From: Actinomycetes bacterium | GTDB taxonomy: Bacteria; Actinomycetota; Acidimicrobiia; Acidimicrobiales; JABEUL01 | Direction: 5' to 3' | Assembly: GCA_021777355.1 (NCBI GenBank) | Contig: JAJYDO010000004.1 | Span: forward strand, 1 to 63,026 | Length of the DNA stretch: 63,026 bases | Shown: positions 1 to 63,026 of the stretch, in pieces | Numbering within the stretch: the first letter of the stretch is position 1 | How the letters are laid out: each line of letters starts with the position of its first letter | Position numbers and translations under genes: made by a program | Notes under the pieces: model-generated | Told to the model about the DNA's origin: nothing | The model's database searches: none | What the model saw: the letters and a program-made list of their open reading frames with translations, nothing else

Positions 1-87
1 AAGGCATTACCACTACGACCACATGACTGGCATGGCGAGTGGAACTACAATATTGGACAAGTGGGGCGACGGAACGTGCCCAAGTAG
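1..87 (+). CDS. possible C-terminal tail of a transposase (partial)
   Basis: An open frame enters from the left edge and encodes 28 residues before a TAG at 85-87. It contains the string HDWHGEWNYNI. From memory this resembles the end of ISAzo13/Rhodopirellula-type DDE transposases, which often finish with a W/F-HGEWNY-I motif. Nothing upstream is visible, so the call rests on this short motif. The frame overlaps the first 49 bases of the methyltransferase gene. That would fit an insertion sequence whose end lies at or inside the 5' part of that gene. Confidence 0.35.
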   Translation, partial: KALPLRPHDWHGEWNYNIGQVGRRNVPK

Positions 88-3000
88 TTCATTCTCGGAG
101 CCTAAGTCTTGTAGGGAAAGACTTAGTCAGCGGTCTAGGTTTTGGAATATCTACAATTTCAGGTCGCTCCAATGTGCTCACTATTGATGGAAGTACTAAA
201 CGTGCTGTAGCGGTATTTCTATACGATGGTGAGACCTTTGAGGATTCACTTGAAAGTTTTAATGGGACCACTGCGGTTTCCCATGCACTTGCAGTTGCCG
301 ACAAAGAAAACCTTCCGTGGGTGGTGCTAACTCGTGGGAGAGAGATCCGACTTTATGCGGCAAAACCTGATGTTGGAGTTGGAAGAAAAGGCCGCTCTGA
401 GACATTTGTCGAGGTCAATTTATCATTACTACCAGATGACAAGGCCGGTTATTTAACCCTCTTATTTGGTGCAAATGCACTCCGTTCCGGGGGGACATTA
501 GAAGAGGTTTTGGAAAGATCAGAGGACTTTTCAGCATCATTAGCCATCAGACTTCGACAGCGAGTTTACTTTGATACAGTTCCGGCTCTAGCGACAGCGA
601 TTGCAAAACGCCTAGATAATACAACGACTTTAAGTGAAAAGGATCTCCAGGCTGCCTACGAGCAAACTTTGGTCATATTATTTAGACTTCTCTTCGTAGC
701 CTACGGTGAAGATCGTGACTTACTCCCATACAGGTCGAACTCCAAATACGCTGATCATTCTCTGAAACGAATTGCGAGACATCTAAGTGATGATCTTCGT
801 AATGACGCAATAAATTTTGACCCAGAGGCATCAGATCTTTGGGAGGATGTGGTCCAACTTTGGGGAGCAGTTGACAAAGGAAACACATCCTGGGGGCTAC
901 CAGCCTACAACGGCGGTTTGTTTTCCGGTGAAGCCGATGTTAATCACTCTGGTGCAGCACTGGCGGGAATAAGGCTACAAGACTCCGAATTTGGGCCTGC
1001 TTTATTAAGTCTTCTAGTCGATGAAGGCCCAGATGGAGTAGTTGGACCTGTAGATTTTAGAAGTCTTTCAGTTAGAGAGTTCGGGACAATATATGAAGGA
1101 CTCCTAGAATCCATGCTATCTGTAGCTCAAAGTGACCTTACAGTGGACAAAAAAGGTGACTATGTTCCTGCTCGCGAAAAGGACACCGTAGAGTATCCAG
1201 CTGGAACTATCTACTTCCACAACCGTTCAGGAGCGAGGAAATCTTCAGGATCTTATTTCACAAAGCCATTCGCAGTTGAACACCTTCTCGACCAAGCATT
1301 AGAGCCAGCGCTTGACAAACATCTTGAGCGCATTTCAGCATTGCTAGATGATGGAGACGATGCAAAAGCAGCTGATTTGTTCTTCGATTTTCGATGCGTT
1401 GATCTGTCGTGTGGATCTGGTCACTTTTTAGTCGCAACTGTTGATCGAATTGAAGCCAGATTTGCCAACTTCTTAAGTATGCACCCGATTCCAGCAGTGA
1501 CTAAAGAGTTAGTTCTCTTAAAAAATGCTGCAAGAGAACATCTTGGAGACTTGGCAGACAGCGTCGAGATTGAAACCACAAGTTTGTTGAGAAGACAGGT
1601 AGCAAGACGCTGTGTTTATGGCGTAGATGCCAATCACATTTCAGTCGAATTGGCTCGATTGGCGATTTGGATTCATACATTTGTCCCTGGACTCCCACTT
1701 TCGTTTTTAGACCATTCCTTGAGGCATGGGGACTCACTAACAGGGATAGGAACACCTGAGGAAGCATTAGATGTTGTTGATCCAAAAGCTAAAAGAAGCA
1801 TTGACGGCTCGCTTTACCGCACTGGTCTCGAAGAGTTCCTTGGCAGAGCCTCTAATTCCCTACGTCGACTAGCGACTATTTCAGAGAGTAGCTCGCAAGA
1901 AATTAAGGAGGCACGAAAAGCTCACCTGGAAGCGCAAGAAGCAGTGAAACCAGCTCGTCAACTCTTTGATTTGATCGTTGCTGCAAGAGTAAATGGACGA
2001 AATAATCTAATAGAGATTTCTGAAGAAAGACTGGCAAATAATATATATCTTTCAGATGCTGAAAAGACCGTGGCAAAGCTCACATCGCTCCATTTCCCTA
2101 TTGCTTTCCCAGAGGTGTTTATTCGCGAAAATCCTGGTTTTGATTGCATATTAGGTAATCCACCCTGGGAAAAGGCGAAAGTAGAGGAGTTAGGATTTTT
2201 CTCTCTCCGATATCCGGGTCTCCGGAGTTTAAATCAGGCGCGTCAACGGGACAGGATAGGCTATTTACGTACTAGCCGGCCCGATCTTGTCATGGAGTAT
2301 GAGGCGGAGGTAAAAATAGCACAATCTGTCAGAAAGCTCCTTCTTGCAGGACCTTACCCAGGGATGGGGCAAGGGGATCCCGATCTGTATAAAGCATTTG
2401 CCTGGCGCTTTTGGAGCTTGATTAGGGAGGGAGGCCATATAGGAGTAGTTCTTCCACGCTCAGCCCTAACTGCCAAAGGGAGTGCTCCCTGGCGCCTGGA
2501 GATTCTCGATCACGGTTGTTTCAAAGATGTCACCATGATCCTTAACAATGCCCAGTGGTTCTTTGAAGATGTGCACCCGCAATATACCATCGGTCTTGTG
2601 ACTATAACTAAAGGTGATGAATTTGTAGGAGATATTGGAATTAGGGGACCCTATAATTCTCTACCTGCATATGAATCAGGCATGAAGATTTCGACGACAG
2701 AATTTAAAGCAAGTGATTTTAAGTCCTGGTCTGAAGGAGCTTCATTCCCACTAATTCCAAGTGACGCTGCCTCTAGAGTGTTTAGAAAGTTGCGTTCACA
2801 CCCACGCCTTGGCAATGGTGGCGATTGGAGTTGCAGACCATATGCTGAATTTCACCCGACTCATGATAAACACCTGTTTGAACTAGATCCAACCGATACA
2901 GCAGGACTCTGGCCTGTATACAAGGGTGCTTCTTTTGATATTTGGGAACCAGATCGGGGATTGTCGCACTATTATGCTTTCGCTGATCCCAAAAAGGTAC

Positions 3001-3638
3001 TGCCCGTTCTTCAGGCGAAGAGGAAAAACAGTGCCAGAGGAAGAAGCGGAGTCTTTTCGGGATTCTCAGCCAGTTTCATAAATGACCCCAATACGTTGCC
3101 GTGCCTGTCACCTCGCATAGCCTTTCGAGATATTACTCGTTCGACGGATACGCGAACTTTGAGAGCTTGCCTAATACGACCCGAGGTTGTGATCACAGGT
3201 AAAGCACCGTACCTATTATGGCCGAAAGGTGATGAGCGAGATCAAGCCTATTTGCTTGGTGTTCTTTGTTCAATGCCGCTCGACTGGTACGGACGATGTG
3301 TTGTGGAGATTGACGTGACCTATTACCTTTTTAATGCTCTCCCTATCCCTCGACCCAGCCGAGACGATCCCATTAAGCGACGAATTGAAATTATTGCAGG
3401 CCGTCTGGCTACCCCAACTGAGGAATTCAGTAATTGGGCAAAAGCCGTAGGAGTTGAAGTTGGATCCGTCACCGATGATGAAAAGCCGGAACTCGAAGCT
3501 GAACTCGAAGCTTTAGTTTCTCGTCTTTATGGCCTAAACGAATCTGACATTAAGGTCATATATGACACGTTTCACGTTGGTGCTGATTATTCAGATAGGT
3601 GTAAATCTGTGCTTAAGTACTTCAGGCTAAATAAGTGA
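39..3638 (+). CDS. Eco57I-like N6-adenine DNA methyltransferase of a restriction/defence system
   Basis: This 1199-residue protein probably methylates adenine in DNA, marking self DNA for the helicase-nuclease encoded next to it. The SAM-binding motif I (DLSCGSGHFL) lies near residue 455 and the catalytic motif IV (NPPW) near residue 707, the order and spacing of large Eco57I/type IIG-like methylases. The long N-terminal part shows no nuclease motif I recognise. The C-terminal half probably holds target recognition. The GTG start at 39 is the first usable start after an in-frame stop at 24-26, so the protein may be N-terminally shortened by an upstream insertion. Its stop overlaps the helicase start (GTGA), implying translational coupling. 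DrmMI of DISARM systems is a similar large methylase, but no drmA or drmB is visible here. Confidence 0.8.
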   Translation: MELQYWTSGATERAQVVHSRSLSLVGKDLVSGLGFGISTISGRSNVLTIDGSTKRAVAVFLYDGETFEDSLESFNGTTAVSHALAVADKENLPWVVLTRGREIRLYAAKPDVGVGRKGRSETFVEVNLSLLPDDKAGYLTLLFGANALRSGGTLEEVLERSEDFSASLAIRLRQRVYFDTVPALATAIAKRLDNTTTLSEKDLQAAYEQTLVILFRLLFVAYGEDRDLLPYRSNSKYADHSLKRIARHLSDDLRNDAINFDPEASDLWEDVVQLWGAVDKGNTSWGLPAYNGGLFSGEADVNHSGAALAGIRLQDSEFGPALLSLLVDEGPDGVVGPVDFRSLSVREFGTIYEGLLESMLSVAQSDLTVDKKGDYVPAREKDTVEYPAGTIYFHNRSGARKSSGSYFTKPFAVEHLLDQALEPALDKHLERISALLDDGDDAKAADLFFDFRCVDLSCGSGHFLVATVDRIEARFANFLSMHPIPAVTKELVLLKNAAREHLGDLADSVEIETTSLLRRQVARRCVYGVDANHISVELARLAIWIHTFVPGLPLSFLDHSLRHGDSLTGIGTPEEALDVVDPKAKRSIDGSLYRTGLEEFLGRASNSLRRLATISESSSQEIKEARKAHLEAQEAVKPARQLFDLIVAARVNGRNNLIEISEERLANNIYLSDAEKTVAKLTSLHFPIAFPEVFIRENPGFDCILGNPPWEKAKVEELGFFSLRYPGLRSLNQARQRDRIGYLRTSRPDLVMEYEAEVKIAQSVRKLLLAGPYPGMGQGDPDLYKAFAWRFWSLIREGGHIGVVLPRSALTAKGSAPWRLEILDHGCFKDVTMILNNAQWFFEDVHPQYTIGLVTITKGDEFVGDIGIRGPYNSLPAYESGMKISTTEFKASDFKSWSEGASFPLIPSDAASRVFRKLRSHPRLGNGGDWSCRPYAEFHPTHDKHLFELDPTDTAGLWPVYKGASFDIWEPDRGLSHYYAFADPKKVLPVLQAKRKNSARGRSGVFSGFSASFINDPNTLPCLSPRIAFRDITRSTDTRTLRACLIRPEVVITGKAPYLLWPKGDERDQAYLLGVLCSMPLDWYGRCVVEIDVTYYLFNALPIPRPSRDDPIKRRIEIIAGRLATPTEEFSNWAKAVGVEVGSVTDDEKPELEAELEALVSRLYGLNESDIKVIYDTFHVGADYSDRCKSVLKYFRLNK

Positions 3639-6600
3639 CACTTGACCCAAAGCCTGATTTTGCTACTAATCGACCTGGAGAGAGGGTCGCTGATGCAATT
3701 GTTGGCTTTCTAGAGGGGCTGCAAGAAAAACTTAGCGTAGCACCACAAGTATTAATTGCTTCAGCGTATTTTAATCCCGCTGGATTTGAATTACTCGCAG
3801 ACTCTTTGGAGAAATGTGGGTCAGTGAAGCTTCTTTTAGGAGCTGAACCCCTAAGGCGTGATAATCATATTCGAAGTCTAAAATCTTCTATTGGTCCAGC
3901 TAGAGCGAGTAGTGAAAGACTTAAAAGTGCACTATCAGACCATACTGCAACTATGGCAGTCGATCGTGACTTACTCGGCTTTACCTTTGAAGCCGATGCT
4001 TCTGCGAGACGACTAGTTAAGTGGTTGGAGTCAGGAAAAGTTGAGGTTCGAAGGCTTGAGAGCTCTTTCTTGCATGGTAAAGCATTCATTGTCACAACTT
4101 ATGACGAGGGGATAATAGCTGGATCATCTAACTTTACCTACGCAGGACTCGCTACAAATGTTGAGTTAAATCTTGGCAATTACGAAGCGCATGTGGTTAG
4201 AAAAGCTGGAGACTGGTTTGACGAACTCTGGGATGAGTCAGTTGAATTTGCTCTAAGTGCAATATATAAAGCCCGCTATGTGGAACACTCGCCATATTTG
4301 ATATTCCTTCGAATGCTTTTTGAGCGCTACGGTGCTGAACTAGAGGAAGAAAGGAATGGAACTGGTGTATCGAAGATCCAGCTCACTACTTTCCAGCGTG
4401 ATGGCCTGTGGAGAGCTAAGAGAATATTAGGAGACTACCATGGCGTAGTTATAGCTGACGAGGTTGGACTTGGAAAGACATATTTGGCGGGAGAGCTAAT
4501 TCGAAAGGCTGTCGAAGAGGACCGGCAAAGGGTACTTCTCATTGCCCCAGCTACTCTTAGGGACGGACCATGGGCCAAGTTCTTTTCAAATCAGCAACTT
4601 GGAGTTGAGAAGATCTCTTTTGAAGAACTTGCAGATGACGTAAATCTTAACCCTGATGCAAGAGGGAGCTATCTCAAGAATAAGCCAAAAGAGTATTCAA
4701 TGATTGTCATTGATGAAGCTCATGCCTTAAGGAACCCTTCAACTCTGAGAGCTAATGCGCTAAGACAGCTTTTATCTGGCTCACCACCTAAAAAAGTAGT
4801 CTTGTTAACTGCAACTCCTGTGAACAATAGTCTTTGGGACCTTTACTGGTTGCTCACTTACTTTATTCGAAACGATGCAGTATTTGCTGACGCTGGAATA
4901 AAGTCCATTAAAGATCACTTTGCAGCTGCTATGGCCATGAATCCTGATGATCTTTCACCTGAGCACCTCTTTGATATATTAGATGCTGTTGCAGTACGGA
5001 GAACTAGAGAGTTTGTAAAAACTCACTATAGGAATGACACAGTTGTAATAGATGGAAACCCAGTACCAATTGTCTTTCCAACTCCAAGAGTCCGCAAAGT
5101 CACTTACGATCTCGATGATGTTCTACCTGGATTCTTTGATCGATTTGCCCATGCATTAGATGGCACTGCAGTAGGTCCTGGGGATCCAACAGTACTTTCA
5201 CTTGCCAGATATTCACCTAGCCAATACCGGTTGGATAATAATTTAGAACCCCATGAAATTCAACTCGCCGGACTTTTGAGATCAGGATTGTTAAAGCGAT
5301 TTGAATCATCAGCTCATAAATTTGCCAGAACTTGTAGGAAAATGGCGGCTAATCACGATGCTTTTCTAACACTTTTGGAACAAGGCAAAGTTGGAAAAGG
5401 TGAAGTACTTGCTGACTGGATTGCAACTGATGCAGACGATGAAGAGGAGATGAACGAGTTTTTGTCTGCTCACGCCCTTGCCTTAGACTCGGCCAGTGAA
5501 TACGATGCCGAGCTACTCTCAGCAAATGCCGCATCGGACCGAGATCTTCTTTTAAGTTTTGCTGGGGTTGCAGAAAGTGTAGAGCCCGCCACAGATCCAA
5601 AGCTTTCCCAGCTAATTGAGGAATTAGCAGAGATTGCACAAGAGGCTAAATCAGAAGGTATCGGAGAGGTAGATGCCCGAGATAAACGCAAAGTACTAGT
5701 ATTTTCCTACTTTGCTGACACGGTGGAGTGGATTGCTAATTTTGTTTTGGAGAAGGTAAATGCAGATCCTCGGTTGGCCGACTTTAAAGGAAGAGTCACA
5801 AGTATCTCAGGTACTGGTGGATCTAAACATGAAGTTCTTTGGGGATTTGCTCCACGGACCACTGAAGCACCACCTGGGGCTGATGAGGATAAATACGACA
5901 TTGTTGTCACAACTGATGTATTAGCTGAAGGCGTGAACTTGCAACAAGCACGCCATATTATTAATTACGACCTTCCATGGAACCCAATGCGCCTGGTACA
6001 GCGTCATGGTCGAATTGACCGAATCGGCTCCAATCATAAGGAAGTATTCCTACGGTGCGTATTTCCAGATGCTCAACTAGATGACCTTCTAGGCTTAGAG
6101 GAACGCCTTCACCGAAAAATTGCTCAAGCTGCTGCTGCAGTTGGAGTGGCAGAAATTCTTCCTGGAAGTCGAGCTAATGAAATAAATCTTGCAGATTCCA
6201 GAGAAGAGATTGAAAGACTGAGACACGAGGACGCATCTTTATTTGAAAAAGGCGGAAGTGGCCGTTCATCGCTATCAGGCGAAGAGTATCGGCAGGAGTT
6301 AAAAACAGCTCTACAACATAGCGATCTGGCAGAAAGTATTCGCCACCTCCCGTGGGGGTCAGGATCCGGAATGGCCATTAGTAACTATGGGGGGGAGCCA
6401 GGGTTTGTCTTCTGTACACGAATTGCAGATCATCCAAGGCCAGTTTTCCGGTTTATCCCTTCATCAAATCTAAGTCAGCCTCCAGTTAGGGATACCCTTA
6501 CCTGCATTGACATGGCTCGACCACGAGATGGATTTGACACGCCAAGAGTATTAGATGACAACACGGCTGAAGGAGCTTACGTGGCCTGGACTCGTGCGGT

Positions 6601-6949
6601 AGATGACATAGTGGAGAAATGGAATGAAGCAGCTGATCCTGCAAATCTTGCCCCATCTATACCACTTGCAATGCATCGAGCCGCTAAATTAGTGCTTGAC
6701 CACCGACCTAATGAAATGACAATTGAGGCCTCCGAGAAACTAATAGATGCTCTTCAGGCTCCTTACCCGGAGCGAATTGTCCGGTTAGTTCGATCGTTAC
6801 TTTCGACGGATGCTGTTCCTGAAGAAATTGTGAGACTAATTGACAAAACGGTCACTGAACTTGGACTCGAACCAAGCCCTCCTCCAACTCCGCTTCCAGA
6901 GATCACATCAGTCGATGTAAATCTTATTTGTTGGACAGCACTCGTTTAA
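3635..6949 (+). CDS. PLD-nuclease/SNF2-family helicase fusion
   Basis: This 1104-residue protein joins a phospholipase D-like domain to a SNF2/DEAD-type helicase. The PLD motif (HGKAF followed by GSSNFT) is near residues 147-165, and only one HxK copy is obvious, so an active site would need dimerisation. The helicase follows: Walker A DEVGLGKT near 275, the Walker B box DEAH near 358, the TATP motif, and a C-terminal helicase lobe ending in HGRIDRIG near 795. The start GTG overlaps the methylase stop by four bases. Family knowledge suggests a DNA translocase that cuts or blocks unmethylated DNA. Class 1 DISARM uses a SNF2 helicase (DrmD) and a separate PLD protein (DrmC); here both functions sit in one chain. 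The exact system type is not certain. Confidence 0.82.
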   Translation: MTLDPKPDFATNRPGERVADAIVGFLEGLQEKLSVAPQVLIASAYFNPAGFELLADSLEKCGSVKLLLGAEPLRRDNHIRSLKSSIGPARASSERLKSALSDHTATMAVDRDLLGFTFEADASARRLVKWLESGKVEVRRLESSFLHGKAFIVTTYDEGIIAGSSNFTYAGLATNVELNLGNYEAHVVRKAGDWFDELWDESVEFALSAIYKARYVEHSPYLIFLRMLFERYGAELEEERNGTGVSKIQLTTFQRDGLWRAKRILGDYHGVVIADEVGLGKTYLAGELIRKAVEEDRQRVLLIAPATLRDGPWAKFFSNQQLGVEKISFEELADDVNLNPDARGSYLKNKPKEYSMIVIDEAHALRNPSTLRANALRQLLSGSPPKKVVLLTATPVNNSLWDLYWLLTYFIRNDAVFADAGIKSIKDHFAAAMAMNPDDLSPEHLFDILDAVAVRRTREFVKTHYRNDTVVIDGNPVPIVFPTPRVRKVTYDLDDVLPGFFDRFAHALDGTAVGPGDPTVLSLARYSPSQYRLDNNLEPHEIQLAGLLRSGLLKRFESSAHKFARTCRKMAANHDAFLTLLEQGKVGKGEVLADWIATDADDEEEMNEFLSAHALALDSASEYDAELLSANAASDRDLLLSFAGVAESVEPATDPKLSQLIEELAEIAQEAKSEGIGEVDARDKRKVLVFSYFADTVEWIANFVLEKVNADPRLADFKGRVTSISGTGGSKHEVLWGFAPRTTEAPPGADEDKYDIVVTTDVLAEGVNLQQARHIINYDLPWNPMRLVQRHGRIDRIGSNHKEVFLRCVFPDAQLDDLLGLEERLHRKIAQAAAAVGVAEILPGSRANEINLADSREEIERLRHEDASLFEKGGSGRSSLSGEEYRQELKTALQHSDLAESIRHLPWGSGSGMAISNYGGEPGFVFCTRIADHPRPVFRFIPSSNLSQPPVRDTLTCIDMARPRDGFDTPRVLDDNTAEGAYVAWTRAVDDIVEKWNEAADPANLAPSIPLAMHRAAKLVLDHRPNEMTIEASEKLIDALQAPYPERIVRLVRSLLSTDAVPEEIVRLIDKTVTELGLEPSPPPTPLPEITSVDVNLICWTALV

Positions 6950-7251
6950 CGAATTTCATGATAAATCAATGATTTCCCATTTATCTCCCATTGATCTCCA
7001 GATCTTGGAAGGCGATTGATTTCCATTTGTTGGCGTGGGCGCTGCGTATACGGCGGTAGCCTTTCCAGCTAAGTTGACTTTGGAAGCCTGGAAGAGGAAC
7101 ACTTCGGTAGCAAGTAATGAAATGAAAGCACATTACTAGCCTCGCTCCAGTAATCTATTCATACGAAGAGTTCGGCGCGCTTGCCGGTTGCCAACGAGTC
7201 CCCGAGCTTTCTAATATCATCTACATTGAATAATTCCACCTGCACTTAGGT
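6950..7251. other. intergenic gap between two convergent defence operons
   Basis: These 302 bases separate the rightward helicase gene from the leftward ubiquitin-like operon. No frame of useful length, tRNA or strong terminator hairpin is visible. It may be a junction between two independently acquired modules. Confidence 0.5.
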
Positions 7252-8637
7252 TCAGAGCGTGAGCGCTCGGCTAAAAGCAAAAGTCGAGTTTAGATCCCAT
7301 GGAATTACACTGGCTTGAACGTTATCTGCGCACTGAAGGTCGACGCTCACGACAGAAAAGTTAGGGCCATCATGTAGGATGCGAAGCAGGTCTGAAATAA
7401 CTAGTGAGCCAGCAAATGCACCTACAAATGCCGCTCCAACATTTACCCCAGCAATTTCAAGCATCCCACAACGGACAGCATCTTCCTTGCCTCCTTCTCT
7501 AATCAGATTGTCAATCTCATTTTCGTAAGCATTCGACAAGACCGGGGAGGCCAGACTTCTTTCTGGGAAAGCTTCCGCTGGGCCTTGAATCGCAGGAAAG
7601 GTGTGAGTGGTGATACCTAAGTAGTTGGAATATCCTGATCCGAGTCCTCCGTCAACCACTCGCAAGAATCCTCCATTACCCAGGTCTAGACGAGGACTTC
7701 GCTTGTCGAATCCCGAAAGGGCAACTGTCGGTTCATTACGCGTCCTGTCCAAGCGGAATGTGCTGTCGAATGCTCTCTCCACGATCGTTGTTTCGAAGCG
7801 TAGGCTCTCGAGAGCCGACGCCACTACGCGTGTCTTCCGACGATCAATCACGTTATCTGATCCATTAACGAGTAGCTGGGTTGCAATGTTGCCTTTTACA
7901 ACTTTGTCGAAGTCGATAAGTCCAACGTGCGTTTCTTTAGGGTTTTCATATGGCAACATGCCAAGAACCCATGAATACGCTTGCCCAAGATGACCAAGAC
8001 CTAGTAGCCAAATCTTGCTGGGAAGAAACTCTAAAGCAGGGCCAACTGCATTCTCATCGCGCCAGTTGCAAAGAGGATTCCAAAGTGAAATACCGATATC
8101 ACGCCGACTAGCAACTGGCTCACCTAGGGCGTTCTGAAATACTTCCGAGATTCCGAGTGCTCCAGCTGCAACACCAGCTGGCACAATACCGCTATTTTTC
8201 AAGACATGATCAAATTTTTGAACCACACCGCCTGACCAGCCTGAATACGTTATATGAAGGACCGGCTTACCGATGGGATCTTCTGGTCGAGCGACTGCAA
8301 GGGTTGGTTTGTTGGGATTAAGACTTTTGACAACCGTCCCTCCGAAAAGGTTAACCGCATCGGCAACGTTGAGCCCAAATCCCCAAGGAACGCGTAATTG
8401 GACATTCTTGCTAATCGCAACGTTTATTCCACCTAAAAATGCCCTGTGGCCTGCATTTACTATAGTGAGTAGGGCTGCTTGGGCCGCAGTGTCATCACCG
8501 ATGTCGTCACCAACGCTGACTTGGAGGACAAGGGTTTCCAAGAAATTAATAGCCTCGCGAGGACTGTTACAAGCCTTTGAGTCAACTAACAACTTTGCGG
8601 TGCGGTTTATAGTGTCCGGGTTTTCGTTCCAGCTCAT
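7252..8637 (-). CDS. ThiF/E1-like ubiquitin-activating family enzyme
   Basis: A 461-residue E1-like protein, expected to adenylate the C-terminal glycine of the ubiquitin-like partner and to form a thioester with it. The nucleotide-binding motif GLGHLG is near residue 213. The acidic strand LIDFDKVVKGN with a following TQ, near 240, matches the D-x-D...N...Q pattern of ThiF/E1 adenylation domains. A cysteine in RCGML near residue 390 is a candidate thioester residue; the other cysteines sit in less likely contexts. The N-terminal ~200 residues are not a domain I recognise. I chose the ATG at 8637, not a start 51 bases upstream. It has a GGAGGAGG ribosome site six bases before it and overlaps the peptidase stop as ATGA. 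It is the last gene of the four-gene operon. Confidence 0.82.
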   Translation of the reverse strand: MSWNENPDTINRTAKLLVDSKACNSPREAINFLETLVLQVSVGDDIGDDTAAQAALLTIVNAGHRAFLGGINVAISKNVQLRVPWGFGLNVADAVNLFGGTVVKSLNPNKPTLAVARPEDPIGKPVLHITYSGWSGGVVQKFDHVLKNSGIVPAGVAAGALGISEVFQNALGEPVASRRDIGISLWNPLCNWRDENAVGPALEFLPSKIWLLGLGHLGQAYSWVLGMLPYENPKETHVGLIDFDKVVKGNIATQLLVNGSDNVIDRRKTRVVASALESLRFETTIVERAFDSTFRLDRTRNEPTVALSGFDKRSPRLDLGNGGFLRVVDGGLGSGYSNYLGITTHTFPAIQGPAEAFPERSLASPVLSNAYENEIDNLIREGGKEDAVRCGMLEIAGVNVGAAFVGAFAGSLVISDLLRILHDGPNFSVVSVDLQCADNVQASVIPWDLNSTFAFSRALTL

Positions 8638-9125
8638 GGGAACCTCCTCCTTAAAGAAATTCGCTTTTTGGCCTCTCGTCCTGTCCATGAAGTCCAGTTT
8701 CCGCCATCGTAGCGGTGGATGCCCACCTCATATCGAGCGATTGAGTGGCACCCAAGATCTGGCAGAATCAGGGCAATGTGGCCTTTTTGTGCAATCATTG
8801 GATTTGCAGCATCGATAATGCTTTGACGTACCTGGGTGCCAGGATGAGTGTGCACGTCGCCAACGACTTTGCATTTTTCATTTTTGCAAACATCCCAAAG
8901 TTTGCTATAGGCTCGACCGTCAAAATGAATTCCACCTTTCAAACATTTAGGGTCGAGATCATCAAAATATACAACTCTACTTATAAGCCTAGGATCGCCA
9001 TCAATGTTGGCAAGAAGAAAGGCACCTGATTCCTTTATGCAATGACCGCGCGCACCTAGCTCGGCAATCATTGCATCCCAATCAGACAACCTCATCCGAA
9101 TAAGTGATCTTCTTGCTTTAAACAC
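8634..9125 (-). CDS. JAMM/JAB (MPN) metallopeptidase, deubiquitinase-like
   Basis: A 163-residue single-domain zinc peptidase. The JAMM signature is complete: Glu32 in KESG, then H92-x-H94-P followed by S102 and D105 (HTHP...SIID). Members of this family cleave ubiquitin-like proteins from partners or trim their C-termini. Its position between the E2-like and E1-like genes fits removal of the operon's own modifier. The GTG start at 9125 overlaps the E2-like stop by eight bases. An ATG ten codons later is an alternative, and neither has a clear ribosome site. No extra domain or signal peptide is seen, so it should act in the cytoplasm. Confidence 0.88.
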   Translation of the reverse strand: MFKARRSLIRMRLSDWDAMIAELGARGHCIKESGAFLLANIDGDPRLISRVVYFDDLDPKCLKGGIHFDGRAYSKLWDVCKNEKCKVVGDVHTHPGTQVRQSIIDAANPMIAQKGHIALILPDLGCHSIARYEVGIHRYDGGNWTSWTGREAKKRISLRRRFP

Positions 9126-9600
9126 CTATATACTCATCAGAATTCAAAAGTCCATGTAAGTTTTCAAGAATGAAAGTGAGATCTCGGCTGCTATTCCACG
9201 CAAAATGTGGGGCTTCTTGCTGCCAGTTAGGGTGGGCTTGAAGACCCAACCGATCCCATGGAGCGTACATGGCGTTGTCGCCAGCAACCCAACGATCAGC
9301 CCGAAAGACCAGGGCGAGTTTATCGCCCTTTGGTCGTTTATTTTGTGGTAGTGACGTGCCTGCCTCAGCATCCCAAATCCCTCCGGTAGGAGCCACATTC
9401 GGATAACCACTTAACTCGAAACGAACGACAAATTCAGTTGGGGCGCTTCCACGCGGCGCTGCTGAGATTGCGACTAAGGCAAATGGCCATTCTAAAGATA
9501 AAAGACGCCACATACCTGATTCCACACCCGACCGAAAGCCACCTCCAGCAAGGTGACCACGGAGTGTGCGTTCATCGGGAGCCATAGTTATGGCTGTCAT
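9118..9600 (-). CDS. E2-like (UBC-fold) protein without any cysteine
   Basis: A 160-residue protein placed where the E2 conjugating enzyme sits in bacterial ubiquitin-like operons. The middle shows an E2-style strand ending in SGYPNVAPT, similar to the F-x-x-x-YP...P pattern of UBC folds. It is followed by an APWDR...HPNW segment and a C-terminal helix (FILENLHGLLN). The oddity is that the whole chain has no cysteine, so it cannot form the usual thioester. It could be a non-catalytic UEV-like adaptor or could use another residue. It starts with an ATGA overlap on the ubiquitin-like gene's stop. The fold assignment is my inference from motifs and context and needs a profile or structure comparison. 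Confidence 0.65.
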   Translation of the reverse strand: MTAITMAPDERTLRGHLAGGGFRSGVESGMWRLLSLEWPFALVAISAAPRGSAPTEFVVRFELSGYPNVAPTGGIWDAEAGTSLPQNKRPKGDKLALVFRADRWVAGDNAMYAPWDRLGLQAHPNWQQEAPHFAWNSSRDLTFILENLHGLLNSDEYIGV

Positions 9601-10064
9601 CCGGCGAAGCGATCCAGGGGCACGAGATCCAGGCAGACGCTGCAGGTATCTTGATCAATTAGCGATCCGACGTGGATATCACTAGAAAGGAAATAATCAC
9701 TTCCAGGTACGACAAGCCCGTGCTTAGCAATTTGTTCGGTTGATAAGTTGGCTGCGTTCGGTCCCGAAGCCCAGTGATAAACCGTTTTTATTTTAGTTCC
9801 AGGGCCAAATTCGTGTATGAATTCGTCAGAGTTGTAACGAACTTTAACTTCAACATGGTGGCATCGACCTATGTGGATATGGTTATGGTCTCGAATCCCC
9901 GCTTCTTCGATGGTGAGGTCGAGGTCGAGGTCATCGTCAACTTCCTCAATCCAAACCTTTTCGTCCGGATCAGAATCAATTACAAGCTCTCTGACTCTGG
10001 ATGTTGCTTCGACTTCTCTAATAACCGGTTTTTCACTTGAGTAATTGTGTAAAAATAGTTCCAT
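9597..10064 (-). CDS. tandem beta-grasp ubiquitin-like protein (multiubiquitin type)
   Basis: A 155-residue protein that looks like two beta-grasp units in tandem. The first covers about residues 1-68 and ends in the strand HIHIG. The second runs from about 70 to 155, opening with the strand VEVKVRYN and closing with CLDLVPLDRFAG. This resembles the multiubiquitin domain family described by Iyer, Burroughs and Aravind next to E1, E2 and JAB genes. The chain ends in a glycine at the natural stop codon, so a conjugatable C-terminus may need no trimming. It is the first gene of the operon, starts about 50 bases below the shared operator, and overlaps the E2-like gene by four bases. It is the likely modifier. 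Confidence 0.75.
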   Translation of the reverse strand: MELFLHNYSSEKPVIREVEATSRVRELVIDSDPDEKVWIEEVDDDLDLDLTIEEAGIRDHNHIHIGRCHHVEVKVRYNSDEFIHEFGPGTKIKTVYHWASGPNAANLSTEQIAKHGLVVPGSDYFLSSDIHVGSLIDQDTCSVCLDLVPLDRFAG

Positions 10065-10110
10065 GAATCCATCTTTCTATTGTGGTATCCCCCTGACAGC
10101 ATCGGGGAGC

Positions 10111-10166
10111 GGGTATACTTTACCTCTGAGGTATATGATATCATATTTACCTTAGAGGTATATCAT
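10111..10166. promoter_or_regulatory. divergent promoter region with twin palindromic operators
   Basis: The gap between the ubiquitin-like operon and the HigB-like gene has two copies of TTTACCT-n3-AGGTATAT, starting at 10119 and 10146, exactly 27 bases apart. Each core is itself an inverted repeat (ACCTCTGAGGT and ACCTTAGAGGT). Between them is the 14-base palindrome ATATGATATCATAT at 10133-10146. The layout fits cooperative binding of two dimers of a helix-turn-helix repressor controlling both directions. The XRE-ImmA protein encoded at 10479 is the obvious candidate regulator. Confidence 0.7.
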
Positions 10167-10179
10167 TTGGCAAAAAACT

Positions 10180-10482
10180 ATGAAAATAACTTTCTACAGA
10201 GCGGCGCTCGCGTCGTTGTGTAACTCGGAACAGCGCTTGGTTGAACTTTGGGGAAAAGATGATGGGCATATGGTTGGGCGCAGATTGCTAGAGCTTCGTG
10301 CAGTAGATACGGGTAGCATCGAAAATCTCCCGAAAGTGGTTATAAAGAAGGGTAACGGGGGCGATACAACTATAGACTTCGGAGGGAAGATAATAGTCCG
10401 TGGACTAATCACGAGCGCCAACTTGGTGGAAGAAAGTATCTTGATCACTAGTATTGAGGTCAAAGGGAGTGTTCGTAAGTGA
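10180..10482 (+). CDS. HigB/RelE-like toxin component
   Basis: A 100-residue basic protein starting MKITFYRAALASLCNSEQRL. The pattern of an N-terminal strand, a charged helix pair with LCNSE, and an RRLLELRAVDT segment matches HigB/RelE plasmid-maintenance killers, which are mRNA interferases acting at the ribosome. The C-terminal strands (IIVRGLIT, ILITSIEV) fit the fold. The ATG has no clear ribosome site and lies just below the operator, so the transcript may be nearly leaderless. The stop overlaps the next gene by four bases (GTGA), typical of toxin-antitoxin pairs. It could instead be a degenerate toxin kept as a co-regulator. Confidence 0.65.
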   Translation: MKITFYRAALASLCNSEQRLVELWGKDDGHMVGRRLLELRAVDTGSIENLPKVVIKKGNGGDTTIDFGGKIIVRGLITSANLVEESILITSIEVKGSVRK

Positions 10483-11549
10483 CAAGAAGCAAACAATATC
10501 CGTATCGCCCGGACTACATGATTCCTCCTGGCGAGACATTGCGGGACAAAATCACCGGGATGAACTTATCTCAGGCTGAATTGGCGGTACGGGCAGGGAT
10601 CTCCGCCAAACATGTGAATCAAATTGTGCATGGAGTGGCACCTATCACTTTGGAGACGGCTATAGCGCTTGACCGGATTACCGGTATTCCCGCCAGTGTT
10701 TGGAACCACCTCGAGGCAAACTACCGCGAGACACTACTTCGTTATACGGCAAGTACTCTTTCAGTGGATGACCAAGCCTGGATGGATTCATTACCAATCA
10801 ACGAGTTAAAGCGACGTAAAATCCTTCCAGATGAGAAAGATCGAGTGAAGTTATTCGACGCTTTATTGTCATTTTTTGGGGTTGCCGACCGTGTAGCTTG
10901 GGATCGTATATGGAAAGGACAAGTAGCATCTTTTCGAAGGTCCAGCGCGTACCGAAGCGCTCCGGAGTCGGTAATATCATGGCTGCGAATAGCACAAATT
11001 TCAGCACAAGCAGTTAACACTGAGATGTTTTCTACCACCAAGTTTCGGAAAGTGCTCAGTGAGATCCGCTCTCTCACTTCGAACGGTGACCCCAATGATA
11101 TCGTTCCATTGTGTGCTGAGGCAGGAGTGGTAGTCGTCTTTGTTTCCGAAGTTAAGGGATGTCACATCAGCGGAGCCGCATGGTGGGCGAGTAAGAACAG
11201 AGCTATTATTTCTCTAAGTGATCGATACAAAAGGGATGATCAATTCTGGTTCTCTTTCTTCCACGAAGCGGCTCATTTACTTATGCACTCAAAGAAGGAA
11301 ACTTTCGTAGATGATGGTAAAGACAACAACATAGTCGAAGAGGAAGCCGACACATTTGCAGCGAACTTTCTAATACCACGAAATTATGAGGAGCTTTTGG
11401 TCACCCTAAAGACGGAAAGTGATGTTAGAGCTTTTGCTTCGGAAATTGGCATAGCTCCCGGAATAGTTGTGGGGCGGCTACAGCATGACCGAAAGTTGGA
11501 TTGGAGTCAAGGAAATAATCTTAAGCGCGGGTTGCGCATCATCGACTGA
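10479..11549 (+). CDS. XRE-family HTH protein with ImmA/IrrE metallopeptidase domain
   Basis: A 356-residue two-domain protein. The N-terminal ~100 residues form an XRE/HigA-like helix-turn-helix (LSQAELAVRAGISAKHVNQI, residues about 30-50). The C-terminal half has the ImmA/IrrE zinc peptidase signature HEAAH at 262-266, followed by EEEADTFAANFLIPR. In ImmA-type systems such peptidases cut a repressor to release a silenced element. Here repressor and peptidase are in one chain, which suggests self-cleavage or relief by a signal. It overlaps the HigB-like gene by four bases and probably binds the twin operator at 10111-10166, silencing both its own operon and the ubiquitin-like operon. Confidence 0.8.
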   Translation: MTRSKQYPYRPDYMIPPGETLRDKITGMNLSQAELAVRAGISAKHVNQIVHGVAPITLETAIALDRITGIPASVWNHLEANYRETLLRYTASTLSVDDQAWMDSLPINELKRRKILPDEKDRVKLFDALLSFFGVADRVAWDRIWKGQVASFRRSSAYRSAPESVISWLRIAQISAQAVNTEMFSTTKFRKVLSEIRSLTSNGDPNDIVPLCAEAGVVVVFVSEVKGCHISGAAWWASKNRAIISLSDRYKRDDQFWFSFFHEAAHLLMHSKKETFVDDGKDNNIVEEEADTFAANFLIPRNYEELLVTLKTESDVRAFASEIGIAPGIVVGRLQHDRKLDWSQGNNLKRGLRIID

Positions 11550-12167
11550 TGATTTAATATCTTGGGTATAGCGATTCTATTAAGCGGCCCGTCCGTCCTC
11601 GAGGTTGCGTTGTACTAACAATCTTCTACTTGAAAATTATCGCTTGACGTCAAAATGAATCATTATCACAACCTTAACAATCTACGTGCAGTCGCGTGCT
11701 GTTGATTAATGAAGCTTTTGAGAAACATAGTTGCAGCCATACAAAACACGGATTATTAGACATTGTTGAAAATCGTGCGATTGATAGCCTAGGCAATATC
11801 TAGCTCTCTTGAATGATAAATACCGCTCCAATAACTGATTGTTCAAAGTTACTTTTGCAGCGATTACGTGTCACAAATACCGGATGATTGCAGTAACATA
11901 CTGTCACGCAAGTTACTTAAATTGCCAGTTGACTTGTGTAAGTGTTCTAACTAATAACTTGTAACCAATACCTTGCTTGTCATAAAAGTGCCACCACTAG
12001 CTTTCCCAAGCTGAGTCCTCGGGTTTGATTTTCGCTGCCCATTCCAAAAAGAAAGTCGAGAGCTTATTAGCTACCTAACGGATTATCCTCGACCAAGAAC
12101 CTATGGCTTAATTATCTCTCTGGCGCCACAAACTACAGGAAATCTTGGAAAATGACGATAAACGCAG
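11550..12167. other. non-coding stretch at the island's right edge
   Basis: About 620 bases with no convincing reading frame on either strand, between the XRE-ImmA gene and the tRNA-like remnant. No integrase remnant is recognisable. The AT-rich, frame-poor sequence is consistent with decayed mobile DNA. Confidence 0.5.
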
Positions 12168-12195
12168 GCTGCTGGTTCAAATCCAGATGACCCCA
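12168..12195 (+). other. tRNA 3'-end remnant, candidate att site
   Basis: The bases contain GCTGGTTCAAATCCAG followed by ATGACCCCA, the look of a tRNA T-arm, acceptor strand and discriminator base. No matching 5' half lies upstream, so this is not a complete tRNA. A detached tRNA 3' end on the far side of an island is what site-specific integration into a tRNA leaves behind. The intact tRNA would then lie left of this window. It differs from the local tRNA-Ile at several positions, so it is probably from another tRNA. Confidence 0.45.
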
Positions 12196-12243
12196 CTAAT
12201 CCTAGAAAAGGCGACTCAATTCAGTCCTTGGATTGGTCTATTT

Positions 12244-12294
12244 CGTGCCCCAAACGTGCCCCACCAGAATAAAAACGTGCCCCAAACGTGCCCT
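12244..12294 (+). repeat. CGTGCCCC direct repeat array
   Basis: A 19-base unit made of two CGTGCCC motifs joined by CAAA occurs at 12244-12262 and again at 12276-12294, the second differing only in its last base. The four CGTGCCC motifs start at 12244, 12255, 12276 and 12287, all in the same orientation. The 11-base step within each pair is about one helix turn, so this looks like a protein-binding array. Given the adjacent tRNA remnant, integrase or excisionase arm sites are a reasonable guess. Confidence 0.6.
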
Positions 12295-12387
12295 TTCCAG
12301 GGGTATTTCAAGGGAATTGTGGGTAAACAAAGGTGTTAACAAGTGACTGATAAATATAGTCTGACCTGCGATAATGGTCCATTTTCC

Positions 12388-12464
12388 TGGTGGGGCTAGC
12401 TGGACTTGAACCAGCGACCTCAGCATTATCAGTGCTGCGCTCTAACCAGCTGAGCTATAGCCCC
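12388..12464 (-). tRNA. tRNA-Ile (GAT)
   Basis: On the minus strand the sequence begins GGGGCTATAGCTCAG, has the anticodon loop CTGATAA (anticodon GAT), the T-arm GGTTCAAGTCC and the acceptor end AGCCCC with discriminator A and an encoded CCA. All four arms pair normally. A tRNA-Ile downstream of gyrA in the same direction is the usual arrangement in many actinobacteria. Confidence 0.97.
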
Positions 12465-12510
12465 AATGTGTATGAGAAATTAATATTACTCTGAATCCAA
12501 TCATTGGTCG

Positions 12511-12527
12511 AAAAACCCCCCGTTTTT
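12511..12527 (-). terminator. weak hairpin below gyrA
   Basis: A short inverted repeat (AAAAAC, five-base loop, GTTTTT) lies directly after the gyrA stop codon. The stem is A/T-rich and only six pairs long, so it may act poorly as a terminator. Confidence 0.3.
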
Positions 12528-12528
12528 G

Positions 12529-16975
<4,447 letters not shown>

Positions 16976-16994
16976 TTACTCTTTCCGGGCTAAA

Positions 16995-17020
16995 AGGACC
17001 TAATTTCTTGGTTTAGTCCT
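16995..17020 (-). terminator. candidate terminator below dciA
   Basis: On the minus strand AGGACTAA pairs with TTAGGTCCT (one bulged base) and is followed by TTTT. It lies between dciA and gyrB and could end the dnaN-recF-dciA transcript. Confidence 0.5.
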
Positions 17021-17065
17021 AACCTTTCTACATATATACACTACCAGTTATAGCGGCTTCAGAAG

Positions 17066-17371
17066 TCATTTTTTGGGTCTTCTGACCATTACTTTCACGT
17101 CTCTGGGCGCCTGCTCTTTGAATCTTTCTTCCAATTTCGAAATTACTAGCGGGATTAGGTACTTTGATTGGGATGCCCAACCCGGATCTTCAGTCTCAAG
17201 GGTTAAAACACCATCTAAAATGGTATAAGGTTTTGAGAATTTTGCTATCTCTTTTCCGGCTATTTCCGGCCAGTTTGAAAAGATCTCCTTAATTACCGCT
17301 AAGGGTCCGGCTTCTGTACGGCTTAACAGCTTCTCCAATGCTACATTCAGTCTCTCCGCATCTTTTTCCAT
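17066..17371 (-). CDS. dciA: DciA-like helicase-associated protein (DUF721)
   Basis: A 101-residue protein with the DUF721 pattern: an N-terminal helical part, then IFSNWPEIAGKEIAKFSKPYTI and the strand VLTLETEDPGWASQSKYL. DciA helps load the replicative helicase DnaB in bacteria that lack DnaC or DnaI. No DnaC or DnaI is seen near dnaB in this window, which fits. It sits two bases after recF and before gyrB, the standard actinobacterial position. It is shorter than many homologues, which carry a longer N-terminal extension. Confidence 0.85.
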   Translation of the reverse strand: MEKDAERLNVALEKLLSRTEAGPLAVIKEIFSNWPEIAGKEIAKFSKPYTILDGVLTLETEDPGWASQSKYLIPLVISKLEERFKEQAPRDVKVMVRRPKK

Positions 17372-17373
17372 GG

Positions 17374-18444
17374 CTATGTAAAAGGGGTTTCCATAATAAC
17401 TTCTTGGCTGACTTCAAGACCTGGGAGCTTTAGGGCCGAAGTGATAAAAACCTGATCTTTTGGGAGATTTTCAAGGAGTCCGAATATCCTTGAGATATCC
17501 AACTCTGAAGTAATGTCATCCAAAAGCATTACCGGCGCTTCTCCAAACTCATCGGTGAGTAACAAATGTCCCGATAAGATAAATGTTAACGCCAAACTTC
17601 TTTGCTCTCCCCTAGATGCCTGGGTTCTGGAATCACGGTTATTTAAAAATATCTCTATATCGTCTCTGTGGGGACCAACTGAAGTTGTGGCTTTCTTTAT
17701 ATCTTCTTCTCTTGCTTTCTCTAAGCATGAAATTAAAGAACCATGCCACGTTTTTTGGTATTTAATCTTTACTGAATCTTCTTTTTTTGTTAATTCTTTA
17801 TAAGCAAGAGTAATTTGCGGGCTCAGTTTTTCCAATAGATTTACTCTCTCGAAAACTATTTGCTCACCTGACAAAGCTACTCTTTCATCCCATACTCTAA
17901 GGGATCTCTCAAAGTCTTTATCTTGTCTGATTTGGTTTTGTTTTAATAATCTGTTTCTCTGAATTACTGCTTTTTCATAACGCTCAAGTTCGTCTTTGTA
18001 TTTCAAACTCATTTCACTAGCAAGGCGATCTAAATAGCTTCTTCTTTTTTCCGGTGGCCCGGGAATAAGGTTCACATCGTCAGGGGTAAATAGTGTTGCT
18101 TTTAAATTAATATCATATTTTTTTGAGATTGTTTTAGGCTGAACTAAATTTCCGTTAAAGGTAGTTAAAAGTTTTTGTCCTACGTCAATGTTTATAGCTA
18201 GATCTCTATTTTGATAGTTAGTGACCGATTGGATTAAAGCCTTTTCCTCACCTTTTTTTATTAGAGTTGAATTGTTTCCCGGCCTAAACGAACTTTGATT
18301 TATTACTAAATATATTGCCTCTAATAGTGTGGTCTTCCCAGTTCCATTTTTACCAATTATTGATATTAAACCTTCATTGTGGAATTTCCATGTTCCTTTG
18401 GATATATTTCTGAGATTTTCAATATAGAGTTCATCTATGTTCAT
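17374..18444 (-). CDS. recF: DNA replication and repair ATPase RecF
   Basis: A 356-residue SMC-like ATPase that helps load RecA at gapped DNA. Walker A GKNGTGKTT lies near residue 31, the ABC signature ASRGEQRSLAL near 275, and Walker B VMLLDDITSELD near 304. Length is normal. It lies ten bases after dnaN and two before dciA, so the three are probably co-transcribed. The sequence is noticeably richer in A and T than its neighbours, but all key motifs are intact. Confidence 0.95.
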   Translation of the reverse strand: MNIDELYIENLRNISKGTWKFHNEGLISIIGKNGTGKTTLLEAIYLVINQSSFRPGNNSTLIKKGEEKALIQSVTNYQNRDLAINIDVGQKLLTTFNGNLVQPKTISKKYDINLKATLFTPDDVNLIPGPPEKRRSYLDRLASEMSLKYKDELERYEKAVIQRNRLLKQNQIRQDKDFERSLRVWDERVALSGEQIVFERVNLLEKLSPQITLAYKELTKKEDSVKIKYQKTWHGSLISCLEKAREEDIKKATTSVGPHRDDIEIFLNNRDSRTQASRGEQRSLALTFILSGHLLLTDEFGEAPVMLLDDITSELDISRIFGLLENLPKDQVFITSALKLPGLEVSQEVIMETPFT

Positions 18445-18453
18445 TTATGAAAA

Positions 18454-19557
18454 TTAAGCAACTCTCACTGGCATTAGAACATATCGATAATTGCTGTCGC
18501 TCACTCCGCTTATAAGTGCCGGTTTTCCTTTTTCAGGGACTCTAATCATTACTTCGTTTTCTGTTACGGCTTCTATGCCATCTGCTAAATACTGCGGGTT
18601 AAACGAAGTGGAAGTTGGTTCGCCATCAATCTCGCCATCCATTCTCTCTACGGCTTTACCTACTTCCGACGTGACTACTGCTAACTCTAAGCCTCCCTCA
18701 TCAGTTGTTAATCTCACAGACGTTGTGGCATCCCTAACCAATAATCTCATTCTTTTAATTGCTTCAAGGATAACTGATTTCTCTACCTTTATGGTTTGAA
18801 TAAATTCTTTTGGTATCAATTGTTCGTAGCTTGGAAAAGAATCGTTAATTAATTGGGTTGTTAATGAAGTGTTACCTATTCTGAATCTTGCATGCAACCC
18901 GTCCATGTATAAAAATATGGCGTCTTCACCTTGTGATTCAGCCATCCTGTCAACTTCATGCAACGCACGTGCTGGAACTAAAACTTGGGTTCCGGATGAA
19001 ATGGCTTTTGTGTCGACTAGATCTCTTATGGCCAAACGGTATGAGTCAGTTGCAACAAGTCTTAATGAGGTTTCGTTTGCACTCAGCAACACACCGGTTA
19101 AAACCGGCCTCACTTCATCATCAGATGCTGACCTCACTACTTGGGATATAGCTTCTGACAAACTTTTTGCTGGGAGTTCTACTTCATCGCCTGTTATATC
19201 CGGAGTCGGCGGAAAAGTTTCAAGCGGGTATATTTGGACTTCAAAGTGCGTTCTTCCGGCCTCTATTATTGCTTTGTCATCTTCTACAACTATTGACACT
19301 GAACCTTCTGGCATAGACCTTGCTATGTCGGTTATCAGCCTTGATGGTATTACCCCGGAACCATTTTCTCTTCCGTCAACCTCCATTGTCGTAATAATTG
19401 TCGTGTCGATATCGGTAGCAGTAAGGGTTGCTGAATTTCCGTCAACTACGAATTTGATGCCTGATCTCGTCGAAGGTCCAACACCTCGGGCTTGAGCTGC
19501 TCTCCCCACAAGCGCGAGAGTTTTTACTAAATAATCACGCTCAGCTAAAAACCTCAT
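18454..19557 (-). CDS. dnaN: DNA polymerase III beta sliding clamp
   Basis: A 367-residue ring-forming clamp that holds the replicative polymerase on DNA. It shows the three-domain beta-clamp pattern, starting MRFLAERDYLVKTLALVGRA and ending in the conserved YRYVLMPVR motif. It follows the putative origin region downstream of dnaA and leads the dnaN-recF-dciA group. Length is typical of the family. Confidence 0.97.
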   Translation of the reverse strand: MRFLAERDYLVKTLALVGRAAQARGVGPSTRSGIKFVVDGNSATLTATDIDTTIITTMEVDGRENGSGVIPSRLITDIARSMPEGSVSIVVEDDKAIIEAGRTHFEVQIYPLETFPPTPDITGDEVELPAKSLSEAISQVVRSASDDEVRPVLTGVLLSANETSLRLVATDSYRLAIRDLVDTKAISSGTQVLVPARALHEVDRMAESQGEDAIFLYMDGLHARFRIGNTSLTTQLINDSFPSYEQLIPKEFIQTIKVEKSVILEAIKRMRLLVRDATTSVRLTTDEGGLELAVVTSEVGKAVERMDGEIDGEPTSTSFNPQYLADGIEAVTENEVMIRVPEKGKPALISGVSDSNYRYVLMPVRVA

Positions 19558-19829
19558 GTAATTCCCTTCTGTTTAAAAGTTTTATATATAAATATAGTTA
19601 GTAGTAGTAGGCCTGTGGATAGTGGATAACTAACTATAAACCCAGATTGCGAGCGATGTTGCAACATGGACAAACTAAGGCGTTTTCCACAACTATAGGG
19701 ATAACTTGCTTAAGTCCACGAAACCTTCCATTCCCTTCCACAATCAAACCATTTCTTCCACAACCCCCAATGCCTGATCTCCACCCATTATTCGAAATTT
19801 ATCCATAACTTTATCCACAAACCTTAAAG
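19558..19829. other. candidate replication origin (oriC) between dnaA and dnaN
   Basis: This 272-base gap has a perfect DnaA box TTATCCACA at 19811-19819. Near matches are TTATCCATA at 19799-19807, TTTTCCACA at 19683-19691, and adjoining reverse copies around 19614-19629 (TGTGGATAG and AGTGGATAA). An A/T-rich run at 19579-19600 could be the unwinding element. Actinobacterial origins are known to lie between dnaA and dnaN, and gene direction switches around this locus. Confidence 0.8.
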
Positions 19830-21185
19830 CTACTGATTCCCTTGCTTAATTTTGCGGATCAAATCAGTTACCTGGTCATATATAGCTCTTCGTTCGCCCA
19901 TAAGTGAAGATATTTTCTCAACGGCGTGAATAACGGTGGTGTGGTCCCGATTACCAAACTCTCTTGCGATAGCAGGATATGAGTAATCCGTTAGTTCACG
20001 ACATAAGTACATACCTATTTGACGTGCCAAAACTAAAGGTCTTCTTCTGCTGGGTCCACAAATATCCTCAATTGAAAATCCGAAAATGTTGGCGGTTTCT
20101 ATCATTATTATTGAAGGAGTAATCTGGCGGGGCGCAAACGAGGCCAAAATATCAGCCAATGCAGTCTCAGCCAGACCTAAATTAACTGAAAGTCCATTAA
20201 GAGAGGCATAAGCGCTCACTCTTATTAAAGCTCCCTCTAGTTCTCTGATGTTGTTAGTGACATGAGTGGCAATAAATTCCTGAACATCATCAGGAACCAC
20301 CAAACCGTCTTTTTCTGCTTTTGAACGAAGAATGGCTATTCTGGTTTCCAGTTCCGGAGGCTGGATGTCAGTTATTAATCCAGACATAAATCTGCTCCGC
20401 AGCCTGTCTTCAACAGTGGCCAAAGATCTCGGCGGCCGATCCGAGGTCAAGACTACTTGTTTTGATGCATTGTATAAAGAATTAAAAGTATGGAAGAACT
20501 CCTCTTGAAGAGAGTCGCTCTTTTCTAAAAACTGAATATCATCAACCAACAAGACATCACACTCTCTGTAACGGCGTTTAAAAGCCGTCGGAGTTGAAGA
20601 TCGGATAGCTTCAACAAACTCATTCATAAAGGTTTCAGTGGAAACATATCTAACAGTCATCATTGGAAAATGTTCGTTTACGTAGTTTCCAATTGCATAT
20701 AACAGGTGAGTTTTTCCGAGTCCGGCGTCACCATGAATAAATAGAGGATTATATGATTTAGCAGGGGATTCAGCTACTGACATGGCAGCGGCGTGTGCAA
20801 ATCGGTTAGATGGTCCAATCACAAAAGAATCGAATACAAATCTTCTATTTACATTCTCCTCGCTTGATGTCTTTCTTGGGGAAAGGGTGGTCTTTTCCTC
20901 AACTTCCGGCAAAATCTCCACCACCTCAGTTGCAGCCAAGGGCTCTCTTTCAATAATTTTTATCTCCATGGGCTCTTTGGCTATCTCTGACAAAAGCTCC
21001 TCTATTACATCTTTATATCTAGTTAGTAAGCGGTCTCTAATCAGTGAACTAGGAGCTGACAGCACCAACTGGTTGGCCTCTTGCTCTTCAAATCGAATGC
21101 CCGCCAACCAGAGATTCCACGTTGCTCCCTGAAACTGCTCTTTAAGTGCTCCAGATGCACTATTCCACAACTCAGTTCCCTTCAT
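19830..21185 (-). CDS. dnaA: chromosomal replication initiator DnaA
   Basis: The initiator ATPase that binds DnaA boxes and opens oriC. About 451 residues from the ATG at 21185; an in-frame TTG six codons upstream is possible but less likely. Walker A is GDAGLGKTHLL, Walker B VLLVDDIQFL, and the C-terminal DNA-binding signature reads FGNRDHTTVIHAVEKI. Domain I (WNLWLAGIRF) is present. Domain II is short compared with high-GC actinobacteria. DnaA-box-like sites on both flanks suggest autoregulation. Confidence 0.97.
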   Translation of the reverse strand: MKGTELWNSASGALKEQFQGATWNLWLAGIRFEEQEANQLVLSAPSSLIRDRLLTRYKDVIEELLSEIAKEPMEIKIIEREPLAATEVVEILPEVEEKTTLSPRKTSSEENVNRRFVFDSFVIGPSNRFAHAAAMSVAESPAKSYNPLFIHGDAGLGKTHLLYAIGNYVNEHFPMMTVRYVSTETFMNEFVEAIRSSTPTAFKRRYRECDVLLVDDIQFLEKSDSLQEEFFHTFNSLYNASKQVVLTSDRPPRSLATVEDRLRSRFMSGLITDIQPPELETRIAILRSKAEKDGLVVPDDVQEFIATHVTNNIRELEGALIRVSAYASLNGLSVNLGLAETALADILASFAPRQITPSIIMIETANIFGFSIEDICGPSRRRPLVLARQIGMYLCRELTDYSYPAIAREFGNRDHTTVIHAVEKISSLMGERRAIYDQVTDLIRKIKQGNQ

Positions 21186-21534
21186 GCCCCAAAAGCCCCC
21201 CAAGTAATACCATTAAATCCACAGACATTTCCACAGTTGTGGACTACGGTTTTCACGGATATGCAGTTTTCTTCAGTTTTCCACATAAATTTCTCATTCT
21301 CCATACTCCGATTAAACACGTAATTAACACTAGAACTAGCAAAATACACTCTTTTCAACGTTACTGCCGAAAATACACCTCTGAATTACTGGCTAAAATG
21401 GAACAGGCCCTAATTGGCGGCTTTAATCCCCAATTAAAATGGCCAAAAGTGGTCTCTTATCGGATCAAATAAGATGAAATAACTAAGGGGATCGTCCCCA
21501 GGGCTCAGATACCCAAAATCTCAGTGAGGATTCA
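21186..21534. promoter_or_regulatory. dnaA-rpmH divergent region with DnaA-box-like sites
   Basis: About 350 bases between divergent dnaA and rpmH. They include the inverted pair TCCACA-GT-TGTGGA at 21230-21243 and TTTTCCACA at 21277-21285. These resemble DnaA boxes with one mismatch and probably let DnaA control its own promoter. A second origin module is possible. No gene is seen here. Confidence 0.55.
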
Positions 21535-21669
21535 GTGAAAAGGACTTTTCAACCAAATAACAGAAAACGTGCTCGTAAGCACGGCTTTCGCCACCGTATG
21601 GCCACCAGGGCCGGCCAGTCGATAATCAAGGCAAGAAGGCGCAAGGGACGTTTGCGCCTCAGTGCGTGA
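21535..21669 (+). CDS. rpmH: 50S ribosomal protein L34
   Basis: A 44-residue, strongly basic ribosomal protein with the family start [17 protein letters not shown] and the RMATRAG motif. The GTG start at 21535 has GAGG six bases upstream. The stop overlaps the rnpA start, so the two are translationally coupled. Size and sequence are typical of bacterial bL34. It leads the rightward rpmH-rnpA-yidD-yidC-jag-rsmG series. Confidence 0.97.
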
Positions 21670-22028
21670 GCTATAAACTCCAATCAATTTGTGACAGGCG
21701 GACTTTTGCTGCCCTTAAGGCCACGAAATTTAGTGCCCGCCACGGGTTGGTCCGCGCTTTTTTTGCCGATTCAGGGGAGGAAACGAATCCAAGAATAGCC
21801 TTCGCGGTGTCAAAAAAAGTTGGCAACTCCGTGGAAAGAAACCGAATTCGTCGTCGCATTCGAGCGGCAGTTACGTCAAATCTGGACCAATTAGCACCGG
21901 GGAATTATCTTATTATTCCTGGAAGCGGGGTACTTGATGCGAGTTTTAATGAATTAAAGCAAGATGTGCTGGAATCCATGAAAAGATCCTCCCAGAAAGC
22001 TGCCGGATTGGAATTAACCAATGGTTAG
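21666..22028 (+). CDS. rnpA: ribonuclease P protein component
   Basis: A 120-residue protein cofactor of RNase P, which matures the 5' ends of tRNAs. The RNR signature is clear in [16 protein letters not shown], with FAVSKKVG just before it. The GTG start overlaps the end of rpmH, and the stop overlaps the start of yidD by eight bases. The RNA component is not in this window. Confidence 0.95.
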
Positions 22029-22230
22029 ATTTGCAATGTTCCTGGTCAGGGGATATCAGACTTTAATGTTTTGGAAGCCCTCCCCTTGTAGATTTAGCCC
22101 AAGTTGTTCAAATTATGCTCTTGAAGCTCTTGAGAAGCACGGACTTATAAGAGGAACAACCCTCGCCACAAAGCGTATTTTTCGCTGTCATCCTTTTGGG
22201 GCATTTGGACATGATCCGGTCCCAGATTAA
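22021..22230 (+). CDS. yidD: membrane protein insertion efficiency factor YidD
   Basis: A 69-residue protein with the family motifs [19 protein letters not shown] and [15 protein letters not shown]. It assists insertion of proteins into the membrane with YidC and is normally encoded between rnpA and yidC, as here. The conserved cysteines are present and the length is usual. It overlaps rnpA by eight bases. Confidence 0.95.
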
Positions 22231-22245
22231 TAAATAAGGAAATAG

Positions 22246-23235
22246 ATGTCTTCAATTACTCAAATTCTCCGTCCTTTCTACTATCTAATTGGATGGATTC
22301 TTGCATCATTATACAAAATAGTGCCTAATTATGCGCTTTCTATTATTTTGCTGACTTTTATAGTGCTTATTCCTTTTACACCGCTGATCGCCAGATCTGT
22401 CAAGGCTTCGGCCCGGATGCAGGCCCTTCAACCGGAGTTAAAGCGAATTAATGAGCTTTACAAAGGAGATTCAGCTAAGCGTTCGGAAGAGACGATGGCT
22501 GTTTTTAAGCGAGAAGGAGTATCACCAGCCGGGGGGTGTTTGCCAATCTTGCCTCAGATGGTTGTGCTCCTTGTCTTTTATTCGGTTCTCAGAGGGTTAA
22601 CCAATACGACAGGAGGCAAACATCCTTCGCCTAAACCGCTGTATATTCCGGTAAAGTCCACCCTCTACCACAATATTCTGGCAGCAAATGGCCACCTTGT
22701 CTCATTTGGAGTGGATCTTTCACAAAAGATTACGGCACACCATGCAAGTATTGCTGCTTCTATCCCATATTGGGCGATTCTTATAATTGGCGGCGGACTG
22801 CAGTATTTCCAGGTTCAAAGAATGACGAGCAGGATGCCTCAAAACAATCAGTTGAATGCGCAAACTCAATTTGTTATGCAAAAGATCATGCCATTGGCAT
22901 TTTTGTGGTTTTATTTAATTCTTCCCGCCGGCGTTTGTCTTTACTACCTGACTTCGACAGTAGTGAGAATTGTCCAGTATGAGTGGGTTTACTATCGGCA
23001 CCCCGGCATAAGCCAGGGAATCTTCGACGTAGCCCCCAGAAAGCTTATTAATATAAGACCCATTCAGCAGCAAGCCAAGGAGCTTCCCTCCAAGTCTGTT
23101 TACGCCGAGGATGAATCGGCTGACCAAACCCCAGAGGAAAATAAAAAGAGCCTGGAAAAAAAGGAAGAGAATCAAGTCAAGAAGACGCCCCCTCACCCAC
23201 GCTCTAAACAAAAGAAGCAAAGAAAGGAGCGATAA
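22246..23235 (+). CDS. yidC: membrane protein insertase YidC/Oxa1
   Basis: A 329-residue insertase. It has an N-terminal membrane segment, the family core SARMQALQPELKRINELYKGD in the cytoplasmic hairpin, further segments near PQMVVLLVFYSVL, IPYWAILIIGGGLQYF and AFLWFYLILPAGVCLYYLTS, and a long charged tail. The tail, rich in Lys and Glu, probably contacts ribosomes. The stop codon directly abuts the jag start. Size fits the actinobacterial short form lacking the large periplasmic domain. Confidence 0.95.
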   Translation: MSSITQILRPFYYLIGWILASLYKIVPNYALSIILLTFIVLIPFTPLIARSVKASARMQALQPELKRINELYKGDSAKRSEETMAVFKREGVSPAGGCLPILPQMVVLLVFYSVLRGLTNTTGGKHPSPKPLYIPVKSTLYHNILAANGHLVSFGVDLSQKITAHHASIAASIPYWAILIIGGGLQYFQVQRMTSRMPQNNQLNAQTQFVMQKIMPLAFLWFYLILPAGVCLYYLTSTVVRIVQYEWVYYRHPGISQGIFDVAPRKLINIRPIQQQAKELPSKSVYAEDESADQTPEENKKSLEKKEENQVKKTPPHPRSKQKKQRKER

Positions 23236-24207
23236 ATGGACTGGATAGAAACAACTGGAAAAACTATTGCAGATGCTACAAAGAAGGCACAAGACATTCT
23301 CTCCGTGTCCCAAGAAGACTTAGAAACGCAAGTCTTGGAAGAACCTAAGACTGGTTTGTTCGGACGATTAAAGGGCGAGGCCCGTATTCGAGCCAGAGTG
23401 TTGCCAAGAGAACAAAGACCAAGAATGCGCCAACGGGATCGCAAATCAAGGGGAGGGCGGCCTGAAAGAACAAGCCAGCGTACCCAGAAAGACCAGGCCG
23501 AAAAGGAAGATTCCGATGCAAAACCCTCGGCTAAAAAACGCCCAAAAGCAAACAGCAAATCAAATTACTCAAAAAAGACTACAGTATTAGCAAAGACTTC
23601 CGAAGAAAATGGTTCTGAAGTCAATCCCGATGGCGACAAAAAAGACTCTCAATTAAATGGGGGTTCGCCAAGAGGGGCCAACCGGGAAAGAAATCCCAAA
23701 AAGCAGCGTGTTGCACCCATCACGATAGAGGAGAGGACAGTAGAGGAAATGGAAAACGAAGGACAGATAATCAAGGACTTTTTAATGGGTATTTTGACGG
23801 CTAGCAACAGCGAAGGAACCGTCACAATCACTCGAGACGGTGAGTACCTTAATGCCGACGTAAACGGAGAAGACCTTGGATTTTTGGTTGGCAAGAAGGG
23901 AATGACCCTGATGGCCGTTCAAGATTTGGCCAGGCTGGTGGCGCGGCATAAGTCCGGGGACGGCACGCCAAATCGAGTTAATGTTGATGTTGCCGGCTAC
24001 AGGAAAAAGCGTGCGGAGGCTTTGGTTGGATTTGCAAGGTCGCTGGCCGAACAAGTTGCCCAAACAGGAGTGGCTAAGGCTCTTGAACCTATGACGCCTG
24101 CTGACAGAAAGACTGTCCACGACGCGGTTGGCGACATTGAAGGCGTGCAGACTACATCGGCAGGTAGAGAACCTATGCGCTATGTTGTTATTCAGCCAGC
24201 CAGCTGA
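23236..24207 (+). CDS. khpB: Jag/KhpB RNA-binding protein
   Basis: A 323-residue RNA-binding protein. It has an N-terminal Jag domain (about 1-55), a long charged linker rich in Lys, Arg and Ser, a KH domain with the strand-turn LGFLVGKKGMTLMAVQDL, and a C-terminal R3H domain (ADRKTVHDAV...REPMRYVVI). The family binds small RNAs and influences cell division and wall synthesis with KhpA. It follows yidC without a gap, the conserved arrangement. The linker is unusually long and basic. Confidence 0.93.
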   Translation: MDWIETTGKTIADATKKAQDILSVSQEDLETQVLEEPKTGLFGRLKGEARIRARVLPREQRPRMRQRDRKSRGGRPERTSQRTQKDQAEKEDSDAKPSAKKRPKANSKSNYSKKTTVLAKTSEENGSEVNPDGDKKDSQLNGGSPRGANRERNPKKQRVAPITIEERTVEEMENEGQIIKDFLMGILTASNSEGTVTITRDGEYLNADVNGEDLGFLVGKKGMTLMAVQDLARLVARHKSGDGTPNRVNVDVAGYRKKRAEALVGFARSLAEQVAQTGVAKALEPMTPADRKTVHDAVGDIEGVQTTSAGREPMRYVVIQPAS

Positions 24208-24227
24208 AAGTCACAGTTTGCTCTTAA

Positions 24228-24896
24228 TTGATATCTGAGCAGTTTCTAGAACATGCACTGTCGGACTCCCAAAAGCTGGGGTTTATTGGCGGCGGACCAC
24301 TCGACCAGCATCTCACACATTCCAGGGACTTTCTAACCGCCATAGCTGACATAGTTGGCCTGGACAAGCTTGACAAGGATTTCTCGGTAGTAGATCTGGG
24401 GTCGGGAGGAGGACTTCCCGGCATCCCTCTGGCAACCTGGTTGGGAAAGGCCAACTTTGTGCTGATAGAGTCGTCTCTTAAGAGGTCACGCTTCCTCAGT
24501 TCCATAGTAAAAGATGCAGGAGAAACGTCAAGGGTGGAGGTAGTGAATAAATCTGCCGAATCAGCAGGAAGAGAAGATGAGTTTAGGGAAACCCAAGACC
24601 TGCTGGTCTCACGCTTATTTGGTCCAATTTCAGTGACGCTTGAGTGTGGATCCCCCTTTGTCAGAACATCCGGAATTCTGATAATTTCGAAATATCCTGA
24701 ACCCAAATACAATCTGAAGAGGGAGCATTCGGCAGTTTTGGAAGCTTTGGGGCTTGAAGAACTTGATGAGTGGTCAAATGGAAGATCAACGTTTGCCATT
24801 TTTAGAAAAGTCTCTCAGATATCAGAGGATTACCCCAGAAGGACCGGACTTCCTCGAAAAAGGCCCTTATTTATTGTTTCACGTGAAACATTGTAA
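24228..24896 (+). CDS. rsmG: 16S rRNA m7G527 methyltransferase RsmG
   Basis: A 222-residue SAM-dependent methyltransferase modifying G527 of 16S rRNA. Motif I is VVDLGSGGGLPGIPLA near residue 48. The start ISEQFLEHAL...HLTHSRDFLTAIAD fits the family's N-terminal helix. The 3' end of the gene contains a complete parS site, so the last codons read through this palindrome (IVSRETL). Its position between jag and parA is conserved across actinobacteria. Confidence 0.92.
   Translation: MISEQFLEHALSDSQKLGFIGGGPLDQHLTHSRDFLTAIADIVGLDKLDKDFSVVDLGSGGGLPGIPLATWLGKANFVLIESSLKRSRFLSSIVKDAGETSRVEVVNKSAESAGREDEFRETQDLLVSRLFGPISVTLECGSPFVRTSGILIISKYPEPKYNLKREHSAVLEALGLEELDEWSNGRSTFAIFRKVSQISEDYPRRTGLPRKRPLFIVSRETL
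24875..24890. promoter_or_regulatory. parS centromere site 1
   Basis: The 16-base palindrome TGTTTCACGTGAAACA is a perfect ParB-binding parS. It lies inside the 3' end of rsmG, just upstream of parA-parB. Confidence 0.97.
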
Positions 24897-24987
24897 GAGC
24901 AGAGTGAAATCCAGTGACTTGTACGCCGTTCTGTTTTTAGGCATCGTATCCAATCCAAAAGGACCTGGCGAAGCGCGCAGCCTGTAT

Positions 24988-25003
24988 TGTTTCACGTGAA
25001 ACA
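24988..25003. promoter_or_regulatory. parS centromere site 2
   Basis: A second perfect TGTTTCACGTGAAACA, flanked by AT on both sides to give a 20-base palindrome. It lies 113 bases from the first, in the gap before parA, and may also influence parAB expression. Confidence 0.97.
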
Positions 25004-25144
25004 ATCTGCCAACAAATGGCCAAAAGATATTTGAATCTGCGGCAAAATGTGATACTCTGCATTCAGGCGAGAAATATCTGTTTCTATATGGGCAAAAATT
25101 TATATTCCAATCTGCCCCACTTCGACTTACAGAGAGGTTAGGTT

Positions 25145-25951
25145 TTGACTCAAGCTCCCGAATCACCAGCTGAACAAAACAAAGTGCACCCTTCGACGAG
25201 GGTAATTGCAATAGCGAATCAAAAAGGGGGAGTAGGCAAAACAACCACTACTGTCAACCTAAGCGCCGCCTTGGCCGAGTTTGGGAAACGAGTTCTAGTA
25301 ATAGATCTTGACCCACAGGGGAATGCGACCACAGGATTGGGCGTGGAGGCTAGGAATTTCGAGCAGTCCATGTATGACGTCCTTATGCACGACACACCCC
25401 TAGAAGATGCCATTGAGGCTACTAGTGTCAAGAATCTCTTTCTGGCTCCGGCCACTATTGATCTGGCAGGAGCTGATATCGAATTAGTTTCGGCATTCAG
25501 TCGAGAGCTTAAGCTCAAAAGAGCGATAGACGTAGTGAAAGAGGATTTCGATTTTATTTTTATTGACTGTCCGCCTTCCCTGGGCCTAATTACCGTAAAT
25601 GGACTGGCTGCAGCATCAGAGGTTTTGGTGCCAATTCAATGTGAATACTATGCTCTCGAAGGGGTTGGCCAGCTTCTGAAGAATGTCCAGTTAGTCAAGG
25701 CAAATTTAAATCCCGATCTTGAAATTTCTACAATTGTGATGACAATGTTTGATGCCAGAACCAAACTGTCAGATCAGGTGGTGGAAGACGTAAGGGGACA
25801 TTTCGGGGCAATAGTGTGCAAAACGGTTATTCCGAGAACCGTGAGACTATCTGAAGCCCCCTCATTCGGACAACCCATAACAATTTTCGATCCGAGTTCA
25901 AGGGGCGCAATTGCCTATCGGTCGTTAGCGGAGGAGGTAATTACCAAGTGA
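25145..25951 (+). CDS. parA: chromosome partitioning ATPase ParA
   Basis: A 268-residue deviant Walker ATPase that moves ParB-parS complexes and so segregates origins. The P-loop is KGGVGKTTTTVNL near residue 29, with DLDPQGNATTGLG and DFIFIDCPPSLG downstream. The start is a TTG at 25145 with GAGGTTAGG just before it. The stop overlaps parB by four bases, indicating one transcription unit. Length is usual. Confidence 0.96.
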   Translation: MTQAPESPAEQNKVHPSTRVIAIANQKGGVGKTTTTVNLSAALAEFGKRVLVIDLDPQGNATTGLGVEARNFEQSMYDVLMHDTPLEDAIEATSVKNLFLAPATIDLAGADIELVSAFSRELKLKRAIDVVKEDFDFIFIDCPPSLGLITVNGLAAASEVLVPIQCEYYALEGVGQLLKNVQLVKANLNPDLEISTIVMTMFDARTKLSDQVVEDVRGHFGAIVCKTVIPRTVRLSEAPSFGQPITIFDPSSRGAIAYRSLAEEVITK

Positions 25952-26877
25952 AAAGAACAGGATTAGGAAAAGGGTTGGGAGCCTTAATTCCAGCTGATGC
26001 ACAAGCCCAGCCGAACTCTATGTTTAGGGAAGTTGCAATAGTTTCGGTCGCACCGAACCCAAGGCAGCCTAGAAAGCACTTTGATGAAGAAAGTCTTTCC
26101 TCGCTTTCAGCCTCTATCAGAGAGTTGGGCGTGCTCCAACCAATATTAGTAAGAAAAGTTGGAGAAGAGCGGTATGAACTCATCGCGGGGGAAAGGCGAT
26201 GGAGAGCAGCAAGGAGAGTTGGACTTCAATTCATTCCTGCTTTAGTCCAAGAAGTAGATGACATTCAGAGTTTAGAGCAAGCACTTGTCGAAAATCTCCA
26301 CCGCGCAGATCTTGACCCTTTGGAAGAGGCAGCTGCCTTTCTCCAGTTGATTGAGGAGTTTTCATATACTCACGAGCAGGTGTCTCAACGTGTCGGAAAA
26401 AGTCGAGCTGCTGTCTCAAACTCGCTTCGTCTACTCCAACTCCCCTCCGGCATTCAACAGGGAGTAGTTCAGGGTCTAATATCAGCCGGTCACGCAAGGG
26501 CCTTGCTTGGATCTCCAGACAGAGCTTTTCAGGAGGAATTGGCGAAGCGAATCATTGCCGAGGGATTAAGTGTCAGAGCGGTCGAAGAGATTGTCAAAAA
26601 TAAAGAAGGAGCGGTACCGCTTCCCGAGGAGCACGAGGATGACGGCACCGTGGCAACTTCGACTTCTGACGGCGCGTCTTCTTCTCAGGCCACAACCCGC
26701 CCTATCGCCAAACTGAGACCCCCAGGCCTTATGGAATTGGAAGAGATACTTGCAGAAAGGCTAAATACCCGAGTGAAGGTGGAAATGGGGGAGAAAAAGG
26801 GTAAAGTACTAATTGAGTTTGCCTCCCTTGAAGACCTTGAAAGAATATACAAAGCCATGTTTCACGGCACCCACTGA
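25948..26877 (+). CDS. parB: chromosome partitioning protein ParB
   Basis: A 309-residue CTPase clamp binding parS. It begins RTGLGKGLGALIP, has the CTP-binding motif GERRWRAARR near residue 75, and the DNA-binding segment YTHEQVSQRVGKSRAAVSN. The C-terminal dimerisation part follows a flexible acidic linker. Two parS sites upstream are its expected targets. The gene is co-transcribed with parA. Confidence 0.96.
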   Translation: MKRTGLGKGLGALIPADAQAQPNSMFREVAIVSVAPNPRQPRKHFDEESLSSLSASIRELGVLQPILVRKVGEERYELIAGERRWRAARRVGLQFIPALVQEVDDIQSLEQALVENLHRADLDPLEEAAAFLQLIEEFSYTHEQVSQRVGKSRAAVSNSLRLLQLPSGIQQGVVQGLISAGHARALLGSPDRAFQEELAKRIIAEGLSVRAVEEIVKNKEGAVPLPEEHEDDGTVATSTSDGASSSQATTRPIAKLRPPGLMELEEILAERLNTRVKVEMGEKKGKVLIEFASLEDLERIYKAMFHGTH

Positions 26878-26950
26878 GTCCGAAGGGAATAAAGCGCAAA
26901 CCTCGTTTACCAGGAAGTATATTAGATTTAATTCAGCAATCACACTGCAA

Positions 26951-26977
26951 TCCACAACCTAATGCACAGGTTGTGGA
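26951..26977. terminator. bidirectional hairpin between parB and cwlM
   Basis: TCCACAACCT and AGGTTGTGGA form a perfect ten-pair stem around a seven-base loop. It lies between convergent parB and cwlM and can serve both. No long T-run follows, so it may also be a protein site; the arms resemble DnaA-box cores. Confidence 0.55.
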
Positions 26978-26998
26978 GAAGTAATCTAGAGTTTATAT

Positions 26999-27979
26999 TT
27001 AGTGTTTTATGGTACTGGTAGACCAACTTAGAACCGAATTATCCAAGATCTCAGTTATCTCTGCCAGATTCTGCAACAGAAACGATGGAGAGGTAAAAGT
27101 GCAGACAAGAGTAGGCATTTTGGTCTCACGCAAAACCGGAAGCGACAGCCCCTCAGCATGGCTCTTCCCGGGACCAAACACCCGCTCAAAACCTCTTTCA
27201 ATCTCTTCTACCAGGCTCTTCGCTGGAAGAGATACATAGTTATATCCCGAATAGTAAGAGAGAGTAATTAGTGGAGAAGAAGGTTTATCTAAGTCTTCTA
27301 AACCAATGACAATGCAAAGATCGGCGTCAAATGCATTTGCCTCATGGGCCTGTCTTTGCTGGTTGAAAGAATGAGACATTGATATTTGCACTCCGTTGTA
27401 GAGCAGAAGCTTCGAGATAGAGCTTATACAGATCCCGGCTCCACCGCTGTCGCAGAGCATTATTCTTAGATTTCTCCGACCCGTGTGGTCTTTCCACCTT
27501 TCAACTTCTTTGATTTCACTAACCAGTCGATTTGATTCATGACGAGGAATCATTCTTTTCAATTCGTCTATTGTTCTTGGACCGACAACACCGTCTGATC
27601 TTATTCCCACATTACGCTGAAATTCCGTTAGTGCGCTCAACGTAGCATCTCCAAAAATGCCATCAATTCGACAGGTGTCAAAACCAAGCATGTTGAATTG
27701 TTTCTGAAGTTCGGCCACATCGTCCCCACGGAGCATAGGCTGGCGTCGATAGAGCAGGCGATCACCCAACTTCCAACTGGCCTCGATTAGGGATGCCCAT
27801 GTATTCGGTCCACAAATTCCGTCTACTTCCAAGTTTCGGCTCGCTTGGAACAACCGGATCGCTTCTTGGGTATTTTTCCCGAACTCTTCTGGTTTATCTC
27901 CGTTGGTCTGGTATCCGAGTCTTTCTAGCCTTGTGCGACAATCGGCCACGTGCCACCCTTTGCTTCCCAGCCTCAACAA
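26999..27979 (-). CDS. cwlM: CwlM-like peptidoglycan-binding protein with degenerate amidase domain
   Basis: A 326-residue protein with two peptidoglycan-binding domains (about residues 5-65 and 75-140, each with the G-x-D/G-x-x-G-P-x-T pattern) and an amidase_3-like C-terminal half. The usual zinc-binding start of amidase_3 (D-P-G-H) is replaced by LCDSGGAG, which has no histidine, so hydrolysis is unlikely. In mycobacteria CwlM is a non-enzymatic regulator of peptidoglycan precursor synthesis and is encoded between parB and trxA/trxB, as here. There is no signal peptide, matching a cytoplasmic regulator. Confidence 0.85.
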   Translation of the reverse strand: MLRLGSKGWHVADCRTRLERLGYQTNGDKPEEFGKNTQEAIRLFQASRNLEVDGICGPNTWASLIEASWKLGDRLLYRRQPMLRGDDVAELQKQFNMLGFDTCRIDGIFGDATLSALTEFQRNVGIRSDGVVGPRTIDELKRMIPRHESNRLVSEIKEVERWKDHTGRRNLRIMLCDSGGAGICISSISKLLLYNGVQISMSHSFNQQRQAHEANAFDADLCIVIGLEDLDKPSSPLITLSYYSGYNYVSLPAKSLVEEIERGFERVFGPGKSHAEGLSLPVLRETKMPTLVCTFTSPSFLLQNLAEITEILDNSVLSWSTSTIKH

Positions 27980-27999
27980 AGGAACTTCATTATTTTCTC

Positions 28000-28326
28000 T
28001 CAGAGGTAAACCTTGATTTCTGAAAGAAGCTGCGACTTTCCCCTTGCGCCCACAATTCTTGCTGCGGGTTGGCCGTCTTTGAACAGAATTAAAGTGGGAA
28101 TGCTCAACACGTCAAATCTGCGGGTAGTGTCCAAGTTTTCGTCAATATTTAACTTAACAATTCGAAGTTTTTCCGCTTCATCTTCGGCAAGAGCTTCTAG
28201 AATCGGGGCAATGGCTTTACAAGGCGTGCACCACTCGGCCCAAAAATCGACCAAAACCGCTCGATCATCGGATAGCAAAGTTTCATCAAAAGACTGATCT
28301 GTAACGTTGACAATTGAACCTGACAT
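28000..28326 (-). CDS. trxA: thioredoxin
   Basis: A 108-residue thioredoxin, a small cytoplasmic disulfide reductase reduced by the adjacent thioredoxin reductase. The active site reads W32-C-T-P-C36, where the classical motif is WCGPC. The cis-proline region IPTLILFKDG is intact. The Gly-to-Thr change may alter redox potential. It is co-directional with trxB, 18 bases upstream, and with cwlM. Confidence 0.93.
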   Translation of the reverse strand: MSGSIVNVTDQSFDETLLSDDRAVLVDFWAEWCTPCKAIAPILEALAEDEAEKLRIVKLNIDENLDTTRRFDVLSIPTLILFKDGQPAARIVGARGKSQLLSEIKVYL

Positions 28327-28344
28327 AAGTAATGATCCTAGCCT

Positions 28345-29364
28345 TTATCTATTGCTTTCATGCGCTTCGAGCCACCGCTGAGCGTCAAGAGCAGCCATGC
28401 AGCCGCTGCCGGCAGCTGTAACGGCTTGGCGGTAAATGTGGTCCTGCACATCCCCACAGGCCAAAACCCCCTCAATATTTGTGGCTGTGCCAGGACCGGT
28501 GATCAGGTAGCCTGCGTCGTCCATTTTGAGCTGACCCTTGAAAAGGTCTGTATTTGGGCTATGGCCAATTGCGATGAAAACCCCATCTATTTCCTGGATA
28601 GACTCCTTTCCAGTTACAGTGTCCACAAGTCTCAAGGACTTGACCGAGGTTTCTCCTATTATTTCTGTGACTTGAGTGTTCCAAACCGGGATGATCTTCT
28701 CATTTGATCTCGCTCGATCTTGCATAATAGGAGATGCTCTCCATTGGTCTCGACGATGGATTAATCGTACCGAATTGGCGAATCGAGTAAGAAACAAAGC
28801 TTCCTCAAGGGCAGAATCTCCGCCACCTACGACAGCGATATCCTTTCCTCTGAAGAAAAACCCATCACAGGTTGCACATGTTGAAAGTCCATGGCCAATC
28901 AGTCGATCTTCACCCGGAACTCCCAGCATCAAAGACCGTGCCCCAGTTGAGATAATGACGACATCCGCGGTGAAATTCGGAGGGCCATCGTGTGGGTTTG
29001 TAGTCCAAATTCCCTTCACAGATGAGTCTAAATCGACTTTGGTGGCCTTCTCAGTTAAGATCTCGGTCCCAAATCGCTCAGCTTGGCCTCTCATTTGCGC
29101 CATTAGTTCGGGACCGTCAATGCCATCCTTGAATCCGGGAAAGTTCTCTATATCGCTGGTCAGCATCAACTGGCCACCAGGCTGATCGGAAGTACTAGAT
29201 GGCTCGCCTTCTATAAGAAGAGGCTTTAAATTGGCTCTTGCAGTATATATCGCAGAAGTTAAACCCGCAGGTCCAGATCCAATTATTACAACAATTCTAT
29301 GATTGCTATTTAAGTTCAAAGAGGAATTAATATTTTCATCATTAATTCCGGCAACATCAGGCAT
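28345..29364 (-). CDS. trxB: thioredoxin reductase
   Basis: About 339 residues, an NADPH-dependent flavoenzyme that reduces thioredoxin. The FAD motif GSGPAGLTSAIYTA lies near residue 30, the redox-active pair in CATCDG near 155, and the NADPH motif GGGDSALEEA follows. The C-terminal FAD segment has ACGDVQDHIYRQAVTAAGSGCMAA. I place the start at the ATG at 29364, which has GAGGTGG a few bases upstream, instead of the GTG at 29373. Together with trxA it forms the conserved trxB-trxA-cwlM block. Confidence 0.95.
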   Translation of the reverse strand: MPDVAGINDENINSSLNLNSNHRIVVIIGSGPAGLTSAIYTARANLKPLLIEGEPSSTSDQPGGQLMLTSDIENFPGFKDGIDGPELMAQMRGQAERFGTEILTEKATKVDLDSSVKGIWTTNPHDGPPNFTADVVIISTGARSLMLGVPGEDRLIGHGLSTCATCDGFFFRGKDIAVVGGGDSALEEALFLTRFANSVRLIHRRDQWRASPIMQDRARSNEKIIPVWNTQVTEIIGETSVKSLRLVDTVTGKESIQEIDGVFIAIGHSPNTDLFKGQLKMDDAGYLITGPGTATNIEGVLACGDVQDHIYRQAVTAAGSGCMAALDAQRWLEAHESNR

Positions 29365-29382
29365 TACTACCACCTCGTCAAA

Positions 29383-29700
29383 TCAGTGTCGTTTTATAAG
29401 GACTAATCCAATCAACACCAAAAGGAGCCCAACTATTGCCTCGCCCGCCCAGACATGTTGATGGAACAGATAAACATTCAAAACTCTGACTAAGCCTATA
29501 GTTCCGAGAATAAGCGCAACAGGGATCAAAACTGCTGCAGCAAGCCCGGCAGTGGCATATCCAAGAACCTTGCCTAAGGGCCTCATGGTTTTGTCTTGGA
29601 TTGTACTCACAATGGTTTGCAGAATTGCAATTACCTTGGCTGGCCAGTCCTTGACATCACGATCCGTAAATTTTTCGCTCTGACTTTCTATTTCACTCAT
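29383..29700 (-). CDS. small two-helix membrane protein
   Basis: A 105-residue protein with a charged N-terminal half (TDRDVKDWPAKVIAILQ) and two membrane segments (AAAVLIPVALILGTIGLVRVL and AGEAIVGLLLVLIGLVLI). It ends in KRH. It resembles small actinobacterial putative holin-superfamily or phage-shock-type membrane proteins in shape only. It lies ten bases upstream of trxB on the same strand. The function is unknown. Confidence 0.7.
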   Translation of the reverse strand: MSEIESQSEKFTDRDVKDWPAKVIAILQTIVSTIQDKTMRPLGKVLGYATAGLAAAVLIPVALILGTIGLVRVLNVYLFHQHVWAGEAIVGLLLVLIGLVLIKRH

Positions 29701-29759
29701 TCAACGACCACGTTAGTATGCAAATAAGCACCCAAATTCAAAATGATGATCCGGCACTC

Positions 29760-30668
29760 TTAATCTGCCGGGTTATCACCTTCGCCATCTACTGCATTGT
29801 TCTCGTTCTTATTGGATCCCGAAGCCACCACAGTGAAGGCAATCCCAACAGCGCCAAGGCCTATATGAGTTCCTATTATGGGCCCGATATCGGCAAAAAT
29901 TGGGTCTTTAATTTCCCGCTGTGCCAAAACTTTATCCTTGAATATATCGAAATCCTTTGCCCCTCCGTTTAGGAATGCAAACCTCTCGAACTCCCCGTAG
30001 TTATTAACCCTCTGGGCTAAATAATCCAGAGAGCGGCCTCTTGTCCGATGCTTTGACTCACTCTCGATTTTGCCCTCTCTCACTTCAACAACGGGTTTGA
30101 TAGAAAGAAGTGAACCTACAAATGCAGATCCGTTTGAAATTCGCCCGCCTCTCCGAAGGTTCTCTAGGGTGTCTATTGTTCCAGTTACGAAAGTTCTCTC
30201 AACCACCTCTTTTGCCAATTTCTTAACTTCTTCTAACGAGGCCCCTGATTTGGAGTGTTCGGCAGCAGCAATGGCAACCAAGCCTTCGCCGGCCGAAACG
30301 CTTCGCGAGTCCACAACCTCGACAGGAATTTGATCGGCAACCAAATCCTTGGCCTGAAGGGCGCTTTGATAAGTAGAAGAGACTTCGGAGGAAAGAGTAA
30401 CAACCACGACACCTTCGTATCCTTCTTTGTGGGCCTTGAGGTAGGCTTCTTGGAAAGCTCCGGGAGAAGGAGCCGCCGTTTCCGGCAGTGCCGGTGCTGC
30501 AAGGGCCGCGCAACGAGACCAGAACTCATCAGGAGTCAACGAAACCGTATCTACGACTTCATCATTCCCAAAACGAACAGATAGAGACACAATGGTGATG
30601 CCTAAATCTTTTGCCAACTGCGGGGGTATATCGCTCCCGCTATCTGTTACAACTTGAATACCTGCCAT
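29760..30668 (-). CDS. DegV-family fatty-acid-binding protein
   Basis: About 302 residues with the DegV pattern: VVTDSGSDIPPQLAKDLGI at the start, then SPGAFQEAYL and LSSEVSSTYQSA. The family binds fatty acids and, in Gram-positive bacteria, serves fatty-acid kinases. The ATG at 30668 has AAGGAGGG nine bases upstream and is preferred over a TTG two codons earlier. The C-terminus is a Glu/Asn-rich tail. No partner kinase is seen nearby. It sits between murJ and trxB in one direction. Confidence 0.88.
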   Translation of the reverse strand: MAGIQVVTDSGSDIPPQLAKDLGITIVSLSVRFGNDEVVDTVSLTPDEFWSRCAALAAPALPETAAPSPGAFQEAYLKAHKEGYEGVVVVTLSSEVSSTYQSALQAKDLVADQIPVEVVDSRSVSAGEGLVAIAAAEHSKSGASLEEVKKLAKEVVERTFVTGTIDTLENLRRGGRISNGSAFVGSLLSIKPVVEVREGKIESESKHRTRGRSLDYLAQRVNNYGEFERFAFLNGGAKDFDIFKDKVLAQREIKDPIFADIGPIIGTHIGLGAVGIAFTVVASGSNKNENNAVDGEGDNPAD

Positions 30669-30719
30669 ATGCAATTCCCTCCTTGGTCGAGAGTTATTAA
30701 CTAACCTACCAGGTATCAG

Positions 30720-32426
30720 CTATCTTAAAACGTGTTTATGCTTTGATTTTGAACTCTTCGAGCTAGGCGCTATTAAAGCGGCTAGCACCAGATAAAGCGT
30801 CACTCCCACCACTACTCCGAGAAAAGCGTCAATAGCGTCTCCAAATGCCGTTGTAGTCGGCAGAACAGTTGAAGCTCCAGCTGCGCCTAGTCCCATTACC
30901 AAAGAGAGTCCAAGCACTTTAATTCCCTGTGCAAAAAGCGCTCTTCCTCCCAATCTGCCAACTTTCATCCGCAGAACAATCAAGCCCGCAACTGCTCCCA
31001 TTGAATACGCAATAGTGAGTGATAGGCCAATTCCTCTTGCCCCCATTGGCGAGATCAACACAAATGCAGCGACTACGTTCACGAAATTTTCAAATGCATA
31101 TAGGAGAAAAACTGTTCTCGTGTCGTGTAAGGCAAAAAAGGCCCTGTTAACGAGGAGAAATATGCAAAATCCGGGTAGTCCCAGACTCATGAGAGAAAGT
31201 GTTGATGCTGCATTTTGCACTCCTTCCAGGCTTGCAGAACCATGAAAAAGCACGGTCCCCACAATTGGGGCGGCAAGAACTAAGTATCCAATGGAAGCAG
31301 GGATAATAATCGCATTGATAGATCTCAGGCCGAGGCTGAATCTCTTGGCGAAACCAGTCATATCGCTATTTGCAGCTAAAGCAGAGAGTTCCGGAGTCAA
31401 AGCCGAAGATATAGAAACAGAGACCAGCCAGTAGGGGAGCTGGAAAAAAGTATATGCATAGGTGTATGCGCTCAAGGTTCCGATATGACTTCTTGCAGCT
31501 AAAGCGAGAATGACAAATAGGGCAAGTTGATTGGCCACTACAAAACCAAAGGTCCAACTTGAAAGCTTGATAATTGCCCTTACAGCTTCGTGTCCGAAAT
31601 TTAAATTCCATTTAAGCGGCAAGTTGGCTCTGAGCAAACTGGGCACAAGGGCCAAAAATTGCGCTGCGACACCGGCGCTTGTCCCAATGCCAAGCAAAAA
31701 GATTAGGTGGTAGTTGTTTAGTAAGTCCTGAGGCGTGGGTGAGTGAACAATAAGGCTTAGCTCGATCAGTATAAAAATGGTAACAATGTTGTTGAAAATG
31801 GGGGCCGCAGTCACAATTCCGAATTTGCCAACTGAGTTCAAAAGAGCCGTTGCAATGCTAATAAAGCCGTAAAACGCCAGCTGCGGAACAAAGAGCCGCA
31901 AAAGATCTACAGCAAGGCGGTGTGTAGGGACGGACATATTTGATCCTGCACCTGATGAGTATGCATCTATAAGGAGAGGAACAAAGAGTTCAAATAAAAG
32001 TGTGCCTACTACAAGAACTACTGAGCTCACTGTCACGACGGCACTTATTCCCTCCCAGGCGCTCTCTTTACTCATGGTAGTTAGCCGCCTAGTGAATAAC
32101 GGAACAAAAGTGGCCGCCAAGACGCCGCCTATCACGAGATCGTGAATGATGTTAGGAGTAGTATTGGCCAGATTATAAGCATCTGCAGCTCCACCTATAC
32201 CAAGTGCTGAACCGAGGGCGAATAGCCGGACTAACCCTAGAATTCGTGAGACCGTGGTCCCAAAAGCCATCGCGCCAAGAATCTTGAGAAGCCGCGACTG
32301 CGCCTGTTTCTGACTGGGTGAAGAGTTCAAGCTATTTGTTTCAGATTTAGAAGCTATTGAACTTGGAGCGGACGTGAAACTTATTTTCGAACTTGTTGGA
32401 TTACTTTGCTTGTCTTCACTGTCCAT
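30720..32426 (-). CDS. murJ: lipid II flippase MurJ (MviN)
   Basis: About 568 residues, a multispan membrane protein that flips lipid II for cell wall synthesis. The first membrane region AFGTTVSRILGLVRLFALG and the DAYNLANTTPNIIHDL motif are typical of MviN/MurJ. About 14 hydrophobic segments follow. A longer frame starts 99 bases upstream, but that part reads through the end of the preceding gene. I choose the ATG at 32426, an 11-base overlap. The cytoplasmic N-terminus is Ser-rich. Its neighbours match the mycobacterial mviN locus. Confidence 0.93.
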   Translation of the reverse strand: MDSEDKQSNPTSSKISFTSAPSSIASKSETNSLNSSPSQKQAQSRLLKILGAMAFGTTVSRILGLVRLFALGSALGIGGAADAYNLANTTPNIIHDLVIGGVLAATFVPLFTRRLTTMSKESAWEGISAVVTVSSVVLVVGTLLFELFVPLLIDAYSSGAGSNMSVPTHRLAVDLLRLFVPQLAFYGFISIATALLNSVGKFGIVTAAPIFNNIVTIFILIELSLIVHSPTPQDLLNNYHLIFLLGIGTSAGVAAQFLALVPSLLRANLPLKWNLNFGHEAVRAIIKLSSWTFGFVVANQLALFVILALAARSHIGTLSAYTYAYTFFQLPYWLVSVSISSALTPELSALAANSDMTGFAKRFSLGLRSINAIIIPASIGYLVLAAPIVGTVLFHGSASLEGVQNAASTLSLMSLGLPGFCIFLLVNRAFFALHDTRTVFLLYAFENFVNVVAAFVLISPMGARGIGLSLTIAYSMGAVAGLIVLRMKVGRLGGRALFAQGIKVLGLSLVMGLGAAGASTVLPTTTAFGDAIDAFLGVVVGVTLYLVLAALIAPSSKSSKSKHKHVLR

Positions 32427-34605
32427 CTCTGGCAACCTTTTTCTTGCTGTGTTTGCCTCGATGAGAGATCCATTTTCTTCGTGCAGTTCTAAACCACCAC
32501 CACAGCACCAAAAGTGCAGCTCCAAGTGAAAGTATCACTCCCACGCTGGAGATGGCTGTGGAGTGGACGCTTAGTTGTTGCCTTATTAAAGTGACTGAGC
32601 CATCCGGTGATTTCACCGATACCGTTAATGGAACCGAACCTCTGGCTCTTGCAGTAACGGTGAAGTAAACCGTGTTTTGAGACTTGTTTAAATTGATAGA
32701 GACTGAGGTGGGACTGTGGAAAGTCAAGCCGTTACTTGACACGACCAGTTCCAGATTCAAGATAGGTGAGCTAGGTGACGCAATTACAGTTATTGGAATT
32801 TTTCCGGTTGAAGATGTCAAGGTGATGTTTGGGTTTGGGGAAAGGGAGATCTCGGATTGAATCTTTCTAAAGGGGGACGAGGCACTTGACAAATAATCTG
32901 AAAAAGATGGCCCAGGCGTAGTAATTAGCGCTTCGCTTTGGTAGAGATCACCTAGTGCGCTGTTCAGATCAATCGCGTTAGAACCTGTGTATTGCCCATT
33001 TTCAAATATTGCTCCATAAGCCAACGACGCCGCGGTTAGCTGGGAACGGGCCGTATTGAAACTTGCCAATGATTTGGGTGAGATCGAAGGCGGAGATGAA
33101 GATGGAACAAGCTCGCGGGTTGAAGGGTTAGACAGAACTCCCTGAGGAGCCGTAGCTGACGAGGCAAGAGTAACGCCCTCTAAAATTGGATTATCTGCAA
33201 TACCCGACAGCAAATTCTTAATAACGGTTGCCTGCGAGGAAATTGAGGAAGGAATCAAAACAGAAAGATTCCTATCGTATGACGAGTTGGGAGCGTCAAA
33301 AAATACCTGAGATGCCTCTCCAATGAAAGTCTCGGCTCCAAGTACCGGATCGCTATTTAAGAGGTCTTGTGAAAGACCTTGATCAAGTGCCAAGCAAATT
33401 GGCGAGGATGAATCGGTCAAATTTGACAATCCGAAGGGCTGTGTGGCAGTGGAGCGGAGGCTTGAAGGTCTTAGAGAAGAAATGGGAAGGAGAAGAGTTG
33501 AGATTCCAAATGAGACAAGTTTCGAAACGCCAACTAAAGACAGATCCGCAGTTCCTACATAAGCCGGAATTAGAGATTTAAGACCCAAGATACTCTTTAA
33601 AACGGCGTTTCCCGACAAGTACTGATTTTCGATGTCCTGCTCCAGAGCGGAGTCGGCCAAGCTTGAAATGTCGATATCGGAATATGGCTCTTCCACAAAC
33701 GGGTGGAGTGAGTTGGATCCGATAAATTTTAGATCGTTAAGCAATGTTGCAGCCGATTCCGACTTATCGCTGCTTAACTCCACTAAAGTCGACGGATCAA
33801 TGGTGAAAGTAATTGGCGTTGAAAAGTCTGTTGCCACTGAGTCCAGTACGCCAATTGCACTGTTTATGTCGGTTTGACTCAAAGTTGAAGAAGTACTTGA
33901 ATCCTGGCTGAGCAAAGGTATGACGAGACCGATGCCAAGACGAGTTGGAGGAGGGTCTTGGGGAGAAATGACAATGTGAGTCACAAGCGAGTAGGTCTCT
34001 ACTCTGGTCACTGGGTCAAGCAATGACACTTTTAACGGGTAAATTCCAGGGCAAGCCGAATACTGGCACCCAATCCCCAGCCTCACCGGAATAGCAGAAG
34101 GCAACTCCTGTGTTGTTGATGTTGGCAAACCCGGCGCTAAAAGTGTAACTGAAAAGTTGACCACTGCCGGACTAGTCTGACCCACTAAATACTGTCCAAT
34201 GACCATTCCCCCAGTTGATGAAACAACGCCATATGGGTTTGTGATGCTTTGATCAAACGAACTTCTCGAACTTAGTTTCATAAACGTTGTAAGTTGAACC
34301 ACCAGGTTTGATATGGGAGTAGAGGTGTCGACCTGGATGCTTAAATTGAAAGTTTGACCAGGATTGACAAAGGGAGACTGGCCCATCACTTTGATAGAGG
34401 AATCATTTGAAGCGGCAGAAAAGCTTGCCTTAACCGGCACTGATCTGCAAGCCGCAACAGTTTGGCAAAAAACCGCGCAAACCAGACTTGCCGCAAAAAC
34501 TAAAGAGCCAAGCTTTGACATGGTTCCGGTTAAGAAGACTGTCAAATTGGATTCGGTAGTGAATGATTTTTTTATATTTGCCATGTTTTTTGAGATATTT
34601 TCCAT
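32416..34605 (-). CDS. DUF6049-like secreted, membrane-anchored protein
   Basis: A 729-residue protein with an N-terminal signal segment (LGSLVFAASLVCAVFCQTVAA), a long Ser/Thr-rich extracytoplasmic region and a C-terminal membrane helix (VGVILSLGAALLVLWWWF) followed by a basic tail. The position just upstream of murJ matches the mycobacterial Rv3909-type protein, whose function is unclear but may be tied to cell envelope work. The ATG at 34605 has GGAG seven bases before it. Beta-sandwich-like repeats are suggested in the first and last 150 residues. Confidence 0.75.
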   Translation of the reverse strand: MENISKNMANIKKSFTTESNLTVFLTGTMSKLGSLVFAASLVCAVFCQTVAACRSVPVKASFSAASNDSSIKVMGQSPFVNPGQTFNLSIQVDTSTPISNLVVQLTTFMKLSSRSSFDQSITNPYGVVSSTGGMVIGQYLVGQTSPAVVNFSVTLLAPGLPTSTTQELPSAIPVRLGIGCQYSACPGIYPLKVSLLDPVTRVETYSLVTHIVISPQDPPPTRLGIGLVIPLLSQDSSTSSTLSQTDINSAIGVLDSVATDFSTPITFTIDPSTLVELSSDKSESAATLLNDLKFIGSNSLHPFVEEPYSDIDISSLADSALEQDIENQYLSGNAVLKSILGLKSLIPAYVGTADLSLVGVSKLVSFGISTLLLPISSLRPSSLRSTATQPFGLSNLTDSSSPICLALDQGLSQDLLNSDPVLGAETFIGEASQVFFDAPNSSYDRNLSVLIPSSISSQATVIKNLLSGIADNPILEGVTLASSATAPQGVLSNPSTRELVPSSSPPSISPKSLASFNTARSQLTAASLAYGAIFENGQYTGSNAIDLNSALGDLYQSEALITTPGPSFSDYLSSASSPFRKIQSEISLSPNPNITLTSSTGKIPITVIASPSSPILNLELVVSSNGLTFHSPTSVSINLNKSQNTVYFTVTARARGSVPLTVSVKSPDGSVTLIRQQLSVHSTAISSVGVILSLGAALLVLWWWFRTARRKWISHRGKHSKKKVARDGQ

Positions 34606-34659
34606 AACTTTTCTCCAAAATGAAGAACAAGTAGATGAAATCGCACTACCCTCAAATTA

Positions 34660-36057
34660 GTGCTTCCAGAGAGAGTAAAACCTATTGTTGATAAAGCTGG
34701 CGCCATAGCCAAGCTTTTTCGCGCCAATGACATCCCCATATATCTTGTCGGGGGCTCAGTCAGAGATGCCGTGATTTCACGTGATCAAGTGGCAGAAATC
34801 CCTGATTTTGATTACACCACGCCCGCCCGCCCAGAGCTAATAGAGAAAATCCTGTCTCCTTGGGCAGACGCCCTTTGGACTCAAGGAAAGAAGTTTGGCA
34901 CCATAGCATGTATAAAAGACGGAATACGCCATGAGGTAACTACTTTTAGGTCCGAAACCTACGACCCAGACTCCAGAAAACCGGAAGTATCGTTCGGGAA
35001 TTCCCTGGAAGAGGACCTTTCAAGAAGAGACTTTACGGTTAACGCTATGGCACTTTCGCTGCCGGATCTGGAGCTAATTGATCCTTTCAACGGGATTGGC
35101 GACCTTGGAGCACTAAGGCTGGCAACACCGCTTTCCCCTGAAATTTCTTTTTCTGATGATCCCCTTCGAATGATGCGCGCGGCAAGATTCATTGCTTCAC
35201 TGGATCTCACTCCCGATGAAGCCCTAACGGAGGCGGTTGGCAAAATGGCAAGTCGAATAGAAGTGGTCAGTGCAGAAAGGACTCGGGACGAGTTAAACCG
35301 ATTGGTGACCCTTCCAAATCCGGAAAAGGGCCTTTGGTTTTTAGTTAATACGGGGCTTGCAGAGCATTTTCTTCCGGAACTCCCTGCACTGGCTCTTGAG
35401 CAAGATCCGATACACCGACATAAAGATGTGCTGGGCCACACAATTGCCGTTGTGTGTAAAACCCAGCCGAACCTGATATTGAGGCTGGCTGCTTTATTCC
35501 ACGACGTTGGCAAGCCCAAGACGCGGAGTTATGAAAACGACAAAGTGCAGTTTCACTTTCATGACGTAGTAGGCGCCAGAATGACTAAAAAACGTATGTC
35601 TGCTCTTCGATATCCCACTTCGGATATCGAAAGCGTCACAAAACTTGTGGAACTACATCTACGATTTCACACTTATAAGCTGGGTTGGACCGACAAAGCT
35701 CTTCGGAGGTATGCCAGAGATGCGGGCAGTCTTTTAAGCGAGTTGAACGAACTGACCAGATGTGACTGCACTACAAGGAACGAGAAAAAAGCCAAAGAGC
35801 TATCCGACCGCATTGACGAGATGGAAGTGCGCCTAAGTGCCTTAAGTGAAAAAGAGGAGCTTGCTTCTCTGAGACCTGATTTAGACGGAGACGAAGTAAT
35901 GGAACTGTTGGGACTATCACCAAGCAGGGAAGTTGGCGTGGCAATGAATTGGCTAATGGATCTCAGACTAGATGAAGGTCCCCTCGACAAAGACATCGTT
36001 AAATCAAGGCTTCTGGAATGGTGGCGGAGTAGAAACTCAGGCGAAGCTGAAACCTAA
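34660..36057 (+). CDS. pcnA: CCA tRNA nucleotidyltransferase / polyA polymerase family
   Basis: A 465-residue nucleotidyltransferase that adds or repairs tRNA CCA ends. The head motif LVGGSVRDA and the metal site DFDYTT lie near residues 29-56, [10 protein letters not shown] near 123, and an HD domain (LFHDVGKP near 282) follows. It starts with GTG. The HD domain is common in actinobacterial versions. The stop interlocks with the stop of the convergent ino1 gene. This gene order (murJ, DUF6049, pcnA) is conserved. Confidence 0.93.
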
Positions 36058-37121
36058 GAAATGAAGTCCTCCACCATTTGGCGGGCTAATTCGTCCCTAA
36101 ATTGAACCGGGGGGGATTTCATAAAATATGCCGAAGGACCTTCCAAGGGACCGCCGATACCTTTATCCAATGCGATGCGTGCGCACCTAAGCGCGTCAAT
36201 GATGACACCGGCTGAATTTGGAGAGTCCCACACTTCTAATTTGAGCTCAAGATTCAAAGGAACGTCTCCAAAGTTTCTGCCCTCAATTCTGATGTATGCC
36301 CACTTTCGGTCCTCCAACCAGGGGATATGATCTGACGGTCCAATGTGCACTGACTCCTCGGGGAGCTTATTTTCAAGTTGGCTGGTAACAGCCTGAGTTT
36401 TCGAAATCTTCTTTGATTCAAGGCGATCTCTCTCCAGCATGTTTTTAAAGTCCATGTTTCCACCCACGTTCAACTGGTAGGTTCGGTCGACAACTAACCC
36501 TCTGTCTTCAAAGAGCCTGGTGAGAACCCGGTGAACTATTGTGGATCCAACCTGGCTCTTGATATCGTCGCCGATGATTGGGATACCCTTTTCCCGGAAT
36601 TTTTCAGCCCAAACCGGATCTGAGGCGATGAAGACGGGGATGGCGTTAACGAAGGCCACGCCGGCATCTAAGCAGGCCTGAGCGTAGAACTTCTGTGCAT
36701 TCTCGGAGCCGACAGGGAGATAGGAGACCAGAACTTCAGCACCGCTATCGCGCAGAACTTGCGCTACATCCACAGGCTCAACAGGTGACTCTTCAATAGT
36801 CTTTTGGTAGTAAATTCCAAGTCCGTCCAGTGTTGGTCCCCTGCTTACCGACACGTTACATGTTGGAATTTCGGCAAATCTAATCGTGTTGTTCTGACCA
36901 GCAAATGCCGCTTTTGACAGATCTGTGCCTACCTTCGTGCAATCGACGTCAAATGCTGCTACAGGGACTAGATCCCTGATTTGATACCCGCCCAGCGACA
37001 CGTGCATAAGACCAGGTACATCGGCATCGGGGTCAGCATTTTTGTAGTACTGAATTCCTTGGAGCAGCGAACACGCACAGTTGCCGACTCCTGCTATTGC
37101 AAACTTTATTTCTTTACTCAT
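36054..37121 (-). CDS. ino1: inositol-3-phosphate synthase
   Basis: A 355-residue NAD-dependent enzyme turning glucose-6-phosphate into inositol-3-phosphate, the first step toward phosphatidylinositol and mycothiol in actinobacteria. The nucleotide-binding start is [16 protein letters not shown], with the catalytic region [18 protein letters not shown] and [11 protein letters not shown]. The ATGA overlap with the PadR gene gives a regulator-enzyme operon. Length fits the short actinobacterial form. It converges on pcnA with overlapping stop codons. Confidence 0.95.
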
Positions 37122-37822
37122 GGTTTGAGTACCTCCGTTGTTGGTAGTTGGATGCTGTTTGAACTTAAATTGTTCGCACTGCTGGGATTCGAATTTTTCT
37201 CAGTTAAAAGACCCGAGCTACTTTGTTCTTCTTTTGTGATTAGCTGGTTTAACCACTGGAGATCGGTTTCGATCAAGTGGTAGGTGCGCTCGGCTAAGGC
37301 CTTGCGATACTGGTAAATCTCGGAGTTATTGCAGGTAGCTTTTTTGGCTTCATCCAGGCGTCTCTTTAAGTCGTCCCTCCGATGCCTTAAAAGCGACATG
37401 CGTGCCGGAGGCGGCAAATACCTTGAAAAAGCCAGCTTCACGGCAAACGACTTTCCGTCTGATCCTTCAGGAAACTGGGCTTCAGTTGTAGCCAGAAGCT
37501 CCTCAAGCATTTCCTCTCCTCTTTTAGTAATTCTATAGACCTTGCGGCTTCTTGTGGTTCTGCGCTCGGCTCCAAAGCCTCCAGAAGCTCGAAATAGCGC
37601 TCTTTCCCCGGACAGCGATCCGGCCGAAGGCACAGGCGTGCCGATCTTTTGAGGCTCCAGTTCCTCCAGTGCTCCTTTGGATTTCAGCCTGGCTAATGTT
37701 GGATAAAGGGAGCCGAAAGACACCGTAATTATCGTGCCCAACTCCTCGCGGAGACGCCTTCTTAGCTCGTATCCGTGCAGGTCAGACTCCTTTAAAAGTC
37801 CCAGTATTGCAATTTCAATCAC
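37118..37822 (-). CDS. PadR-family transcriptional regulator
   Basis: A 234-residue PadR-type winged-helix protein. The N-terminal domain has [21 protein letters not shown] and [17 protein letters not shown]-terminal helical Vir-like domain follows, with an insertion of about 40 residues between wing and helix. It overlaps ino1 by four bases and is also upstream of ino1 in mycobacteria, so it probably controls inositol synthesis. The likely operator is at 37927-37954. Confidence 0.9.
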
Positions 37823-37926
37823 TTATGTGGCTCCAGCAGATTCTTCTCGGGGCGTAATGAACCCAAGGCCGCCTTCCAGAAAGCCGCAACCTTCTCTTGA
37901 CGCGGGTTCTACAGCGATTGCCCGTC

Positions 37927-37954
37927 ATATCGGATTCATATATCATACCGATAT
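37927..37954. promoter_or_regulatory. inverted repeat upstream of padR-ino1, candidate operator
   Basis: ATATCGG and CCGATAT form seven-base arms separated by 14 bases, within a very A/T-rich divergent region between padR and the DUF5318-like gene. A PadR dimer is the natural candidate to bind it. Confidence 0.5.
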
Positions 37955-38002
37955 ATAATCATATAATACTATTGATGTCAAGTCGGACTATCTAATTTAA
38001 AA

Positions 38003-38437
38003 GTGAGCGCAAAACCACCATTTCCCGATATCGTGTACCCAGTGCAGATTTCGCCAAATGTATTAAGTGAGAAGCAAGGACTCCAGGGACAGCTTGACTA
38101 CCGGCTGGTTAAGTTCGCGCTTTTACGTGATTATAGAAGCGGAAAGTTGCTTCAAAGAGATATTTGCGACGCCCATCCCGAGCTAATGCGTGCAGCTAAA
38201 AATGTGGGCCGTCCCACCAGCGAAGACTGCCCAATCTGCCAAGATACGAAACTCGTTCACGTGTCATTTGCTTTTGGACACAGACTGCCTCCGGGTGGAA
38301 GATGTATAACCACCATGCAGGAGCTTAAGGAGTTGTCCATAAGCTCCCATCCGATTTCATGCTATGTGGTCGAGGTCTGTGTAACTTGCAGTTGGAATCA
38401 TCTCATCAGACTTTTGCCACTGGGGAAATTGAGCTGA
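38003..38437 (+). CDS. DUF5318-like zinc-ribbon protein
   Basis: A 144-residue protein with two CxxC pairs, CPIC near residue 76 and CVTC near 129, consistent with a zinc ribbon. It resembles the actinobacterial DUF5318 family encoded next to ino1 and the PadR gene. The N-terminal part (LDYRLVKFALLRDYRSGKL) is helical. The function is not known. Direction is away from padR, sharing the A/T-rich control region. Confidence 0.75.
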   Translation: MSAKPPFPDIVYPVQISPNVLSEKQGLQGQLDYRLVKFALLRDYRSGKLLQRDICDAHPELMRAAKNVGRPTSEDCPICQDTKLVHVSFAFGHRLPPGGRCITTMQELKELSISSHPISCYVVEVCVTCSWNHLIRLLPLGKLS

Positions 38438-38463
38438 TTTTGCGGTGTCAGACATCGTCTTAT

Positions 38464-38634
38464 TCACGCCAGTTCGTTTGGATACATTGAACAACATGCA
38501 GCGCACCAAAACTCGCTTTCCTCGATTCTTGTAACCGAGTATTCGGTGTCCCAGGTTTCAGGCGTCACATATAGCCTGTGAACTTCAAACAACTGTGTTT
38601 CGAAATCTCCGCAGCTATCGCATTTTTGCTCCAT
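38464..38634 (-). CDS. small zinc-ribbon protein
   Basis: A 56-residue protein beginning MEQKCDSCGDFETQ and ending with a second pair in FWCAACC. The two cysteine pairs suggest a single zinc ribbon. The ATG at 38634 has GGAGG seven bases upstream. A longer frame upstream would run through the panB promoter and coding start and is unlikely. It diverges from panB. I do not recognise the family. Confidence 0.6.
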   Translation of the reverse strand: MEQKCDSCGDFETQLFEVHRLYVTPETWDTEYSVTRIEESEFWCAACCSMYPNELA

Positions 38635-38806
38635 CAGATCCTCCGGGAGAAAGTTGCGAAACGGGTCATAAATAAAGTCACATAATGAATCTAGTTTGAA
38701 CCTCGAGCCCCACAGCCGCTGAATTTCAACCAAACCGGATTTTGCCCTCTCATGTAATGCTCTTTGGCCACTTGGCGCTACACTTCGAGTAAGAAAGGAG
38801 ATTGCT

Positions 38807-39613
38807 ATGCGCGATACCGTAACCGTACCCGAAGTGCGTGGACGAAAGCGGGCGCAGGGAGCCCAGCCAATCGTGATGATCACGGCGTATGACACACCGT
38901 CTGCCAAGATTGTTGACGAATCTCTCGCGGACATCATTTTGGTGGGCGACTCGCTCGGAATGGTCGTACTTGGCTACGACAATACTTTGGCAGTGACCAT
39001 GGAGGACATGATTCACCATGTGAGTGCAGTAAAAAGAAGTGATCCAAAGGCGCTTTTAGTGGCCGATATGCCGTGGATGAGCTACCACGTAAGCGTTAGG
39101 GAGTCGGTCTTAAATGCCGCAAGCCTTATTAGAGCAGGAGCAAATGCAGTCAAGCTTGAGGGGGGCCAAAATCGGCTGGATGTAATTCATGCCATTAATG
39201 ACGCCGAAATTCCGGTCATGGGCCATTTGGGTCTCACCCCTCAGTCGGTAAATGCATTTGGGGGATTCAAGGTCCAGGCTAGGGAGGAAGCCACGAGAAA
39301 GCGACTTTTAGAAGATGCACTGGCAATTTGTGAAGCAGGCGTATTTGCCGTGGTTTTGGAAGGAATTCCTTCCGAAGCGGCAAAGGAAGTAACCGAGGCC
39401 ATAGGAGTGCCAACAATCGGCATCGGAGCCGGTCCAAATTGCGACGGCCAGGTTTTAGTTTTCCATGACCTCCTGGGCTACTCGCTGGGGAGAAAACCCA
39501 AGTTTGTCAGGTCTTATGAGACTTTTGCAGAATCTGGGATAGCGGCACTCGCCCTTTTTAGAGAAGATGTGATTGAAGGAAGATATCCAAAAGAAGCTGA
39601 ATCTTACAAATAA
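38807..39613 (+). CDS. panB: 3-methyl-2-oxobutanoate hydroxymethyltransferase
   Basis: A 268-residue enzyme of pantothenate (vitamin B5) synthesis that adds a hydroxymethyl group to ketoisovalerate. The family motifs ITAYDTPSAKIVDE, VGDSLGMVVLGYDNTL (metal-binding Asp), HLGLTPQ and IGIGAGPNCDGQVLV are intact. The ATG follows a ribosome site AAAGGAG. Length is normal. No panC or panD is nearby, so it may be expressed alone. Confidence 0.96.
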   Translation: MRDTVTVPEVRGRKRAQGAQPIVMITAYDTPSAKIVDESLADIILVGDSLGMVVLGYDNTLAVTMEDMIHHVSAVKRSDPKALLVADMPWMSYHVSVRESVLNAASLIRAGANAVKLEGGQNRLDVIHAINDAEIPVMGHLGLTPQSVNAFGGFKVQAREEATRKRLLEDALAICEAGVFAVVLEGIPSEAAKEVTEAIGVPTIGIGAGPNCDGQVLVFHDLLGYSLGRKPKFVRSYETFAESGIAALALFREDVIEGRYPKEAESYK

Positions 39614-39864
39614 CAATTTAGGAGGCAGTTGGTTTTTGGACACGAACTTGTCATAGGCGGGTGACAAACTTTCATTGTGTATCTGAAGTATTTTCCGACT
39701 GCGGCAAGTGAGTCTATGGGGATGTTTTTCCTCATAATCCCAGGAGACGGGTTAGAATTTTCAGGTAGCTCGTTTATTTCGACTACAGTTAATAGTTCCG
39801 TTAGTCCCTGCTCCATAACGGTGGAGCTCCAGCAAATCGCTGAATCCAGAGGGAGGTTTGGTCC

Positions 39865-40185
39865 GTGAGACCTTATGAAGTAATGATTGTATTTGACATA
39901 AGCCAGGAAGAGGAGAAGATCCAAGCTTGGCTGAGCCGCATAAACGACTCAATTAAGCGAGTCGGCGGCGAGCCTTTGAAGGTAGACCGTTGGGGACGCC
40001 GACAGCTAGCTTACGAAGTAGATCACAAAAGGGAAGGCAACTACGTTCTAGTGACTGCCGATGCACCTGCAGGATCACTTTCGGAGCTGGACAGGATGCT
40101 TCGAATCGCAGATGAAGTAATACGCCACAAAGTGGTTAGGATACCTGACAAGGCTCCAGGCGCTGTGGCAAATCGAACGGAGTAA
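39865..40185 (+). CDS. rpsF: 30S ribosomal protein S6
   Basis: A 106-residue ribosomal protein that pairs with S18 on 16S rRNA. It begins MRPYEVMIVFDIS and has the VDRWGRRQLAYEV motif. It starts with GTG preceded by GAGGGAGG. It leads the rpsF-ssb-rpsR-rplI cluster, spaced by only a few bases. Confidence 0.96.
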   Translation: MRPYEVMIVFDISQEEEKIQAWLSRINDSIKRVGGEPLKVDRWGRRQLAYEVDHKREGNYVLVTADAPAGSLSELDRMLRIADEVIRHKVVRIPDKAPGAVANRTE

Positions 40186-40188
40186 TAA

Positions 40189-40632
40189 ATGTCTAATGGA
40201 AATACAGTTACCATAATTGGGAACGTTACGAGAGATCCCGAGCTGCGCTTTACGCCTAGCGGCCAAGCAACTACAACTTTCGGCTTGGCAGTTAATCGTA
40301 GGTGGCAGAACCGCCAGACCCAGGACTGGGAGGAAGCCACATCGTTTTTTGATGTAGTTTGCTGGCGTGAAATGGCTGAAAATGCCGCAGAGAGTCTTCA
40401 GAGAGGGGCAAGAGTAATTGTCACAGGAAGACTGGAACAAAGAACTTGGGAAGCCAATGGCGAGAAGAAGTCCAAGATTGAAATTATTGCCGACGAAATT
40501 GGACCCTCTCTCAGATGGGCCAGTGCACAGGTAGTTAAAAATGAAAGGCGAAGTGGCGGTGGCGATGATGGACCGCCGCGTTCAGCAGCTGATGAACCCC
40601 CCGCCTACGACATGAATGAGGAGCCGTTTTAA
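40189..40632 (+). CDS. ssb: single-stranded DNA-binding protein
   Basis: A 147-residue SSB with the OB-fold start [21 protein letters not shown] and the core [24 protein letters not shown]. The tail is Gly/Asp/Pro-rich and ends DMNEEPF. This resembles the acidic tip that recruits partner proteins (usually D-D-x-P-F), here with EEPF. It lies between rpsF and rpsR. Confidence 0.96.
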
Positions 40633-40634
40633 TA

Positions 40635-41069
40635 ATGGGTAGAGGAATCAAACGAGAAAAAGTTACACGAAGGTTGCCAAAAGAACCGATGAGGCGCGGA
40701 AGGGCGAAAACTTGTCAGTTTTGCAATGACGAAACCCCATGGATTGACTACAAGGACATTTCCTTGTTAAAAAAGTACGTCAGTGATCGAGGAAAGATCC
40801 GAGCGCGAAGGGTCACGGGCACTTGCATGCGCCACCAAAGAGAAATCGCAGTTGCAGTTAAGACTGCGCGAGAGTTAATGCTCTTACCCTACACAGAGAG
40901 GGTTATTGGACTTGAGCGTCCGCCATCTAGGGGCAGACGGGACGGGAATTACGATAGCGACATGGACGAAGAGTCTCGCCTGGCCGATTTGGCCAAAGCC
41001 TATGAAATTCCTGAAGAGGAAGACGAGTATGAGGATGTGCCAAGCGAGGGAACCGAGGGTGATCTCTGA
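40635..41069 (+). CDS. rpsR: 30S ribosomal protein S18 with acidic C-terminal extension
   Basis: A 144-residue bS18, where about 80 is usual. Residues 1-90 carry the standard core ([38 protein letters not shown]). Cysteines C27 and C30 with C64 and H67 form a likely zinc site, the C+ type. The last ~50 residues are very rich in Glu and Asp and are not part of the usual protein. rplI begins on the last base of the stop codon. Confidence 0.95.
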
Positions 41070-41524
41070 TGAAGGTGCTATTACGTGAAAATATTAGTGG
41101 TTTAGGACTCAGGGGCGACATAGTTGAAGTCAAGGACGGATATGCCAGAAACAGCCTCATCCCAACAGGGAAAGCACTGCAGGCAACGCCGAAAATCGCA
41201 CTTCAAGCTGAAGCCATGGTCAGATCCAGAGTTCTCAAGGATGCCAAGAACAAATCAGACGCTCTTTTGATTGCCCAAAGGCTTGAGGGCCAAGTGGTTT
41301 CTATTCCCGCCAGAGCAGGAAAGAATGGAAAACTCTATGGCTCTATTACTACCGCGGATATTTCAGGAGCCCTGTTAGATCAATTAGGCGTAGAAGTAGA
41401 TCGTCGAAAGATTCACGAAATTGAAGCCATCCGGTCAGTTGGCGACCACGCTGTTACGCTTAAGCTTCACAGCGAAGTGGAAGTGGCATTGGCAATCAAA
41501 GTTGAAGAATTAAGCCAGTCTTAG
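41069..41524 (+). CDS. rplI: 50S ribosomal protein L9
   Basis: A 151-residue ribosomal protein with the RNA-binding N-terminal domain (VLLRENISGLGLRGDIVEVKDGYARNSLIP), a long central helix and the C-terminal domain (GKLYGSITTADIS). The ATG shares a base with the rpsR stop. Length is normal. Confidence 0.97.
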   Translation: MKVLLRENISGLGLRGDIVEVKDGYARNSLIPTGKALQATPKIALQAEAMVRSRVLKDAKNKSDALLIAQRLEGQVVSIPARAGKNGKLYGSITTADISGALLDQLGVEVDRRKIHEIEAIRSVGDHAVTLKLHSEVEVALAIKVEELSQS

Positions 41525-41621
41525 TTCTCAATTTAGATTTCCACTAGTTATCCACTGTATTATCTTCCTTTGCACAGCTTTGCCTCTTTCAATCCACAGA
41601 GGAAATAGGTGATGATGTAGT

Positions 41622-42995
41622 ATGGTCCAATCTATAGATGAAGCAAGGCGGAGAAGCGCGCAAAATTCTCCTTCGGCAGGACAGAGAATTCCGCCCCATA
41701 ACCTTGATGCAGAAAGCGCTTTAATTGGCGCAATGCTTTTGTCGCGCGATGCTGTGGCAAATGCAATTGAGACCGTTACCGCCGACGATTTTTACAAGCC
41801 TTCTCATGGAACTATATATTCTGCAATATCGATTCTCTATGCCAGAGGCGATGCAATTGATGTTGTAACTGTTGCAGAGGAACTTCGCAGAACAAATCTT
41901 TTGGAATCTATCGGGGGAGCCGCTACATTGGTGGCAATTCAAAGCAATACGCCTGCAATTGGAAACTCTTCGACATATGCCAACATTGTCTCTGAACACT
42001 CAATGCTCAGAAGGTTGATTTCGGTCGCAGGCGAGATAGCTGAGATAGGCTACTCAATCCCAAACGATGTTGTAGCTGCAATAGATGAAGCTGAGGCAAT
42101 GGTTTTTGATGTTGCCAGGCATCGCGGAAAGGACTCCATTGCCAAACTTTATGATCTCTTGACTGAAAGTATGGACAGGCTTCAGCTTTTAGCTGACAGA
42201 GGTGACCACATTACTGGTGTTCCAACTGGATTTGCCAAGCTGGATGCCTGCTTGGCAGGGATGCAGAATGCCAATTTAATTATTGTCGGAGCCAGACCGG
42301 CAATGGGAAAGACCGCATTTGCCCTAAGCGTGGCTTCAAATGCGGCGCTTCAGAGCGGCACGCCCGTGCTTTTATTTTCTCTTGAAATGAGCCACATGGA
42401 AATTGCCCAAAGGCTGCTTGGCTCAGAAGCTTTGGTGGATGCGGCCAAACTCAGAAATGGGCAGCTCCAAGATCAGGACTGGTCGAGACTTGAAACTGCA
42501 ATCTCCCACCTGTCGGAGGCGCCGATCTTTGTGGACGATAATCCCAATTTAACCGTAATGGACATAAGGGCAAAGGCTCGAAGACTGGCTTCACGTAATC
42601 ACATCGGATTAATAATTGTTGACTATCTCCAGTTGATGTCAGGAAGAAGGTCTGCAGAAAATCGCCAAGTTGAAGTGTCTGAGATCTCTAGGGGACTAAA
42701 AATTCTTGCACGTGAGCTAAACATTCCCGTTATTGCCCTGTCGCAGCTTTCAAGGACTCTTGAATCCAGGGCAGACAAGCGTCCCACACTTGCTGATCTA
42801 AGAGAGTCCGGATCATTAGAACAAGACGCAGACGTTGTAATGTTTCTTTATCGGGAAGAAATGTACACTCCCGACACAACGGATAAAGGCATAGCAGAGG
42901 TCATCGTAGCCAAGCATAGAAATGGTCCGACAGATAGTGTGAGATTAGTATTTAGAGGACAGTTCTCAAGATTTGACAATGCCGCAAGTCTCTAA
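41622..42995 (+). CDS. dnaB: replicative DNA helicase DnaB
   Basis: A 457-residue hexameric helicase. The N-terminal domain has PPHNLDAESALIGAMLLS. The RecA-like motor has Walker A ARPAMGKTAFAL near residue 225, SLEMSHMEIAQRLL and VDYLQLMSG. The family length without an intein is normal. It follows the ribosomal cluster with a 97-base gap and an AGGTGATG ribosome site. DciA at 17066 is the probable loader. Confidence 0.97.
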   Translation: MVQSIDEARRRSAQNSPSAGQRIPPHNLDAESALIGAMLLSRDAVANAIETVTADDFYKPSHGTIYSAISILYARGDAIDVVTVAEELRRTNLLESIGGAATLVAIQSNTPAIGNSSTYANIVSEHSMLRRLISVAGEIAEIGYSIPNDVVAAIDEAEAMVFDVARHRGKDSIAKLYDLLTESMDRLQLLADRGDHITGVPTGFAKLDACLAGMQNANLIIVGARPAMGKTAFALSVASNAALQSGTPVLLFSLEMSHMEIAQRLLGSEALVDAAKLRNGQLQDQDWSRLETAISHLSEAPIFVDDNPNLTVMDIRAKARRLASRNHIGLIIVDYLQLMSGRRSAENRQVEVSEISRGLKILARELNIPVIALSQLSRTLESRADKRPTLADLRESGSLEQDADVVMFLYREEMYTPDTTDKGIAEVIVAKHRNGPTDSVRLVFRGQFSRFDNAASL

Positions 42996-43042
42996 GACTT
43001 TGCACTATTTGGAGATAATAGACCCAACAGCTCAAAAAGAAT

Positions 43043-43975
43043 TTAGCCCGCCTTAGTCGGACAAGATCCTGCCGTTCCACTTCCGTATCCCAGTGAAGAG
43101 TAGTTTTGCACCTCACTGGCTGGCGGAACTGAAACAGAGACTGCTTCGCCAAAGTTGGAAAAGCCAACCGTCATACTCATGGTGGCCTTGCTGTTTGCTC
43201 CACTCAAGTCAGAAATGACCCAATTGAATTGAATTTGTCGAGTGTAGCCAGAAGAGTCAATCCAGATATTCATGGGGAAATTTGTAGTGCCAATGCACTG
43301 CATTGCACTAATCATGTCTTGGCTTGCTCCTTCAATCGCTGCAGCCTTGGAAATATCGACATCTGCAGTGTACTCAGTCGTGGATACTCCGCCTACAGTA
43401 GCTTGACCTACAGTAGTAACTGATCCGACCTTTGAAAGAAAAGTTAGAAGCTCAGTAGGGTCGGTAAGTGCATTTTCAAATGCAGTAGAAGTGGTGTTTG
43501 CAGCTGAATTCATTTCAATCCAAGGCTTAGTCACCATTGGGAGGTCTTTAAAAATACTTGACCCAAGGTAAACATTCGAACCATCGATAATTTCATTTAT
43601 TGTGAGAGACATAGCGCTAGAAAAAGACGAAGTCTCACTTAAATTCATTGCCGCCATGTGCGTTTGAATATTCTCATCGCCGCTTCCTGAAAGAGTAACC
43701 GAAATGTTCATAGCGGAAGATAGTGACATGGTCATCGTTCCATTTAAGGTCATATGGTAGGTTTTTACTTTTCCAAGCGTCACCGCTGCAAGCTGTACTG
43801 CCTGAAGGCCTCTAGGAGCTTGAATTAATGTCGTACTGGGGTTGCCAGCGGAACTCGGGCTTCCAGCTGAAGTCGTATTGGTAGCTCCCGGAGTATTGGA
43901 AGAGCATGCGGCAATGCCTGCTCCGGCCAATACCAAAGCTGCCAGCTTGGTTCCATATTTTGAAATGAGTCTCAT
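43043..43975 (-). CDS. putative lipoprotein with LppX/LprG-like fold
   Basis: About 310 residues. The start at 43975 gives a clear lipoprotein signal (MRLISKYGTKLAALVLAGAGIAAC) with the lipobox Cys followed by a Ser/Thr/Ala-rich spacer. The rest is strand-rich with repeated segments such as YHMTLNGTMTMSL and AAMNLSETSSF. This is reminiscent of LppX/LprG-type lipid-binding lipoproteins, though homology is not certain. It diverges from the AurF-like gene. The product should sit on the outer face of the cytoplasmic membrane. Confidence 0.65.
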   Translation of the reverse strand: MRLISKYGTKLAALVLAGAGIAACSSNTPGATNTTSAGSPSSAGNPSTTLIQAPRGLQAVQLAAVTLGKVKTYHMTLNGTMTMSLSSAMNISVTLSGSGDENIQTHMAAMNLSETSSFSSAMSLTINEIIDGSNVYLGSSIFKDLPMVTKPWIEMNSAANTTSTAFENALTDPTELLTFLSKVGSVTTVGQATVGGVSTTEYTADVDISKAAAIEGASQDMISAMQCIGTTNFPMNIWIDSSGYTRQIQFNWVISDLSGANSKATMSMTVGFSNFGEAVSVSVPPASEVQNYSSLGYGSGTAGSCPTKAG

Positions 43976-44140
43976 ATCGGCGATAATAGCACCAAGATTG
44001 CGGATTTGCACAGGAAGAATAGTTTGTTAACTATTAGAGTTGCACCTAGGGCAGCGCCAGGAAAATGGTTGGGAGAATTGACGAAAGGCAAACTTCGGGA
44101 TATTATATAAGTGATTACTTACTTATTAAAGGAGGATTTG

Positions 44141-45091
44141 ATGTCCTTAGCCGTAGAAGTGGCCCCAAATATTGCAGAACGCCTAAATAATGCCAGTGCA
44201 GCAAGAAGGTGGTATCCATTTTCCAAGGACATCATTGACTGGAGTGTCCCGCTTAGTAACGAATGGTCTTACATGCCAAAAGGACACTCGGTCTTCAGTG
44301 GCACAGGACTTTTAGAGCAGATGGACAATGGAGCCAGAAGCTTTCTGGAGAGGTGGGAGATGACTCAACTCATGAGAAACGTGGCACATGGAGAACACCT
44401 CTTAAATCAAGGGATTTTGGCACTTCTTTGGTATGTGGATCCTTATGACCCAAGCTATAGATACCTTCTCCACGAAGTGGCCGAAGAGTGCCAGCACATG
44501 GCAATGTTTAATCAATGGGTCAGAATCAATGGAGATATCAAGACCAAAAGCGCCGGAGAACAAGGTTGGGCCAAGACTATCTCCGACTTCACAATGGATA
44601 TTGCAGTCAGGATTCCTGAAGCATTTTGGATGAATGTACTGCTATTTGAATTTATTGGTGATGATTTTAATCAAGCAATGCGGGAAAACAAAGAGTTAGC
44701 AGTCGGCGATGACGGTCGGCCTATGCACCCAATCCTCGTGCAAATTGGCGTTACCCACACTTCAGAAGAGGCCCGGCATATTGCATATGCCCGAAAGTGG
44801 CTCGAAAAAGGAATGGAGTCCGCCACAGAACAAGAGGTGAAAGAGATTCAGGATTTAGCCCAAGTGGGCGCACAGTTGATAATTGATCGAAGGTCAAATT
44901 TGCCTTTACACTACTCGGAACAACTTGAACCCTATGTGTCAAAAGAAGAGTTTGATTCGCTAAGGACGGACTCTCCGGCCTCGCTAAAAGTTATTCGGCA
45001 ACTGAAAAAACTTCTGGATGAGTTTGTAAACCTAAGAATTATTCACCCTGACGTGATGGCAAAATGGGAAGACTCCGGTGCCTTTAACTGA
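44141..45091 (+). CDS. AurF-like diiron oxygenase
   Basis: About 316 residues of a helical diiron protein resembling AurF, which N-oxygenates p-aminobenzoate. Candidate metal ligands lie in EHLLNQG, EEC-QH-M (ExxH) and EEARHIAYAR. I choose the ATG at 44141 because AAGGAGG lies six bases upstream; an earlier ATG starts before this site. The stop region overlaps the TetR start by 14 bases, and a flavin monooxygenase follows, so this is likely a three-gene oxidation operon. The substrate is unknown. Confidence 0.8.
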   Translation: MSLAVEVAPNIAERLNNASAARRWYPFSKDIIDWSVPLSNEWSYMPKGHSVFSGTGLLEQMDNGARSFLERWEMTQLMRNVAHGEHLLNQGILALLWYVDPYDPSYRYLLHEVAEECQHMAMFNQWVRINGDIKTKSAGEQGWAKTISDFTMDIAVRIPEAFWMNVLLFEFIGDDFNQAMRENKELAVGDDGRPMHPILVQIGVTHTSEEARHIAYARKWLEKGMESATEQEVKEIQDLAQVGAQLIIDRRSNLPLHYSEQLEPYVSKEEFDSLRTDSPASLKVIRQLKKLLDEFVNLRIIHPDVMAKWEDSGAFN

Positions 45092-45698
45092 CAAAAGAAG
45101 AAGCGATACACGGCTTAAGATAATCGAAGAGGCGGCAAACGCTTTTGGCCATAAAGGCTATCAAAATACCTCAATCGCAGAGATCGAGGGTCTTTCGGGT
45201 CTAAGGCCGGGTTCCGGAGGCCTCTATAGGCATTTTGCTTCAAAAGAAGAAGTTTTGCTCTCAGTTATAGCCGAGTACCACAAGCGGGTGAAGAACCTCC
45301 GGCACACACTTTCTGCTACTGAAGAAAAATCTCCAGTCGGAGAGCTGCAGGAGGTCTTTGACGCCCTTCTCGCCTTTGCTTCGGGTGAAGAAGCCATGTT
45401 GGCAATAGGTTCAGATACCACGGGACTTCCTGAGTTAGCGGTGGCGGCAATCGGTGAAACTTGGGATGAAGCCTACGGAATATTTAGAGATTTATTTGAG
45501 CGGAACGGAATAGACGAGACATCTTCTGCCTGTATGGCTGTTGGAGCAATGGGGTCGCTCTACCACTATTTTTCGCATCTAGGCTCGTTTGGAACTACAC
45601 CTTTAAATATAAATCTTTATGACTATTTAGACAATTGGGCCAAATTCTGGTCTTTGATATTTGATAAAGAACTTCAAAAAGTAAGGAGCAATACATAA
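45078..45698 (+). CDS. TetR-family transcriptional regulator
   Basis: A 206-residue TetR regulator. The helix-turn-helix is AANAFGHKGYQNTSIAEIEGLSGLRPGSGGLYRHFASKEEVLL, near residues 15-60. The C-terminal ligand domain has no clear family features. It sits inside the AurF-BVMO operon and is likely its local repressor. A partial inverted repeat TAAGT-n4-ACTTA at about 44107-44120 lies in the probable promoter. Confidence 0.88.
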   Translation: MPLTDKRRSDTRLKIIEEAANAFGHKGYQNTSIAEIEGLSGLRPGSGGLYRHFASKEEVLLSVIAEYHKRVKNLRHTLSATEEKSPVGELQEVFDALLAFASGEEAMLAIGSDTTGLPELAVAAIGETWDEAYGIFRDLFERNGIDETSSACMAVGAMGSLYHYFSHLGSFGTTPLNINLYDYLDNWAKFWSLIFDKELQKVRSNT

Positions 45699-45700
45699 AT

Positions 45701-47149
45701 ATGAAGCCGCATAAATTCATCATCATTGGTGCTGGAATGGCTGGTATCGTGGCAGCCATCAAGCTCAAAGAAGCAGGCTTTGAACACATCGAGATATTGG
45801 AAAAAGCAGACAGCCTTGGAGGGACTTGGAGGGAAAACACCTATCCTGGTGTAGCCTGTGATGTCCCGTCGCACCTTTACTCGTACTCATTTGAGTTGAA
45901 TCCAAATTGGAGCCACGTATTCTCGCCGGGTTCAGAAATTCTAAATTACTTTAAAGAAGTAGCCAAAAAGTATCAGGTTGACGACCTAATTAAGTACAAC
46001 CAAGAGGTCACTTCAGCTCACTTTAACGGAAATGAGTGGGAAGTAAAGACTTCAACAGGATTCTTATCGAGTGCCGAGTATTTAATTGGCGCTACCGGAG
46101 TACTACATCATCCAAAATACCCCGACATCAAAGGGATTGAAGATTTCAAGGGTGAGATCTTTCACAGCTCTAGATGGAATCATGACATTGACTTAGCCTC
46201 TCTTAGAGTTGGCGTAATAGGTTCTGGGTCAACCGGTGTCCAGATTGTTTCGGAACTGTCAACCCAAGTAAAATCCCTGACTCTCTTTCAAAGAACACCG
46301 CAATGGATCTTTCCGCAGTTTAACCCTGAATATTCAGCACATGATATTGAAGGATTTACGCTTGATCCCACAAAGATGCAAGAGCATCGCGAGCTGATGT
46401 CCACAGTTTTCACCGAAGGATTTTCAAATGCCGTGGTTGATGCAGATTCTCCTCAGATGAAAGTAATTGAAGAGACTTGCTTACAAAATTTAGAGTCATC
46501 AATCAAAGACCCTGAGTTAAAGGAAAAACTCAGACCTAAGTACCGAGCGGCCTGCAAACGATTGGTTATTTCAGGATCCTTTTATGAAGCTATGAACCGG
46601 CCTAATGTAAAGCTGGAATGCGGCGGAATAAAAGAGATAGTAGTAAACGGGGTAAAGCTAGATAACGATAGATTAGTGGAACTTGATGTGCTGGTTTTGG
46701 CTACAGGTTTCAAAGCCGACGCCTTCTTGAGACCCATGGAAGTTTCAACATGTGAAGGAAACTCAATCGAATCGGCTTGGAAAAGTAGGCCTGAGGCATA
46801 CCTTGCAGTCACGGTTCCCGGGTTTCCCAATCTATTTCTGTTAAATGGACCAAATGGACCTGTAGGGAACTTCTCCCTTATCGATGTGGCCGAACTTCAA
46901 GTTGACTATGTATTGAAGTTAATATCTCACCTTGACTCAAATGGCTTCAAGAAAGTTTCACCGACTCAAGCCGCATTGGAAGACTTTGAGGCTCAAAGAG
47001 TAGAAGCTGCGAAAAAAACCGTTTGGGTAACAGGTTGCAAGAGCTGGTATCTGGACGACCGCGGCATTCCTGCGGCTTGGCCTTGGCCATTTGAAAAGTT
47101 CAGGCAGGTCATGTCAGAACCTGATTATTCAGCCTTTGTCTTCAGCTGA
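45701..47149 (+). CDS. flavin-containing Baeyer-Villiger-type monooxygenase
   Basis: A 482-residue FAD/NADPH monooxygenase. It has the FAD motif GAGMAG near residue 8, LGGTWRENTYPGVACDVPSHLYSYSF, the Baeyer-Villiger fingerprint F-KG-EIF-H-SSR-W-N near 149-160 (the last position is Asn, where Pro or Asp is usual), and the NADPH motif GSGSTG. Such enzymes turn ketones into esters or oxidise sulfur or nitrogen. It follows the TetR gene by two bases. Confidence 0.88.
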   Translation: MKPHKFIIIGAGMAGIVAAIKLKEAGFEHIEILEKADSLGGTWRENTYPGVACDVPSHLYSYSFELNPNWSHVFSPGSEILNYFKEVAKKYQVDDLIKYNQEVTSAHFNGNEWEVKTSTGFLSSAEYLIGATGVLHHPKYPDIKGIEDFKGEIFHSSRWNHDIDLASLRVGVIGSGSTGVQIVSELSTQVKSLTLFQRTPQWIFPQFNPEYSAHDIEGFTLDPTKMQEHRELMSTVFTEGFSNAVVDADSPQMKVIEETCLQNLESSIKDPELKEKLRPKYRAACKRLVISGSFYEAMNRPNVKLECGGIKEIVVNGVKLDNDRLVELDVLVLATGFKADAFLRPMEVSTCEGNSIESAWKSRPEAYLAVTVPGFPNLFLLNGPNGPVGNFSLIDVAELQVDYVLKLISHLDSNGFKKVSPTQAALEDFEAQRVEAAKKTVWVTGCKSWYLDDRGIPAAWPWPFEKFRQVMSEPDYSAFVFS

Positions 47150-47170
47150 GAACTTCTGGACGGGAACTTT

Positions 47171-47806
47171 CTAGTGTATGGCCCCGCTATCTTTGAAAAC
47201 ACCTCTAAGCTCTTTAACTCCGAGATAAAGAGCTACTAACCCAATTGCGCAAGCTGTGAGAGGATCTGCCAAATGGCTATGGTAGTTTTGAGTAATGGCC
47301 AGGGAAAAAAGAGCCATTAACGAAGTAGCTGCGCCTACAAAAGTAATATGTCCGTCGATCTTAAGACCCTTTGAGCCAAGAGCGCCTGCAATTCGATACT
47401 TAAGGACACCAAGGAATGGAAGAAATAGAACTGAGCTAGAGGCCAAAATGAGTCCCAAAATCGACAGGGAGGAACTCTGGTCGTGAATTATCTTGTTTAA
47501 TCCGCTAAATTCCATAGCAATGGCTATTGCCACTAGACCTCCTCCGGCAAATACCTGTGCCCGTTTTTCTAAGACTAAAGGAGAAGGATGCCCTTTTATC
47601 TCACCTAAGAATCTGTGAAGCAACACTACGGAGGAAAGCACATCGATGAATACAGTGGCTCCAAGTCCAACAAGCGAGAGCGAGCCTGAGCGAAACCCCG
47701 TAACAACTTCTAAAATTCCTGTAGAAGAACTCCAAACTACTGAAATAAGACTCACCAAAGCAGCGTGTTTTAGTGAAAAACTCCTTTTAGCGGGACTCAC
47801 GGCCAC
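47171..47806 (-). CDS. cation diffusion facilitator-like membrane protein lacking cytoplasmic domain
   Basis: A 211-residue protein with about six membrane segments, beginning KHAALVSLISVVWSSSTGILEV. It contains segments like those of CDF metal transporters (GATVFIDVLSSVVLLH and DGHITFVGAATSLMAL). The usual cytoplasmic C-terminal domain is absent, and the metal site H-x-x-x-D is only partly kept, so transport function is uncertain. It converges on the monooxygenase gene, 21 bases apart. Confidence 0.7.
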   Translation of the reverse strand: MAVSPAKRSFSLKHAALVSLISVVWSSSTGILEVVTGFRSGSLSLVGLGATVFIDVLSSVVLLHRFLGEIKGHPSPLVLEKRAQVFAGGGLVAIAIAMEFSGLNKIIHDQSSSLSILGLILASSSVLFLPFLGVLKYRIAGALGSKGLKIDGHITFVGAATSLMALFSLAITQNYHSHLADPLTACAIGLVALYLGVKELRGVFKDSGAIH

Positions 47807-47917
47807 TTATGTCAAGCAAATACGGGAAAATAAACATCTAGCTGGTTAATATTCTATAGCCATGTTTATTATCAACGAATTATGCGATACCTCTCTTGCA
47901 TCTGAGATCATTGTCTG

Positions 47918-48673
47918 ATGCAGCTAAACAGGATTCGATTTTCTGGCAAAGGAAAAATCCGTGACCCGCTCGGCGACTTAATTGGAGCAAAACTTGGTCA
48001 GTGGTTTGTTCTGGTTGTAACTTTGGTGCTTTTGGTTACTCCAAGCACCTTCGCATCTACCAACTTAGGGGTAGTTATCCTGCCTATTTCACTGCCGGGG
48101 CTGATTATGGACAATCCGGGCCCGACAAATGGACCTTTAAGTGGAGACACCGGTCTGGTTTCGGGATTAATACCCTACGTTGTTAAAGTTAGCGGGAGCG
48201 GTACTGCGTACATAAGAACTTGGTCGGATTCAAAAACCGGGGATCAAGTTTCCATCGAGGCAATAGAGTCAAATTCATTTTCGGGAATGGCAGCTGCCTA
48301 CCAAGGGGTTAAACAGGCCCTGCTAAGAGTTTCGGGACAAGTGAGCGTAGTGAGCGCTTTTAGCGTTCGAGAGTTGCCAAACGCTGTTGGCACAACTCTC
48401 ATGGGCAAAGCGGCAGGAAAAAAAGTGACTGCCCAGCAGGTTGCCTTTTTGACAAAGAACACGATTTTTATTGTGCGGCTTGACTCGCAAGTTGGCCACT
48501 TTCAACCAGCCGATGCTGAAAAACTGGCCGAATCTCAGTCTGGAAGGGCTTTGGCTCTGCTACCCAATGCACCAAATTCATTTCCTTGGTACATTGTTTG
48601 GATAGTCGGTGGTTTAATGGTTATAGGGATGTCTGCGATATTTTTTAGATTGACGAGGAAAGAATCAAAATGA
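47918..48673 (+). CDS. secreted membrane-anchored protein of unknown function (pair member 1)
   Basis: A 251-residue protein with an N-terminal membrane segment (LGQWFVLVVTLVLLVTPSTFAS), an extracytoplasmic domain and a C-terminal membrane helix (FPWYIVWIVGGLMVIGMSAIFF) ending in a basic tail. Its extracytoplasmic domain begins with an NGPLSGDTG motif echoed in the next gene. The two overlap by four bases and seem to be a duplicated pair. No family is recognised. Confidence 0.55.
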   Translation: MQLNRIRFSGKGKIRDPLGDLIGAKLGQWFVLVVTLVLLVTPSTFASTNLGVVILPISLPGLIMDNPGPTNGPLSGDTGLVSGLIPYVVKVSGSGTAYIRTWSDSKTGDQVSIEAIESNSFSGMAAAYQGVKQALLRVSGQVSVVSAFSVRELPNAVGTTLMGKAAGKKVTAQQVAFLTKNTIFIVRLDSQVGHFQPADAEKLAESQSGRALALLPNAPNSFPWYIVWIVGGLMVIGMSAIFFRLTRKESK

Positions 48674-49632
48674 GAAACTTTAATGTCGCAAGTAGGCAAT
48701 CAGGTGTATTCGGATTTCCTTTAATAATGAAAACCTTATTTTTAGCAGTTGCCCTTATTATGCCAGCTTTTATTTTTCATCTCGCGGTAGCGGCTACAAA
48801 CTTGGATCTTTCCCAAGTAATCGTGTCGAGCGCAGTTCCGGGGATGTCAGAGCTGCCGTTGGGAATTCAAAATGGGCCCGTTACAGGAAGCCAGATTCCT
48901 GCCGTTTTAGGCGGAACATTCCCGGCGCTGCAAAAGGCACTTTATTTTGAATCAAGCAACACGCAGATCTATAAGCGATCTTGGGCCACTCCGGGTTCCA
49001 ACGCAGACGGCGCCATAGTCATTGCAATACAAATGCCGGATCGTCCAAGTGCCAGGAATCTGCTGAATCAAATTGACGCACAAAAACCAATCGGCGGCCA
49101 AGCAACTTCCCAAAGCGCCATCAGCGTATCTGGAATTCCCGGTGCCGTGGGATATCAACAAAGTGTTCCTGTGCCCGGTGCCAACCTCTCGGTCCAAGTC
49201 GTCGTTTTTAGAGTGGGCCCTGTAGTTTTTGAAGTCTATGTTGAATCTCCTTTCAATCATTTCAAGTCAGATACCGTTCTGTCTCTCGCCGAAGCCCAGT
49301 ATCAACAGGCTCTCACATTTATCCCGGCAGTTCCCATTAGCTCCACCACTCTCCCGGCGGTTGCCTCAACTGTTCCTATTGCCACAAATACTTCAAGCGG
49401 TTTGTCTCCGGCACTTATTTTTGGCGCGGCGGCAGTTTTGGTGCTGGCCGGACTTGCGGGATTGATTTTCTACCTGAAAAGACGGAAGAAACTTCAGAAA
49501 AACCTATGGGAAGAAAGGGGACTTCCTAAAGCTCTTACACTTGCTCAACGAGAGGCAATAGCCAGAGAGGAACTTGGCCTCGATCCTTATAGGCCACCTA
49601 ATATAAACGATCAAAATATTACGGGACGCTAA
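48670..49632 (+). CDS. secreted membrane-anchored protein of unknown function (pair member 2)
   Basis: A 320-residue protein with an N-terminal signal anchor (PLIMKTLFLAVALIMPAFI), an extracytoplasmic domain opening with NGPVTGSQIP, a Pro/Thr-rich linker and a C-terminal membrane helix (LIFGAAAVLVLAGLAGLIFY) with a cytoplasmic basic tail. The layout parallels the previous gene, suggesting a duplicated pair. No enzyme motif is visible. Confidence 0.55.
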   Translation: MRNFNVASRQSGVFGFPLIMKTLFLAVALIMPAFIFHLAVAATNLDLSQVIVSSAVPGMSELPLGIQNGPVTGSQIPAVLGGTFPALQKALYFESSNTQIYKRSWATPGSNADGAIVIAIQMPDRPSARNLLNQIDAQKPIGGQATSQSAISVSGIPGAVGYQQSVPVPGANLSVQVVVFRVGPVVFEVYVESPFNHFKSDTVLSLAEAQYQQALTFIPAVPISSTTLPAVASTVPIATNTSSGLSPALIFGAAAVLVLAGLAGLIFYLKRRKKLQKNLWEERGLPKALTLAQREAIAREELGLDPYRPPNINDQNITGR

Positions 49633-49698
49633 AAACTAAGCTTTCGTTCCATAAGTAGTTTTTTTGGAGTCAGAAGGGTCGCCAACTCCATTTAATTT

Positions 49699-50118
49699 TT
49701 AATGAAATGCTTTTGAATCAGCGGCGCGAAGTCTGCCGGCAACTGCCTGGAGCAGTTTCTTTGTAAGACCGGGCACCTCTGCGAGAAGTCCGGTGAACTC
49801 TCTTTGCGCTAGCACAAGAACAGTCATTTCCGAAGCGGCTCGTACGGTCGCCGAGCGAGGCCTGTGGTCCAAGAGGGCTAACTCCCCAAAGAACTGACCC
49901 GGACCAAGGGTATTTACCTTGCGGCCATTTCTGATTACATCAGCGGTTCCCGAGAGAATAATAAAGAATTCTTCCCCAGGAGCACCTTCTTCACAGAGAA
50001 GCCTTCCGGCTTCTACTGTAACTTCGGTGAACGCCCGCCGTATTTTGGTTAGCTCCGCTTTTGAACATGTGGAGAATACCCAAATCTGACTTAAGTCTAA
50101 CTTTGCTGCTGTTGCCAT
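49699..50118 (-). CDS. cyclic-nucleotide-binding domain protein
   Basis: About 139 residues forming one cNMP-binding domain. It has LCEEGAPGEEFFIILSGTADVI and the phosphate-binding cassette FFGELALLDHRPRSATVRA, including the Glu and Arg typical of the pocket. No DNA-binding domain follows, so it is probably a sensor or an adaptor, not a Crp-type regulator. The start at 50118 is chosen; a GTG five codons upstream is possible. Confidence 0.8.
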   Translation of the reverse strand: MATAAKLDLSQIWVFSTCSKAELTKIRRAFTEVTVEAGRLLCEEGAPGEEFFIILSGTADVIRNGRKVNTLGPGQFFGELALLDHRPRSATVRAASEMTVLVLAQREFTGLLAEVPGLTKKLLQAVAGRLRAADSKAFH

Positions 50119-50255
50119 ATATGCACGATACACCTAAATGCACACTGTTGTGAAGTGAAAATCCATAACTTTTTGCATTACCTCCCTACACTCGCTCAAA
50201 TTTAGATTGCATAGCGCCCGGCCTGCAATTTAGCGTTTCCTGGGCCTGTTAAAAT

Positions 50256-50309
50256 GGAAAAGCCCCCAATACTGCGCGCAGGGCCTGCACAGTCATCGAG
50301 GGCTTTTCC
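50256..50309 (-). terminator. terminator of amt-glnB operon
   Basis: GGAAAAGCCC and GGGCTTTTCC form a ten-pair stem with a 34-base loop, followed on the minus strand by TTTTAAC. It lies just below the glnB stop. Confidence 0.7.
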
Positions 50310-50320
50310 TTCTGAGCACC

Positions 50321-50668
<348 letters not shown>

Positions 50669-50761
50669 CTATCGCTATTAAGAATTTCAACCTCTGCGAG
50701 TTTAAAGTCTCTATTTGATCCTAGAAGCTCTAAACAAGATGTAGTTAACTTTTTCATTTTG

Positions 50762-52234
50762 CTACCTGCTTTCGGCCATCTCGGCATCGTCACCCATGTC
50801 GTAGCTTCCCATTCCGCCGATTCTTTCAGCAAAAGTCTCACGAGGGTTAACTTCTTCGTCGTGGATGGCTAGGTCGCCGATCATTAAGACCTCATCGGTC
50901 TCACGCAGACCACGGCATACGAATTTTACGATCTGGAGAAGGATGAATGTTCCAATGGCTGAAAAGAGAATAATCCACACTGCTGCCCGGAACTGCTCCC
51001 AGAGTTGGTGGAAACCACCGCCGTAGAACAGTCCGTTGACCGAAAATGGCGTAACAGCAGATGCGCCAGTTCCACCTCCAACGGCAAAACTGCTTGTTCC
51101 GGAAGCTCCGTATTCAATCATTCCCGGATCAGCCAGGAAACCGACCATCAAGCCTCCAAGCAGTCCCGCGATGCCGTGCGTATAAATTACACCCAGTGCG
51201 TCGTCAACCTTGGAAAACGGCTTTACTTTAGAAAGGAAGTTCCAAGCAAACCAAACTACAAACGAAGCTACAAATCCAACAATGATTGCCCCGTATCCGT
51301 CCACCCATCCGGCAGATGGGGTAATGGCAACCAACCCGCAGATCATTCCGTTAATTGCACCCAGCAAAGTCGGCTTCTTCTGCTTTGAAAAGCCCATATC
51401 CATAATCAACCAGGTAAGAAGGGCAGCAGCAGTTGCCACATTGGTGTTTAAAACAGCTGCAGCTGCATCTGCTCCGGCATAGAAAGGGTCACCTCCGTTG
51501 AATCCGTTCCAACCCAACCACAGGATGCCAGCACCAAGAGCTGCCATGAATAAGTTGTTTGGAACCCCGTGCTCACGGTCTCTTTTCAATCTGGGTCCCA
51601 ATACCCAAGCGGCAACAAATCCTGACACTCCTGCTGAGAGGTGAATTACGTAACCACCGGAGTAGTCAACTGCACCTTCAGCTGCAAAGTATCCACCGCC
51701 CCAGAGCAAGAAAGCATCAATGCAGTAGACAAATGTGCACCAGAGCGGGACCAACAAAAGCCAGGCCTTGAACTTAATTCTGCCAATGACCGAACCCAAG
51801 AACAAAAGCGGGGTAATTGCGGCAAAGACAAACTGGAAGTATGCAAGTGTAGCGGTTGGGAAGTGGAACGGGATAAGACTTTGAGCTCCCGACACCGCCT
51901 GGTTTTGCTCGGCAAAGTGGCTTGTTATCGGGTAGGGTTTTCCAACCATGTCCCTGAAAAAGTGCATGATGCCGGTTCCGCCTCCTGAACCAACGGCATT
52001 TCCAAAGCCCATGTTGTAGCCCCAAAGGACCCAAACAATTAAGACAAGTGAAAAACCGGTAAATGCCATGAGCATGGTATTTATGGCCCATTTCTTTTGG
52101 ACTATTCCGCCGTATAAGACGGCCAAACCCGGAAGACTCATCAAGCCGACCAAAGTGGCAGAGACTAGCTGCCACGTATTGTCGCCCGGATTGAGCCAAC
52201 TCGGATATGGAGAGTAAGCGATTGTCGCGATCAC
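50762..52234 (-). CDS. amt: ammonium transporter
   Basis: About 490 residues with 11 membrane segments, beginning with GDNTWQLVSATLVGLMSLPGLAVLYGG. It has the family motifs for the ammonium pore and AGVSGFVAAWVLGPR. The GTG at 52234 has AAAGGAG nine bases upstream and is preferred over a longer frame starting at 52267. A GlnR-type box lies upstream of its promoter. It leads the amt-glnK operon; glnD is not nearby. Confidence 0.94.
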   Translation of the reverse strand: MIATIAYSPYPSWLNPGDNTWQLVSATLVGLMSLPGLAVLYGGIVQKKWAINTMLMAFTGFSLVLIVWVLWGYNMGFGNAVGSGGGTGIMHFFRDMVGKPYPITSHFAEQNQAVSGAQSLIPFHFPTATLAYFQFVFAAITPLLFLGSVIGRIKFKAWLLLVPLWCTFVYCIDAFLLWGGGYFAAEGAVDYSGGYVIHLSAGVSGFVAAWVLGPRLKRDREHGVPNNLFMAALGAGILWLGWNGFNGGDPFYAGADAAAAVLNTNVATAAALLTWLIMDMGFSKQKKPTLLGAINGMICGLVAITPSAGWVDGYGAIIVGFVASFVVWFAWNFLSKVKPFSKVDDALGVIYTHGIAGLLGGLMVGFLADPGMIEYGASGTSSFAVGGGTGASAVTPFSVNGLFYGGGFHQLWEQFRAAVWIILFSAIGTFILLQIVKFVCRGLRETDEVLMIGDLAIHDEEVNPRETFAERIGGMGSYDMGDDAEMAESR

Positions 52235-52329
52235 TCCGTGTGCTCCTTTCTTCTTTTTAATAAACACCTGGATCCGGAGTACACGGCGTGCCCTGCCGAC
52301 CAGGAATATTTATATTCTGAGCCGACGGT

Positions 52330-52367
52330 GTTTCGCCAAGGTCACATTTGTGTTACCGCTTTGTAAA
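52330..52367 (-). promoter_or_regulatory. GlnR-type operator upstream of amt
   Basis: On the minus strand four five-base half-sites, TTTAC, GTAAC, GTGAC and GAAAC, are each separated by exactly six bases. This matches the known GlnR box (gTnAC-n6-GaAAC repeated) of actinobacteria. An A/T-rich -10-like TATAAA lies near 52309-52314, so the box sits just above the promoter, an activator position. Confidence 0.75.
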
Positions 52368-52399
52368 CAAATATTGAAGTTGAAAACGCAGAAGCTTTG

Positions 52400-53140
52400 C
52401 TAACCCGCCTGGCTTGCTACTGCCTGGCTTGCTTTAGATATTGCTTCGGGATCTCCTATGTAAGAGACGCCTAGAAGCTCCAGAGTTTTTGAAAAGTCGT
52501 AAACACGAGGAATTCCGGTTGGAATATCAATATCGACAATTTCTTGGTCAGAGATGTTCTCCAAGTGTTTCAAAAGTGCGCGGTTGCTGTTGCCGTGAGC
52601 TACTACCAAAACATTTTTGCCATCCAAAAGAGCCGGGGCTATTTCGTCCTGCCAAAAAGGGATCATGCGAAAAACAACGTCTTTTAGACATTCGGTTGCC
52701 GGAAGAGCATCTTTTGGCAGCATTTTGTACTTTTTGTCGTGAATTGGGTGCCTCTCGTCGCTTTCTTCAAGGGCCTCAGGCGCGATGTCGTAGCTTCTTC
52801 TCCACAACTTGACCTGGTCTATTCCGTATTTATCAGCTGTCTCTTTTTTGTTTAATCCCTGCAATTTGCCGTAATGGCGCTCATTAAGCCGCCAAGTTCT
52901 GCTAATCGGAAGGTAGGAAAGATCCATCTCCTCAAGAGCAATAGAAGCAGTTCGAATGCTTCTCTTTAGGACCGAAGTATAAACAATGTCAGGGACTATT
53001 TGGGCTTCGACAAGCGATCTGCCCGCTAGCTGAGCCTCGCTTTCACCCTGTGTGCTCAAATCAACATCTGTCCATCCAGTGAACCTGTTTTGGGCGTTCC
53101 ACTCGCTTTGGCCGTGGCGGATAAGTATAAGTTTTGCCAT
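52400..53140 (-). CDS. gpmA: 2,3-bisphosphoglycerate-dependent phosphoglycerate mutase
   Basis: About 246 residues, a glycolytic mutase interconverting 3- and 2-phosphoglycerate. The phospho-histidine motif is LIRHGQSEWN near residue 10, followed by FTGWTDVDLS, YGKLQGLNK and the second His region VAHGNSNRALLKHLE. The ATG at 53140 is chosen instead of a start 19 codons upstream because the protein normally begins here. It runs divergently from dnaK. Confidence 0.95.
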   Translation of the reverse strand: MAKLILIRHGQSEWNAQNRFTGWTDVDLSTQGESEAQLAGRSLVEAQIVPDIVYTSVLKRSIRTASIALEEMDLSYLPISRTWRLNERHYGKLQGLNKKETADKYGIDQVKLWRRSYDIAPEALEESDERHPIHDKKYKMLPKDALPATECLKDVVFRMIPFWQDEIAPALLDGKNVLVVAHGNSNRALLKHLENISDQEIVDIDIPTGIPRVYDFSKTLELLGVSYIGDPEAISKASQAVASQAG

Positions 53141-53228
53141 GTAAGAAGAATAGACCTTGCCTGAAAAGAATGGTAAAAAATGGGTCCAAAGACCCAATTT
53201 AGGAGAATCAACCAGAAAATTAAACTAA

Positions 53229-53260
53229 GTTGACAACAAGGCACTCAACTTTGCTATAAT
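53229..53260 (+). promoter_or_regulatory. dnaK promoter with HAIR-like operator
   Basis: TTGACA at 53230-53235 and TATAAT at 53255-53260 form a consensus promoter with a 19-base spacer. The segment GTTGACA-n7-ACTCAAC (53229-53249) resembles the HspR operator HAIR (CTTGAGT-n7-ACTCAAG), matching 10 of 14 positions at the correct spacing. Bound HspR would cover the -35 element. Confidence 0.75.
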
Positions 53261-53324
53261 TACCACTATAAGAAAGCCAGTGGCAGGTTGCCATTGGGTT
53301 GAAAAGGAAGGAACGGAGGCACAA

Positions 53325-55142
53325 ATGCCAAAGGCAGTCGGAATTGACTTAGGGACTACGAACTCAGTTGTGAGCGTCCTGGAAGCAGGTGAGCCCACAG
53401 TTATCCCCAACGCGGAAGGTGCGCGCACGACGCCAAGCGTGGTTGGTTTTTCAAAGACAGGTGAAGTCCTTGTGGGCGAAGTTGCAAAACGCCAAGCAAT
53501 TACCAATCCTGATCGGACGATCCGGTCTGTGAAGCGTCATATTGGGACGGACTGGACCATTGATATAGACGGGAAGGCCTATACGTCTCAGGAGATCTCC
53601 GCGAGAATTCTCATGAAACTAAAAGCAGACGCTGAAGCCTTCTTGGGTGACAAGGTGACGCAAGCAGTCATCACCGTGCCTGCATATTTTGACGATGCTC
53701 AAAGGACTGCGACCAAAGAGGCCGGACAAATTGCAGGCCTAGAAGTTCTTAGAATTGTAAACGAACCGACCGCAGCGGCGCTTGCTTATGGCCTTGACAA
53801 GGAAAGAAGCGACCAGACTGTACTCGTATTTGACCTTGGAGGAGGAACCTTTGACGTTTCTGTGCTGGAGATCGGCGAAGGCGTGTTTGAAGTGAAATCA
53901 ACTTCCGGTAATACCAAACTGGGCGGGGATGACTGGGACCAAAGGGTTATGGACTGGCTAATCAAGACTTTCAAAGACACTGAAGGCGTTGATCTCTCAA
54001 GTGACAAAATGGCTCTTCAAAGATTAAAGGAGGCTGCGGAAAAAGCCAAGATTGAACTCTCTGCAGTTCAGGAGACAACTATTAACCTGCCCTTTATTAC
54101 TGCTACTTCTGATGGGCCTAAGCACTTGGACATCAAACTAACCCGGTCAAAGTTCCAGGAGATCACTTCCGATTTAGCTGAAGCCACAAAGGGACCCTTC
54201 GAACAGGCAATTAAAGATGCCGGACTGACAGCCAAGGATATTGACCATGTCATACTTGTCGGAGGATCTACGAGAATGCCTGCAATACAGGATCTTGTTA
54301 AATCTATAACAGGCAAGGAACCTCACAAAGGCGTTAATCCAGACGAAGTCGTCGCCGTTGGTGCCGCTGTGCAAGCCGGAGTACTAAAAGGAGAGGTAAA
54401 AGACATTCTTCTCTTAGACGTCACACCGCTTTCACTGGGAATTGAAACCAAAGGTGGAGTGATGACAAAGCTAATTGAGAGAAACACAACAATTCCAACC
54501 AAGCGCTCTCAAGTGTTTACTACAGCAGATGACAATCAGCCCTCCGTTGAAGTCCATGTGCTCCAGGGCGAGCGCGAGATGGCCATGTACAACAAGACCC
54601 TTGGCACATTCCAGTTGGTGGATCTACCGCCTGCACCCAGAGGAATTCCTCAAATTGAGGTCACCTTTGATATTGACGCCAACGGAATCGTACACGTTTC
54701 CGCCAAGGACAGGGCAACGGGCAAAGAGCAGTCAATGACGATTTCAGGGCAGTCTTCGCTTCCAAAAGAAGACATTGAGAGAATGATCAAAGATGCCGAA
54801 TCCCATGCCGATGAAGACAAAAGACGTCGAGCAGAAGCTGAAATCCGAAATAATGCAGATAGCCTTGTATATCAAACTGAGAAACTTCTAAGGGATCAGG
54901 GAGAAAAACTTGCTGATGCCGATAAAGAGCCAGTGGAACAAGCCATATCAAAGACTAAAGAGGCTTTGGAAGGCGAGGATATGGAAGCCCTTAAAGATGC
55001 TACTGAGCAGCTTTCCAAGCTAAGCCAGGAGTTGGGAACCAAACTCTATCAAGCAAGTGATCCCGGGACTCAATCTGGCCCCGCCTCCGAAACTCATGAC
55101 GATGACGTTGTTGACGCCGAGATTGTTGAGGAGCAGGAGTAA
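53325..55142 (+). CDS. dnaK: chaperone DnaK (Hsp70)
   Basis: About 605 residues of the main Hsp70 chaperone. The ATPase domain has [25 protein letters not shown] and [15 protein letters not shown]. The substrate-binding domain starts with [14 protein letters not shown] and has an acidic C-terminus ending [11 protein letters not shown] use the ATG at 53325 (GGAGGCACAA before it), as the family starts with [11 protein letters not shown]. It heads dnaK-grpE-dnaJ-hspR-clpB, controlled by HspR. Confidence 0.97.
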
Positions 55143-55810
55143 TGACGACTCAAGGTTCATCGGAAGACAATGTCGAAGTTCCAAGAGGCCCAAACGGAGA
55201 GGTAATCGAAGTACCGGCTAAGTCCGATGCCACAGATGTTGACGTAGATTTTGATTTCGACAGCGAGGTCGATCCTGCCTTTGTTGCCGCCGAGATTGTT
55301 GAAGGAGACGTAGAGCGTACGCTTAGCGAAGTAATTGCCGAAAAAGAAGAAATACTTTTGACGCTACAAAGGCTGCAGGCTGACTTTGAAAACTATCGAA
55401 AAAGAGTACAAAGGCAAGAGTCGGAACTAAGAGAGCGGGCAAATGTGTCGCTAATTGAACGACTATTGCCCGTTCTGGATGTGCTGGATCTTGCAGTTAC
55501 TCATGCAATAGTGTCACCCGAAGACCAAGGTACTGAAGGAATTGCCAAAGTGGCCTCGGTTTTACACGAGGTTCTTGCAAAGGAGGGACTTGAGAAGATA
55601 GGCGAGCCCGGAGAACCATTTGATCCGGGAAAGCATGAAGCTGTGGCGCATTTAGACAAAGATGAAACCAAAGTAGACAGTGCTGTTAAAGAAAGCGGCA
55701 ATGTTTCCGAGGACAACGGCAGTGCTCCTTCGGTTGTGGAGGTTTATCGATCCGGCTATAGCTTAAGAGGCAGGGTTCTCCGACCGGCGATGGTCACGGT
55801 GAGAGGGTAG
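55142..55810 (+). CDS. grpE: nucleotide exchange factor GrpE
   Basis: A 222-residue DnaK partner that drives ADP release. It has an acidic N-terminus, a coiled coil (KEEILLTLQRLQADFENYRKRVQRQ) and the C-terminal strand part (VEVYRSGYSLRGRVLRPAMVTV). Its first base is the last base of the dnaK stop codon. The domain order fits and the length is toward the larger end for actinobacteria. Confidence 0.95.
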   Translation: MTTQGSSEDNVEVPRGPNGEVIEVPAKSDATDVDVDFDFDSEVDPAFVAAEIVEGDVERTLSEVIAEKEEILLTLQRLQADFENYRKRVQRQESELRERANVSLIERLLPVLDVLDLAVTHAIVSPEDQGTEGIAKVASVLHEVLAKEGLEKIGEPGEPFDPGKHEAVAHLDKDETKVDSAVKESGNVSEDNGSAPSVVEVYRSGYSLRGRVLRPAMVTVRG

Positions 55811-55816
55811 TCACTG

Positions 55817-56956
55817 ATGGCACCTGAGCGCGAGTGGTTTGAGAATGATTATTACAAAGTATTAGGAGTTGCACAAACCGCATCCGACAAAGAGATAGCT
55901 CGCGCTTATAGGAAACTTGCTAAAGAGCTTCACCCTGATGTGAATCCAGGTTCCGAAGAGAAGTTCAAGCAAGTAACTGCTGCAAATGATGTGCTTTCTG
56001 ATCCAAAGAAGCGTAAGGAATACGATGAGATTAGAAAGCTCGGTCCTCTTTCAGGAGCCGGGCAAGCTGGTTCGTCTGCCTTTAGGCTGGACGATCTTGG
56101 GGACATCTTTGGAGGTCTGTTTAATCAAGGTGCTTCCAGAAACGGCGGCGGCAAATTTTCATGGAGTAGAGGTACCGGTCCGCAAAGGGGAAGCGATGTT
56201 GAAGCCGAAGTAACCATTTCATTCAGCGAAGCAGCCTCAGGGGCAGCAGCTTCGGTCAATGTTTTGGAACCATTTAGATGTGCAACATGCCAAGGATCTG
56301 GTTCTGCTCCCGGGACCAATCCCGAGGTGTGTACCCGTTGCCATGGATCTGGGATGCTTCAGGATGATCACGGGATGTTTTCTCTGGCTCAGACTTGCCC
56401 GGAGTGTGGCGGAAAAGGAATGAAGGTGACTAATCCTTGTGTAACTTGTCACGGCACCGGAGTTGATCACAAGTCGCGCACAGTCAAGGTTCGTATCCCT
56501 CAAGGAGTAGATAACGGGAGCAAGGTAAGAGTAAAAGGGAAAGGGCTTCCAGGAAAGAACGGCGGACCAAACGGCGATCTTTACGTTAGTGTCTCTGTTC
56601 TCCCACACAGCATTTTCGGAAGAAAAGGAAAGAATCTGACTCTTACAATTCCAATTACTTACGTAGAGGCGGTACTTGGCACCAATATTGTCGTTCCCAC
56701 GCTTCTGGGGGAGACTGTAACTCTCAAGATCCCGCCAGGAACCAAGAGCGGCCAGACTCTAAGAGTGAGGGGGAAGGGTCTCAAAGTTGGCGCTTCACAA
56801 GGCGACCTATTAGTAACTGTTGAAGTTGACGTTCCAAAAGTGCTTCTTGATTCACAAAGAGACGCTCTTGCTGCATACGGAGAAACCTTGAAGGACCTCC
56901 CATCTCCAAGAGAGTTTCTCGAAGGAATTAAGAGCGAGGAAAGGCAAGGCAGCTAA
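55817..56956 (+). CDS. dnaJ: chaperone DnaJ
   Basis: A 379-residue Hsp40 cochaperone. The J domain has the HPD motif at 39-41. A glycine-rich region follows, then four CxxCxGxG zinc repeats (CATCQGSG, CTRCHGSG, CPECGGKG, CVTCHGTG), then the client-binding domains. It lies in the HspR operon; the stop shares a base with the hspR start. Confidence 0.96.
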   Translation: MAPEREWFENDYYKVLGVAQTASDKEIARAYRKLAKELHPDVNPGSEEKFKQVTAANDVLSDPKKRKEYDEIRKLGPLSGAGQAGSSAFRLDDLGDIFGGLFNQGASRNGGGKFSWSRGTGPQRGSDVEAEVTISFSEAASGAAASVNVLEPFRCATCQGSGSAPGTNPEVCTRCHGSGMLQDDHGMFSLAQTCPECGGKGMKVTNPCVTCHGTGVDHKSRTVKVRIPQGVDNGSKVRVKGKGLPGKNGGPNGDLYVSVSVLPHSIFGRKGKNLTLTIPITYVEAVLGTNIVVPTLLGETVTLKIPPGTKSGQTLRVRGKGLKVGASQGDLLVTVEVDVPKVLLDSQRDALAAYGETLKDLPSPREFLEGIKSEERQGS

Positions 56957-57435
56957 TGACGGACAATTACGGAAAATCCCAACGAAGCAATGCCGAAAGC
57001 TCGGCTCGGGAAAATTTGAATGCAAGACGAGAGACTTTTGTAGCCACGATCTCGCCGGGACATGCCGTTTACGTGATTTCTGTTGCTGCCGAGTTGGCAG
57101 GAGTACATCCACAAACACTACGGATATATGAAAGGAAGGGCCTTTTAGATCCTTTTCGAACATCTGGTGGATCAAGACGATACTCCGAGCAGGATGTCGC
57201 AATGATGCGAAGAATCCAAGAGCTTACTTCCGAAGGACTCAATCTAGAAGGAGTTAAAAGGGTTTTAGATCTTGAGCGCGAGATTGAATCACTAAGGAAA
57301 GATATCGAAGTAATAAAAGTGGCTTCCCGTCGAGCCGTAGAGGACACTCACAAGAAGTACCGAAGAGATTTGGTGCCACTGAATCAATGGCTGGTTCCTC
57401 ACCGCTCGAACCGGGACATAAGACGAAAAGACTGA
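56956..57435 (+). CDS. hspR: heat-shock repressor HspR
   Basis: A 159-residue MerR-type repressor. The helix-turn-helix and wing region is AELAGVHPQTLRIYERKGLL with GGSRRYSEQDVAMMRR. It is followed by a coiled coil (VKRVLDLEREIESLRKDI). HspR binds HAIR sites with help from DnaK, so the operon senses free DnaK. Its N-terminus is about 45 residues longer than typical. Confidence 0.93.
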   Translation: MTDNYGKSQRSNAESSARENLNARRETFVATISPGHAVYVISVAAELAGVHPQTLRIYERKGLLDPFRTSGGSRRYSEQDVAMMRRIQELTSEGLNLEGVKRVLDLEREIESLRKDIEVIKVASRRAVEDTHKKYRRDLVPLNQWLVPHRSNRDIRRKD

Positions 57436-57445
57436 GAGGTGAAAA

Positions 57446-59965
57446 ATGGCTTTAGACCCGAGAACATTTACTTTAAAAACCCAAGAGGCACTGGCAAGTG
57501 CCACTGATCTGGCGAGAGAATCGCATCATGCAGAGGTCACTCCTGAACATATCTTGGTTTCTGCACTTAGCCAAGACAGTGGTCTTGCTATCCCTTTATG
57601 CCATGGAGCGGGCCTCGATCCGATTGCCATAAGAAACTCACTTCTAGACAAGCTTTCCAAAATTCCCAAAGCCTATGGAAGTGACGACACGCGAATCGGA
57701 AGGAACTTAGTCGATGCTTTAAATCAGGCCAATTCATTGAGACAAGATTTAGGCGACGACTATTTGTCTATTGAACATATCTTGCTGGTGCTGGCAGATA
57801 AATTGGGAACTGATAAAGAGACGCTTTTGAGCGCACTGCGCCAAATAAGAGGAGCCCATCGGGTGACCAGCCAAGATCCCGAGTCTTCCTACCAGGCACT
57901 TGAGAAATTTGGCCGTGATCTCACCGATGCATCTCGGAAAGGGAAACTAGATCCTGTTATCGGCAGGGACGAAGAAATACGTCGTGTCATTCAAGTCCTT
58001 TCCAGGAGAACTAAAAACAATCCTGTATTAATAGGTGAACCAGGGGTTGGAAAAACTGCAATAGTTGAAGGACTTGCCGCAAGGATTGTAGAAGGAGACG
58101 TTCCTGAGAGTCTTCGTCACAAGAGAGTAATTGCACTTGACCTTGGTTCAATGGTGGCTGGAGCTAAATACAGAGGCGAGTTTGAAGAAAGGCTTAAGGC
58201 TGTACTGGCCGAGATTACAAACGGCGAAGGCGAGATAATAACTTTTATTGACGAGCTTCACACAATAGTTGGTGCCGGTGCAGCCGAAGGCGCAATGGAT
58301 GCCGGAAACATGATCAAGCCCATGTTGGCCAGGGGCGAATTGCGTCTTATTGGCGCTACTACCCTTGATGAATATCGCAAGTACGTAGAAAGAGATGCTG
58401 CACTAGAGAGACGTTTCCAACCCGTTATGGTAGGTCCTCCCAACGTAGAAGATACGATAGCAATTCTAAGAGGTCTAAAAGAGCGCTACGAAGTGCATCA
58501 CGGTGTTCGAATTCAAGATGCTGCGCTGGTAGCAGCTGCGGTTCTAAGCGACAGATATATAACAGGCCGTTTTCAGCCAGATAAAGCAATCGATTTGATG
58601 GATGAAGCTGCAAGCCGACTTAGGATAGAAATTGATTCCATGCCAACTGAAATTGACGTAGTCACAAGACGAATGCGCCAACTGGAAATTGAAAAAGTGG
58701 CTTTGGGCAAAGAAACCGATACCGCATCTCAAGAAAGACTTGAAAGACTCAAAGAAGAGTTGGCAAACCTTCAAGAACAGGCAGATGCCATGACCGCCAA
58801 ATGGCAAGGCGAAAAGGACGCCATTTCTACAATTAGATCTCTCAAAGAAGAACTTGAAGCTAAAAGATCTGAGGCCGACAGGCAGGAGCGAGACGGCGAA
58901 CTGGAAGTGGCTGCAGCCATTAGATACGGGGAGATTCCTGTCCTTGAGAAAAAAGCAGCAGATGCTGCGGCAGTATTGTCGAAGCTTCAAGCAGATGGCG
59001 TGATGCTAAAAGAAGAGGTAGATGCCGAAGACGTGGCTGAAGTTGTAAGCAGGTGGACCGGTGTTCCCGTCACCCGTTTGCTAGAGGGCGAAGTTGACAA
59101 ACTTGTTCGAATGGAAGAGGTACTGCATCAACGGGTAGTTGGACAAAACGAGGCAGTAAGGGTTGTTGCCAATGCCATCAGAAGATCAAGAGCTGGACTA
59201 TCGGAATCAGGCAGGCCGATCGGCTCTTTCCTCTTCTTAGGTCCAACCGGTGTCGGCAAGACTGAACTGGCTAAAACACTGGCCTCATTTTTATTTGATG
59301 ACGAAAAGGCCGTTGTGCGAATTGATATGGGTGAGTATAGCGAAAAGCATTCCGTGGCAAAGCTTATTGGAGCTCCCCCGGGATATGTAGGCTACGAAGA
59401 AGGCGGTCAACTTAGTGAGCCCATCAGAAGAAGACCATATGCGGTTGTTTTATTTGATGAAGTTGAAAAAGCCCATCCGGATGTATTCGACACTCTTTTG
59501 CAGCTTCTAGACGATGGCCGTTTAACTGATGGTCAAGGAAGAACTGTCGATTTTTCAAATACTGTGATTATAATGACCTCTAACTTGCCGGGAGATCCCT
59601 CTGATTTCTTTAAGCCGGAATTCCTAAATAGAATCGATGAGATAGTTAAATTCACTTCACTTACAAGGGATGATATCTCCGAAATAGTGGATATTCAATT
59701 AGATGCACTCAGAGGACGCCTTGGTGCCCGGAGGCTTACATTGAAAGTTGATGAAGATGCCAAGGAGCTTTTGGGAGATCTTGGGTATGATCCAATATAT
59801 GGCGCAAGGCCACTAAAGAGGGTCATCCAAAGGGAACTTGGCGATCCGCTTGCAATGGAACTTCTTGAGGGCAAGTTTTTAGAAGGTGATGAAATCATTG
59901 TCAAAGTTTCAGAAAATGGGAAACAGAAACAAGAGGGTTCGAAACTGGAACTTACCAAGGCATAA
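57446..59965 (+). CDS. clpB: disaggregase ClpB
   Basis: An 839-residue AAA+ chaperone that rescues aggregated proteins with DnaK. N-domain repeats open the protein. The first ATPase has [15 protein letters not shown] near residue 200, a middle coiled coil covers about 400-520, and the second ATPase has [15 protein letters not shown] near 602. After MTSNL, the loop before PEFLNRID is short compared with usual. It follows hspR by ten bases and is probably part of the same HspR regulon. GAGAGGTG precedes the ATG. Confidence 0.96.
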
Positions 59966-60012
59966 CCTGAATTGAGTTCTTAGCCAGTTTGTCATTAAGG
60001 TATTATTTATAG

Positions 60013-60684
60013 ATGTACCCACCTGACAACTCAGAAGATCTAGGGCCCTATTCGCACACAAAGGTCAAACGTCTTTCCGATCGTGCCCACTATGACAGGG
60101 ATTCAATTTATCAGATACTCGACGAAGGTTTTGTCTGCCACCTAGGCTTTATCGCAAACGGCACTCCTTATGTTATCCCAACCGGATACGGACGAAGAGG
60201 GAATACGCTTTTTTTGCACGGAGCAAGTGCAAACTTTGCTCTCGCGGAATCTAAGAGAAATACAATGGTTTCTGTGACTGTCACTTTGATAGATGGATTA
60301 GTTCTTTCAAAATCAGCATTTCACCACTCGATAAATTACCGTTCAGTAGTATCTTTTGGCACTGTGGCACCAGTAGAAGATGTGGAAGAGAAAAAACTGG
60401 CATTAGAGACGATTTTGAACCACATTGTTCCAAACCGTTCTAGCAGCACAAGACCACCCTCAGAATCTGAGTTAAAAGCTACACGAGTAGTTCGATTCGA
60501 AATCATTGAGGCCTCTGCCAAGATCCGGCAAGGCGGGCCAAAAGAGGAGCCAGAGGATATTGGACTCGACTATTGGTCAGGACAGATTCCAATAGAGTGG
60601 AGGTATTCAGATCCAATACCAAGTGGAAATAGCAGCAAAGAGCTGCCAGAAAAACTAGCTAATCTAAGTCGTCCCGGCAGATAA
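60013..60684 (+). CDS. pyridoxamine 5'-phosphate oxidase-family flavin-binding protein
   Basis: A 223-residue split-barrel FMN-binding protein. The pattern VKRLSDRAHYDRDSIYQILDEGFVCHLGF, IPTGYGRRGNTLFLHGA and SINYRSVVSFGTV fits the pyridoxamine-oxidase-like superfamily. Function within this large group is uncertain; reduction of small molecules is common. It follows clpB at a short distance but is likely separate. Confidence 0.85.
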   Translation: MYPPDNSEDLGPYSHTKVKRLSDRAHYDRDSIYQILDEGFVCHLGFIANGTPYVIPTGYGRRGNTLFLHGASANFALAESKRNTMVSVTVTLIDGLVLSKSAFHHSINYRSVVSFGTVAPVEDVEEKKLALETILNHIVPNRSSSTRPPSESELKATRVVRFEIIEASAKIRQGGPKEEPEDIGLDYWSGQIPIEWRYSDPIPSGNSSKELPEKLANLSRPGR

Positions 60685-60904
60685 TGCAGTATTGGCAAAT
60701 TTTGGCTTTCCAGGCCCTTATGTGACTCTAATTTGACGCAAGATGAATTTTTGTGACTTATTGAAGTTCGAAACGTTGGATTAATTGAACAAGTTTTCTT
60801 ATAGAAGTAAGCATGAGAAGCTTAGCTGTATTTTTGGTAACAGTTCAGGTACGCAATTCTTCCCCCTCAGCTTTATGTCTCGCATCCGTGGGATCCTATT
60901 GAGT
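60685..60904. other. gap before IS66 remnant
   Basis: About 220 bases with no reading frame or RNA recognised, continuing into the decayed transposase. Confidence 0.5.
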
Positions 60905-61320
60905 GAGCAATATATGGAAGAACTCTTTTGTGTTGGCATTCAAGGACTCCCATAAAAACACTTTGCAGCGCATCTAATAGATTGATCCCCTGCTTGGTTA
61001 CAGTTGATAGTTAGCTCCAAAAAGCTAGGTATGCCTCTGCACCATGATTACCTCGGAATCCTCCCGATATCTTCTGCTGGAGTTTTACCATCCTAATATC
61101 TTGCTCCGATAGATTGTTGGAAAATGGGCCATATGAAGTAATTAGCAGATCGGAGTAAGCCGTCTGCGTAAAGATCAAGGCGATTTTAGAGATTGAGAGC
61201 CTTCGACTTCTTTAGCCGTCCCCTCTTCCCAGTTATTTCTGGAGGTAGGTTCTCTAAATGACTGGCATTAATAATTGCACTGTACTTCATAAAGATAGTA
61301 CTAAGTACTTCGGCAAATAT
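60905..61320 (-). pseudogene. IS66-family transposase C-terminal remnant
   Basis: Reading the minus strand gives fragments of an IS66 transposase C-terminus: NLPPEITGKRGRLKKSKA, NRLDLYADGLLR, then in another frame PFSNNLSEQDIRMVKLQQKI and TKQGINLLDALQS. The PF-NN...E-D-RMVKLQQKISG string is the family hallmark. At least two in-frame stops and one frameshift break it, so it is inactive. No N-terminal half or inverted repeats were identified. Confidence 0.85.
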
Positions 61321-61518
61321 ATAAGTATGTAACTATCAAGATGAATCGACCATAGCGTTTAAAGAGAAGCCAGACATAAATCTTGATCGCGAATTCATCA
61401 CACTAGGTGAAATTAAAAGAATTATCGGAAAAACAGAAAAGGCCTTCAATCTACAGTGACTTTTACCACAGAATAGAACGACAACTCGGCCTACTAACAA
61501 GGTAAAGTAGGATTTTAT
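61321..61518. other. gap before the glycosyltransferase
   Basis: About 200 bases. A plus-strand frame of about 41 codons (61,336-61,459, ending TEKAFNLQ) has no credible start and no family I can name. Otherwise empty. Confidence 0.4.
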
Positions 61519-62907
61519 TTGAATTTAAGTGCCCAAATCAGGGACTTATCCAGAATAAAGCTACAATATTTTCAGCTTACCGCACAAAGTGGCAGGTGCA
61601 AGAAAAATATTATGCCTAGTCGAATCGCCATATTTCATAACCTTCCACACGGAGGAGCCCTTCGTGCGCTTTACGAAATTATCGCGCATTTTCCGCCAGG
61701 TTACCGTTTCGATTTATATTTAATCGACAACTCGCCATTTTCGCAAACTTCGGATGAAATAGTTGCGGGTGGCACTGCTAGTCTCGATTTAAGCGTGCTG
61801 GCTGAGAGTACTTTTGTTTACAAATTTCCAAATTACATAATGGCTTTAAGTCGACTCGCTCCTGGATCGCTACAGAAACTAATTGCCATTGAGGCGAGCA
61901 GAAAACTTCAGCAAAGAATCGCCCGCGATATAAATAAATTGGGATATGATGCTTGCTTTATTCATGCGTGCAGATACAGTTTTAGCGTGCCAATAGCGCA
62001 ATGGTTGAAAATTCCAAGCGTATACTTCGCTCAAGAGACAAAACGCATCTATTACGAGAGTAGTGTAATTTTAAAGTTGCGTCTAGAAAATAGTAGGTGG
62101 GCTTCTATGCGCTGGATACTTGAAAAGCCATACAGAGTGCTGGACAGAAGACGTGACCGTGTGGCAGTGAAATCGGCCGACCTAATTTTGTGTAATTCTG
62201 AGTATTCTAAAAGAGAGTTGAGCGCTGCTTACCAAGTAAATCCCACTCTCTGTTACCTGGGAATTTCCCCAGAAACTTTCAGTAATGTTCTGGTGGACGA
62301 CTCAAATCTTAAGAATCAGCGAAATGGAATAATTAGCGTGATTTCCGTGGGTGCACTTGACCGAATTAAAGGACATGATTTAGCAGTATCGGCACTTGGA
62401 GAAGCGTCGCGAGAAAGTAAACTTGAAGCCGAACTTACTATTGTTTTTGAACGTGAGACATCAGGTTACCGCGGGTACTTAACTGATTTGGCTGCCAGAA
62501 ATAGAGTAAAACTTGATTTCCAAAAGGGTATAAGCGACCAAGATCTCGCCCGACGATATTTACTTGCAGATTTAGTAATATGCGCAGCATACTCGGAGCC
62601 TTTTGGATTAACGGTGAATGAGGCATTTAGCTGCGGAACACCGGTGGTAGCCGTCGATGAAGGGGGGTATTTAGAAACCGTGAAAGATGGTTACAACGGA
62701 TTTTTAGTTAAAAGAGACCCAATGGAGATGGCAAGAGCAATAATTAAGGTGAAAAATGGGGAACTTGGCATATCGCCTCAGGAGCTGAGGGAGGAGACTC
62801 TAAAACATTGGAGCTGGGACCAAACCGCGAGCAACGTTGCCAAAAGTTTCGAGTCGATAATTAAGAAATTCCAAGATGGTTCCGGCAAAACCGAGTTGAT
62901 TCAATAA
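61519..62907 (+). CDS. GT4-type glycosyltransferase
   Basis: A 462-residue glycosyltransferase of the GT-B fold. The Rossmann start RIAIFHNLPHGGALRALYEI lies near residue 34. The C-terminal half has SVGALDRIKGHDLAVSAL and the GT4 signature ICAAYSEPFGLTVNEAFSCGTPVVA with the catalytic Glu. A TTG at 61519 has AGGA a few bases before it, while an ATG at 61612 would start at the usual family N-terminus; the first 31 residues are doubtful. The sugar donor and acceptor are unknown. It may be a part of an envelope polysaccharide locus continuing rightward. Confidence 0.85.
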   Translation: MNLSAQIRDLSRIKLQYFQLTAQSGRCKKNIMPSRIAIFHNLPHGGALRALYEIIAHFPPGYRFDLYLIDNSPFSQTSDEIVAGGTASLDLSVLAESTFVYKFPNYIMALSRLAPGSLQKLIAIEASRKLQQRIARDINKLGYDACFIHACRYSFSVPIAQWLKIPSVYFAQETKRIYYESSVILKLRLENSRWASMRWILEKPYRVLDRRRDRVAVKSADLILCNSEYSKRELSAAYQVNPTLCYLGISPETFSNVLVDDSNLKNQRNGIISVISVGALDRIKGHDLAVSALGEASRESKLEAELTIVFERETSGYRGYLTDLAARNRVKLDFQKGISDQDLARRYLLADLVICAAYSEPFGLTVNEAFSCGTPVVAVDEGGYLETVKDGYNGFLVKRDPMEMARAIIKVKNGELGISPQELREETLKHWSWDQTASNVAKSFESIIKKFQDGSGKTELIQ

Positions 62908-63026
62908 GAAGTTATAGATGCTTAACATCACTTTCTTGGTAATTTTTTATAACTTGGATTCTAATTCGAAGTGCAACCTTAATTGTTAGGCTTGGTGAGC
63001 TGGATATCTTTTCAGCGAACCAACAA

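Follow-up and report, generated by a model that had tools for sequence, protein, structure and literature searches.

A Bil-type ubiquitin-like conjugation operon whose E2-fold protein has no catalytic cysteine

How might a ubiquitin-like tag reach its target when the E2-fold protein encoded beside it has no cysteine at all? This question is raised by an operon in the window, by which we mean the whole 63,026-nucleotide stretch of DNA that we analysed. A first-pass annotation had described four minus-strand genes joined by 4-, 8- and 4-base overlaps, and our examination of the open reading frames agrees with it. All four are present and intact, and the overlaps are 4 bases for bilA/bilB, 8 for bilB/bilC and 4 for bilC/bilD. 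The features on which the argument turns are as follows:

9597..10064, minus strand: bilA, tandem beta-grasp ubiquitin-like protein of 155 amino acids with Gly at its end
9118..9600, minus strand: bilB, E2-fold protein (DUF7665) of 160 amino acids with zero cysteines
9334..9336, minus strand: bilB codon 89, CGA (Arg), which is Trp in 73/73 Cys-type operons
9256..9258, minus strand: bilB codon 115, TGG (Trp), at the catalytic cysteine position of our 85-operon survey
8634..9125, minus strand: bilC, JAMM peptidase of 163 amino acids with a GTG start
7252..8637, minus strand: bilD, conjugation-type E1 of 461 amino acids from the ATG at 8637
7468..7470, minus strand: bilD codon of the catalytic Cys390

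The ATG of bilD at 8637 is preceded by a strong ribosome site (AAGGAGG), and an alternative, longer ATG frame begins at 8688; numbered from there, the catalytic residue Cys390 becomes Cys407.

The matches of the four proteins to the PADLOC models are far beyond chance, with 133 bits for BilA (2.7e-39, residues 1-155) and nearly full-length matches of 179 bits for BilB (1.1e-53), 181 bits for BilC (2.5e-54) and 447 bits for BilD (1.7e-134). The Bil naming rests on the 2023 PADLOC models, a set that may lack Bub models. In Pfam, BilB matched DUF7665 only (3e-39), and the JAMM domain of BilC and the ThiF domain of BilD score below the cut-off. Searches of the PDB with the single sequences gave no useful match for any of the four proteins. 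Family profiles gave matches for BilA, BilC and BilD, and the BilB profile gave no useful match in the PDB. The BilA profile matches linear poly- and di-ubiquitin chains, in keeping with the tandem beta-grasp protein described before, and the BilC profile matches the solved BilC 8tyx (3.4e-11). BilB had been listed as a possible UBC-fold protein, and its AF2 model (pLDDT 93.6) finds E2 chains, 8tz0_C and 8tyz_C, as its best PDB matches, with the UEV of Vps23 among the Foldseek matches. For the AF2 model of BilD (pLDDT 92.5), the best PDB match is 8tyz_A (8e-17), the E1 of a solved bacterial E1-E2-Ubl complex, followed by UBA7; both E1 motifs noted earlier, GLGHLG (213) and LIDFDK (240), were found in BilD.

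Because of the PADLOC names and the PDB matches of BilA to BilD, the four-gene operon is, by homology and descent, an operon of Bil (bacterial ISG15-like), a known anti-phage system. It is thus not an unnamed system, since PADLOC identifies all four proteins as BilA-D. Its kinship with the sets described by Iyer, Burroughs and Aravind stands, but the operon is not merely one of these, being a known Bil by homology. Several Bil features are present: homologues of BilA, BilB, BilC and BilD lie together in one operon and in the Bil gene order, BilA is a tandem ubiquitin-like protein with a C-terminal Gly, the E1 has an adenylation site as well as a catalytic cysteine, and the JAMM deconjugase has its full metal site. 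The catalytic cysteine of the E2 is absent, with Trp115 in its place and no other cysteine in BilB, and therefore we file the operon as a Bil homologue and not as a canonical Bil: it is Bil by descent and, judged by its sequence, fails one defining feature.

At the catalytic position, five Cys-bearing plasmid relatives carry the motif LYxPCDRxxxxGHxxW, and the window BilB reads AMYAPWDRLGLQAHPNW. In a survey of 85 operons drawn from genomes, plasmids and one viral contig, this position is Cys in 73, Trp in 7, Phe in 2 and Ala, Ser and Leu in one each. No other BilB column is Cys throughout the 73 Cys-type E2s. The W-x-P aligned by hhalign with human E2s follows this position by 20 residues, compared with 21 in UBE2G2, which agrees with the place of the cysteine in canonical E2s. 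The hhalign scores are weak, cover the C-terminal helix only and support the position only. Conservation and position thus argue that the DUF7665 cysteine is the catalytic residue, and the published catalytic mapping, to Cys138 (PMC11354881), concerns a diverged BilB. Beside the lost cysteine, D116, R117, H123 and W126 are invariant, and dN/dS for BilB is about 0.2-0.4 where dS is unsaturated, which indicates purifying selection. We rejected a sequencing error at Trp115 because the change recurs in diverged species and together with a paired second change. A compensating cysteine elsewhere in the operon was also rejected, none specific to the clade being found in BilA, BilB, BilC or BilD. BilB is therefore unable to carry a thioester, and the loss of its cysteine appears to be a maintained state and not decay.

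In a tree of the E1 proteins, the operons with Trp or Phe in BilB form one clade (support 97/92; 95 in a larger quick tree), which spans Actinomycetota and Chloroflexota and has the Cys-type actinobacterial operons L061 and L071 as its sisters. The members of this W/F clade, nine of them operons with a visible W/F E2, are:

The window
L012/L013, L014, L015, L016 and L018: actinobacterial MAGs
L017: Caldilineaceae, Chloroflexota
L020: Lentzea albidocapillata NRRL B-24057, a cultured isolate, with Phe at the catalytic position
L019: a contig that stops before the E2

The loss of the cysteine goes together with changes elsewhere in the two proteins. BilB residue 89 is Arg in 9/9 W/F types versus Trp in 73/73 Cys types. 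In the E1, the spacing from a Tyr to the catalytic Cys is 19-20 in all eight W/F types measured (19 in the window, Tyr371 to Cys390), as compared with 9-12 in 46 Cys types, so that the W/F-clade E1 carries about eight extra residues immediately N-terminal of its catalytic Cys. Moreover, an E1 Trp found in all 73 Cys types is Phe in eight of nine W/F types. A Bacteroidota operon from Flavipsychrobacter (L060, BilB at 5104-5583) has Leu for Cys together with the same Trp-to-Arg change, and three more operons in its family sample have kept both the Cys and the Trp; this is apparently a separate loss of the E2 cysteine. Two further operons deviate singly. In BilB of the Amnibacterium plasmid operon L008 (2171-5029) the catalytic position is Ala and the whole protein lacks Cys, and the E1 frame of this operon is broken near its N-terminal part. 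BilB of L041 (189-662) has Ser, the near-identical L043 and L044 have Cys, and the Ser probably reflects a recent change or an error.

The remaining parts of the machinery are intact. The catalytic Cys of the E1 is invariant (89/89), as are the terminal Gly of BilA and the JAMM residues E32, H92, H94, S102 and D105 of BilC among relatives; this Gly and the same five residues had already been picked out in the first-pass annotation. The Cys-less operons likewise retain the Cys and adenylation residues of the E1, the Gly of the Ubl and the JAMM residues, all five of them, the exception being one E1 aspartate that is Ala in 1 of the 12. In principle, then, the E1-Ubl-JAMM set could activate a tag, hold it and take it off again. 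The locus had also been read as a self-contained tagging system. The set of Ubl, E2, JAMM and E1 is indeed there, but the usual E1-to-E2 relay cannot be assumed since BilB has no catalytic cysteine, and with the other three parts intact the last step probably runs differently.

Our preferred reading, to which we give somewhat less than an even chance, is that the operon is an anti-phage conjugation operon of the Bil type, belonging to a clade in which BilB has turned non-catalytic and the tag is passed from the E1 to the target. Slightly more tentatively, the E1 may itself also be the ligase, using its own Cys to hand the tag straight to the target, with the former E2 as a non-catalytic specificity or scaffold subunit. 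BilD would adenylate the C-terminal Gly of BilA and hold BilA as a thioester on Cys390. Since BilB cannot take the thioester, the longer Cys segment of the E1 would then pass BilA straight to a target lysine. BilB would remain on the E1 and, much like a UEV, act as a scaffold by which the target is positioned or selected, and BilC would strip BilA from conjugates. Direct transfer from E1 to target is a step that we infer, and we know of no demonstration of it in any Bil system. An anti-phage function of the W/F clade is predicted from Bil homology; in Collimonas, Bil attaches its Ubl to the central tail fibre of the phage (cited in PMC11364771).

Conjugation could instead have been abandoned, with E1, E2 and Ubl in a non-covalent or E1-thioester complex whose role is to sense or block a phage factor, and a BilC that only processes or releases BilA. 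Such a complex would suit both a BilB that cannot form a thioester and an E1 that is altered in the same clade, but neither the E1 Cys nor any of the five JAMM residues varies. Moreover, BilA of the W/F clade already ends in Gly, so that BilC more likely undoes conjugates than processes a precursor; we consider this alternative unlikely. It is less probable still that BilB uses a different nucleophile (Ser, Thr, Tyr or Lys) and forms an oxyester or amide intermediate in an otherwise canonical Bil chemistry. Thr72 and Tyr112 of BilB are highly conserved and might serve, but they are equally conserved in Cys-type E2s, BilB has gained no clade-specific Ser, Thr, Cys or Tyr, and none of the four proteins has the clade-specific Cys that could stand in. 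A Cys-bearing E2 could also be supplied by another host gene, which the incompleteness of the host genomes leaves room for (the window's own genome is 93.6% complete). However, the window's genome and each of seven other W/F genomes hold exactly one DUF7665 gene, which led us to reject a further DUF7665 E2 in the genomes searched, and we regard an E2 in trans as very unlikely. Prok-E2_B and UQ_con gave no match in the window's own genome, a result that carries no information because the controls matched nowhere. The same genome holds a second, ordinary-looking JAB-domain gene that is unlinked to the operon (C76:13329-13667, in the genome labelled L001; 67.8 bits to Prok-JAB).

That the operon is decaying and the loss of Cys marks a dead allele seems most improbable. 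Isolated single changes do occur elsewhere, such as the Ala of L008 with its broken E1 frame and the Ser of L041, but in the W/F clade the four frames are intact across diverged species, Trp or Phe is conserved, the changes are coordinated and selection is purifying. A ThiF-superfamily E1 next to a beta-grasp protein might finally suggest an ordinary cofactor pathway for thiamine, molybdopterin or cysteine, a check that the first-pass annotation had proposed. ThiF/MoeB models reach 13-14 bits against cut-offs of at least 266, the best PDB match of BilD is a conjugating bacterial E1 followed by UBA7, and no cofactor genes adjoin the operon; on these scores, structure matches and neighbours we rejected such a pathway, whose probability we hold to be negligible.

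Turning from the direct hand-over by the E1, which we continue to prefer, to the setting of the operon, the neighbourhood contains the following features:

39-3638, on the contig-end side of the operon: type IIG-like restriction-modification gene
3635-6949, on the contig-end side of the operon: PLD plus SNF2 helicase gene, DrmD-like
10121..10160, no strand: palindrome TACCTNNNAGGTA in two copies around ATATGATATCATAT, within the promoter region that bilA shares with the divergent HTH-M78 pair
10180..10482, plus strand: 100-amino-acid protein, divergent from bilA, with homologues in L012-L015
10479..11549, plus strand: protein with HTH plus M78 (ImmA/IrrE-like) peptidase domains (Pfam HTH_3, Peptidase_M78)
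12388-12464: tRNA-Ile(GAT), adjoining the island

The earlier placement of the operon in a defence island with neither CD-NTase nor RING gene fits these restriction-modification and PLD-SNF2 neighbours, and no CD-NTase or RING gene was found among the neighbours scanned. The genes at 39-3638 and 3635-6949 overlap by 4 bases and make up another defence unit close to the end of the contig. Defence genes also lie near other members of the clade: HsdM in L018, a GmrSD-like gene in L017 and a DinG-like helicase in L015. A same-genus genome is 89% identical to the window across gyrA and the tRNA; at 12240 the two sequences part, the homology ending about 150 bases past tRNA-Ile(GAT). Since the sequence differs past this tRNA, the site is a variable island site adjoining gyrA. 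No BilD was seen in the same-genus genome, an assembly that is 72% complete, and among 397 genomes from the order a full-length BilD occurs in four, one of them the window's; the others were taken as L012, L014 and L071 and added no new operons. Phage records gave no match to BilD. A Cys-type Bil operon occurs on the IMG/VR viral contig L092.

The divergent pair of the 100-amino-acid and HTH-M78 proteins recurs beside the operon within the W/F clade. HTH-M78 homologues are divergent from the operon in L008, L012-L015 and L020, and L018 has an HTH-M78 gene. The HTH-M78 protein is likely a regulator of the operon, or else the antitoxin of the pair; we propose control of the operon because pairs of this type, HTH plus peptidase, govern the response of CBASS and Bub operons to DNA damage (PMC13373217). 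The motif TACCTNNNAGGTA has two matches in the window, a count reached in 0 of 100 shuffles, TTTACCTCTGAGGTAAA lies at the equivalent site in L012, and weaker forms occur in L014 and L020. The paired palindromes at 10121-10160 are likely an operator, through which the HTH-M78 protein would repress the operon until stress or phage relieves the repression. The 100-amino-acid protein had no match in Pfam, PADLOC or NCBIfam and looks HigB-like by eye, and therefore the pair may form a toxin-antitoxin unit, either instead of a regulator or in addition to being one. In the proteobacterial plasmid Bil loci L005, L006, L007, L009 and L011, a large helicase gene lies directly upstream of bilA (UvrD-domain in four, annotated as ATP-dependent helicase in L011), a possible accessory gene. 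The Burkholderia plasmid locus L010 (2374-6956) encodes a diverged BilD-like E1 with BilA, BilB and BilC undetectable, followed by a patatin-like phospholipase gene.

Among bacterial systems, Bil comes nearest to the ubiquitin and ISG15 conjugation of eukaryotes, and the thioester on the E2 is regarded as its core step. That a conserved clade keeps the E1 Cys, the Ubl Gly and the JAMM site without the E2 Cys suggests that the core step is dispensable or can take another route. The W/F clade is a natural experiment on the roles of the E2 fold other than catalysis, and points to a way in which catalytic E2s may become UEV- or RWD-like proteins. If the E1 is indeed the ligase, a three-enzyme tagging system would have given rise to a two-step one, perhaps a second time and independently in Bacteroidota (L060). 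Moreover, database models label such operons Bil and are blind to a cysteine-free E2, which should be kept in mind in annotation.

Several known systems share parts of this arrangement. Type II CBASS (Cap2/Cap3) likewise uses E1/E2 and JAB chemistry in defence, but the operon has a separate Ubl and unfused E1 and E2; we rejected this assignment because neither a CD-NTase nor a fused E1-E2 (Cap2) is present at the locus. For the type 6e operon, Iyer et al. (2006, PMC1779556) predicted an inactive E2-like domain next to a fused JAB-E1. Both possess a tandem Ubl, a JAB, an E1 and an E2-like domain that lacks the conserved Cys, whereas type 6e has a metal-binding protein and the E2 of the window comes from an otherwise Cys-bearing family. 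With its JAMM and E1 encoded by separate genes, the operon was not assigned to type 6e. In the literature that we searched, a set lying outside the main Bil papers, we found no report of a Cys-less E2 clade within Bil. The eukaryotic UEVs Mms2 and Tsg101/Vps23 also keep an E2 fold without catalytic Cys for binding, but those of the Mms2 kind use an active partner E2, and none was found here. The solved complex (8tz0, 8tyz) and BilC (8tyx) provide the top structural or profile matches of BilB, BilD and BilC at about 14-15% identity to the window proteins, and the solved BilB has Cys138 in a CEHH motif (PMC11354881) where the window BilB has Trp115. With Bil BilABCD, the operon shares the four families, their order, the overlapping genes and the defence neighbourhood, as well as the tandem Ubl with terminal Gly, the JAMM peptidase and the E1 with its catalytic Cys. 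The window clade differs from it in an E2 without catalytic Cys, a longer E1 Cys segment and the paired W-to-R change of the E2.

Follow-up and report, generated by a model that had tools for sequence, protein, structure and literature searches.

A Cys-less E2-fold protein in a BilABCD-type operon as a candidate pseudo-E2 adaptor

The E2-fold protein BilB encoded in a BilABCD-type operon of an Actinomycetes bacterium contains no cysteine, and the position at which most of its relatives hold the probable catalytic Cys is occupied by a tryptophan. The operon lies in a stretch of 63,026 nucleotides (contig JAJYDO010000004.1, positions 1 to 63,026 of the forward strand), hereafter the window. On balance I lean to the view that this BilB is a Cys-less pseudo-E2 that acts as a UEV-like adaptor, and that the BilA thioester formed on the E1 would pass directly to a target held by BilB. 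Cys-less BIL systems probably bypass the usual E2 step when they attach their tag, since the predicted E2 fold is kept, Trp stands in the place of Cys, and the loss was repeated several times.

The four co-directional genes that run from 10064 to 7252 on the minus strand are, as judged from their sequences, a complete BilABCD (BIL, 'ISG15-like') antiphage operon. They follow one another in the order A-B-C-D, overlap, and match all four PADLOC models strongly. bilA (9597..10064; BilA, 2.7e-39) encodes a ubiquitin-like (Ubl) protein of 155 aa that ends in ...RFAG, and thus in the invariant C-terminal Gly expected of a Ubl; bilB (9118..9600; BilB, 1.1e-53) encodes the 160-aa E2-fold protein; bilC (8634..9125; BilC, 2.5e-54) encodes a JAB/JAMM isopeptidase of 163 aa whose residues E32, H92, H94, S102 and D105 are intact; and bilD (7252..8634; BilD, 1.7e-134) encodes the E1, its probable start being Met19 of a longer ORF (7252-8688). 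The adenylation motifs of BilD (GLGHLG and the D and K invariants) are present together with Cys407-Gly, where Cys407 (numbering of the 478-aa ORF; 7468..7470, minus strand) is the presumed catalytic E1 Cys. The operon therefore resembles BilABCD in its four genes, their order and the intact key residues of E1, Ubl and JAB, and differs from it in BilB, where the E2 Cys has become Trp and residue 89 is Arg instead of Trp. BIL systems attach their Ubl covalently to the phage central tail fibre according to the original paper as cited in PMC11364771, and the same article cites work on BilABCD in Collimonas sp. OK412. The best explanation of the window operon, and a reading that I favour somewhat as a whole, is that it is of the BilABCD type and would conjugate its Ubl to a phage structural protein. 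A preliminary description of this DNA had rightly seen an E2-position protein, whose Cys loss proves to be inherited, but it had not recognised the system as the known BilABCD.

Translation of the minus strand at 9118-9600 yields 160 residues and no Cys, just as had been described, and the two segments singled out at the time, YPNVAPT (66-72) and APWDR...HPNW (113-126), are both there; the plus strand is full of stops. Because the start codon of bilB (ATG, 9600-9598) and the stop codon of bilA share bases (GGATGA), a longer N-terminus that would hold a Cys is unlikely. The overall lack of Cys is nevertheless weak evidence, since the operon's three other proteins hold 12 Cys in approximately 796 residues, from which I calculate a chance of approximately 9% of finding none in 160, and it is position 115 that counts. 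There, Trp115 (codon TGG, 9256..9258, minus strand) replaces the Cys of the relatives: the window reads YAPWDR where the common motif is LYxPCDR...GHxxW. BilB consequently lacks the Cys on which a catalytic E2 carries the Ubl thioester. Its profile matches nonetheless span nearly the full length of the protein, from residue 8 to 158 for Pfam PF24702 (3e-39) and from 5 to 159 for PADLOC PDLC03845; the Pfam label is DUF7665, 'unknown function'.

According to its AlphaFold2 model, built with 54 relatives (mean pLDDT 96), BilB is predicted to keep the UBC fold. The best PDB match of the model is the E2 chain 8tz0_C from a bacterial E1-E2-Ubl complex of solved structure (VIA Z 12.2, 129 aligned residues, 3.0 Å), and the next ones are eukaryotic E2s and UEVs, including Mms2 (Foldseek, VIA). 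The model of BilD (pLDDT 92) likewise finds its best PDB match in that complex, with the E1 chain 8tz0_A (VIA Z 36.5). The two proteins differ from those of 8tz0/8tyz in that identity is just 12-16%, and in that the window's BilB lacks the catalytic Cys138 described in a review for a bacterial E2, which I take to be the E2 of 8tz0 (PMC11354881). Sequence searches of BilB against the PDB, with the single sequence or with a profile, returned nothing credible, so that the evidence for the fold is structural only; an hhalign comparison with human UBE2D2 aligned only the WxP-helix segment (W135 with W93), which is too weak to set the register of the Cys. The E2 position initially given to the protein is thus borne out by the fold comparison, the predicted structure having a UBC fold and Z scores of up to 12.2.

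The relatives to which BilB was compared comprise 18 plasmid loci found with BilB, 81 further ones found via the E1 BilD, and three from genome searches; since the operons were gathered mainly by their E1, bias by the state of the E2 is limited. A single-query search for BilB relatives (P0001) in genome contigs, viral contigs and phages gave none, and A1 was too diverse for patterns. Column 115 of the E2 alignment holds C in 78 of 101 sequences, the others having W (13), L (3), F (2), Y (2), S (2) or A (1); the set contains near-duplicates, and its 72 non-redundant rows divide into 53 with C and 19 without. Across these operons the E1 Cys is found in 103 out of 103, the JAB residues E-H-H-S-D in 102 out of 102, and BilA has a Gly at its C-terminus or close to it in 101 out of 101, every Cys-less operon included. 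C115 is the sole Cys column of the BilB family that is near-invariant outside the Cys-less lineages. It is located between beta4 and the W135 (WxP) helix motif, and a conserved His lies 8 residues downstream (His123 in the window, 9232..9234, minus strand), which is invariant in the Cys-bearing BilBs and in the Cys-less rows compared. The same +8 spacing separates Cys138 from His146, reported for a bacterial E2 (PMC11354881). Conservation, position relative to beta4 and the WxP helix, and spacing to the His together argue strongly that the Cys of column 115 is the catalytic E2 Cys.

Some individual loci of the set deserve mention. The bilB of Mesorhizobium sp. LNHC252B00 (L084:3543-3983) has an apparent frameshift around the Cys motif, and the other Bil genes of this locus look intact. 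Two loci, L056 and L101, have Ser at the E2 Cys (LPSDR); L101 (Falsiroseomonas) is a diverged lineage, and the Ser of L056 may be a sequencing error, its contig being of low coverage and its BilD nearly identical to that of the Cys-bearing L058. In some Cys-bearing operons (e.g. L008, L017, L064 and L100), BilA carries a short tail past the conserved Gly. All Cys-less operons but L019 end BilA exactly at the Gly, so that maturation by BilC may be unneeded in them.

The Cys was lost several times in the evolution of the BIL E2. The BilD tree was built quickly, carries no bootstrap values, is unrooted and includes two long branches, L015 and L019. Mapped on it, presence or absence of the Cys requires 8 changes, of which well supported branches force at least 5, and the AU test rejects a single origin of the Cys-less rows (p-AU 3.3e-5). 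A single clade of all Trp rows is not rejected (p 0.12), and Trp itself may therefore have arisen twice or not. As Cys characterises the E2 superfamily and is widespread in the set, loss is the natural direction of change, which an unrooted tree is nevertheless unable to prove. The window and six actinobacterial loci form a seven-row, all-Trp clade (SH-aLRT 99), which adjoins Phe-bearing (L028, L032) and Cys-bearing (L031, L090) relatives. The ratio of BilB to BilD identity comes to 1.06 for the Cys-less clade and to 1.06 ± 0.10 for pairs with the Cys, indicating that constraint is not visibly relaxed. Residues Y112, D116, R117, H123, W126 and W135 are nearly fixed in BilBs, the Cys-less ones included, and R89, A113, L120 and D155 are fixed specifically in the clade. 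The absence of Cys is thus an inherited state of a clade as conserved as the Cys-bearing BilBs, and not that of one decayed copy. It had been anticipated that homologues with a conserved Cys would point to decay: most homologues do have the Cys, but the window's lineage and several more have lost it and yet stay conserved.

The clade signature Arg89 (9334..9336, minus strand), which is Trp in 77 of the 78 Cys-bearing BilBs, co-varies with BilD residue 375, a Phe in the window (7564..7566, minus strand). The pair formed by BilB 89 and BilD 375 is R/F in 13 cases, W/W in 83 and something else in 5, and it ranks 17 among 68,684 column pairs by MI-APC. This co-variation, which is dominated by one clade, suggests that BilB still docks on BilD. 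The R/F pair is already found in L031 and is repeated in L019; as L031 keeps its Cys together with R/F, the R/F change probably preceded the loss of the Cys in the window's lineage.

A pathway can be proposed on this basis. BilD would adenylate BilA at its C-terminal Gly and then form the BilA thioester on its own Cys407, while BilB would take no Ubl covalently and would instead dock, like a UEV, on both BilD and the target. A target lysine held by BilB would then attack the E1~BilA thioester directly. BilC would reverse or edit the conjugates, and the divergently oriented HTH-IrrE gene would control expression of the operon. One branch of the preliminary description, in which the E1 transfers directly and the E2-position protein is an adaptor, fits best: its Cys-less E2 is there in the sequence, and direct transfer from the E1 is what I infer from it. 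More tentatively, and with slightly less than even confidence, an E2-fold protein may have repeatedly shed the thioester step and now serve as a scaffold for direct E1-to-target transfer, a middle form that would have arisen by loss and would stand between E2-less systems (SAMP, Urm1) and full E1-E2 cascades.

Other readings of the same data have to be weighed against the adaptor. The E2 Cys might be dispensable in all BIL systems, with every BilD discharging directly and BilB being mainly an adaptor whose Cys is easily lost, as the repeated independent losses with everything else intact would allow; this is unlikely, since the Cys is kept in 78 of 101 operons across many phyla, which implies selection there. 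It is quite unlikely that the Cys-less systems no longer form isopeptides and that BilA-loaded E1 and BilB make up a non-covalent complex or a sensor: the residue lost is indeed the one dedicated to transfer, but those operons fully conserve the residues of the JAB isopeptidase, suggesting that conjugates are still formed and cut.

A different BilB residue could carry the Ubl, and Tyr112, Asp116 and His123 are conserved beside the lost Cys; they are, however, equally conserved in Cys-bearing BilBs and hence are not replacements. None is specific to the clade, and the two isolated Ser cases lie outside it. Among the positions that distinguish the clade in all four proteins, no Ser, Thr, Lys or Cys was found as a replacement nucleophile, and the one distinguishing His (BilC 138) also occurs in the Cys-bearing L031 and L090. 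The earlier suggestion that another residue replaces the Cys is not sustained, the position being W, F, Y, L, A or S and the clade having no Ser, Thr, Lys, Cys or catalytic His of its own, and I regard it as very unlikely. It is highly improbable that an active E2 encoded elsewhere partners BilB in the way that Ubc13 pairs with the UEV Mms2: the UEV-like structure of BilB would suit such a pairing, but no second BilB was found in the window's genome, and PF00179 and PF14461 gave no match, with both controls silent, in an assembly that is approximately 94% complete. Nor was an extra downstream gene shared across the clade found beyond shadow ORFs, one being common to L027 and L029 only. That BilB is a decayed E2 in a dying operon is scarcely credible; loss of the Cys in a single copy would look alike, and the L084 locus resembles a broken bilB, but decay of a single copy is ruled out by the same Trp in seven diverged loci, the intact overlapping ORFs and the undiminished constraint.

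The adaptor reading can be set beside other Ubl systems. UEVs such as Mms2 and UEV-1 have a UBC fold without catalytic Cys and work beside an active E2. BilB is like them a Cys-less UBC fold (Z about 9.5), and unlike them in that no active partner E2 was found for it in the approximately 94% complete assembly. Cys-less E2-like domains are therefore already known, both from eukaryotic UEVs and from the type 6e prokaryotic polyUbl operons, which encode inactive Cys-less E2/RWD-like proteins (PMC1779556). Type 6e operons, like the one in the window, combine a Cys-less E2-like fold with a Ubl, an E1 and a JAB, but are described as having a polyUbl, an E1-JAB fusion and a metal-binding protein, whereas in the BIL operon the E1 and the JAB are separate and these extras are absent. 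In archaea, SAMP forms Ubl bonds with the E1-like UbaA and without conserved E2 homologues (PMC4895103), and both SAMP/UbaA and Urm1/Uba4 resemble the proposed pathway in that a Ubl is put on protein via an E1-like enzyme with no E2, as described (PMC4895103, PMC7911844). Those pathways differ from BIL in having no E2-fold partner. The title of a 2026 paper reportedly proposes an E1 and an E2 for URM1.

The surroundings of the operon point to a probable control module and a probable defence island. Divergently from bilA, on the plus strand, a gene for a 100-aa protein (10180..10482), conserved beside Bil in L022, L024 and L025 and without a match among Pfam or NCBIfam families or PDB sequences, is followed by that of an HTH + ImmA/IrrE regulator (10479..11549; Pfam PF06114 9e-12, HTH_3 9e-8). 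The HTH of the regulator is HigA-like (TIGR02607 8.9e-12, just under the cut-off), and the protein is 63-66% identical to its L022 and L025 neighbours, being more conserved than the Bil genes in the Cys-less clade. The intergenic region (10065..10179) contains two operator-like 13-bp palindromes, on the plus strand TACCTCTGAGGTA at 10121-10133 and TACCTTAGAGGTA at 10148-10160, and TACCTCTGAGGTA is common to the window and L022 (at 3020). Because the genes at 10180-11549 travel with the clade's operon and a palindrome is common to L022, they are probably a control module. At 39-6949, matches to PADLOC models for a type IIG restriction-methylase and an HKD+Snf2 helicase mark a probable two-gene defence system, and as these genes adjoin Bil the region is probably a defence island. 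On the operon's other side lie what I take, from reading the ORFs, to be gyrA and gyrB; a tRNA-Ile(GAT) (12388-12464), a possible integration site, is found between gyrA and the defence island. In the plasmid-borne, Cys-less L016, L018 and L019, Bil is flanked by separate HTH and ImmA/IrrE genes, which stand in place of the UvrD-type helicase found alongside many Cys-bearing plasmid copies.

In the open literature searched, which missed the two main BIL papers, no report of a Cys-less BilB and no biochemistry on one was found. The thioester relay from E1 to E2 is regarded as central to conjugation of the ubiquitin type. Among the catalytic residues tested here, the E2 Cys is the one that has been repeatedly discarded, while those of the E1, the Ubl and the isopeptidase stay. 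What an E2 does besides carrying the Ubl can thus be tested directly in a compact bacterial system of four genes, for which the Cys-bearing relatives serve as matched controls, and the E2 Cys alone gives no ground for calling BIL systems inactive, or active by the textbook route.

Follow-up and report, generated by a model that had tools for sequence, protein, structure and literature searches.

A fused HigA-ImmA protein and a degenerate HigB-like partner as candidate divergent controllers of a BilABCD ubiquitin-like operon

Little has been settled about what turns on the ubiquitin-like defence operons of bacteria. We explored this question at a locus from an Actinomycetes bacterium of the order Acidimicrobiales (contig JAJYDO010000004.1, assembly GCA_021777355.1), analysed as a stretch of 63,026 nt, hereafter the window. 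Here a BilABCD operon and a pair of genes for a HigB-like protein and an XRE-ImmA protein (together, the module) diverge from one short shared gap. We put the probability at roughly 60% that a HigB/HigA-ImmA toxin-antitoxin module has been recruited as a divergent transcriptional controller of the BilABCD defence operon, acting by the full mechanism set out below. The features are as follows; G548 and G555 denote orthologous cassettes in two other families of the order.

7252..8688, minus strand: BilD, E1-like (PDLC03847, E 1.7e-134; C407 invariant)
8634..9125, minus strand: BilC, JAB/JAMM deubiquitinase-like (PDLC03846, E 2.5e-54; motif HTHPGTQVRQSIID kept)
9118..9600, minus strand: BilB, E2-like, no cysteine (PDLC03845, E 1.1e-53)
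9597..10064, minus strand: BilA, ubiquitin-like (PDLC03844, E 2.7e-39)
10119..10135, no strand assigned: predicted operator 1 (TTTACCTCTGAGGTATA), ACC-N5-GGT class; this second-site position is partly kept in G555 (11/14) and not in G548
10130..10135, minus strand: candidate bil -10 element TATACC, with a counterpart in place in the three gaps, spotted by eye
10133..10146, no strand assigned: 14-bp palindrome between the operators
10146..10162, no strand assigned: predicted operator 2 (TTTACCTTAGAGGTATA), HigB-side, family motif, centre 26 nt from the HigB ATG; both orthologous Bil cassettes keep it, 26 and 29 nt away
10180..10482, plus strand: HigB-like protein of 100 aa with a RelE-type fold, lacking the conserved residues of the C-terminal RNase region
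10479..11549, plus strand: XRE-ImmA protein, 356 aa, HigA-type HTH and IrrE/ImmA metallopeptidase
10557..10697, plus strand: HTH_3 domain, residues 27-73 (Pfam PF01381, E 8.9e-8)
11262..11276, plus strand: HEAAH zinc motif, read from the sequence

The ubiquitin-like operon is a BilABCD operon, with the ubiquitin-like, E2-like, JAB and E1-like genes all recognised by PADLOC in the order A-B-C-D, and the C-terminal Gly of BilA is invariant. The window BilB contains zero cysteines and carries a Trp at the aligned PCDR Cys position. A Cys occupies this PCDR/ACDR position in Rhizobium, Xanthomonas, Roseovarius, Cupriavidus and G720 (a further Bil-carrying genome of the order), while the replacing residue is Trp in the window, G548 and G555, Ala in Amnibacterium and Tyr in Paraburkholderia caffeinilytica. 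The Trp- and Ala-bearing BilB genes lie at L220 1294-1767 and L221 4194-4676 (G548/G555), at L045 5605-6075 (Amnibacterium) and in the window at 9118-9600. The PCDR-position Cys is presumably the catalytic residue; if so, this clade may conjugate without a classical E2 thioester, or its E2 may serve as a scaffold. The operon sits beside a defence island (window 39-6949), in which a type IIG-like restriction-methyltransferase (PADLOC E 3.6e-268) is followed by a PLD/SNF2 helicase related to the C3a139 and DrmD profiles. Near a minus-strand tRNA-Ile gene, the plus strand carries GGCTGCTGGTTCAAATCCAGATGACCCCACTA, which looks like the 3' end of a tRNA (window 12163-12198 and 12388-12464) and is possibly an attachment-site remnant bounding an island inserted next to gyrA.

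The gap between the two operons spans 115 nt (10065-10179), from the BilA start (10064, minus) to the HigB-like start (10180, plus). The sequence-only reading had described twin repeats 27 bases apart in this gap with a 14-base palindrome between them, and we found exactly this arrangement: TTTACCTnnnAGGTATAT is present at 10119 and again at 10146, and the palindrome ATATGATATCATAT lies at 10133-10146. The gap reads TTTACCTCTGAGGTATAT at 10119 and TTTACCTTAGAGGTATAT at 10146; the direct repeats 10119-10139 and 10146-10166 are 86% identical, and the 2.78 Mb genome has no exact copies of TTTACCTnnnAGGTATAT other than these two. Allowing up to two mismatches, the repeat pattern matched the window four times (two sites, each on both strands) against 0.29 expected, a count reached by 0 of 100 shuffles. 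Genome-wide, matches at two mismatches were no commoner than for a reversed control, so there was no sign of a wider regulon, and a genome-wide regulon of the operator was rejected. The palindrome is not visible in the gaps of G548 and G555 and is therefore probably not essential. On the minus strand, TATACC, TATACT or TACACT follows the HigB-side operator in all three Bil cassettes (seen by eye) and could be the bil -10 element; a generic promoter scan recognised no promoter.

The core of the repeats, ACC-N5-GGT, was traced across 39 HigB/XRE-ImmA modules from at least eight phyla, scanned from 300 nt upstream of HigB to 60 nt inside it. The motif ACC-N5-GGT was found upstream of HigB in 23 of these modules, with ~2.5 expected from shuffles, while other spacers (1 to 11) gave 0-5 each. 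Among 72 viral or prophage loci collected apart from these, some of them on near-identical contigs, 43 carried it, with other spacers at 0-9. Since the motif occurs both with and without a ubiquitin-like neighbour, ACC-N5-GGT is predicted to be the module's own operator. The best-conserved site in the three orthologous Bil cassettes is the operator on the HigB side, at distances of 26, 26 and 29 nt to the HigB ATG and 90, 87 and 99 nt to BilA; it scores 14/14, 12/14 and 14/14 (shuffled 99th percentile 10-11). The second operator, 27 bp further, scores 14/14 in the window and 11/14 in G555, and is not above background in G548. The repeats had been read as shared twin operators. They do match the family-wide operator of HigB/XRE-ImmA modules, but stand-alone modules can carry a doublet too, which by itself is therefore no proof of joint control. 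Six viral or prophage loci (L180, L191, L193, L202, L211 and L212) carry a pair of near-perfect operators ahead of HigB, spaced by 56-57 bp, and no ubiquitin-like neighbour was detected at these loci. Twin operators were accordingly rejected as a mark of ubiquitin linkage.

The divergent pairing with a ubiquitin-like operon recurs in independent lineages and operon types. In all 15 linked loci, four Bil and eleven multiubiquitin/E1, the module faces the ubiquitin-like operon divergently; an IS-broken remnant in Mycolicibacterium rufum was left out of the count. If each locus took its orientation at random, with a chance of 1/2 to 1/4 of being divergent, finding 14 of 14 divergent already has p between 1e-4 and 4e-9, shared descent ignored. 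The XRE-ImmA tree calls for six or more gains or losses of the ubiquitin-like link. The four Bil-linked loci are the window, two other families of its order and one Amnibacterium plasmid. Plasmid loci with the divergent module were also found in Pseudarthrobacter, Clavibacter, Micrococcus luteus and Rhodococcus (four distinct loci), and further ones in Streptomyces coelicoflavus, Sagittula and Mycobacteroides abscessus; in G706 the module diverges from a multiubiquitin/E2/E1 operon.

Closer to the window, BilB was clearly found in 4 of 367 genomes of the order; it was the more specific profile, as BilD on whole genomes mostly gave distant E1/ThiF proteins. Both G548 and G555 have BilABCD divergent from the HigB-like and XRE-ImmA genes, as in the window, and the G555 XRE-ImmA is 66% identical to the window's (that of G548 is cut by a contig end). 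The window's flanking genes were not found beside these two cassettes, and the whole cassette appears to have been co-transferred between families with different flanks. Within the order, the conservation of the pairing mostly favoured the sequence-only reading: three of the four Bil operons found have the module and at least one operator, and G720 instead has a CapH/CapP-like pair. Of the five Proteobacterial Bil operons examined, four had no such neighbour. The G720 pair follows BilD immediately, in the same orientation (L219 5094-7570), and is a different arrangement for a putative HTH/ImmA controller of Bil; the E2 of G720 keeps its Cys. In the fifth Proteobacterial operon, from Paraburkholderia caffeinilytica, an HTH gene and a separate ImmA gene lie upstream. 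Three Proteobacterial Bil operons (L058 1-4478, L059 1-4434, L061 1-4489) are preceded by a conserved trio, consisting of an HTH/sigma-like gene, a ~210-aa gene with no Pfam match and a UvrD-type helicase, which may be part of, or control, those systems. No BilD match turned up when viral contigs were scanned.

The HigB-like protein matched nothing in Pfam, NCBIfam or PADLOC. Its identity rests on an HMM built from the canonical HigBs of related modules, which finds it at E 1.9e-6, on the position of the gene, and on an AlphaFold model (pLDDT 78, 8-row alignment) resembling YoeB, ParE and HigB (best probability 1.00; TM 0.57/0.62 to the HigB 9chl; all E-values >0.01). HigB integrity was scored over 17 key columns in the C-terminal half, defined from 18 modules without a ubiquitin-like neighbour; these reference HigBs score 12-17, which is partly by construction. 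The window protein scores 7/17, with the His, Arg and Tyr-His positions changed. Among the first twelve ubiquitin-linked HigBs, ten score 3-9, while those of M. luteus and R. aetherivorans score 13; by inspection, the HigBs of G548 and G555 are decayed and that of G706 is intact. Conserved C-terminal, active-site-bearing residues are thus lost in 12 of 15 linked loci, against 8 of 41 unlinked ones (Fisher p 6e-5, shared descent ignored), and seven of these eight fall in one XRE-ImmA clade, in which the Arthrobacter and Rhizobiales members have an aGPT-Pplase3/amino acid:DNA transferase gene as neighbour. A tree test of decay against linkage was not significant and had little power, and because just 2-3 independent pairs stand on well-supported branches, an association beyond shared ancestry is not proven.

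Decayed HigBs are 42-52% identical among the three families, close to the 49-58% of BilA and BilB, which argues that the decayed gene is maintained rather than a pseudogene; dN/dS was uninformative, with synonymous sites saturated between the window and its relatives. The HigB-like partner is probably not a working RNase. Decayed HigB partners also occur in an XRE-ImmA clade (L046 6983-10005; L004-L008 around 7600-10000; L056 4125-8298) whose modules are convergent with the aGPT-Pplase3/amino acid:DNA transferase gene in Arthrobacter and Rhizobiales and/or with a thymidylate-synthase-like gene in Arthrobacter and Leptospira. These neighbours suggest that DNA-hypermodification cassettes also use the XRE-ImmA switch.

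The sequence-only reading had placed an HTH and an HEAAH motif in one XRE-ImmA chain, and the domain searches bear this out, with HTH_3 joined by a Peptidase_M78/IrrE domain (residues 219-305, Pfam E 9.2e-12). Across the family, the HExxH motif is kept in 39/39 related proteins, including those with a decayed HigB. The HTH is HigA-type: the protein hits TIGR02607 at E 8.9e-12 (44.7 bits, slightly below the cut-off of 47.7), and a family profile matches PDB HigA structures. A Foldseek search with the AlphaFold model returned CapP first (7t5t, E 1.8e-4) and then HigA structures, several of them DNA-bound, and the capP profile of PADLOC also matches (E 1.1e-9).

The best PADLOC match, however, is PD-Lambda-2_B (PDLC03982, E 7.2e-34, residues 18-339), as it is for all nine linked relatives tested, which favours a different explanation. 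The module could be a self-standing PD-lambda-2-type toxin-antitoxin or abortive-infection system that stabilises or complements Bil, with operators for autoregulation only and an XRE-ImmA that is perhaps itself toxic and held by the HigB-like protein. PD-lambda-2B is toxic alone and rescued by A (PMC9519451), and a 2016 study of Synechocystis, which found DUF955 'TA' loci next to 70% of multiubiquitin genes, suggested stabilisation of the cassettes (PMC4963859). We nevertheless consider this explanation unlikely. The third component C, which PD-lambda-2 requires for defence (PMC9519451), was not seen, with no ORF of at least 60 aa between 11550 and 12144, and the strict divergence, the operators in the shared gap and the lost toxin residues fit regulation better.

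Under the controller reading, the HigA (XRE) domain would bind the 17-bp ACC-N5-GGT operators in the shared gap. XRE-ImmA would thereby repress its own promoter, as conservation strongly implies, and from the same operators it may repress the bil promoter too. The HigB-like partner, keeping a RelE-type fold without the RNase residues, would probably no longer act as a toxin but as a subunit for corepression or sensing. A stress signal, perhaps the infection or DNA damage suggested by the sequence-only reading, would activate the ImmA domain, by analogy with single-stranded DNA for CapP and IrrE. The domain may then cut the repressor, either in cis or in trans, which would release both promoters. 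Evidence from the loci themselves that speaks for this reading comprises the family operator in the gap with its strict N5 spacer and conserved position, the conserved cassette, the always divergent orientation of the linked loci, the repeated gains of the link, the kept peptidase motif, and the lost toxin residues in a HigB that is still conserved; the modelled likeness of XRE-ImmA to CapP and DNA-bound HigA points the same way, and CapH+CapP, CapW and CapK+CapS beside Bub operons are precedents (PMC13373217). On the other side, the operators of stand-alone modules mean that regulation may concern the module only, the second operator is not conserved in G548, no promoter was recognised, and most of the Proteobacterial Bil operons examined have no module. 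More tentatively, and with rather less confidence than in the mechanism itself, a dead RelE/HigB might serve as sensor or corepressor of a one-chain protease-repressor; dead toxin, HigA-ImmA and ACC-N5-GGT operator would then together form a mobile controller that has been added time and again to defence operons, the ubiquitin-like ones among them.

Repression of both promoters could also be relieved with no proteolysis, if the repressor were pulled off DNA by the HigB-like protein or by a phage product that this protein binds, and the peptidase had another role, such as structure or substrate processing. A precedent is GraTA, whose HigB-type toxin is itself a derepressor that blocks operator binding (PMC6393540), and a cleavage site in XRE-ImmA is not known; the HExxH motif, kept even beside decayed HigBs, weighs against this route, which we regard as quite improbable. 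That the two are independent defence genes in one island with no functional link is very improbable. In its favour, a type IIG enzyme and a PLD-helicase upstream make the locus a defence island, and 0 of 13 usable-context hits in a phylum-wide draw had a ubiquitin-like neighbour. Against it, the pairing recurs at 15 loci, all divergent, the link was gained independently several times, and the cassette moved as a whole between families in which its flanks differ.

If the controller reading is right, this locus class offers a concrete, reporter-testable answer for one Bil clade, and would link toxin-antitoxin modules to immune-operon control. Toxin decay could be traced in it as a module shifts from addiction to regulation, and the ACC-N5-GGT operator rule could guide the search for other targets of these switches. 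In the searchable literature, which leaves key Bub/Bil papers outside its reach and so makes an earlier description possible, we found no description of a fused HigA-ImmA with a HigB-like partner as a Bil/Bub controller, or of its operator.

That HTH/ImmA genes stand beside bacterial ubiquitin-like operons is already known. RelE and Xre-COG2856 fusions were predicted as three-part systems by Makarova et al. in 2009 (PMC2701414), and a 2026 paper reported that 219 of 544 Bub operons adjoin CapW or CapH+CapP, with CapK+CapS also found (PMC13373217). Single-stranded DNA activates the CapP protease (PMC13373217; PMC10904395), and IrrE/PprI with DdrO is a precedent (PMC10904395). As in CapH+CapP, an immune operon in the window, here a divergent BilABCD, adjoins an XRE repressor and an ImmA/IrrE-type peptidase, the latter with both sequence and structural matches to CapP. 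CapH and CapP are separate HTH and peptidase proteins, whereas the window has one fused 356-aa chain with a HigA-type HTH, and adds a HigB-like partner, a divergent gene order and its own operator class.

PD-lambda-2 shares the A-B gene order (HigB-like A, XRE-peptidase B) and full-length similarity of B, while the window has no C gene, a decayed A and a position against a Bil operon. With type II HigBA it shares the toxin-first order, the HigA HTH, the HigB fold and operators in the promoter region, and differs in the lost HigB catalytic-region residues, the ImmA domain fused to HigA and the divergent defence operon. The Synechocystis DUF955/HTH 'TA' loci beside multiubiquitin (Slr6056-Slr6057) likewise place HTH and ImmA genes divergent from a ubiquitin-like operon; these are separate genes with no HigB-like partner, facing another type of operon. 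Finally, the window has all four genes of the BilABCD (bacterial ISG15-like) operons in the order A-B-C-D, and is set apart from them by an E2 without cysteine, with Trp at that position also in its two closest relatives, and by the divergent HigB/XRE-ImmA putative controller.
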